Origin: a virus
IMG/VR virus record: IMGVR_UViG_3300035703_004065
Coordinates: 1 to 29,069 of that record
Length of the DNA stretch: 29,069 nucleotides
Strand: one strand, 5' to 3'
Positions 1 through 29,069 of the stretch are shown here, one piece after another. The translations under genes and the position numbers were made by a program. A model generated the notes under the pieces. That model saw nothing but the letters and a program-made list of their open reading frames with translations. It was not told the origin of the DNA and made no database searches. How positions within the stretch are numbered: the stretch's first letter is position 1; each line of letters starts with the position of its first letter.

Positions 1-1311
1 TTACGCAGCCGCGAGCAGCTTGCTACCCGCTTCGGCCAGAAGCTCGTCATCCTGCGGAGTGCAAACGTGGGCGTAGGACTTCAGGAGCGTGACGCCGTTG
101 TCCCGGTGGCCGAGCAGCCGGGCGATGAGCGGGATGGGCATGCCCCAAGTGAGCATCCACGTTGCGCCCATCTTGCGGAGGTCGTGATGGTCGAGCTTGT
201 CCGGGAAATCCCCCGGCAGCTTTCCGGCCTTCTTCAATTCCGTCACGGCCTTGCAGAGCTGGGGGAGGCATTCCGGGCAATCCACCACCAGATCATCCGG
301 GCCAGCGTGCGGGTTTTCCTCCTTCAAGCGGCGCAGCAAATCCTCCAGCGGCTGCCACATCGGGAAAAGCTGTTCCGTCTTGGTGGTGCCGTGGCGTTTC
401 ATGTGGGCCTTGGCCCGCCAGACTCTGACCTGTCGCGTCTCCCAGAGGATGTCCTGCCACCGGAGTCCGCCCATGCGTTGCTGGCTGGTGCCTTTGGGAC
501 GACCGCCCTTGCCCGTGCCGCCCTTGTGCGGGAGATGGTAGGCAATCTCATGCAGACGGCTGAGCGTGAACGCGAGCAGTTGGGCCAGATCGGCATTGCG
601 CCCGGCTTTCGAGGGATACGTCTTGCCGTCCTTGCCGACGGAAACCCCGTCGCGCATCTGCTGCACCACCAGCTTGAACTCCTCGGGTGAGGGGATGCGC
701 TGGGCCTTGTGCGGGATGCCCATGCGCTTCAAGCCTTGGGCCGGGTTGTTTAGCAACCGACCGCCTTGGACCGCCTGTTGCAAGACCGCCTTCAGCACGG
801 CGATGGTGTTGTTGAACGTGATCGGGTTGAACTTCTGCGCGAAGTGCGCGGCCCAGACCTTGCACTGCTGCGCGGTGATGCGGTCCACGGGCTGGGTGAG
901 CAGATCCATTTCGTTGGCATCCGCCCACGTATATAGGAGATGCTTGAGTCGTTGCTCCCGGTAGGATTTGGACGCCGGGCTCAGTTGCCGGGTGGCGATG
1001 GCGTAGTCCGTTTCGGCCAGAAAAGCATCCCGGCAATCCGCGAACGTTTTTAGATGGCCTTTGCGCGGATCATTCGTCTCCACTTGCGCGGCGTTGTGCT
1101 TCAACTGCCGCCACCAGTCCTCGGCCTTGAACTTGGCGATCTTGAAATCCGTGCCGAGACTTTTGCTGAGATGCAGACGGCCCTGCAAACGGCGGCGGCA
1201 ATAGTAGGAGCCGGATTCACTGCGGTAGAGATACGGGGCGACCCGGACCAGCTTGCGCGGCTTCTTGTCGTCGGCCTCAAGTTCCAAGGGAATGATATTG
1301 GTATCTTTCAT
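1..1311 (-). CDS. int: tyrosine-type phage integrase
   Basis: 436-aa tyrosine recombinase that would integrate and excise the phage genome by strand exchange at att sites. The C-terminal catalytic domain shows the family residues: Arg252 (in LSRLHE), H376-D-L-R379, H402 in LLGHRD and the nucleophile Tyr413 in KSYAHV. The region before about residue 200 fits the SAM-like core-binding domain. Odd point: between Arg252 and the usual G-L-R-W-x-D-I strand lies a Gly/Lys-rich stretch of about 25 residues (261-282) that is absent from typical integrases as I know them. It is the last gene of the leftward arm, 66 bp after the small excisionase-like gene. No convincing SD lies directly before the ATG. 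No att site can be identified because only one side is visible. Confidence 0.93.
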   Translation of the reverse strand: MKDTNIIPLELEADDKKPRKLVRVAPYLYRSESGSYYCRRRLQGRLHLSKSLGTDFKIAKFKAEDWWRQLKHNAAQVETNDPRKGHLKTFADCRDAFLAETDYAIATRQLSPASKSYREQRLKHLLYTWADANEMDLLTQPVDRITAQQCKVWAAHFAQKFNPITFNNTIAVLKAVLQQAVQGGRLLNNPAQGLKRMGIPHKAQRIPSPEEFKLVVQQMRDGVSVGKDGKTYPSKAGRNADLAQLLAFTLSRLHEIAYHLPHKGGTGKGGRPKGTSQQRMGGLRWQDILWETRQVRVWRAKAHMKRHGTTKTEQLFPMWQPLEDLLRRLKEENPHAGPDDLVVDCPECLPQLCKAVTELKKAGKLPGDFPDKLDHHDLRKMGATWMLTWGMPIPLIARLLGHRDNGVTLLKSYAHVCTPQDDELLAEAGSKLLAAA

Positions 1312-1377
1312 CGGTTAGCTTCGTAGGTTGGGGGCGGTGGTCCCTCCAGAGAAATCCACACGGGTAATAAGGAGGTT

Positions 1378-1566
1378 TCAGGCGGCGAGCTTGTCCCCTT
1401 GCAGGACGCTGCGGACATCGGTGGGGTTGAGCAGCCAGCGGCGGGTGCCGGGGACGCGGCGGATGCCGGTGGTCAGGACGACCTTGCGGGCGGTGAGATA
1501 GGCGACGCCGAGCAGTTCGGCGAAGCGTTCCAAGGTGACAGGAGATTCAAGATTGTTGTGCATCAT
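1378..1566 (-). CDS. excisionase-like small HTH protein
   Basis: A 62-aa protein with a single winged-helix/MerR-like DNA-binding domain of the excisionase type. VTLERFAELLGVAYLTARK (residues 10-28) reads as a helix-turn-helix, followed by a wing (RRVPGTRRWLLNP) and a closing helix. Size and position next to the integrase suggest a recombination directionality factor, but a small repressor is also possible. Two ATG codons stand in tandem at 1566 and 1563, so the first residue is uncertain. A GGTGACA box lies 16 nt upstream of the first ATG, and just upstream of that is the terminator of the preceding gene. This gene is therefore probably transcribed from its own start. Confidence 0.72.
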   Translation of the reverse strand: MMHNNLESPVTLERFAELLGVAYLTARKVVLTTGIRRVPGTRRWLLNPTDVRSVLQGDKLAA

Positions 1567-1582
1567 AACAACAGGGTGCGGG

Positions 1583-1589
1583 TGTCACC
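1583..1589 (-). promoter_or_regulatory. GGTGACA box before the excisionase-like gene
   Basis: GGTGACA on the minus strand, extended to the odd palindrome GGGTGACACCC, ends 16 nt before the ATG at 1566. It sits about 10 nt downstream of the terminator hairpin and its T run, so it falls at the very start of a new transcription unit. One of nine boxes in this window with 13-16 nt spacing to a start codon. Its function is inferred. Confidence 0.5.
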
Positions 1590-1597
1590 CTGACAAC

Positions 1598-1637
1598 GAA
1601 AAAGGCGTCCTGTCCGGGAGTGCGGGCAGGACGCCTT
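1598..1637 (-). terminator. intrinsic terminator after the HTH gene
   Basis: A perfect 11-bp inverted repeat (AAGGCGTCCTG at 1602-1612 and CAGGACGCCTT at 1627-1637), whose stem can extend into the 14-nt loop. Read on the minus strand the hairpin is followed by a run of T (CCTTTTTCG). It lies 15 bp after the stop codon of the minus-strand HTH gene, so it should end that transcript. Confidence 0.9.
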
Positions 1638-1651
1638 AAACGTCTCGCGGT

Positions 1652-2302
1652 TCAATTATCCAGATGAGCCTCCCGGTATGCTTCCCGCGCCTGAGCCGAC
1701 TTCATCCAGACGGACACCACGCCGAAGCGGTCCCGGAAATCCGTCACCAGCTTGGACAGGAACTGCTTCGTGACACCCAAGCGGTTGGCCAGTTGGGTGA
1801 CGGTGGGGTTGCCCAAGGACTGCGGGCGCATGATGAGGCGATAGACGTTGCGCTTGCAGAGGATGACGCGCTCGGTGGCGACGGCGACACGGGCGTTCTG
1901 CCACGGCTCCTCGATCCAGTCCAGGATGTCCATCATGGCGGTGGCGGCGGCGATCAGGTCCACGCTGGCGCGATCCTCTTCGCCATCGAGGTTGCGGTAG
2001 ATTTCCTCGAAATCGAAGTTCACTGACTGCGTATGCTGCTCCTCATCAAAGACGACATCGGGAGTGCCACCGGCGTGTTCGCGCCGTTCACCCTTGGGAC
2101 GAAGGCGGCAGCGGACCGGTTCCGGGGCGGGGCCGAAATCCTCCTGAAACATGGAGAGCTGGTCTCTGCGCTCGGCGGTTGCCGGTTGCGCCTTGGCCCA
2201 GCGCAAGGCTTCATCCAGTTGATCCTCATTGAGACGGCGCACGTCAGCGGCCTCCCAGCCGAGGGTTTGAGTCAGAGTGTTGGTTTTTTGTTCGCGGTTC
2301 AT
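1652..2302 (-). CDS. HTH DNA-binding protein, phage regulator candidate
   Basis: A 216-aa protein I cannot assign to a named family. Its C-terminal third contains a clear helix-turn-helix: TVTQLANRLGVTKQFLSKLV at about residues 168-187, like the sigma-70 region 4 or resolvase type. The N-terminal half is acidic and rich in Glu/Asp and Arg, with no evident enzyme motif. Position between the excisionase-like gene and the control region, its own terminator, and a GGTGACA box 16 nt before the ATG suggest a regulator of the lysogeny arm. It is the most likely in-window candidate for the protein that reads the operators at 3903-3990. That link is inference only. Confidence 0.65.
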   Translation of the reverse strand: MNREQKTNTLTQTLGWEAADVRRLNEDQLDEALRWAKAQPATAERRDQLSMFQEDFGPAPEPVRCRLRPKGERREHAGGTPDVVFDEEQHTQSVNFDFEEIYRNLDGEEDRASVDLIAAATAMMDILDWIEEPWQNARVAVATERVILCKRNVYRLIMRPQSLGNPTVTQLANRLGVTKQFLSKLVTDFRDRFGVVSVWMKSAQAREAYREAHLDN

Positions 2303-2318
2303 AATGAAAATGAGCCGG

Positions 2319-2325
2319 TGTCACC
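2319..2325 (-). promoter_or_regulatory. GGTGACA box before the HTH gene
   Basis: GGTGACA (in GGGGTGACACCGG) on the minus strand, ending exactly 16 nt before the ATG at 2302. The 194 bp between here and the transposase-like gene (2326-2519) holds no gene that I can support. Confidence 0.5.
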
Positions 2326-2519
2326 CCGTCCGATGGTGCTTGGTGCGAATGGCGTCCTTCCTGCTTGCCTAAGTTCTGACCTTATTGCCTTGGGGCAAAG
2401 GTCAGCGCGAGCCGGTGCGCGGGCAAAAGCACACGCACGGCCCGAAAGGCAGCAAAAAGAGGCACCACCGGGGCAATGTCCCGGCAGTCGTTGGATTTGG
2501 GGTAAAAAAAGAGAGACGC

Positions 2520-3704
2520 CTACGAACGCCGCGCGGATGTCAACGCGGCGTGGCCGTTGAGACGGCGAAAGCGGCTCTCAGCCCGAAGCAAGGCAGCGCA
2601 AGCCCAGCGCAACAACATGCGCGGGTCGCGCCAGCGGCGCACACGGGAAGTCCAGCCATGTGAGATGGTGAAGCAGCGACCGGCAAAGCGCGTCGTGGCC
2701 AGACTGGACCGCAGGGCGCGGTCAGGGGTGACGTGGTGCATGGTCAAAGTCAGTTCCAACTCTTCAGCAAAGGCGGCTGCGGCTTCTGTATTCAGATCCT
2801 GCAACCAGTTCAAAAGCTCAAACAGCGCGGCGTGGGCCTCTTGGGGTGACTGCTGCCGCCATGCCTTGCGGCTGCGCTGGAGCAATTCACGGTGGTGCTG
2901 CCGGGGCAAATGCGCCAACACATGACGCAGTTGGGCCGCGCGGCAACGTTGGATGAGAACGTCGCCAAATTTCTCCCGGATCGCGCGGCTGAGCGACTTG
3001 CCGGCATCGAGGACGAACAGGACATCCTTGCCCGTGAAACCACGGGAGCATAGTTGGGCGAGCAATTCATTCACGGCGGCGGGATCGTCCGTGCTGCCGG
3101 ATTGCAGACCGACCACCTGACGGCGGGCGGCTGCATCTACGCCATGCGCAATGATCATCTCCGCACCGCGCAATTTGTGGGTGCTGATGAACAGCACCCA
3201 TAGATTAAGCGGCAAAGGACGTTCCACGAGGGCTTGCAGTTCCTGGGCGGTGGCGTCGATCCAGTGACGGCTGACGCAGGACTTGGCGATGCCGTAACCA
3301 GATAAGAAGGTTTCGAGGGCGTGGGCGTATTTACGGGTGGAGATATTGCGGGTGAGCAGACCGGTGACACTGCGCTGCATCCGGCCATTCTGCTGAAAGG
3401 CGCGGTAGGAAGTGAGGGGGATTTCTGGTCCTTCATCGATGGGTCGCAGGCGGGGCCGCAAGACCTTGACCTTGCGCCCGCGCAGGATGACGTAGCCTTG
3501 CTCGCTGCCGTGCCGGTGACAGGTCTGGCGACCCCACTCGCCGCAGCGTTGGGTGACTTCCTCCTGCATGGCCCGCTGGATGACGAGCAGGGCGGATTCA
3601 GCGGTGAGCGAATCGAGTTCAGAGGTTGGGTTGGTAAACAGTTCGACCAAGGCGAGGTGGCCTTGGTCGTTTTCGGTATAGATAGGGCTATTAGGATACG
3701 ACAT
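2520..3704 (-). CDS. IS256/Mutator-type transposase-like protein, catalytic residues lost
   Basis: 394-aa protein with the overall layout of IS256-family transposases: GVDAAARRQVVGLQSGST (188-205), a second-Asp region LFVLDAGKSLSRAI (229-242), the IQRC element at 251-254, and a basic end RVRRWRD...LRWACAALLRAE...FRRLNG. Three hallmark positions are changed. The first catalytic Asp (normally in an LDG/LDA turn) lies where this protein reads FISTHK near 172-177. The His of QRCxxHK is replaced (RCRAAQLR). The third-residue Glu (normally in TTNLIEN) is replaced in TTRFAGR (337-343). The frame is nonetheless open at normal family length. I see no terminal inverted repeats or target duplications. 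This suggests a domesticated DNA-binding relative rather than a mobile element. Residue assignments are by eye. Confidence 0.78.
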   Translation of the reverse strand: MSYPNSPIYTENDQGHLALVELFTNPTSELDSLTAESALLVIQRAMQEEVTQRCGEWGRQTCHRHGSEQGYVILRGRKVKVLRPRLRPIDEGPEIPLTSYRAFQQNGRMQRSVTGLLTRNISTRKYAHALETFLSGYGIAKSCVSRHWIDATAQELQALVERPLPLNLWVLFISTHKLRGAEMIIAHGVDAAARRQVVGLQSGSTDDPAAVNELLAQLCSRGFTGKDVLFVLDAGKSLSRAIREKFGDVLIQRCRAAQLRHVLAHLPRQHHRELLQRSRKAWRQQSPQEAHAALFELLNWLQDLNTEAAAAFAEELELTLTMHHVTPDRALRSSLATTRFAGRCFTISHGWTSRVRRWRDPRMLLRWACAALLRAESRFRRLNGHAALTSARRS

Positions 3705-3767
3705 AGCGGGCGCAGGATATGCCAGACTGGTAGGTGCAACTGCAAGCAGGATAAGCAGTTGGATCGG

Positions 3768-3811
3768 TCGTAATAGGAGCGGGGGCGGCTCGTAATAGCG
3801 GCGGGGGACGC
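3768..3811. repeat. two tandem 22-bp repeats in control region
   Basis: TCGTAATAG-GAGCGGGGGCGGC (3768-3789) is followed directly by a copy that matches at 18 of 22 positions (3790-3811). A partial inverted relative, GGGTCGTATAGGCGT on the minus strand, follows at about 3810-3825. The repeats lie in the 311-bp gene-free region between the leftward arm and the rightward operon, so they could be protein-binding sites. No other function is visible. Confidence 0.5.
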
Positions 3812-3902
3812 CTATACGACCCCCGGTAAGGAATCTTTTTTGGGTGAGCCGTACTGGTTACCCGCCGCACGTCCTGCCTTTGCCCGCACGAACCAAAAAT
3901 AC

Positions 3903-3990
3903 AAATGTCCCACTTTTTTGGAGGGAAGCGTTGAAAATCAAGGGGTTGCAAAAGGTGAAATGGGACATGCGCCCACCCAATGTCCCATTT
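3903..3990. promoter_or_regulatory. operator-like inverted repeat upstream of late operon
   Basis: A perfect inverted repeat, AAATGGGACAT (3958-3968) and ATGTCCCATTT (3980-3990), with an 11-nt centre, ends 25 bp before the first gene of the rightward operon. A third copy of the half-site, AAATGTCCCA, lies at 3903-3912. This spacing and repetition is typical of repressor operators; a hairpin in the leader RNA is the alternative. The promoter itself is not obvious by eye. Confidence 0.6.
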
Positions 3991-3992
3991 AA

Positions 3993-3999
3993 GGTGACA
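3993..3999 (+). promoter_or_regulatory. GGTGACA box before the ParB-like gene
   Basis: GGTGACA directly after the inverted repeat, ending 16 nt before the ATG at 4016, the first gene of the whole rightward operon. Confidence 0.5.
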
Positions 4000-4015
4000 T
4001 CCGAGCGGACGTTGC

Positions 4016-4519
4016 ATGACAACACCCGCCATTCACTGTGCGCATGACGCGCTCGCCGATGTGGTTTCCTTGATGCCACATCCGCGCAATCCCAACCGCC
4101 ACCCGGAACGCCAGCTCAAGCTGCTGGCCCGCATCCTGGAGCATCAGGGCTGGCGCAGTCCTATCATCGTCTCCAAACGCTCCGGCTTCGTCATCGCCGG
4201 GCATGGCCGGTTGGAAGCCGCCAAGCTATCCGGCTGGGAGCATGTGCCCGTCAACTATCAGGAGTTTGCCACGGAAGCTGATGAGATGGCGCATCTGCTG
4301 GCCGATAACCAGATCGCGGAACTGGCCGAGATGGACGACGGCGAACTGGCTTCGCTGATTGATGAGTTATCCGGGACGTTGGATTTGGAACTGGCAGGTT
4401 TTGATGCGGACGCACTGAAAGAGTTGCGCCCGCAGGTTGCACCTGAGGCGTTCAAGGAAGTGAATGAGAACATTGAAACGGCGCACACCTGCCCGCGCTG
4501 CAACTACCAATGGTCATGA
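4016..4519 (+). CDS. ParB/sulfiredoxin-fold domain protein
   Basis: 167-aa protein with a ParB N-terminal-type domain: PHPRNPNRH (residues 22-30), then the conserved box GHGRLEAAKLSGW (63-75), followed by a helical acidic part (about 85-145). It ends with a zinc-knuckle-like CPRCNYQWS. Phages often encode such proteins directly beside DNA methyltransferases and terminases. Roles proposed for the family are DNA binding, nuclease or NTP-dependent clamp. I infer that it may target or assist the neighbouring modification enzyme. The stop overlaps the ATG of the methyltransferase gene (ATGA), which indicates translational coupling. Confidence 0.82.
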   Translation: MTTPAIHCAHDALADVVSLMPHPRNPNRHPERQLKLLARILEHQGWRSPIIVSKRSGFVIAGHGRLEAAKLSGWEHVPVNYQEFATEADEMAHLLADNQIAELAEMDDGELASLIDELSGTLDLELAGFDADALKELRPQVAPEAFKEVNENIETAHTCPRCNYQWS

Positions 4520-5682
4520 GCAAGCCATTGTATTCAGTCCCGACGATGGCAGAGGTGGCTGCGCTCCCGTGGAACGGCTACCACGTCATCAGCACTTTCT
4601 CAGGCTGCGGCGGGTCGTGTCTCGGTTATCGCATGGCTGGGTTCAAAGTCAGGTGGGCCAATGAATTCGTGCCCGAGGCACAGGCCACGTACAAGGCGAA
4701 CCACCCGGAGTCCATTCTGGACACCCGCGATATTAGAAGGATTCAGCCGGAGGAAATTCTGTCTGCGACCGGCCTCCAGCCGGGCGAGTTGGATCTGTTT
4801 GACGGCTCGCCGCCGTGCGCCAGTTTCAGCACGGCAGGCAAACGGGAGAAAGGTTGGGGCAAGGTGAAGCAATACAGCGATACCACCCAACGCACCGATG
4901 ATTTGTTTTTCGAGTACGCGCGGCTGTTGCGGGGATTGCAGCCCAAAGTGTTCGTGGCCGAGAACGTGCGCGGCTTGGTCATCGGCAGTGCCAAAGGTTA
5001 CTACCTTGAAATCTTCCGCCACTTGGAGAGCTGCGGTTATGTCGTCAAATCCGCCCTGATAGACGCGCAATGGTGCGGCGTACCGCAGAGCCGCAGCCGC
5101 ATCATTTTCATTGGTGTGCGCAAAGACTTGGGCTTGTCGCCCGTTTTCCCAAAACCGTTCACCTACCGCTATTCGCTGAAAGAAGCCCTGCCGCACATCC
5201 GCCGTGCGGTGCATGACACCAAGGGGCTGTTTAGCACGGGCGACATCACGCACCGGCCTTGCCCGGCCATCACGGTCGGGCCGAAGTCGCTCAACTCCAC
5301 GCATTACCTGGTCGAAGATGCGGGGCCAGCCTTGGCGCATTACGCCATCGGTGTCGAGTGGGACAAGCTCAAGCCCGGCGAGAAGTCCGACAAATACCTG
5401 AACCTCGTCCGGCCTGACCCAAACAAACCCTGTCCCACGGTGACGGCGATGGGGGGCATTGTTGGCGCGGCGTCGGTGACACATCCGACCGAGCGGCGCA
5501 AGTTCAGCATCCCGGAACTGAAACGCATCTGCTCATTCCCGGCGGACTTCGTGCTGACGGGTGACTACCGCCAGCAGTGGGAGCGGCTGGGCCGGAGTGT
5601 CCCGCCGCTCATGATGAAACGGATCGCGGAGACGGTACGAGACGAAATCTTATGCAAACTTGGAAATTTGACGCCAAAGTGA
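4516..5682 (+). CDS. cytosine-C5 DNA methyltransferase, motif X Arg variant; candidate carboxymethyltransferase
   Basis: 388-aa C5-cytosine DNA methyltransferase with all core motifs in order: I (STFSGCGGSCLG, 26-37), IV with catalytic Cys101 in GSPPCASFS, VI ENVRGL (149-154), VIII QSRSR (191-195), a target-recognition region of about 200-320, IX (RRKFSIPELKRICSFP) and X. In motif X the almost invariant Asn of GNSV is Arg360 (GRSV). I recall that Asn-to-Lys changes here let such enzymes use carboxy-SAM and make 5-carboxymethylcytosine, so a natural Arg beside a CmoA homologue is striking. No restriction partner is adjacent, so a protective or epigenetic phage role is more likely than a restriction-modification system. 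I chose the ATG at 4516 (ATGA overlap with the gene before); an in-frame ATG at 4510 is also possible. It overlaps the CmoA-like gene by 31 bp. Target sequence unknown. Confidence 0.93.
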   Translation: MSKPLYSVPTMAEVAALPWNGYHVISTFSGCGGSCLGYRMAGFKVRWANEFVPEAQATYKANHPESILDTRDIRRIQPEEILSATGLQPGELDLFDGSPPCASFSTAGKREKGWGKVKQYSDTTQRTDDLFFEYARLLRGLQPKVFVAENVRGLVIGSAKGYYLEIFRHLESCGYVVKSALIDAQWCGVPQSRSRIIFIGVRKDLGLSPVFPKPFTYRYSLKEALPHIRRAVHDTKGLFSTGDITHRPCPAITVGPKSLNSTHYLVEDAGPALAHYAIGVEWDKLKPGEKSDKYLNLVRPDPNKPCPTVTAMGGIVGAASVTHPTERRKFSIPELKRICSFPADFVLTGDYRQQWERLGRSVPPLMMKRIAETVRDEILCKLGNLTPK

Positions 5683-6344
5683 CCGCCTGTTTTGCCGACA
5701 TGCTGGCCCGCAGCATCCCGGACTATGAGACGATGCGCGGCATCGTGCTTGATCTGGGCAGCCGGTATGTGCAGCCCCTGACGAACATCGTGGACCTTGG
5801 CTGCTCGCGCGGCGAGGCACTGGCCCCGTTCATCGAGCGGTTCAGCACGCAGAACTACTATCTAGGCTACGAACATTCGCGGCCCATGCTGCGGGCGGCG
5901 CAGGAGCGGTTCGCAAAAATGCCCGTGGTGGAAATCCATCCGTGGGACTTGCGGGAGATGGTCCCGAACGTGTGGGCCTCGCTCTGGCTCTCGGTCCTTA
6001 CCATCCAGTTCGTGCCCGTGGAGTTTCGTCCGCGCATCTTCCGGGAGATACACGACCGCACGCTGGAGGGTGGGGCGTTCATCCTTGTCGAGAAAGTCCT
6101 GGGCAACGATGCGGAGACACAGCGGGTGCTGGTGGAAGCCTACCACGACTTGAAACACCGCAATGGTTACCGGCGCAAAGAGATTGAAACCAAGCGCAGG
6201 CAACTGGAGCAGGTGCTGGTGCCGTTGCCGGTGGCGACGACGGAAACCATGCTGCGCGCGGCGGGTTTTCGTTCAGTGGAAATGGTCTGGCGGGCGTACA
6301 ATTTCGCCGGGTGGCTCTGCGTGAAAGCGGAGGATGCCCGATGA
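5652..6344 (+). CDS. cmoA-like: CmoA-like carboxy-S-adenosylmethionine synthase
   Basis: 230-aa class I SAM-dependent enzyme that matches CmoA along its full length: FDAKV...FADMLARSIPDY (6-25), RYVQPLTNIVDLGCSRG (38-54, SAM-binding loop), TIQFVPVEFR (117-126), HDLKHRNGY (165-173), EIETKRRQLEQV (178-189), and NFAG...KAEDA at the end. CmoA converts SAM plus prephenate to carboxy-SAM (CxSAM). The Arg in KRxxLE that, from memory, holds the CxSAM carboxylate in E. coli (Arg199) is present as Arg182. In bacteria CmoA works with CmoB on tRNA U34; no CmoB is in this window. Instead the gene lies inside the DNA methyltransferase operon, starting within that gene and ending in an ATGA overlap with the small terminase. 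I infer that it feeds CxSAM to the neighbour. Alternative: a conventional methyltransferase or a tRNA role. Confidence 0.85.
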   Translation: MQTWKFDAKVTACFADMLARSIPDYETMRGIVLDLGSRYVQPLTNIVDLGCSRGEALAPFIERFSTQNYYLGYEHSRPMLRAAQERFAKMPVVEIHPWDLREMVPNVWASLWLSVLTIQFVPVEFRPRIFREIHDRTLEGGAFILVEKVLGNDAETQRVLVEAYHDLKHRNGYRRKEIETKRRQLEQVLVPLPVATTETMLRAAGFRSVEMVWRAYNFAGWLCVKAEDAR

Positions 6345-6928
6345 TTGATGCGAGTGCGGCCGAGAAGGTCTTGCAGGCGGACTTGGCCAACATCGTCCGC
6401 AAGGTGAAGGGCGGCAAGCCGCTGTCCAAGGCCGAGCGCGAACTGCTGGCCCGGCAACGGGCCAAAGTGGGGACGCTGGTGCCCTCTGCCATCGCGCTGG
6501 CGGAGCGGTTAGGCGTGGACCGGCGCACGCTCAACCGGTGGGCCAAGGAGCCGGGTTTTCCCAAAAAGAATACGGAAGGCTATGACGTGGATGCGGTGCG
6601 GGAGTGGGTGGCGTCCAATGGGTTGAAAACCAGCCGGGCCAGTGAGTTGAACGAGGAAAAGAAGCGGGTGGAGATCGAGAAGATACGGCTGGAGATCGAC
6701 ATCAAGAAAGGTTTGTACCTGCCCAAAGAGGAGGTGGTGCGGGATTTGGGCCGGTATGTGTTCACGTTGAAAACGCTGCTGCAGACGGCGGCGACCACGC
6801 TGGCCCCGCAGGTGGTCGGGTTGACAGTCCCCGAAGCCTTGGAACGGCTGCGCCAAGAGCATCATGAGATTTTGCGCACGCTGTCCGAGTCGGCATGGCT
6901 GGACCCGAGCGCATCCTCCGAGAACTGA
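6341..6928 (+). CDS. terminase small subunit-like DNA-binding protein
   Basis: 195-aa protein with an N-terminal helix-turn-helix (SAIALAERLGVDRRTLNRWAKE, about residues 47-68) and GFPKKNTEGYDVDAVREW, the usual Nu1-type layout. A charged coiled coil follows (ELNEEKKRVEIEKIRLEID, about 100-120), then a helical C-terminus. The position directly before the large terminase, which it overlaps by 34 bp, supports a role in recognising the packaging site. The ATG at 6341 is favoured by its ATGA overlap with the preceding stop codon. Confidence 0.8.
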   Translation: MIDASAAEKVLQADLANIVRKVKGGKPLSKAERELLARQRAKVGTLVPSAIALAERLGVDRRTLNRWAKEPGFPKKNTEGYDVDAVREWVASNGLKTSRASELNEEKKRVEIEKIRLEIDIKKGLYLPKEEVVRDLGRYVFTLKTLLQTAATTLAPQVVGLTVPEALERLRQEHHEILRTLSESAWLDPSASSEN

Positions 6929-8643
6929 CCCGCCCGCAAGACCCCTTGCCGGTGCCGGAGTGGTGCGCCCGGCATTTTCAGTTAGACAAGACTTCTCCGA
7001 TTCAGGGCCGGTATAATCCGAATGTTTCCCCGTGGCTCAACCAGCCGCTCCGTGACTTCCAGAATCCCCGCATCGGTTACCTGTTCTGCCGCGCAGGTGC
7101 GCAGACGGGCAAGACGCAGCTCGCCATCTGTGCTTTGACGTGGGCCGTGGCCGAGGAGCCGGGACCGGCCATGTGGGTGCTGCCAGCGGCGGACGAGTGC
7201 AAGACCTTCGCCCGGACCCGGCTCAAGGACTCATGGGAAAAGACCGAACCCGTCGCGCGGCTGCTGCCGTCGGATCGGTCGGACAATGCGCTGCTGGAGG
7301 TCAATTTTGCCACGATGCCGTTCCTGCTTACCGGTGCGAACTCTGGCAGCAAGCTCACCGGCAAACCGCTCCGTTACGTCTTTGGCGATGAAATCAAGGA
7401 CTGGCCACCGGGCACATGGGCCGTGGTGCGTAAGCGCGTCACTGCGTGGTTGGGCTTATCAAAGGTGTTCGGGTTTTCCACGCCTTACTTCGCCGGGGAT
7501 GATGTCGATGAAGGCTTCAAGGAAGGGGACCAGAACTTCTGGTACATGGATTGCCCGCACTGCGGACAGGGCCAGCACTTGGAATGGAGCCAAGTCGAGT
7601 GGGACAAGGTGAAAACGGAGGATGGCCGGTATGATTACCCGCGCATTTTCCCGACCATCCGCATCCAGTGCAAGGCATGCAAGGTGCCGATGGTCCGCGA
7701 CTCGTATCATGAGCGCGTGGCCTTGCTGCGCTCGGGCCGCTGGATCGCGCACAATCCCGCCGCACCCGAGGGCAAGCGGAGCTATGCGTGGAATGCGCTT
7801 ATCAATCCGCGCATCCCGCTGGCCGAACTGGTCGAGGAGTATCTGCGGGCGAAGGAAGCCGAGACGCAGGGTGTCCTGAAACCGTTGCAGGACTTTTACA
7901 ACCAGCGTCTGGCGTTGGGCTGGGATGATTGGGTGGGGCAGGGCAAACCGGTCAATCAGGAGGAATACGATCCGGCCGAGAAATGGCCGGATGAGTTCGT
8001 GCGCTTCTGTACCGTCGATGTGCAAATCCTCGGCATCTTCTACGCGCTGGTGTGGCAGTGGGCCAAGGGCGGGCGGGCACGGTATGTGGCCGCGCAAGAA
8101 TGCCATTCATGGGCGGAGGTGAGGGAATTTCAAACCACGCACCAGGTCAAAGACAAGCTGACGTTCGTGGACTTCGGTCATGAGCAGACGAGTGTGTTTG
8201 CGGAGTGCGTGCGCTATGGCTGGCGGGCGTTCCGGGGACAGGACAAGGAATTTTTCTTCTGGCGGACGAAGGACAAGAAAACCATCCGGCGCATTGTGTC
8301 GCCGCCGTTCCCGTGCGATCCGGCGGTGGGCACTTCGTTTCAGGGCAAGCGCGGTCTGGCGGAGGGTTACTATTGGAGCAACGACCAGATCAAGGACATC
8401 GTCAAACGGCTGATTGACGGACGGCAGTTTCTGATGCCGGAGGATGTGCCGGAGATGTTCATCCAGCATCTGAACTCGGAAACGAAACGGAAGGATGAGA
8501 AGGGCCGCTGGAAATGGGAACGCATCGGCAAACGTCCGAATCACCTATGGGACTGCGCCTGTATGCAGGTGGCGGCGGCGGTGCTGGGGAATATCTTGAA
8601 AGATGTGGTGACGGTCAAATTAGCAACTAGTCCTGCTCCTTGA
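6895..8643 (+). CDS. phage terminase large subunit (GpA family)
   Basis: 582-aa packaging motor and nuclease. ATPase part: Walker A GAQTGKT (68-74) and Walker B YVFGDE (161-166). A zinc-ribbon pair follows (CPHC at 220-223, CKAC at 259-262), and then the nuclease domain with candidate metal ligands Asp375 (TVDVQ), Asp426 (FVDFGH) and a late Asp in HLWDCACMQ. Length and order fit lambda gpA-like terminases. The last codons overlap the 3' end of a minus-strand gene by 17 bp, so the terminal TSPAP may derive from sequence brought in with that gene. Confidence 0.95.
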   Translation: MAGPERILRELTRPQDPLPVPEWCARHFQLDKTSPIQGRYNPNVSPWLNQPLRDFQNPRIGYLFCRAGAQTGKTQLAICALTWAVAEEPGPAMWVLPAADECKTFARTRLKDSWEKTEPVARLLPSDRSDNALLEVNFATMPFLLTGANSGSKLTGKPLRYVFGDEIKDWPPGTWAVVRKRVTAWLGLSKVFGFSTPYFAGDDVDEGFKEGDQNFWYMDCPHCGQGQHLEWSQVEWDKVKTEDGRYDYPRIFPTIRIQCKACKVPMVRDSYHERVALLRSGRWIAHNPAAPEGKRSYAWNALINPRIPLAELVEEYLRAKEAETQGVLKPLQDFYNQRLALGWDDWVGQGKPVNQEEYDPAEKWPDEFVRFCTVDVQILGIFYALVWQWAKGGRARYVAAQECHSWAEVREFQTTHQVKDKLTFVDFGHEQTSVFAECVRYGWRAFRGQDKEFFFWRTKDKKTIRRIVSPPFPCDPAVGTSFQGKRGLAEGYYWSNDQIKDIVKRLIDGRQFLMPEDVPEMFIQHLNSETKRKDEKGRWKWERIGKRPNHLWDCACMQVAAAVLGNILKDVVTVKLATSPAP

Positions 8644-9253
8644 CAGTTTCAACCTTAATACGTGGCAGTCCTCTCATTCTGTTTTCAAGCTCAGTTATGC
8701 TTTTGGATCGTGCAAATTCAAACAGCTTTGTGAGTTCAGTCTTATATTGTCCCATCATTTTCCAGCGAAAGAGAACCGATGTGTCGGCTTCACGAAATTC
8801 AAAGGCGCGACCTTCCAAATAAAGTCCACTGTGTAAGGGTTTTGAGGTTTCTTGCACCACATTCTCAAAGTGTGCCTTCGCTAGTTCAAGCTCAGAGGCC
8901 AGCATGGCCTCAGCAGAGAACACTTCTGGAAAGTCATTCAAGGTGACAACTCTGGAACCATATTCGGCAGAATAGTGTGTGGCTCTAATGAGGTAGGTGG
9001 GTTTCTCAAGCCCTGTAATGATAAAATGTTCAGCGAAAAGGTCTGATGAGGTTGTGCTGTCACTTGCTACCAGAATGGTGGGATTGACTTTGCCAACCAG
9101 CTTGTTTGCTGTGAAGACCTTCAGAAGTGATTTCTGTTCAATTTTTTGACTGCTCATATTTTTCAGTGAAAATGCAATGGGCGTTTTTCCTCCCGTTCCC
9201 ATTTCAGAATGGGCACATTGAAAAACAGTGTCAAGCTGGTGAAAGCTAATCAT
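8627..9253 (-). CDS. unknown protein, minus-strand cargo after terminase
   Basis: A 208-aa protein (from the ATG at 9253, MISFHQL) without a fold I recognise; a mix of strands and helices, no signal peptide. The frame stays open upstream to an ATG at 9379, giving 250 aa, but that extension lies in GC-richer DNA that also holds a long inverted repeat, so I prefer the shorter form. The gene is visibly AT-richer than the terminase and portal genes and runs against the operon. Its stop codon lies inside the terminase gene end. These traits mark it as acquired accessory cargo (moron-like), probably expressed independently of virion assembly. Confidence 0.6.
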   Translation of the reverse strand: MISFHQLDTVFQCAHSEMGTGGKTPIAFSLKNMSSQKIEQKSLLKVFTANKLVGKVNPTILVASDSTTSSDLFAEHFIITGLEKPTYLIRATHYSAEYGSRVVTLNDFPEVFSAEAMLASELELAKAHFENVVQETSKPLHSGLYLEGRAFEFREADTSVLFRWKMMGQYKTELTKLFEFARSKSITELENRMRGLPRIKVETVKEQD

Positions 9254-9261
9254 CAGAAAAG

Positions 9262-9333
9262 TTGCCGGGCACAAAACGCCAAGGAGGTGGGGATTGGGGA
9301 ATCCCGCTGAAGAAACGTATCCGTGCCCGGCAA
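9262..9333. repeat. long inverted repeat with nested hairpin
   Basis: Perfect 11-bp arms TTGCCGGGCAC (9262-9272) and GTGCCCGGCAA (9323-9333) enclose 50 nt that contain a smaller hairpin (GGGATT-GGGG-AATCCC, about 9291-9306). Read on the minus strand it lies between the small membrane gene and the preferred start of the cargo gene. It could be a leader RNA structure or an attenuator, or mark a recombination boundary between GC-rich and AT-rich DNA. Confidence 0.6.
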
Positions 9334-9369
9334 AAACAATAGGGCCACCAATGGGCGGGATGTGCAACC

Positions 9370-9543
9370 TTATTCCCATCGGAACCTGACCGCCTTCAGC
9401 CGGTCATCGGCATATCCGGCGAAGCCCTCCGCCAGCTCGTAGAGGCAGCGGCACACGTAGGCGGTCCAGAGCGCGGCCAGTCCCAAGACGAGGGCCAGCA
9501 CGCTGGACAGGGAGAACAGCCACAGGGTCAGAAACTTCTTCAT
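9370..9543 (-). CDS. 57-aa predicted membrane protein
   Basis: A short open frame beginning MKKFLTLWLF and ending in a charged stretch (DDRLKAVRFRWE). Residues 4-30 form one long hydrophobic segment (LTLWLFSLSSVLALVLGLAAL and on), a transmembrane helix or uncleaved signal anchor, followed by a Cys pair (CRC, 31-33) and an amphipathic tail. The GC-rich composition resembles the phage backbone more than the AT-rich gene after it. It starts 21 bp from the GGTGACA box of the rightward gene. A superinfection-exclusion or lysis-related role would fit its size, but there is no direct evidence. Confidence 0.5.
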   Translation of the reverse strand: MKKFLTLWLFSLSSVLALVLGLAALWTAYVCRCLYELAEGFAGYADDRLKAVRFRWE

Positions 9544-9563
9544 ACCTGGTGCGGCCAGTCAAC

Positions 9564-9570
9564 GGTGACA
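9564..9570 (+). promoter_or_regulatory. GGTGACA box before head-tail joining gene
   Basis: GGTGACA ending 13 nt before the ATG at 9584. It is the first signal of the rightward operon after the minus-strand insert 8627-9543. Confidence 0.5.
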
Positions 9571-9583
9571 TCGCACGGCGGGC

Positions 9584-9847
9584 ATGGCTTTAGGCATTTT
9601 CGTAGGACTCACCGAAGCGGAGCTTTTGGGCATCCGCGATTCCGCGCTGGCGGATTTGCGGAAAGGCACGACCACCACGGGCGTCACGTTCGCCAGTGGC
9701 AACGGCGTCAGCCGGGCGACCACCAAGCAGGTGACGATGCCGCCGCAAGAAATCTTATTGGAAGTCCGGTATGCGCTCCGTGCGCTGAATCCCGAAACCT
9801 ATGGCCGGAATGTCAGCCGCACCTTCGCCCGTGTCTCCCGCCTATGA
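9584..9847 (+). CDS. gpW-like head-tail joining protein
   Basis: 87-aa protein: helical N-terminus (GLTEAELLGIRDSALADL), a Thr/Gly beta-hairpin (RKGTTTTGVTFASGNG), and a C-terminal helix. This is the arrangement of lambda gpW, which closes the head pore after packaging. Its place between terminase and portal is also that of gpW. Its stop overlaps the portal start (ATGA). Sequence similarity is judged by eye. Confidence 0.75.
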   Translation: MALGIFVGLTEAELLGIRDSALADLRKGTTTTGVTFASGNGVSRATTKQVTMPPQEILLEVRYALRALNPETYGRNVSRTFARVSRL

Positions 9848-11292
9848 GCCGCCGTCATCGTTTGAAATCGAAACCGCGCGGCAAGGTGGCCTTTGGCGGC
9901 ACGAACGAACTGCACCCGGTGGGTTACACCCGGCAGCGGCAGATTCATTACATTCCGCCCGCGCGGGATACCAAGCAGGACATCAGCCGTTATACACAGA
10001 CCAAGCTCATGTCCTTGGGCCGGTATCTGTACGCCAACGTGGGATTCGTTCACGGGGCCATCAATGAACGCTCCTGCTATGCCGTGGGCACGGGCTGGGT
10101 GCCGCAGTTTGTGGGCAAGGACCGGAAATGGGGCGAGCTGGCCGAGGTCTGGCTGTGGGACTGGATGCGGATTTGCGACCTGCGGGCCGGGCCGTTTGAT
10201 TTCCGCACGGATTTGTTTCTGGCGTCAGTCGGCGTAGATCGGGACGGCGATGCGGCGGTGGTCCTGACCGAGAATGAGTTGGGTTATCCGCTCATCCAGA
10301 TGATTCCCGCGCATCGGATTGGGGACAATGGCGATGGGAAAGTGAAGGGCGGACGATTCGCCGGGAAAGAGATTTATCACGGTGTCATCTACGGGCCGCA
10401 TCAGCGCGTGATTGGCTACCGCATCCAAGGTGACGACACCCATGTGGACATCGGCGCGGAAAGTCTCCTGCTGATGCTCAATCCCGAATGGTGCGACCAA
10501 GGCCGGGGTATCACGGCGCTTTCTCCGGTCATCAATGACAACGTGGACATTGACGACATCCGTTCGTTCGAGAAGTTCGCGGTGAAGATATACGCCATGC
10601 AGACCATCATGGAGACGAACGAGAGTGGTCAGGCGGAGATGGGCGACGCCTTCCTGGACATGGCGCAGAGCGGAAACAAACCCGTCTATGAGGACATGGA
10701 CGGGGGCATGATCCGGTATTTCCGGGCCAATGCCGGCACGGGCATCAAAGCGTTTGAGCACAACCGGCCTTCCCCGAACGTCCAAGCCTTCCTGCGGGAA
10801 CTCATGCGCGGCTGTTACAACGCCATCGAGTGGCCGTTTGAATTGTCCTATGACGCCAGCCAGATCGGTGGGGCGAACATACGGATGATCGTTGCGAAAG
10901 CCCATCGCTCGATAGAAAAAAGGCAACTCCTGCTAGGAGTCATGGCGCGGCGGGTGGTGGGTTACGCGATTGCCAAGGCCATCAAGCTCGGGCTGCTGCC
11001 TTGGTCAGATGAGTGGTATCAGTGGGATTTCCAGATGCCGCAACGGTTGACGGTGGATGCCGGGCGCGAGGCGCAGAATGACCGGGAAGATTTCAAGATG
11101 GGGTTGACGACCTTGCGCGAGCTTTACGGCAAGCGCGGGCTGGACTGGATGGAGCAGATCGACCAGCGCATTGACGAGGCGAAGTATCTCTTGGACCAAT
11201 GCGCCAAGAAAGGCGTGGACCCGCGTTATGTGCAGCTCATCACGCCGAATGAGAAACCGGCGGGTGAGAAAAATGACGAACCAAACGGCTAA
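9844..11292 (+). CDS. phage portal protein (lambda gpB type)
   Basis: 482-aa portal, the dodecameric ring at the capsid vertex through which DNA is packaged and ejected. The lambda-type signature is seen in the N-terminal region (YTQTKLMSLGRYLYANVGFVHGAI shape near residues 40-65), the wing (PAHRIGD, GDDTHVDIGAESLLLMLNPEWCDQGRG), and the stem and crown (FEKFAVKIYAMQTIM; ELSYDASQIGGANIRMI). I start at 9844, in an ATGA overlap with the joining protein; a longer frame upstream lacks portal-like sequence. Its TAA stop overlaps the stop of the next, oppositely oriented gene by 4 bp (CTAA). Confidence 0.92.
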   Translation: MSRRHRLKSKPRGKVAFGGTNELHPVGYTRQRQIHYIPPARDTKQDISRYTQTKLMSLGRYLYANVGFVHGAINERSCYAVGTGWVPQFVGKDRKWGELAEVWLWDWMRICDLRAGPFDFRTDLFLASVGVDRDGDAAVVLTENELGYPLIQMIPAHRIGDNGDGKVKGGRFAGKEIYHGVIYGPHQRVIGYRIQGDDTHVDIGAESLLLMLNPEWCDQGRGITALSPVINDNVDIDDIRSFEKFAVKIYAMQTIMETNESGQAEMGDAFLDMAQSGNKPVYEDMDGGMIRYFRANAGTGIKAFEHNRPSPNVQAFLRELMRGCYNAIEWPFELSYDASQIGGANIRMIVAKAHRSIEKRQLLLGVMARRVVGYAIAKAIKLGLLPWSDEWYQWDFQMPQRLTVDAGREAQNDREDFKMGLTTLRELYGKRGLDWMEQIDQRIDEAKYLLDQCAKKGVDPRYVQLITPNEKPAGEKNDEPNG

Positions 11293-12239
11293 TCATCCTT
11301 TGACAAGGCGTTGGAGCAACCACTGCACATCCCGTCATCACCATCAAGTTCACAAGATGGTATTTCATTGCCACACAGAGAACATTCTCTATCCACTTCC
11401 TCCTCGCAAATCACGCAAACGTTGTCGGCTAAATGATAGCCGAATTTTCTACAATTGGGACAATCAATGACTTCTTCTTCTCCGCCATCCTTTAGTGAAC
11501 GAAAGTTGCGCAAGGAAAAAAACTCGCCCATAGCATGGTCAGCCGTCGTTTCGAAATCGAAAACCTCACCGCACGACAAACACGTAAACTTTGCGCTGTC
11601 TCTGTCAGGACAGGAAGGATCAGTGTCCATCAGTTTTGAGCCGCATTTTGGGCAGGTGCAATCAACTAGGGCATCTTCCAAATCTCCGTACCGCCAATTC
11701 ATTGACTGAATATGCTTAGTGCATTCGTCCTTTTCTTTCTGAAACACTTCTGCAACTTGCGTGAACTCGTTCCACACATTGGAGTCAAATAGCTCTAGGG
11801 GGTCAACTTTTAGTTCATCTCTGACAAAGTCACGTATCACCACAAAACACTCAGTAATTAATCCCCTCACTGCTGCTTGCGATAAGGGGCTGTGATAATG
11901 CTCTATGTCGTTTCTGTGGTCGTTAATTTTCTTAACTCTTTTCCAGTCGATGCGGATGTTCAGAGCTTGGCAACGCCGTTCCATCTCATGGACTGTGACG
12001 GTTTTCTTTCCTACTCCTCGCCATGAAATAGTGCCTCCCAAGTTGATTGGTTGAACATCTTCCTTAATCAACGCCTCATCGGAACCTTTTGGGCTTAGTT
12101 CCGAAAGCCTATGTTTGAATAATAGGAGAACACCCGCGACCAAATTGCGGACGGATGAGAGCAAACGTCGTGAATCTGAAGATTTGAAGTCCTCAATTCC
12201 CAATGAAATCGAATCAACGGCGTTGTCCAAGATACTCAT
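11289..12239 (-). CDS. HEPN-like and multi-zinc-ribbon protein, minus-strand cargo
   Basis: 316-aa protein. The N-terminal half is all-helical and contains R109-N-D-I-E-H114, the Rx4H motif with a polar residue after Arg that marks HEPN ribonuclease domains. The C-terminal half carries at least five Cys pairs of zinc-ribbon type: CTCPKC (194-199), CLSC (220-223), CPNC (260-263), CVIC (275-278), CSLC (286-289), CSGC (305-308). HEPN RNases are common in toxin-antitoxin and abortive-infection systems, and the ribbons could bind RNA or protein. AT-richer than its neighbours. A second frame (12297-12214) overlaps the start, shifted by one base. Function as a defence effector is inference. Confidence 0.7.
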   Translation of the reverse strand: MSILDNAVDSISLGIEDFKSSDSRRLLSSVRNLVAGVLLLFKHRLSELSPKGSDEALIKEDVQPINLGGTISWRGVGKKTVTVHEMERRCQALNIRIDWKRVKKINDHRNDIEHYHSPLSQAAVRGLITECFVVIRDFVRDELKVDPLELFDSNVWNEFTQVAEVFQKEKDECTKHIQSMNWRYGDLEDALVDCTCPKCGSKLMDTDPSCPDRDSAKFTCLSCGEVFDFETTADHAMGEFFSLRNFRSLKDGGEEEVIDCPNCRKFGYHLADNVCVICEEEVDRECSLCGNEIPSCELDGDDGMCSGCSNALSKDD

Positions 12240-12289
12240 ACGCTAAACACAAACGCACATGGATTGCGGATTTGCAAATAGTCCTTTTG

Positions 12290-12296
12290 GGTGACA
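12290..12296 (+). promoter_or_regulatory. GGTGACA box before capsid protease
   Basis: GGGTGACACC with the box ending 13 nt before the ATG at 12310. It lies in the divergent junction with the HEPN-like gene. Confidence 0.5.
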
Positions 12297-12309
12297 CCTG
12301 CTCGCAGCC

Positions 12310-13131
12310 ATGCGGTTCACGCATCTGCATCAACAAGTTTATCATCGTCCGTGGCTGATAACGCCGGGGGGCTGGTCTGCTGTCCATGAACTGCTGCAAA
12401 GCAAGGTGGCCGGGGAAAAACTGGACCTGTCCGATTTTCTGCCGCCCCGCGCAGAATTCGCCATCGAGAACGGGTTGGCCTATGTCCCTATCCAAGGCGT
12501 CATCGGCAAAGGACTCTCCAAGGTCGAGCAATCCTGCGGGGCCTGTGGCGTCGAACAGATCCACGCCGACCTTGGCCGCGCACTGGCGGACCCGTCCGCG
12601 CGCGGCATCTTTCTCGACATCGGTTCACCGGGCGGCACCGTCTGCGGCGTGCCGGAGGTGGCGCGGGCCGTGGCCCTCGCCAACGAGCAAAAGCCCGTCA
12701 TCGCCTTTGTCGATGAGCTGATGGCGTCGGCAGCATACTGGATTGGTGCCTCGGCTGGGGCCATCTACGCGACCGAATCCGCCGACATCGGGAGCATCGG
12801 TGTTTACCTGCCGAATTGGGACTTGTCCGAATATTACCAGCAGATGGGGGCCAAGGTGCAACTCATCAAAGCGGGCAAACTCAAGGGAATCGGCTATCCC
12901 GGAACCTCTCTTTCCGACGACCAGCGCGAACATCTGCAAGCCGGAGTGGATGACATATATGCCATGTTCACCGGTTGGGTGACGCAGCAGCGCGGGGCGG
13001 TGCCCAACGAAGCCATGCAGGGCCAGACTTTCCTCGCGCGGCAAGCTCTCCAACACAACCTCATTGATGGTGTCGTTTCCTCCCGCACAGAAGCCGAGAA
13101 CGAATTGCGCCGCGTTTTGGACCTCATCTGA
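12310..13131 (+). CDS. S49 family capsid maturation protease (gpC-like)
   Basis: 273-aa SppA/ClpP-fold serine peptidase as in lambda gpC, which cleaves head proteins during prohead maturation. Seen: GSPGGT (105-110, oxyanion loop), nucleophile Ser140 in DELMASAAYW, TESADIGSIGVY (155-166) and a Lys in AGKLKG (188-193) as general base. Position between portal and scaffold/capsid genes matches lambda. No fused scaffold domain is visible in its C-terminus; a separate coiled-coil gene follows. Confidence 0.9.
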   Translation: MRFTHLHQQVYHRPWLITPGGWSAVHELLQSKVAGEKLDLSDFLPPRAEFAIENGLAYVPIQGVIGKGLSKVEQSCGACGVEQIHADLGRALADPSARGIFLDIGSPGGTVCGVPEVARAVALANEQKPVIAFVDELMASAAYWIGASAGAIYATESADIGSIGVYLPNWDLSEYYQQMGAKVQLIKAGKLKGIGYPGTSLSDDQREHLQAGVDDIYAMFTGWVTQQRGAVPNEAMQGQTFLARQALQHNLIDGVVSSRTEAENELRRVLDLI

Positions 13132-13138
13132 AAACTTT

Positions 13139-13534
13139 ATGCCCTCATTCTTAGAAAAACTCACTGGCAAAGCCACGGCTGCGTTGCAGCAGCAAGTGGC
13201 CGAACTCACCACCCAAATCGAACAGCTCACCGGCGAAAAGACCGAACTGGAACGGCTCCTGGCGGAAGCGATCGCCGCCAATGAAGAACTGCAAAAGCAG
13301 GTGCAGATGGCCTCGGCCTCCGCCCAAACGCTGGCTTCCGTGAAGGCGTTTGAAATCACGGCGGCACAGGGCGTGCCCCCGGTGACAACCAGCCCCAAGC
13401 AGGACACCACGGCGGGCCAACCGGCGGATGTGTTCGCGGCGTATCTCGAAATCACCGACCCGAAAGCGGCGGCGGAGTTTTACGCGGCGAACATCGCGCC
13501 GAAGCTGGCCGGAGGGTCCGCCGCAACGAAGTAA
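13139..13534 (+). CDS. coiled-coil protein, probable scaffold
   Basis: 131-aa protein with a heptad-rich coiled coil over residues 10-60 (LQQQVAELTTQIEQLTGEKTELERLL and on), a flexible Thr/Pro linker, and a short C-terminal helix (PKAAAEFYAANIAPKLAGG). Placement between the protease and the capsid gene, small size and composition suggest an assembly scaffold. Start at 13139 begins MPSFLEKL, 7 bp after the protease stop codon. Confidence 0.65.
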   Translation: MPSFLEKLTGKATAALQQQVAELTTQIEQLTGEKTELERLLAEAIAANEELQKQVQMASASAQTLASVKAFEITAAQGVPPVTTSPKQDTTAGQPADVFAAYLEITDPKAAAEFYAANIAPKLAGGSAATK

Positions 13535-13540
13535 CACATT

Positions 13541-14446
13541 ATGCCAAACAGCCTAGGAACCATTCAGGCGGGCAAGGTGGTCACGCAGCGGATGCTGGAA
13601 CTGCTCCTCGCGCAGTTCCCGCTCCTGCGGACCGTCGCGCACGACCTGAGCAGCGACCAGATCAAATGGGGGGAAACCGTATTCGTGAAGAAACGGGGCA
13701 CCTTCACCGCGCAGGACTTCGACCCGGCCACCGGGTACGAGCCGCAGAACATCACGATGGGCGACTTCCCGGTGACGCTCAACCAGCACAAACACGTCAC
13801 CATCGCCCTGAACGACCATGAACTCACCAGCACCGACCTGGACATCATCGATGCACACGCCGAACCGGCGGCGCATGCCTTGGGCAAGGCCATCTATGAC
13901 GACCTGTTCGGATTGGTGAAGGTGGCGGACTTCCCGAATGAGAGCGTGATCGCGCTCAATGCGTATGACCGGGACACGGCGGCGGACATCGCCAAGGCGT
14001 TGAACGACCGGGAAATCCCCGACGTGCGCCGGTATGTGATGATCGGGAACGCGTACGCGAACAGCCTCGAAAAAGACCTGAACGTCATCGCCAACTTCAG
14101 CCATGACAACCCGTTGCTGAACGACGGCAAGCTGCCGCGCATCTCCGGCTTGCAGCACTGGCGTTACACCATGCTGCCGCACAACGGCGAATACCTGACC
14201 GGCATCGCCGGTCATCCCGACAGTCTGGCCTTCGCCGCGCGGGTGCCGAAGATGCCACGGGCCGGGGTCGGTTACACCGGCACCATCGAGATCGTCACGG
14301 ACGCCAAGACGGGCCTCTCGGTCCAGCGGCGGCACTGGTACGACATCAAACTCGGCAAGGAAATCAGCGTGGTGACGATGATGTATGGGGTGGGGAAGGG
14401 GGAGCCGAAAGCCCTGCAACGACTGGTCAGCCAAGCGAGCGCATAA
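13541..14446 (+). CDS. major capsid protein, P22-coat-like HK97 fold
   Basis: 301-aa capsid candidate. KWGETVFVKKRGTFTAQDF (about 43-61) followed by ITMGDFPVTLNQHKHVTIALNDHELT (71-96) is the pattern of P22-type coat proteins (N-arm, E-loop, then the spine helix AHALGKAIYDDLFGLV). The domain RYVMIGNAYANSLEKD...GLQHWRYTMLPH reads as the A-domain. The gene is in the expected position after the scaffold. It lacks a decoration-protein partner of obvious type. I am confident of the role, less so of the subfamily. Confidence 0.85.
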   Translation: MPNSLGTIQAGKVVTQRMLELLLAQFPLLRTVAHDLSSDQIKWGETVFVKKRGTFTAQDFDPATGYEPQNITMGDFPVTLNQHKHVTIALNDHELTSTDLDIIDAHAEPAAHALGKAIYDDLFGLVKVADFPNESVIALNAYDRDTAADIAKALNDREIPDVRRYVMIGNAYANSLEKDLNVIANFSHDNPLLNDGKLPRISGLQHWRYTMLPHNGEYLTGIAGHPDSLAFAARVPKMPRAGVGYTGTIEIVTDAKTGLSVQRRHWYDIKLGKEISVVTMMYGVGKGEPKALQRLVSQASA

Positions 14447-14448
14447 TC

Positions 14449-14859
14449 ATGAAAGTCTGCATCACCATAGCCGAGCAACACGACGGCACCTTCAAGGTGC
14501 TCTACTGCGGCAACGATCCAACACAGGCGATGGATGCCTGTATAAACCATCACGAACCTGACACCAAAGAAGTCTGCATGTTTAGAAAACCCTTCCACTA
14601 CAAACGGGTAGCTGGGCCAGTGCTGGCAGCACCAGCCAATCGAGCAAACAGCAATGCGGTTATGGCGCGTCACCTGTTCGGGGCGATGCACGCCCGGCCA
14701 CCGGTTGAGCCGCCATTGGCGGAGGATTCGCCCGCGCCGGAAACCCTTAGCACGGCTCCGGCACCGGAAGCGGTGACGTTGGAGCAGTCCGCTGAGACGT
14801 TCCTGGGTGACGCTCCCGCCCCGGCCACGGAACCCGTCAAACCTCGGAAACGCAAGTAA
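14449..14859 (+). CDS. unknown structural-region protein
   Basis: 136-aa protein I do not recognise. N-terminus beta-rich (MKVCITIAEQHDGTFKVLYCG), middle basic, C-terminal half Pro/Ala/Glu-rich with low complexity (from about residue 83) and a basic end KPRKRK. It sits 2 bp after the capsid gene and abuts the connector gene, which suggests a decoration or capsid-associated protein. Confidence 0.6.
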   Translation: MKVCITIAEQHDGTFKVLYCGNDPTQAMDACINHHEPDTKEVCMFRKPFHYKRVAGPVLAAPANRANSNAVMARHLFGAMHARPPVEPPLAEDSPAPETLSTAPAPEAVTLEQSAETFLGDAPAPATEPVKPRKRK

Positions 14860-15179
14860 TGGGCTTCGCGGAGGAAGTGGCGGGCATGGATGCGGATGTC
14901 CTCGCCTGTTTTGGCGAGGACATCCGTTACTGCCCCAAGGCTGGCGTGCCCCAAAACATCAAGGGCATTTATGACGAGGCGTATGCCCGCGCGGAACTGG
15001 TCGGGGATGCGGTGGTGTCATCCACCGGCCCGGCTGTGGTCGTGCTGGCATCCGATGTTTCGCAGCCATCCACGGAAGGCGACACCATCGAGCGCGGCGG
15101 CAAGCTATGGCACGTCAGCGGCGTGGAGCCGAGCGGCGGGCTGGTGGTCCTGCGGCTCTCGGAGGATGCGACGGTATGA
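14859..15179 (+). CDS. head-tail connector protein, FII-like
   Basis: 106-aa protein (FAEEVAGMDADVLACFGEDIRYCPKAG...IYDEAYARAE) whose second half is a small beta-barrel (GPAVVVLASDVSQPSTEGDTIERGGKLWHVSGVEP). This matches the phage head-tail joining proteins of the lambda FII / ATP-binding sugar transporter-like group. Stop and next start overlap (ATGA at 15176). Confidence 0.72.
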   Translation: MGFAEEVAGMDADVLACFGEDIRYCPKAGVPQNIKGIYDEAYARAELVGDAVVSSTGPAVVVLASDVSQPSTEGDTIERGGKLWHVSGVEPSGGLVVLRLSEDATV

Positions 15180-15628
15180 GCAGCGTGCGCCAGCGGTTGG
15201 TGGACAAGGTGAAGCTGCGTTTTCAGGGGATACGCACCACGGCAGGTTACCTGACTGACATCGGGTTGCGCGTGTTCCTCTGCCGTCCGGTCCAGCCCAA
15301 GGACGATGAGTGCCCGGCCCTCAACATCTGGGACGTGGATGAGGAGAGCAAACCCTTTTTGAGCGGCATTCATGAGCACCGGCTGAAAATCCAGGTGTAC
15401 GTGTATGCCGTGGGTGCCGGAGTGGATGTGTATATCCGCCAAGTGGTCGCGGATTTGGCACAGGCCATCGGGCTGGACCGGAAATGGGATGGCCTCGCGG
15501 TGGATACCGAGCCGGGCCGGAACACCTACGAAATAGATCAAGAAACCAAACGGCTGACAGGCGCGGTCCTGTACGAGTTTACGATCAAGTATTGGACTCC
15601 CAGTTGGAACCTTAACGAAACGGCATAA
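15176..15628 (+). CDS. tail terminator/minor tail protein, gpU-like position
   Basis: 150-aa protein of mixed alpha/beta type: N-terminal helix (SSVRQRLVDKVKLRF), strands with VFLCRPVQP and LKIQVYVYAVG, helix with DVYIRQVVADLAQAIG, final strands VLYEFTIKYWTP. Position between connector and tail tube fits the tail completion or terminator protein. It ends 1 bp before the tail tube ATG. Confidence 0.65.
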   Translation: MSSVRQRLVDKVKLRFQGIRTTAGYLTDIGLRVFLCRPVQPKDDECPALNIWDVDEESKPFLSGIHEHRLKIQVYVYAVGAGVDVYIRQVVADLAQAIGLDRKWDGLAVDTEPGRNTYEIDQETKRLTGAVLYEFTIKYWTPSWNLNETA

Positions 15629-16606
15629 ATGGAAACCGGACACGGACATTCAACAGTTATCAGGGTCGGGGAACAAGCCGAGTGGGGCGTGGCGGTCCCG
15701 CGCATCAAGGGCTTTCGCGTGCTGGAGGAAAGTCTGCAACTGAAAGACCCACCGCAGCAAAAGGCCGTGCTGGGTTACACCAGCCAGCATGTGTTTGTGC
15801 CGGGCAAGCGGGGGACCGAAGGCGGGCTGAAACTGTATCTGCCGCCGAATGGTGGCGAGCTATGGTTGCACCATGCGTTGGGGGCCAAGGCGACGGTGCA
15901 GGGGGACTTGGACGGCGGCGGACATTTTCAGACGCATACGTTTACGTTGGCGAAGGCATTACCCGCGGGATTGTCCATCGAGGCGGACCGGGATGCGGAG
16001 GCGGTGGGCACGGCTTGGCTGTATGACAGCCAGCGCATCAACAAGTTCACGCTCGGGCAGACGTTGGAAGATGGGCTGACGCTGGCTCTGGAGTTCTTGG
16101 GCCGCGAGGAAATGGAGTGCGAGCCGACGACGGAAGGCGTCACGTATGCGCCGCTCAAGACGTTTGATTGGGACGAATGCACCGTCAAAATCAATGACAC
16201 GGAGATTGATTTGGAGTCCTTGGAAATCACCAGTGAGAACGCGCTGGACGGGGATCGGCACAAGCTGGGGACGAATCTGCGCAAGGGTATCTCCCGGAAA
16301 GAAGTGCGGAAGGTGTCGGGCAAGCTGGAAGGTGAACTGGATCGGAAAGACTTTTACAATCTCTACCGGGAACGCGCGGAGTGTGCGCTGGTGGCGTTGT
16401 GGCGCGGGCGGTTGCTCGGCAAAGTGGGCGGCGTGGATGTGTTCGAGCGGTTGAAAGTGACGCTGCCGCGCATCAAATTCTCGGGGGATACGCCGAATGC
16501 GAAGGATGCGGGGCGGATCAAACTCACGCTGCCGTTTGTGGCGGCGGCGTTATTGGATCAGGACAATACGGAGATGAGTGTGGAGTTGATAAATGTCACT
16601 CCTTGA
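15629..16606 (+). CDS. major tail tube protein
   Basis: 325-aa beta-rich protein of the phage tail tube type: VGEQAEWGVAVPRIKGFRVLEESL at the N-terminus, YTSQHVFVPGKRG, then DGLTLALEFLGREEMECEP and the inner-barrel part FDWDECTVKINDTEIDLESLEITSEN, ending with KLTLPFVAA. Two tandem tube-like halves (about 1-170 and 175-325) are visible, as in long tube proteins. Its last 11 bp overlap the end of the opposite gene, so its C-terminal VTP may come from that insert. Confidence 0.85.
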   Translation: METGHGHSTVIRVGEQAEWGVAVPRIKGFRVLEESLQLKDPPQQKAVLGYTSQHVFVPGKRGTEGGLKLYLPPNGGELWLHHALGAKATVQGDLDGGGHFQTHTFTLAKALPAGLSIEADRDAEAVGTAWLYDSQRINKFTLGQTLEDGLTLALEFLGREEMECEPTTEGVTYAPLKTFDWDECTVKINDTEIDLESLEITSENALDGDRHKLGTNLRKGISRKEVRKVSGKLEGELDRKDFYNLYRERAECALVALWRGRLLGKVGGVDVFERLKVTLPRIKFSGDTPNAKDAGRIKLTLPFVAAALLDQDNTEMSVELINVTP

Positions 16607-17450
16607 TCGGATTGAAATTTGCATCAAAGCGTTGGGTGGTGCCTTCAAAAACATTTTTTAGAATGAACCGCACCATTCTTTGCGGGTTCAGAACAATTTC
16701 CTCGGTGCGTTCCTGCACTCGCAATTTGAAATGAAAGCTTTCAAGTTTCATTTGGTTCAGTATTGGGTGCGTTGTCTTTAGGAAAACCGGCGATTCAAAT
16801 ACGTGCGAAATTCTTTCACCGTCATGACCAATCAGTGGTAGCGGGAGCATACGGTTGATCAATGCGTGAACGCTTTCAAGCGCAGCTCCGTTGGCATCTG
16901 TGAACATGAGTTCATTCTGCGGTCCGTTAACCAGTTCGATTTTGTCGGCAGCGGAGATTTCAAGCCGGAGTTTTTCTTGGCTGAACCAAGCGGAGTCGAT
17001 TTGCATGGCTGCATCTTCGATGCCGGGAATGAAGATGTGCATCAGAAGATGGATTGAGATGCCCTGTTTATCTTCCGTTTCTTCACGCAACTCAAAAAGT
17101 CCTATGCTGTTCTCTTGGGCATAATTTTCTGCGCCTTTCTGATACCCTGTCTTGGTGACCATTATGCCTGTCGCCCGGAATTTGAGATCGTCAACTACTC
17201 CTTTGAAAGTCAGCACCTGTTCTTGTTTGACCGGGGTGTTCCAGTCCTTTGCTTGTACCACTGTGTGATAGGTGATTCCGCCCTTTCTAAAGCTCCAATA
17301 GACATCGATTTGATGGGTAGTGGATTTGCCTTCAAAAGTCACATCATGCTTTAGCTCTATTGTCTCGACCTCATCTTGCTTTAACAAAGACTCGAAAATT
17401 GCTTTCGTTAGCAATTCGTAATCGGTGCCCGTGTTCTTCTTGGGTGACAT
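16596..17450 (-). CDS. Mrr-like restriction endonuclease domain protein, minus-strand cargo
   Basis: 284-aa protein. N-terminal PD-(D/E)xK nuclease domain of the Mrr/restriction-endonuclease-like type: YELLTKAIFESLLK helix (11-24), HQIDVYW with Asp49, then VVQAKDW with Q66-A-K68, and a following helix with TGIMVTKTGY. The D...QxK pair is the usual catalytic core of Mrr-type DNases. The remainder (130-284) is unassigned and may sense the target. The ATG at 17450 (MSPKKN) lies within the complement of the GGTGACA box for the next structural gene. AT-richer than its neighbours. A defence DNase against other phages is a reasonable inference; Mrr relatives often attack modified DNA. Confidence 0.75.
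   Translation of the reverse strand: MSPKKNTGTDYELLTKAIFESLLKQDEVETIELKHDVTFEGKSTTHQIDVYWSFRKGGITYHTVVQAKDWNTPVKQEQVLTFKGVVDDLKFRATGIMVTKTGYQKGAENYAQENSIGLFELREETEDKQGISIHLLMHIFIPGIEDAAMQIDSAWFSQEKLRLEISAADKIELVNGPQNELMFTDANGAALESVHALINRMLPLPLIGHDGERISHVFESPVFLKTTHPILNQMKLESFHFKLRVQERTEEIVLNPQRMVRFILKNVFEGTTQRFDANFNPIKE
17443..17449 (+). promoter_or_regulatory. GGTGACA box before tail assembly chaperone
   Basis: GGGTGACATCC with the box ending 13 nt before the ATG at 17463. The same bases read on the other strand form the start (ATGTCACC) of the nuclease gene, so both genes share this junction. Confidence 0.5.
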
Positions 17451-17462
17451 CCAAATAGCAGC

Positions 17463-17909
17463 ATGAGCAATCTTTCCGCCCGTTACAAGGCCGCACGACT
17501 CCGCACCGTCAAACTTTCCACGGGCGACGACATCCAGGTCCGCCCGCTGTCCAAGGCCGATTTCCTGTCGATGGGCGACATTCCCTCCGTCCTGCTTTCC
17601 GAAGCCGGGCTGAACATCCTGAACGGAGCGGACAAGAGCCGTCAGGCCGAGATCGTGGGGGAACATCTGCCCTTCTTCACCAAGCTCCTGCACCACGCCC
17701 TGACCAGTTGCGTCATCACGCCCGGTTTCAAAGTGGTCTTGAAAGAGCCGGAGCAATGCGCGGATGACGAAATCCCGCTCGCCTTCGTCGCGGATGAAGA
17801 CCAGTCCGCCATCCTCGCCGCCGTGATGTCCGCCAGCGGAGCCAGCAACGAGGCCGTGGCAGCGGCCCGTCCCTTTCGCGGCGAACCAGCCGCTGCTGGT
17901 GGCGCTTGA
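17463..17909 (+). CDS. tail assembly chaperone, gpG-like
   Basis: 148-aa protein in the gpG position between tail tube and tape measure. Seen: VKLSTGDDIQVRPLSKADFLSMGDIPS, the usual beginning of this chaperone type, a helical core, an acidic stretch, and an Ala/Gly-rich end. It should coat the tape measure before tube assembly. It overlaps the next small frame, which is shifted by one base, so a frameshift extension like lambda G-GT is possible. Confidence 0.75.
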   Translation: MSNLSARYKAARLRTVKLSTGDDIQVRPLSKADFLSMGDIPSVLLSEAGLNILNGADKSRQAEIVGEHLPFFTKLLHHALTSCVITPGFKVVLKEPEQCADDEIPLAFVADEDQSAILAAVMSASGASNEAVAAARPFRGEPAAAGGA

Positions 17910-18144
17910 CCGGCTCGGCCAGCGGTACCACTGCAACCCGCTTTCCCTCCTTGCCCTCGACGTGCTCGACTGGTCGCTCCTGCTGTGCATCGCGCAGGCC
18001 GGGGCCGAACAGGACAAAGAGGACATGGAGGCGTGGCACGCCCGGCAATCAGGCAAACTTCGCGCGGTGCCAGTAACCGGGGACAGCCGCGTACAGCAAG
18101 CCAAGCGGCGGAAAGCCGCGCGGCGCAAAGCCAGCCATGTCTAG
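17899..18144 (+). CDS. second tail assembly chaperone frame, GT-like
   Basis: 81 aa if started at the GTG at 17899; open upstream to about 17827. Content: VALDRLGQRYHCNPLSLLALDVLDWSLL, a helical acidic part and a very basic end (QQAKRRKAARRKASH). It corresponds in place and size to the T part of lambda G/GT. It may be made by ribosomal frameshifting from the upstream gene, or from the GTG. Its end overlaps the tape measure start by 8 bp. Confidence 0.6.
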   Translation: MALDRLGQRYHCNPLSLLALDVLDWSLLLCIAQAGAEQDKEDMEAWHARQSGKLRAVPVTGDSRVQQAKRRKAARRKASHV

Positions 18145-20491
18145 CGTTGTCTCCATCGTCATCCGGGCCGTTGACCAGACGAAATCCGGGCTCACCACCT
18201 CCATCACGAACGTGAAGGAGTTCGGGACCGCCTTGGACAAGTTGAAACCCGCCGCGCTCGCGGTGGTGTCGGCGGTGGTGGGCGCGTTCGGGGCGATGGG
18301 CAAGGCATTCATCGACCGCGCGGATGACCTCTCGAAAATGAGCCAGAAGGCGGGTGTGGCCACGGACTGGTTATCTGGTCTGGCGCACGGCGCGAACATG
18401 TCGGGGGTGGAGATGAAAACCCTCGGCACCAGCCTGACCGAGTTCAACAAGAAGATTGTGGAAGCCGTCACCAAGGGCGGCGAGTCCAAGCGCGTCTTTG
18501 ATTCCCTCGGCATCTCCCTGACCGACCAGAACGGGAAGGTGAAAGACACGCAAACCCTGTTCATGGAAGTGGCTCAGGCGATGAGCGGCTTTCAGGACGG
18601 GGCCGGGAAAACCGAAGCGGCCACCCGGCTGTTCGGGAAGGCCGGGGCGGATTTGATTCCGCTGCTGAACTCAGGGGCGGACGGGATCGCGGCGATGCAG
18701 AGCGAAGCCGCGCAGTTAGGTCTGACCATCGACGGCCAGACCGGAACGGCGGCGGAGGAATTCAACGACAACCTGACCCGGATGCAGCAGGCCATCTTTG
18801 GTCTGGCCGGTCAGGTCGCGGCCCAGCTCCTGCCCAACTTCGTGGATCTGACGGACTGGCTCATCAAGACCGTCAACGACACCGGCTTGTTGCACGGGGC
18901 GATTGGCACGCTGGTGGACCTGTTCAAGAATCTCTTTGCCGGACTGGTGGCCATCAAGGATGCGTTCGCGCTGGCGGGCCGGAGTCTGGGCGCGTTCTAT
19001 GCGGCTCTGGCCGAAGCCGCCACCGGCAATTTCTCCGGCGCACGGGACATCCTTAAAGGCATCATCGACGACGCCAAGCAGTCTTGGGACGAGCTGGCGA
19101 AAAAGATGGCTGATATTAAAGAGCCGCCGAAACGCGAAGCCAAAGCCACTACTGGTAATGCGCCGGGGGATACGCGCAAAGAGTTTCCTTTAACCGATCC
19201 AGATGGCGACAAGAAAGCGCGGGAAGCTCACGACAAGCATCTGGCCGAGGTGAACCGGTTTCTGGGCCAGCTTGAGCAGGAGTATCGCAAATCCACTTCC
19301 ACCGCGCTGGAACTGGTCGAGCAGGAGTATCAGGAGCGGAAACGGTATATCGAAAAGAACGTGGCGGATGCGGACGAGGCGCATTTCGCCCTGACCCAAG
19401 CCGAGGGCATCCGCGCGGCGAAGGTGAAGGAAATCCGGGACAAGGAAGCCGAGGATCAGAAGCGGGTGCTGGCGGAGCGGGCGGAACTGGAGCGGCAAGC
19501 GGCCGAGTTGTCCTTTGAGATGGTGGCCGGGCAGTTGGATGGGGCGGCTTCGCTCATGGCAGCGGAGGCGCAGCGGCATCAGGCGCGGCTGGCGCAGATC
19601 GAGGAACTGAAGGCCAAAGGTATTGAGACGCGCGAGCTGGAGTTACAGGCCGAGGTGGAACATCAGCAAGCCTTGCTGCGGATGTGGCAGGAATGTCAGG
19701 ACATCAAGGCGGAACTGGATGCGGCGTACCGGACGGGCGATGTCGAGCGGAGCATCGCCGCTTTGGATACCGAGCGGGCGCAGGACATGGCCCGGTTGCA
19801 GGGACGGCAGGAGTTCATCCGGCAGTATCAGGAGATATGGAATCTGGCGCACCGGAGCATGGCCAGCTATGCGGCGGAGGCGTTCGGGATGTTGCAGCAG
19901 CAGGGCACGGCGATATTGAAGGGGCTGGCGACGGGGACCATGACGGCGAAACAGGCGATGGACCAGTTGAAGGGGGCCATCATCGGGATGTTTGCGGAGT
20001 GGATCGCGCAACGGCTGATGGCGTTTGCCTTGGAGAAGATCATGGGGGCCTTGGGGATGAGCCTCCTGAACACCTCCACCAAATCCAGTGCGACGGCGGC
20101 GAGCAGTCTGGCGGCGGCTTGGGCACCGGCAGCGACGGCCACGCTGGTGGCGACGTTTGGTGCGTCCGGTTCAGCGGCAGCTTTGCTGCCAGCCCTGATG
20201 GGGGCGAACTCGGCGATTGCGGCGGGTCTGTCCAGCATGGGCAAGGTGGCGGGGATCGCGCACGGTGGGCTGGACTATGTACCGGCGGAAAGTACGTATC
20301 TCTTGCAACGGGGCGAGCGCATCTTGAGTCCGGGCCAGAATGAGCGGCTGATGGAGTTCATGGAAGGCGGCCAGCGGGCACGCACGCAGGGGGAGATTGT
20401 GGTGCAGGTGGGCGGCTCGTCGCTCGCGCGGCTGGTTTATCAGATGAGCCGGAGCGGGGAGTTGCAGATTGATGCGCGGGCGGTGGTTTAA
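18137..20491 (+). CDS. tail tape measure protein
   Basis: 784-aa protein that fixes tail length and helps DNA ejection. N-terminal part VVSIVIRAVDQTKSGL typical for tape measures, hydrophobic Ala/Val/Gly segments (about 36-55 and 590-700), long charged coiled coil (about 330-480, rich in Glu/Lys/Arg/Gln) and a tail-lambda-H-like end (YVPAESTYLLQRGERILSPGQNERLMEF). It is the longest gene of the window, and its size predicts a tail on the order of 100 nm by the usual rule of 1.5 angstrom per residue. Its TAA stop overlaps the TAA of the opposite gene. Confidence 0.93.
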   Translation: MSSVVSIVIRAVDQTKSGLTTSITNVKEFGTALDKLKPAALAVVSAVVGAFGAMGKAFIDRADDLSKMSQKAGVATDWLSGLAHGANMSGVEMKTLGTSLTEFNKKIVEAVTKGGESKRVFDSLGISLTDQNGKVKDTQTLFMEVAQAMSGFQDGAGKTEAATRLFGKAGADLIPLLNSGADGIAAMQSEAAQLGLTIDGQTGTAAEEFNDNLTRMQQAIFGLAGQVAAQLLPNFVDLTDWLIKTVNDTGLLHGAIGTLVDLFKNLFAGLVAIKDAFALAGRSLGAFYAALAEAATGNFSGARDILKGIIDDAKQSWDELAKKMADIKEPPKREAKATTGNAPGDTRKEFPLTDPDGDKKAREAHDKHLAEVNRFLGQLEQEYRKSTSTALELVEQEYQERKRYIEKNVADADEAHFALTQAEGIRAAKVKEIRDKEAEDQKRVLAERAELERQAAELSFEMVAGQLDGAASLMAAEAQRHQARLAQIEELKAKGIETRELELQAEVEHQQALLRMWQECQDIKAELDAAYRTGDVERSIAALDTERAQDMARLQGRQEFIRQYQEIWNLAHRSMASYAAEAFGMLQQQGTAILKGLATGTMTAKQAMDQLKGAIIGMFAEWIAQRLMAFALEKIMGALGMSLLNTSTKSSATAASSLAAAWAPAATATLVATFGASGSAAALLPALMGANSAIAAGLSSMGKVAGIAHGGLDYVPAESTYLLQRGERILSPGQNERLMEFMEGGQRARTQGEIVVQVGGSSLARLVYQMSRSGELQIDARAVV

Positions 20492-20988
20492 GCGGCGAAT
20501 GAATCCTGTGCGCCTGCTTGAAAGCCATCATGATAGCAGGAACACATTACTTTGATTTTTATCTTCCATTCACTGGCACCATAATTTTCCCAAGATTGAA
20601 AAACACCCCATTCAGTCAAGTTGCCCTCGCCCTCATTGAGAATAATCGGCGCAATGCCCAATGTTTTGATAACATGGGCCGCCCAATCCAGTCTTTGATA
20701 GATTAGAAAAGCCTCTTTCCTGTTCAGTTGCGGCCATCCCTGATTGGTTAACCAACTAAGCAGCAACTGATTGATATGCTCACGCATTTCCACTTCCAGT
20801 TGTATCAAGCGGTCATCAGCGCCTTCATCGGTCATGGAAAGGGGACAATTATAGGATTTTTTTGGCAATGCTGTAAGTCCATCTCCAATGACAGAGAGTG
20901 AAATGTCGATGCGTTCTGAATCATCCATGCGAAAGATAATAATGTGCCCGCCTGAGCATACAAAATCTTTCTCTGCTTGCGGTGACAC
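20488..20988 (-). CDS. unknown protein, minus-strand cargo after tape measure
   Basis: 166-aa protein from GTG at 20988 (MSPQAEKDF); an ATG start 20 codons later (MDDSERIDI) is an alternative. I recognise no family. Mixed alpha/beta: strands HIIIFRM and RIDISLSVIG, helix VEMREHINQLLLSWL, then GWPQLNRKEAFLIYQRLDWAAHVIKTL, end WKIKIKVMCSCYHDGFQAG. AT-richer than its neighbours and tail-to-tail with the tape measure gene (4-bp overlap). Probably accessory cargo. Confidence 0.6.
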   Translation of the reverse strand: MSPQAEKDFVCSGGHIIIFRMDDSERIDISLSVIGDGLTALPKKSYNCPLSMTDEGADDRLIQLEVEMREHINQLLLSWLTNQGWPQLNRKEAFLIYQRLDWAAHVIKTLGIAPIILNEGEGNLTEWGVFQSWENYGASEWKIKIKVMCSCYHDGFQAGAQDSFAA

Positions 20989-21002
20989 AAGAGTTCTTGT
21001 GT
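20981..21002 (+). promoter_or_regulatory. GGTGACA box plus palindrome at a divergent start pair
   Basis: GGTGACA (20981-20987) ends 13 nt before the GTG at 21001. It overlaps a perfect palindrome with 8-bp arms, ACACAAGA-GT-TCTTGTGT (20985-21002), which also covers the GTG start of the leftward cargo gene. One protein bound here could control both directions. Confidence 0.55.
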
Positions 21003-21762
21003 GCGCCTGTTCTGGAATAACTTGGTGGATCGGGGAGCGTTGACCGCCTCCAGCCAGCATCCCAACTTGCCCGTCCGAAATCTCGCCCATGAATTTCTCG
21101 TAAAACCGTGGCGCACAGGAACCACATTGGCGGAGGAATGGGTGAGCGTGGACTTGGGCGAACCGCTCCCGGTATCCGCCCTCATTCTGGCCGCGCACAA
21201 CTTGCAGCCCGGTGATCAACTCCGTTACGCACTGAGCAATGACGCCGGTTTCGCCGGGGCTGAGCAAATCCCCCTCGCGTGGCGGGCCGACACCTTCGTG
21301 GAAGTCTTTCCCCTCTGTGAAGTCCGGTACGTGCGACTGGCGTTCACCAAAGGTGTAGCCAGCGAGACGCGCCAGATCGGGCGGCTGTTCGTGGGTGAAC
21401 ATGCCGAACTGGATGACCCGGACCACAAGGGTTACCGGGAAAGCCCGGTGGACCTGTCCAAGAAGTCCCGCACGATTGGCGGGCAGAACTACACCGAGCA
21501 ACGAAAGCAGTTCCGGGAATTCCGCGTGCCGTTCGACCAGTTGCCCGGAACGCAGGTGAATGAAATCCTCGCCATCGCGCGGCGGGTGGGGACGCACACC
21601 GCCTTCTTCATGCAGATCCAGGACACGCTGGCCGACCTGAACGGGGATGTGCTCGATGAGGTGGTGTACGTGAAGTTCAAAGACCTGCTGGATAAGGAGG
21701 TTCGAGGTGTCGATGCCGAGCTGCTGTGGAAACTGCAACTGGATATGGAGGAACAACTGTGA
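21001..21762 (+). CDS. tail tip/minor tail protein
   Basis: 253-aa protein beginning at GTG (MRLFWNNLVDRGALTASSQHPNLPV). Region 30-130 (EEWVSVDLGEPLPVSALILAAHNLQPGDQ; VRYVRLAFTKG...QIGRLFVGE) resembles a discoidin/galactose-binding-like beta-sandwich, common in tail tip proteins. The rest fits a baseplate part. Position after the tape measure matches the distal tail (L/K/I-like) group. It overlaps the next gene start (GTGA). Confidence 0.65.
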   Translation: MRLFWNNLVDRGALTASSQHPNLPVRNLAHEFLVKPWRTGTTLAEEWVSVDLGEPLPVSALILAAHNLQPGDQLRYALSNDAGFAGAEQIPLAWRADTFVEVFPLCEVRYVRLAFTKGVASETRQIGRLFVGEHAELDDPDHKGYRESPVDLSKKSRTIGGQNYTEQRKQFREFRVPFDQLPGTQVNEILAIARRVGTHTAFFMQIQDTLADLNGDVLDEVVYVKFKDLLDKEVRGVDAELLWKLQLDMEEQL

Positions 21763-23783
21763 GCTTTAACGAACGCTTGGAACGTCCGACCGTGGAAACC
21801 GTGCTGCTGCTGGAACTGACGGCGGCACTCCCGTTGGAGGCATGGGTGGCGGACGGGGAACATTGGCGGCACGAACTGCCCGCCAACGTGGAACTGGCCA
21901 CGGTCGAGGGGGTAGAACACTGGTGGGTATCAGAAGGTTTCATCCAAGTGGACACCGATCCGTTCGCCGCTCCGGTCATCGGGCAGGTGAAATTCTGGTT
22001 CAGCGATGCCGCGCGGGTGGTGGGTGATCGGTACTATGATGCGCGGCTCAAATCCGTGCCCCAGCTCTCGCTGCGCATCGAGCCGCGCTTTGGGGGTGTC
22101 GCGCAGATCGGCGGTGGGCAACTGGCGTTGCACGCCACGGATGGTTTCTTTGATGGTCTGATGGGTGTGGTGAGGTGGGACCACGGCACCGCCGTGTTGC
22201 GGATGGGCTTGGACGTGACGGGTGCGCCGATGGAAGTCAGCGAATACCGGACCATCGGCACCTGGTCTTTGGACGGGGCGGACCTGACCGATGAAACCCT
22301 GCAAGTGAAGGTGAAGGAACGGAAGATGAACCTGCGCGAGAAGATTCCGGCGGCGACGTTCACCCGCGCGGCGTATCCCTACCTCGCCAATGACCGGGTG
22401 GGCAAAGTCATCCCGACCATTTACGGGCGGGTGTATGGTGTGATGCCGACACTGATTGACCCGAACCTGAACCGGTTGAAAGTCTGTGCCCATGCGGTGC
22501 GCGGCTTTATCGGGTTGCGCAAGCAGGAGCAGCGGGAGCGGACGGAAACGTACACTCTGAACTGGTTTCCTGAAAGCAATTACTGGCGCACGGCGTTCAC
22601 CGGGGAAGTTATCAATGTGAAGTGCGCCGGGGCGGACGTGTTGAAGGTAGATTCGCCGGAGGCGGTCGCGGCCACGGTGAACACCTGGCATCTGCGGGAC
22701 AACGAACTGCTGCTCCATGTGGCCGTGGTGCCCACGGAGGCGAACGTGACAGTGTATGTAAAAGTGAGTTATCAGATTTGGACGGAGATTCCGTTTGCCA
22801 CCACAGACCTTGCCCAAGGCGAGTTCACGGTAAGTCGCGAGCAGTGGGACGGGCAAGCGGACTTGGCCGTGGATGTTATTGGAAAAGTCGTGGGTGGCAC
22901 CACGCTTGAAAACCCGGCGGACATCGTGCGGGACATTCTGGCCAGTGTGGGCGAAACGGAGGTGGATGAAGGGAGCTTTGCACGGGCACGGTCATACTTC
23001 GACATGGGCACCGACCGGTATGGCAACCGGCGCATCGTCCTGCGGCCCGCGCTGTGGCTGAATGAATCCAAGGAAGCCTTGGAAGTGCTGAACCAGATCA
23101 ATGAACTGTGCGGCACCTGCCTGTATGTCAATGCCGAGGGACGTTGGGTGTTGCAGGTGTCCCATCCTGAATCGGGTGAAGGGTTGCCGGAACTGGCCGA
23201 GGCAGAATTGCTGGAACTGGAACGGGAAGAAGATGCGGGCAAGGTCTATACGGCGTGTGAGGTGCAGTATGGGAAGCGGCATCAGGAGGAATGGTCGGAA
23301 CGGGTGACGGTGGAAAACGAGCGGTTGAAACGGCTGGCGGGGAAAGCGGTGCATGGGTTGAGGAAAATCGAGGCGGCGTTGTGGCAGCGGCAGGATGCGG
23401 AATATCTCGCGCGGCGGGTGCTTAGTACGGAGGGCCAGCCGTTGGTGCTGTACCGGGCGAAGGTGCCGAGGCTGGGAATGGTGTTGGCACCGGGTGACAA
23501 AGTGGTGGTGCGCCGCGAGCGAGGCGGATTGCGGGAGGTGTGTGAAGTGCTGGAGATCAGTTGGGACTTGGCGAACCGGCAGGTGAGCTTGGTGCTGGGC
23601 AATCAGCGCGGCTGGGGCGGTTCGTGCGGCTTTTGGGTGGGTGACGATTTTCCGGCATGGGATGCCGGGTGGACGAAAGACGAAGCCCGCAGCCGGGGTG
23701 CGGCAGCGGGCTTTTGGACGGACGCTAATGGGTTCGCGCGGTCAGCAGATGGGCGGAGTCTCAATGTCTCGCGTTGGTGGTAA
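21759..23783 (+). CDS. tail tip/hub protein (central tail fibre-like)
   Basis: 674-aa tail protein starting at GTG 21759 (VSFNERLERPT) in a GTGA overlap. Repeated beta domains with an early WFSDAARVVGDRYYDARL and RIGTWSLDG-like pattern, YPYLANDRVGKVIPTIYGRVYGVMPTL, then a hub part (DVIGKVVGGTTLENPADIVRDILASVG, CGTCLYVNAEGRWVLQV) and KVPRLGMVLAPGDKVVVRRERGG, ending in a Trp/Gly-rich stretch. This fits a baseplate hub or tip attachment protein. Exact homologue not assigned. Confidence 0.7.
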   Translation: MSFNERLERPTVETVLLLELTAALPLEAWVADGEHWRHELPANVELATVEGVEHWWVSEGFIQVDTDPFAAPVIGQVKFWFSDAARVVGDRYYDARLKSVPQLSLRIEPRFGGVAQIGGGQLALHATDGFFDGLMGVVRWDHGTAVLRMGLDVTGAPMEVSEYRTIGTWSLDGADLTDETLQVKVKERKMNLREKIPAATFTRAAYPYLANDRVGKVIPTIYGRVYGVMPTLIDPNLNRLKVCAHAVRGFIGLRKQEQRERTETYTLNWFPESNYWRTAFTGEVINVKCAGADVLKVDSPEAVAATVNTWHLRDNELLLHVAVVPTEANVTVYVKVSYQIWTEIPFATTDLAQGEFTVSREQWDGQADLAVDVIGKVVGGTTLENPADIVRDILASVGETEVDEGSFARARSYFDMGTDRYGNRRIVLRPALWLNESKEALEVLNQINELCGTCLYVNAEGRWVLQVSHPESGEGLPELAEAELLELEREEDAGKVYTACEVQYGKRHQEEWSERVTVENERLKRLAGKAVHGLRKIEAALWQRQDAEYLARRVLSTEGQPLVLYRAKVPRLGMVLAPGDKVVVRRERGGLREVCEVLEISWDLANRQVSLVLGNQRGWGGSCGFWVGDDFPAWDAGWTKDEARSRGAAAGFWTDANGFARSADGRSLNVSRWW

Positions 23784-23792
23784 GTATGTTGT

Positions 23793-24077
23793 TCATAGCT
23801 CACCGTGCTTTTTCAGTGAATTGAAAATCTGGATCATCAGATAATCATATAACAAGTGCCTGTCTGTTTCAGAAATATCACCTAGGTCATCGTGCAGGGC
23901 TTTGAAAGCCGCAATATGTCGTAACCCTTTTTTAGAGAAATTTACATGCACTCTTTTGTTCTGATTTTTGGTGGCGTCAATCTCGATGAAGTTGTCAATC
24001 CAGCCCGCTTTGCTGAGATGTGTTAAAAGTCTGTTCAAGCCCTCGGGGTCTTTTGGTTGCTTGCGCTTACGTGGCAT
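23793..24077 (-). CDS. small basic protein, second gene of a minus-strand cargo pair
   Basis: 94-aa protein: basic start (MPRKRKQPKDPEG), helix LNRLLTHLSKAGW, strand pair IDNFIEIDATKNQNKRVHVNFSKKG (wing-like), then helices. The shape is that of a winged-helix DNA-binding protein. It lies 16 bp downstream of a 182-aa gene in the same direction, so they probably form one transcript, possibly of toxin-antitoxin type. AT-richer than the tail genes. Confidence 0.55.
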   Translation of the reverse strand: MPRKRKQPKDPEGLNRLLTHLSKAGWIDNFIEIDATKNQNKRVHVNFSKKGLRHIAAFKALHDDLGDISETDRHLLYDYLMIQIFNSLKKHGEL

Positions 24078-24093
24078 GATTGTCTTTTCCGGT

Positions 24094-24642
24094 TTAATTG
24101 TTTGCAGCGGTCAACAATCGGGTTTCATCAAACTCCACGCGCAAGCCAATCGCCTTCATTGCTTCTGTAATCGTATCTTTGTCCTCTTGCAGCATTGGGC
24201 CAATTTCAATCCCAGCACTTTTGAGCCATTGAGCACGAGGCGCAGTCTGTGGGTCGCTTAGCATTTCAGTTGATGACTGCCATGTGCTTGCCGCCAGAAG
24301 AAATCCGATTCTTGGCTTTCTATGCTTCTTCATCACTTTTTCCAGAAACGGCAGCATGTCCTTTGCGGTTAACGCTGAAGGAACCTTCTGCAACCCGTCT
24401 ACATCCAAATTGTAAGAACTTTGATAATCAACGGCCGCTAGAAATTGCACACCAACACTGGAACCAAATTTCTTCGCTGAAGGATCGTCTCCGTTAGGAT
24501 TCTCAAAAGCGTAAGGCTTGAAGATTTGGCCAATAGCAAACCAATCACCTGGAATTATCATGTTAAACGTTGTTGAAATTTCGTCCTTAACCAGTTTGGT
24601 AAATTTCCTGCCTTCCTGAGTCAAGCTTATCTCGGGTGACAA
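24094..24642 (-). CDS. unknown protein, first gene of the minus-strand cargo pair
   Basis: 182-aa protein (from TTG at 24642; the next in-frame ATG is 27 codons on). I recognise no family. Features: LTQEGRKFTKLVKDEIS near the start, FGSSVGVQFLAAVDYQSSYNLD in the middle, FLEKVMKKHRKPRIGFLLAASTW, and a C-terminal AMKAIGLRVEFDETRLL. The TTG codon lies in the complement of the GGTGACA box of the next structural gene, so initiation there is uncertain. Probably co-transcribed with the 94-aa gene. Confidence 0.55.
   Translation of the reverse strand: MSPEISLTQEGRKFTKLVKDEISTTFNMIIPGDWFAIGQIFKPYAFENPNGDDPSAKKFGSSVGVQFLAAVDYQSSYNLDVDGLQKVPSALTAKDMLPFLEKVMKKHRKPRIGFLLAASTWQSSTEMLSDPQTAPRAQWLKSAGIEIGPMLQEDKDTITEAMKAIGLRVEFDETRLLTAANN
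24635..24641 (+). promoter_or_regulatory. GGTGACA box before tail fibre gene
   Basis: GGGTGACA ending 15 nt before the ATG at 24657, in the divergent junction with the cargo gene 24094-24642. Confidence 0.5.
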
Positions 24643-24656
24643 GTTGCTTTTCCTGC

Positions 24657-25832
24657 ATGTCCATTAGTGCCCCCGAACAAGGCGACCCGACGCGGCTGGC
24701 GTTCGCGCTGGCGATTCTAGCGGAGTTGGAATCGTTGCGCGGCGAGATCGGCCAGAGCTTGGGCCTGAGCGGTCTGCCCAATGCCTCCTTTGAAAGCGAC
24801 ACCGACGCGGACGGCATCCCGGATGCGTGGATGTTCACGGCTTACACGGGCGGCAGCGGCCTGCTCGATGACACGACGGCGATCCACGGACGGCGGGCCT
24901 TCGTCATCACCTCGCCCGGTGGCACAGGCAATGGGGGCGGGTATCTCGAAACCACCGATTTCATTGCTGTCTCACCCAACCGGCAGGTGCGGCTGGCGTG
25001 GGAACTGAAAAGCAGCGCGGCAGAAATCCACAACCGGGTGGAACTGCGCTGGTATGCCGCGCCCGATGACGCCGACTACTTATCCACCACCATTCTCTGG
25101 CAGGAAGACACCGCCAATGCCGCCCAATGGATGCCGCACCATGCCCATGCTTATCCTCCGGCAGCCGCACGGTATGCCAAAGTCCGGTTGATTGGCGGGG
25201 ATCCGAGCGACGACACGGCGGGCAGTGTTGGGTGGGATGACCTGCGGCTCCTGCCGGGCGGGCAACTGCCCGTGGTCGAGCGGTATCTGGTCGGGACGGC
25301 GGGCGGAACCGAGCAGGTCGAGGTGGTCACGGCGAGCCGGTATCAGGAGTTTGCGTGGATCTGTCCGGCGGGTGTGACTGAAATCCACGCGCGGCTGTGG
25401 GGCGGGGGCGGCATGGGGTGGAACCAGATCAACGGACACTTTGGCGGCGGGGCGGGCGGGTATGCCGAGGCGCGACTGGCGGTGACACCGGGCCGAAACT
25501 ACACCGTGCGCGTGGGATATGGCGGCACGATGAGCTATCACCACGGCGGCACCTCGCAACTGCTGGACGGGGCAACCGCCTTGGTGAAGGCGGCGGGCGG
25601 ACTGGTGGGCAATCCCCTGTATGCCAACGGCACGGGCGGCACGGCGAACGTCGGTGACCTGTGCATCAGCGGGCAGAGCGGCCAGCCGGTGGTGCATGGC
25701 GGCATCGGTGGATGTGCCGGACGCGGGGGCGCGGGCGGGGCGCAGTTGGGACAGGTCGGATTATTCCCCGGCGGTGGGGGTGCGATGGGGCAGGGGTTGG
25801 GGGCGAACGGGTTGCTGGAAATCGAATACTGA
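24657..25832 (+). CDS. tail fibre/receptor-binding protein, Gly-rich
   Basis: 391-aa protein. After a short helical start, LPNASFESDTDADGIPDAW (thrombospondin type 3/Ca-binding-like, about 41-59) leads into a carbohydrate-binding-like beta-sandwich (RRAFVITSPGGTGNGGG...GSVGWDDLRLLPGGQ, to about 210). The C-terminal half is a Gly-rich tip (LWGGGGMGWN, GGGAGGYAEARLAVTPGRNYTVRVGYGG). Such modules are typical for host-recognition proteins. I start at 24657; reading through from a GTG within the box (24636) would add 7 residues. Confidence 0.75.
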   Translation: MSISAPEQGDPTRLAFALAILAELESLRGEIGQSLGLSGLPNASFESDTDADGIPDAWMFTAYTGGSGLLDDTTAIHGRRAFVITSPGGTGNGGGYLETTDFIAVSPNRQVRLAWELKSSAAEIHNRVELRWYAAPDDADYLSTTILWQEDTANAAQWMPHHAHAYPPAAARYAKVRLIGGDPSDDTAGSVGWDDLRLLPGGQLPVVERYLVGTAGGTEQVEVVTASRYQEFAWICPAGVTEIHARLWGGGGMGWNQINGHFGGGAGGYAEARLAVTPGRNYTVRVGYGGTMSYHHGGTSQLLDGATALVKAAGGLVGNPLYANGTGGTANVGDLCISGQSGQPVVHGGIGGCAGRGGAGGAQLGQVGLFPGGGGAMGQGLGANGLLEIEY

Positions 25833-26944
25833 TGAGAACGGTGCAAGGAACATTGCGGGATGCGCGCGGCTTGCCCGTGCCACATGGTGTGGTGCGCTTC
25901 AAACCGTTATCCACGCCACTGGTGGCCGGGGGCGGCATCGTGACGCTGGGAACGGTGGTGCCCGCCACCGCCAATGCCGCCGGGGTGTTCAACGTGAACC
26001 TGCACCCCGGCGATTACGAAGTGTGGGCGGACGGTAAGAAGCAGTTCCGCATCGGTGTCATCGCCGGAGCGGGTGCCATCACCATCGACCTGCTGGTGAG
26101 CGAGGCATTGGTCTATACCGGGACGGCACTGCCCGCGCTTGATGCCAAGGTGAACCGGAGCGGGGACACGCTGACGGGACCGCTGATGTTGGCGGCAGAC
26201 CCGGTGCAACCGCTCGAAGCCGCCACACGGCAGTTTGTCGAAAGTGAAGTGGCCGTGGTGGCCGGGGAAATGACCGCGTTGGAAACCGCGCTCACGACCA
26301 CGCAGGGGGCGGTGACCGAGTTGGCGGGCGAGGTGGATACGATGGCCGGTGCCGTGTCCGGTCTGGGCGGTGCTGTGACCGACCTTCAGAGCGACGTGGC
26401 CGGATTGGGGAGCGCGGTTGCGGCGGCATCCACCTTGGGACGACACACCCTCTGGTTACCTGCGGCCTCGCTGCTGGCCCGGACCACGAACGGAGCCGCA
26501 CCGGGCACGGTGGAACTGGCGACGAACAAGGTGATGCTCGCCACGCTGGACTTCGATGCCGGCACGCGGGAATACGCGCAGACGCAGATCGCTTTCCCCA
26601 AATCATGGAGCCTTGGCGCGTTGCGGGCCGAGGTGCTGTGGACCGCCGCCAGTGGCAGCGGCAATGTCGTCTGGGCGGTGCAGGCACTGGCCGTGGGCGA
26701 CGATGACGCGCTGGATGCCGCCTTTGGGACGGCGCAGCCCGTGACGGATACGCTCCTCACGGCCAATGATCTGCACCGTACCGCCGAGACGGGCGACATC
26801 GCCGTGGCTTCCGCTATGTCGGGTGACTTGGTGGTGCTGCAAGTGTTCCGGCAACCGGACCATGCCAGCGACACCTTGGCGGTGGACGCGCGGCTGCTGG
26901 GCCTGCGCATCTTCTACACCATCAACGCCGCTACCGATGCTTAA
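25832..26944 (+). CDS. tail fibre protein with coiled-coil stalk
   Basis: 370-aa protein: N-terminal beta domain (VQGTLRDARGLPVPHGVVRF...ANAAGVFNVNLHPGDYEVWADG), then a repeat-like region (LDAKVNRSGDTLTGPLML, a tail fibre motif; about 107-130), a trimeric coiled-coil stalk (about 130-200) and a beta C-terminal domain (KSWSLGALRAEVLWTAASGSGNV...). The start codon overlaps the previous stop by 1 bp (TGATG). Confidence 0.75.
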   Translation: MRTVQGTLRDARGLPVPHGVVRFKPLSTPLVAGGGIVTLGTVVPATANAAGVFNVNLHPGDYEVWADGKKQFRIGVIAGAGAITIDLLVSEALVYTGTALPALDAKVNRSGDTLTGPLMLAADPVQPLEAATRQFVESEVAVVAGEMTALETALTTTQGAVTELAGEVDTMAGAVSGLGGAVTDLQSDVAGLGSAVAAASTLGRHTLWLPAASLLARTTNGAAPGTVELATNKVMLATLDFDAGTREYAQTQIAFPKSWSLGALRAEVLWTAASGSGNVVWAVQALAVGDDDALDAAFGTAQPVTDTLLTANDLHRTAETGDIAVASAMSGDLVVLQVFRQPDHASDTLAVDARLLGLRIFYTINAATDA

Positions 26945-27575
26945 GCTATCCCAACTACACGGCTTTAATAGCAGAGGCAGCAGCTCCCCCATTGGCCTCA
27001 CGGGCACCGTGTGGCAGGTGAATTTTACGACGGCGGGCGGGACGAATCCGGTGGACATGGCGGCGCTGGACCACAACGCGACTGGCAAAGTGTGGAGCCG
27101 GATGCCGAACACGGACAATGGTTCGCTCACGGCGCTACCGACCAGCGAAGGGGTGACGACGCACGGCATCAACTTCTCGTTCACCGGCTCGCTCGGTGGC
27201 AACTGGGGCAACCCGGTCAGCCATGTGGGTTACGGCAGCTACAACTACAACGGCGGCTCCGATGTGACTTGCCAGTTCATCAATCTCCCAGCGGGGACGT
27301 ATGACGTATTGGTTTACGGTCATGGGGCGGCGAACGCTCAGGCTGGGCGGTATAAGGTGCTGGTGGGGGCGACGGATCATGGGTTCAAGGAGACGGCGCA
27401 GACCAGCGCGGCCTGGAATCCGCCCCTGCCGCCGTTCATCGAGAACACCCATTATGTGCGCTGGCACAGTTTGCCTTTGAGCGCGGGGCAGGTGCTCACG
27501 GTCCAAATAACGAACCCGTCCACGGGCGGCTCGGGGTATCGGTTGATCAACATGCTGCAACTCAGGAGAACATGA
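26937..27575 (+). CDS. tail fibre-associated beta-sandwich protein
   Basis: 212-aa protein rich in Gly, Asn, Thr and Ser (GGNWGNPVSHVGYGSYNYNGGSDVTCQF). It carries a carbohydrate-binding-like core (INLPAGTYDVLVYGHG, RYKVLVGATDHG) and ends VLTVQITNPSTGGSGYRLINMLQL, a PEP-CTERM/CBM-like pattern. I infer an accessory receptor-binding or fibre-tip role. It overlaps the genes on both sides. Confidence 0.65.
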   Translation: MLKLSQLHGFNSRGSSSPIGLTGTVWQVNFTTAGGTNPVDMAALDHNATGKVWSRMPNTDNGSLTALPTSEGVTTHGINFSFTGSLGGNWGNPVSHVGYGSYNYNGGSDVTCQFINLPAGTYDVLVYGHGAANAQAGRYKVLVGATDHGFKETAQTSAAWNPPLPPFIENTHYVRWHSLPLSAGQVLTVQITNPSTGGSGYRLINMLQLRRT

Positions 27576-27961
27576 GACTGGTTTACCAAGGACAGGAACG
27601 GATTGAGACGGAGGCGGGGGTGATTGAGACGCTGCTGCGCAAGGGGTGGGAGATCGTGCCCGACCTGCCGCCGGTGTTCTCGCCCCATGTCCTGCTGCTG
27701 GGCCGCATCCAGACCCGCGCGGACGAGATTATTTACGGGCGATACTCGCAGACGACGCAGAACAACATGCAAGCGCGGTTCAGCGAACTGCTGTATCTGG
27801 AACGGCAACGGCCCTTGACGGCCGAGGAAACGGCGGAGCAGGGGAACCTGCTGCTGGTGTACGATTGGGTGCGGCAGGTGCGGGCGCATGCGGGCCAGTT
27901 GACCGCACAGGCACAAGCGGGTGAGCCAGTGGACGTGGAAACCCGCTGGCCGATGGAATAG
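27572..27961 (+). CDS. tail fibre assembly-type protein
   Basis: 129-aa protein after an AGGAG SD. Helical, with KGWEIVPDLPPVFSPHV early and ARFSELLYLERQRPLTAEETAEQGNLLLVYDWVRQVR late, as in small phage proteins at the end of the tail fibre block. I do not recognise the family for certain. The last base of its TAG stop is the first G of the next GGTGACA box. Confidence 0.55.
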   Translation: MRLVYQGQERIETEAGVIETLLRKGWEIVPDLPPVFSPHVLLLGRIQTRADEIIYGRYSQTTQNNMQARFSELLYLERQRPLTAEETAEQGNLLLVYDWVRQVRAHAGQLTAQAQAGEPVDVETRWPME

Positions 27962-27967
27962 GTGACA
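27961..27967 (+). promoter_or_regulatory. GGTGACA box before lysis gene
   Basis: GGTGACA ending 15 nt before the ATG at 27983. It is the only box with the upstream gene on the same strand, and it marks the start of the lysis block. Confidence 0.45.
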
Positions 27968-27982
27968 GGTGGCTCCTGCCGT

Positions 27983-28330
27983 ATGCAGGAACATCTGACA
28001 GACACGGGCAAGGTGGCGGGGATCAACGGGGCGGTGCTCGCCACCGTCACGGTGGCGGACCTTGAAGCGTGGCTGAAGGTGGCCCTGCTGGCGGCGTCAC
28101 TGGTGTACACCATCATCAAGATCGTCGCGGCCCTGCGCGGGCAGCGGCCCGACGACGGTGACGTGCCGGAGGAAAGGACACATGGAAAAGGAGACGTTGG
28201 CACAAACCATAGGAAGGGAAGTGGCGGAGGACGCGCAAGTCATCAAGGAACTGGTGGGCGCGTATCGGACGGGCGGACGAGAGGCGGCGATGAAGGTGCT
28301 GCCGAAACTCATCGAGGAAATCCGCGATGA
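27983..28330 (+). CDS. small membrane protein, holin-like
   Basis: 115 aa from the ATG at 27983: short N-terminus, one clear transmembrane segment (WLKVALLAASLVYTIIKIVAAL, about 30-51) and a charged tail (RGQRPDDGDVPEERTHGKG). The last part, from about residue 67, overlaps the next gene by 149 bp in another frame and is low complexity. Either the tail is a real overlap or the coding end has been extended by a frameshift. Together with the next gene it looks like a holin pair. Confidence 0.6.
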   Translation: MQEHLTDTGKVAGINGAVLATVTVADLEAWLKVALLAASLVYTIIKIVAALRGQRPDDGDVPEERTHGKGDVGTNHRKGSGGGRASHQGTGGRVSDGRTRGGDEGAAETHRGNPR

Positions 28331-28538
28331 CCTGCCGGTGGTGAAGGAGGCGGTGCCCGCGTTCAAGGCGGGCTACAAGTCCACCGAGTTCTGGCTGGCC
28401 CTGTTGCTGGTCGGTGGCAATACCGCGCTGTTCACCCTGACGGGCAAAGCGTTGCCCATCGACGTGAACTTGGTGCTGGCGGCGGTCGTGTCCGTCTATA
28501 CGGCGGTTCGCGGCTTCATCAAGGCCAAGCAGACATAG
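28182..28538 (+). CDS. membrane protein, holin-like
   Basis: 118-aa protein with a strong SD (GGAGGAAAGG) 4 nt before the ATG at 28182. Hydrophilic helical N-terminus (1-65) followed by two predicted transmembrane segments (STEFWLALLLVGGNTALFTL and VNLVLAAVVSVYTAVRGF). This topology fits holins or antiholin partners of the lysis block. No endolysin is visible in the window, so it may lie beyond its edge. Confidence 0.6.
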   Translation: MEKETLAQTIGREVAEDAQVIKELVGAYRTGGREAAMKVLPKLIEEIRDDLPVVKEAVPAFKAGYKSTEFWLALLLVGGNTALFTLTGKALPIDVNLVLAAVVSVYTAVRGFIKAKQT

Positions 28539-28545
28539 CGAACCG

Positions 28546-28575
28546 ACGCTCCGGGGTGAATTCACTTCGGGGCGT
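28546..28575. terminator. hairpin at convergent gene end
   Basis: ACGCTCCGGGGTGAA (28546-28560) is followed directly by its imperfect complement (TTCACTTCGGGGCGT, 28561-28575). The repeat spans the gap between the rightward holin-like gene and the leftward lipoprotein gene and overlaps the end of the latter. It could act as a bidirectional terminator, but there is no T run. Confidence 0.45.
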
Positions 28576-28909
28576 TCCGGCTTTTATGCCACTGGTTCAT
28601 GGTGGCGAAGTGGACAAGGTGCTGGGCGTCGAGGGTGTAGGTGCTTGGTTCAGGGCCGGGGGAAATGCCGTCATCGGGTTTCAACGGCAGCAAGAAGCGT
28701 GAGGCGTAGAGGGTGATGAGGGCGTTGTAGCGTTCACGGGCACGCGCGGTGATGACACCGGAGCCGTCGGCGTTGAACCGCAGGAAACCGGAGTTCTGGG
28801 TGTTGCCATCGAAGGAGGCGACGGCATCCGTGACGGGCTGGGGGCGGACGGTACTGCAGCCGGTGAGCAGGGCACTACTCAGCCAGCAGATTACGAACAG
28901 TCTTTTCAT
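28562..28909 (-). CDS. phage lipoprotein, possible outer-membrane spanin
   Basis: 115-aa lipoprotein: MKRLFVICWLSSALLTGC with lipobox LTGC (Cys18), then a soluble part (VASFDGNTQNSGFLRFN; AQHLVHFATMNQWHK). The frame is open upstream to 28957, but the signal peptide fixes the start at 28909. Its start lies inside the upstream gene, like the Rz/Rz1 pair of two overlapping spanins, although it is longer and less Pro-rich than Rz1. Transcribed leftward, against the lysis and tail operon. Confidence 0.65.
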   Translation of the reverse strand: MKRLFVICWLSSALLTGCSTVRPQPVTDAVASFDGNTQNSGFLRFNADGSGVITARARERYNALITLYASRFLLPLKPDDGISPGPEPSTYTLDAQHLVHFATMNQWHKSRNAPK

Positions 28910-29069
28910 CTTGTTTGGCGACGGCTTTTTCGGCGGTGGATTGGAGTTTGGCGGCATCCTGTGCTTGCGCGGCGTCGCGCATGTCCGGGGAGTTGTTGAG
29001 TTCCTGCTTGCGGTTCACCAGTCCAAGGACCGAGCCGAGCAGGGAAAGCAGGTTGAGCAGCCAGTTCAT
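28875..29069 (-). CDS. small N-anchored membrane protein, possible spanin partner
   Basis: 64-aa protein beginning at the window edge: hydrophobic N-terminus (WLLNLLSLLGSVLGLV), then a charged, Gln/Ala-rich helix (AAQAQDAAKLQSTAEKAVAKQDEK). It fits a signal-anchored inner-membrane protein with a periplasmic coiled coil. The overlap of 35 bp with the lipoprotein gene supports a spanin-like pair. Upstream regulatory sequence lies outside the window. Confidence 0.55.
   Translation of the reverse strand: MNWLLNLLSLLGSVLGLVNRKQELNNSPDMRDAAQAQDAAKLQSTAEKAVAKQDEKTVRNLLAE

Follow-up and report, generated by a model that had tools for sequence, protein, structure and literature searches.

The window, the whole IMG/VR virus record of 29,069 bases, was searched in full and holds a three-gene cassette among the genes of a tailed phage. 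The cassette opens with a gene for a ParB-like (ParB_N) protein of 167 aa (4016..4519, + strand; PF02195, PHROG 620 and PHROG 498). It continues with cmoX, predicted to encode a DNA cytosine C5-carboxymethyltransferase of 390 aa (4510..5682, +; PF00145, nearest structure 8yf3), and cmoA, predicted to encode a carboxy-SAM synthase of 230 aa (5652..6344, +; 4gek, TIGR00740 and PHROG 4752). A Mutator-family transposase gene (2520-3704, −) lies immediately 5' of the cassette, between an integrase gene (1-1311, −) and the ParB-like gene. On the other side are genes for the terminase small subunit (TerS; 6341..6928, +; PHROG 57, E 1.2e-19) and a GpA-type terminase large subunit (TerL; 6895..8643, +; PF05876, E 3.1e-37; PHROG 15, E 2.3e-74), followed by the portal (9565-11292, +), an S49 protease (12310-13131, +) and the major head protein (13541-14446, +). 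Searches of Pfam, PHROGs and the phage collection gave no match for an ORF of 250 aa between terminase and portal (8627-9379, −). Genes for the tail tube and the tape measure were also identified in the record with Pfam and PHROGs. The record is a temperate tailed phage or a prophage fragment, and its ParB-CmoX-CmoA cassette sits in the terminase operon.

The genes of the cassette are tightly packed. The ParB-like gene overlaps cmoX by 10 bp, cmoX overlaps cmoA by 31 bp and cmoA overlaps terS by 4 bp, the last as an ATGA junction in which the terS ATG overlaps the cmoA stop codon and the cassette reads into the packaging genes. Because the genes overlap one another in this way, the ParB-like gene, cmoX, cmoA and terS very probably form one transcript. 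The layout confirmed what a preliminary description of this DNA had reported, namely a complete C5-methyltransferase gene that overlaps a full-length CmoA homolog by 31 bp. Neither replication nor lysis genes were recognised in the 29-kb record, which may therefore be incomplete. Its nearest relatives include prophages in Verrucomicrobia MAGs, and the window CmoX is 68% identical to that of locus L046; this nearness hints at the host and is not proof of it. Two Verrucomicrobia MAGs, FR_27 and USDE_maxbin.037, contain about six separate CmoX-CmoA loci each (L048, L051, L052, L061, L067, L100; L055-L057, L059, L062, L066), many with terminase and portal genes, and such genomes probably carry several related prophages apiece.

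The cmoX ORF is complete and matched PF00145 in a Pfam search (E 5.6e-55). Its closest solved structure by phmmer was 8yf3 (E 2.7e-75), titled 'DNA cytosine C5-carboxymethyltransferase in complex with Cx-SAM', which is the CmoX of Synechococcus phage S-B43 (SpCmoX); the runner-up was M.HaeIII (3e-26). An AlphaFold2 model of the window protein (pLDDT 83, pTM 0.84) also ranked 8yf3 first in Foldseek (E 3.6e-32, 36% identity), with the second match at 2.6e-23. Motif IV, SPPC at residues 100-103 (4807..4818, +), contains the catalytic Cys103 and aligns with SpCmoX S95-C98 and M.HhaI Cys81. Motif X reads GRSVPP and places Arg362 (codon 5593..5595, +) in the column of M.HhaI Asn304 and SpCmoX Arg350, such that the Asn expected of an ordinary m5C methyltransferase at this site (GN[AS]V) is replaced by Arg. 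SpCmoX residues F25, E47, F48, D69, C98 and R350 correspond in the alignment to F30, E52, F53, D74, C103 and R362 of the window protein; the Cx-SAM contacts (F30, E52, F53, D74 and R362) and the nucleophile (C103) are all conserved. No alignment to SpCmoX was obtained over the target-recognition region of the window CmoX, from which no specificity can be read, and the GC specificity of SpCmoX is therefore not transferable to the window enzyme.

The 230-aa CmoA begins at the ATG at 5652; a longer ORF begins with GTG at 5577. The protein aligns over its full length with E. coli CmoA (4gek, E 1.8e-31, residues 3-229), matches PHROG 4752 (E 2.5e-66) and contains every CmoA motif quoted in the preliminary description (FDAKV, RSIPDY, DLGCSRG, HDLKHRNGY, KRRQLE and KAEDA). 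Against TIGR00740 (CmoA) it scored 137.6 bits, and the verified SpCmoA of S-B43 scored 115.6 bits. All phage CmoAs that we scored, these two included, fall under the NCBIfam equivalog cut-off of 193.3 bits; because the proven SpCmoA is among them, this cut-off does not discriminate here. Eight of the 11 mapped ligand-site positions of E. coli CmoA are kept in the window protein (Y39, D62, G64, S66, D117, F137, E164 and R199). The remaining three are changed (D89 to E, N90 to H and N132 to V, in E. coli numbering), and these same positions are substituted in SpCmoA too. Arg199 of E. coli CmoA forms a salt bridge to the Cx-SAM carboxylate (PMC3663124), and its equivalent in the window protein is Arg182 (codon 6195..6197, +). 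Phage CmoAs (L002-L037) split into a CmoA-like group with RSIPxY and a divergent HVREQLPWY group without Arg199, and both groups pair with CmoX.

Natural DNA carboxymethylation was described in December 2025 in phage S-B43 (Yang et al., Nat Commun 2025; PMC12783734), and a literature search on the subject found nothing besides that paper. The remark in the preliminary description that no natural system of this kind had been described is consequently out of date. SpCmoA was shown biochemically to make Cx-SAM, and SpCmoX produces 5-carboxymethylcytosine (5cxmC) with Cx-SAM, and not SAM, as its only accepted donor (PMC12783734). Arg350 of SpCmoX touches the Cx-SAM carboxylate in crystal structure 8YF3, and an R350N mutant is inactive (PMC12783734). 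In S-B43, CmoY then ligates glycine to the 5cxmC made by CmoX (PMC12783734).

Like S-B43, the window places a phage CmoA and a C5-methyltransferase with Arg in motif X in a single gene cluster, with the named Cx-SAM contacts and the catalytic Cys conserved and a predicted fold identical in kind. It differs from S-B43 in its ParB-CmoX-CmoA order, its overlapping genes, its location beside the terminase of a temperate phage and the target-recognition region of its CmoX, and no CmoY was found in the window record. Identity between its CmoA and SpCmoA is only 25%, and Arg199, absent from SpCmoA, is present in the window protein. Replacement of the motif X Asn by a basic residue also permits use of carboxy-SAM in M.MpeI N374K, but that enzyme is engineered, prefers CG sites and has no CmoA partner of its own (PMC12783734).

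We consider it highly probable that cmoX and cmoA constitute a two-enzyme DNA carboxymethylation cassette, in which CmoA makes carboxy-SAM and CmoX carboxymethylates cytosine. This proposal rests on gene structure and homology, on the conservation of catalytic and cofactor residues, on the predicted fold and on the coupling of Arg to cmoA across relatives. CmoA would convert host SAM and, presumably, host prephenate to carboxy-SAM. CmoX would flip the cytosine, and Cys103 would attack C6. Arg362 in motif X would bind the donor carboxylate, so that the carboxymethyl group of carboxy-SAM would be used and not the methyl group of SAM. The expected product is 5cxmC in phage DNA at a short sequence, which most likely would shield packaged DNA from host nucleases. 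That the phage makes its own carboxy-SAM and carboxymethylates cytosine had been proposed in the preliminary description; the proposal is supported by the biochemically characterised S-B43 homologs (PMC12783734), from which we infer the activity of the window enzymes.

In the preliminary description, this proposal depended on whether other genomes combine the gene pair with the Arg variant, and we surveyed relatives of the window methyltransferase found in viral contigs, in bacterial genomes and among annotated phages. Each was scored for the residue at the M.HhaI Asn304 column and for any cmoA-like ORF within 6 kb. A CmoA query alone yielded no confirmed locus in viral contigs, its patterns being too specific, and loci were retrieved instead with a CmoX query and alignment. 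A cmoA gene lay within 6 kb of 146 of the 151 Arg-type relatives and of none of the 44 Asn-type relatives. Among the five Arg-type exceptions, L072 and L086 are at contig ends, L087 and L093 are near a CmoY-like ligase, and the fifth, Erwinia phage Y3, has its cmoA at a distance of 17 kb. Met or Leu stands at the motif X position in three relatives (Flavobacterium phage tooticki9-1, L123 and Melnitz-2), all of them without cmoA; L100, with a broken frame read as Ala, was left out of the counts.

The survey bore out the co-occurrence on which the preliminary description had made its proposal depend. The pairing of CmoX with cmoA is far beyond chance, and the independent events behind it are few. 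In a FastTree phylogeny of 171 methyltransferases, the Arg/Asn label needs five changes, at least three of them on well-supported branches, and Asn groups without cmoA are nested within the Arg-rich clade. When pairs independent in the phylogeny were compared, cmoA went with Arg in 3.6 of 4 on average and the opposite direction was never seen; the sign test rests on these four pairs, too few to reach significance alone. Even inside one clade, cmoA comes and goes with the motif X switch. Because the Arg/Asn switch tracks cmoA, one residue can call carboxymethyl- versus methyltransferases in the CmoX-related family. In the CmoX of phage Y3 (L038 22410-24539), motif IV is split exactly between SPP and the catalytic Cys by an intein-like insert several hundred residues long, and the ligase gene of this phage, like its cmoA, is 17 kb from CmoX.

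These counts also bear on two other explanations of the gene pair. One is that CmoX is an ordinary orphan m5C methyltransferase, which camouflages DNA with 5-methylcytosine and happens to lie beside an unrelated CmoA-like SAM enzyme. Close Asn-type enzymes with the same ParB neighbor, such as L145 (about 60% identical in the best segment), are presumably methyltransferases, as this explanation would have it. However, cmoA is absent near every Asn-type relative and present with the Arg-type, and SpCmoX, which has the same Arg, is restricted to Cx-SAM (PMC12783734). We regard plain methylation by CmoX as very unlikely. The other explanation takes up the origin of CmoA, which is known from a tRNA pathway (cmo5U modification in bacteria); the phage enzyme would modify host tRNA and have nothing to do with the DNA enzyme. 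The annotation 'tRNA methyltransferase' is attached to PHROG 4752 and to several phage records, and the E. coli CmoA/CmoB pathway shares CmoA homology and the cofactor with the system proposed here, but its acceptor is ho5U in tRNA and not DNA. The strict coupling of cmoA to Arg-type C5-methyltransferases argues against a tRNA role, the annotated genes of the window included no recognisable CmoB-like gene, and in S-B43 the phage CmoA supplies CmoX (PMC12783734). Taken together, these points make a tRNA function extremely improbable.

The ParB-like protein matched PF02195 with an E of 9.4e-5 (22.8 bits, under the cut-off of 26.3), PHROG 620 with 1.4e-36 and PHROG 498 (DNA methyltransferase) with 9.8e-36. 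Its C-terminus, CPRCNYQW, is a possible zinc ribbon. ParB was considered as a carboxymethyl-specific partner or a carboxylate-activating enzyme, and this was rejected on its equal frequency beside the two types of enzyme: a ParB-like gene adjoins 134 of 146 Arg-type loci and 41 of 44 Asn-type loci. Because it accompanies Asn- and Arg-type enzymes alike, ParB is not specific to carboxymethylation; it travels with the whole methyltransferase family whatever the donor.

Since no amide ligase was found in the record, the simplest reading of the end product is 5cxmC itself. Pfam and PHROGs showed no ligase among the annotated window ORFs, and PF00733 (CmoY-type ligase) matched nowhere in the 29,069 bases of the possibly incomplete record; on these searches we rejected the idea that the window conceals a ligase or some other enzyme. 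Asparagine-synthetase-like ligases are near the cassette in 58 of the 146 Arg-type loci with cmoA and, where present, are almost always within it. Thirty-five loci that extend at least 3.5 kb to both sides are without a ligase. Ligase-free members are real and common in the sample surveyed, and many relatives, chiefly prophages of Verrucomicrobia, have terminase genes directly after a cassette without a ligase. The published survey found 5,615 CmoX candidates in IMG/VR, UniProt and MGnify, many near CmoA, ligases and ParBc, and 2,251 ligases (PMC12783734), and these counts therefore already imply a ligase-free class. As for a conserved extra gene special to ligase-free loci, the commonest neighbor cluster confined to them (228 aa, 19 loci) proved to be a terminase small subunit.

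Several annotated phages resemble the window. Moraxella phage Mcat8 (L037; hypothetical genes AKI27361-AKI27363) has ParB-CmoX-CmoA followed by terminase and portal in a complete 40.7 kb genome without a ligase, but its CmoA is in the other sub-group (HVREQLPWY type) and its CmoX is 43.5% identical to that of the window. Pseudomonas phage PaBG (gp310/gp309/gp308/gp306) and Streptomyces phage TurkishDelight (gp122-125) keep ParB, CmoX and CmoA together as the window does, but include an asparagine-synthetase-like ligase in the cassette.

Whether the window phage and a class of its relatives end at bare 5cxmC by way of the ligase-free ParB-CmoX-CmoA cassette is, in our estimation, an evenly balanced question. 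5cxmC could instead be only an intermediate, to which a non-homologous enzyme, or a ligase encoded beyond the recovered sequence, adds an amine, as CmoY adds glycine; this differs from the explanation given above in the end product alone. S-B43 DNA holds 5-glycylcarboxymethylcytosine (5gcxmC) and no free 5cxmC (PMC12783734), and the 58 loci with a ligase and the possible incompleteness of the 29-kb record point the same way. On the other hand, PF00733 had no match in the window record, in the complete Mcat8 genome or in two further records, of 34 and 40 kb, that contain ligase-free loci, and the usual place of a ligase is inside the cassette, whereas the window cassette runs directly into the terminase genes. 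We consider further conversion of 5cxmC a real possibility, somewhat short of even.

The window is very probably a clear and well-supported addition to the S-B43-type system, with an apparently ligase-free architecture. It adds a member in a different genome setting, the terminase operon of a temperate phage. If ligase-free phages do carry free 5cxmC, their DNA would contain a natural acidic, negatively charged base, in contrast to S-B43, the only characterised phage, where only the glycine amide was found.

Outside the window, we started from cmoA-bearing phages without a neighboring C5-methyltransferase. PF00145 had no match in the whole genomes of Pseudomonas phage SM1 (locus at L042 5603-8684) and Gordonia phage Evaa (locus at L043 1-3952), where cmoA is near a ParB gene and a protein of about 510 aa in PHROG 5475, a PHROG of unknown function. 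The SM1 and Evaa proteins are homologous (33% identity), and further loci are in Aeromonas phage HJ05 (L206 91-3382) and at L207-L244. The phage collection holds 14 full-length PHROG 5475 members, from 12 SM1-like records, Aeromonas HJ05 and Gordonia Evaa; a cmoA search of the collection picked out the same groups, and in a wider scan cmoA stood alongside PHROG 5475 in 39 of 41 loci. No solved structure was matched by sequence. In the predicted structure (pLDDT 80.5), the region around residues 20-135 folds like ParB (7bnk, Z 10.8), and the region from about 244 to 474 takes up a class-I methyltransferase fold (best Z 12.3). PHROG 5475 may represent a second, non-CmoX class of carboxy-SAM-dependent phage enzyme. 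The 2025 paper found no N6- or N4-carboxymethyltransferase candidates (PMC12783734). That a second, unrelated family of enzymes is coupled to cmoA suggests that carboxy-SAM may have uses in phages beyond C5 of cytosine.

Staphylococcus phages F1, SPbeta-like and relatives (L044 7980-10498; L045 7980-9679; L246-L249) have cmoA beside a C5-methyltransferase whose motif X is GGVINQ, without the Arg that is the CmoX criterion of the 2025 paper (PMC12783734). Either another residue binds the carboxylate in these enzymes or a different logic applies; some of the loci also hold a CmoY-like ligase. Alcaligenes phage Afa-NA1 (L039 5947-12696) has a CmoA gene in a complete genome without a PF00145 methyltransferase, and the neighbors of this cmoA are annotated as NUDIX, dTMP kinase, adenine methylase (D12 class) and thymidylate synthase.
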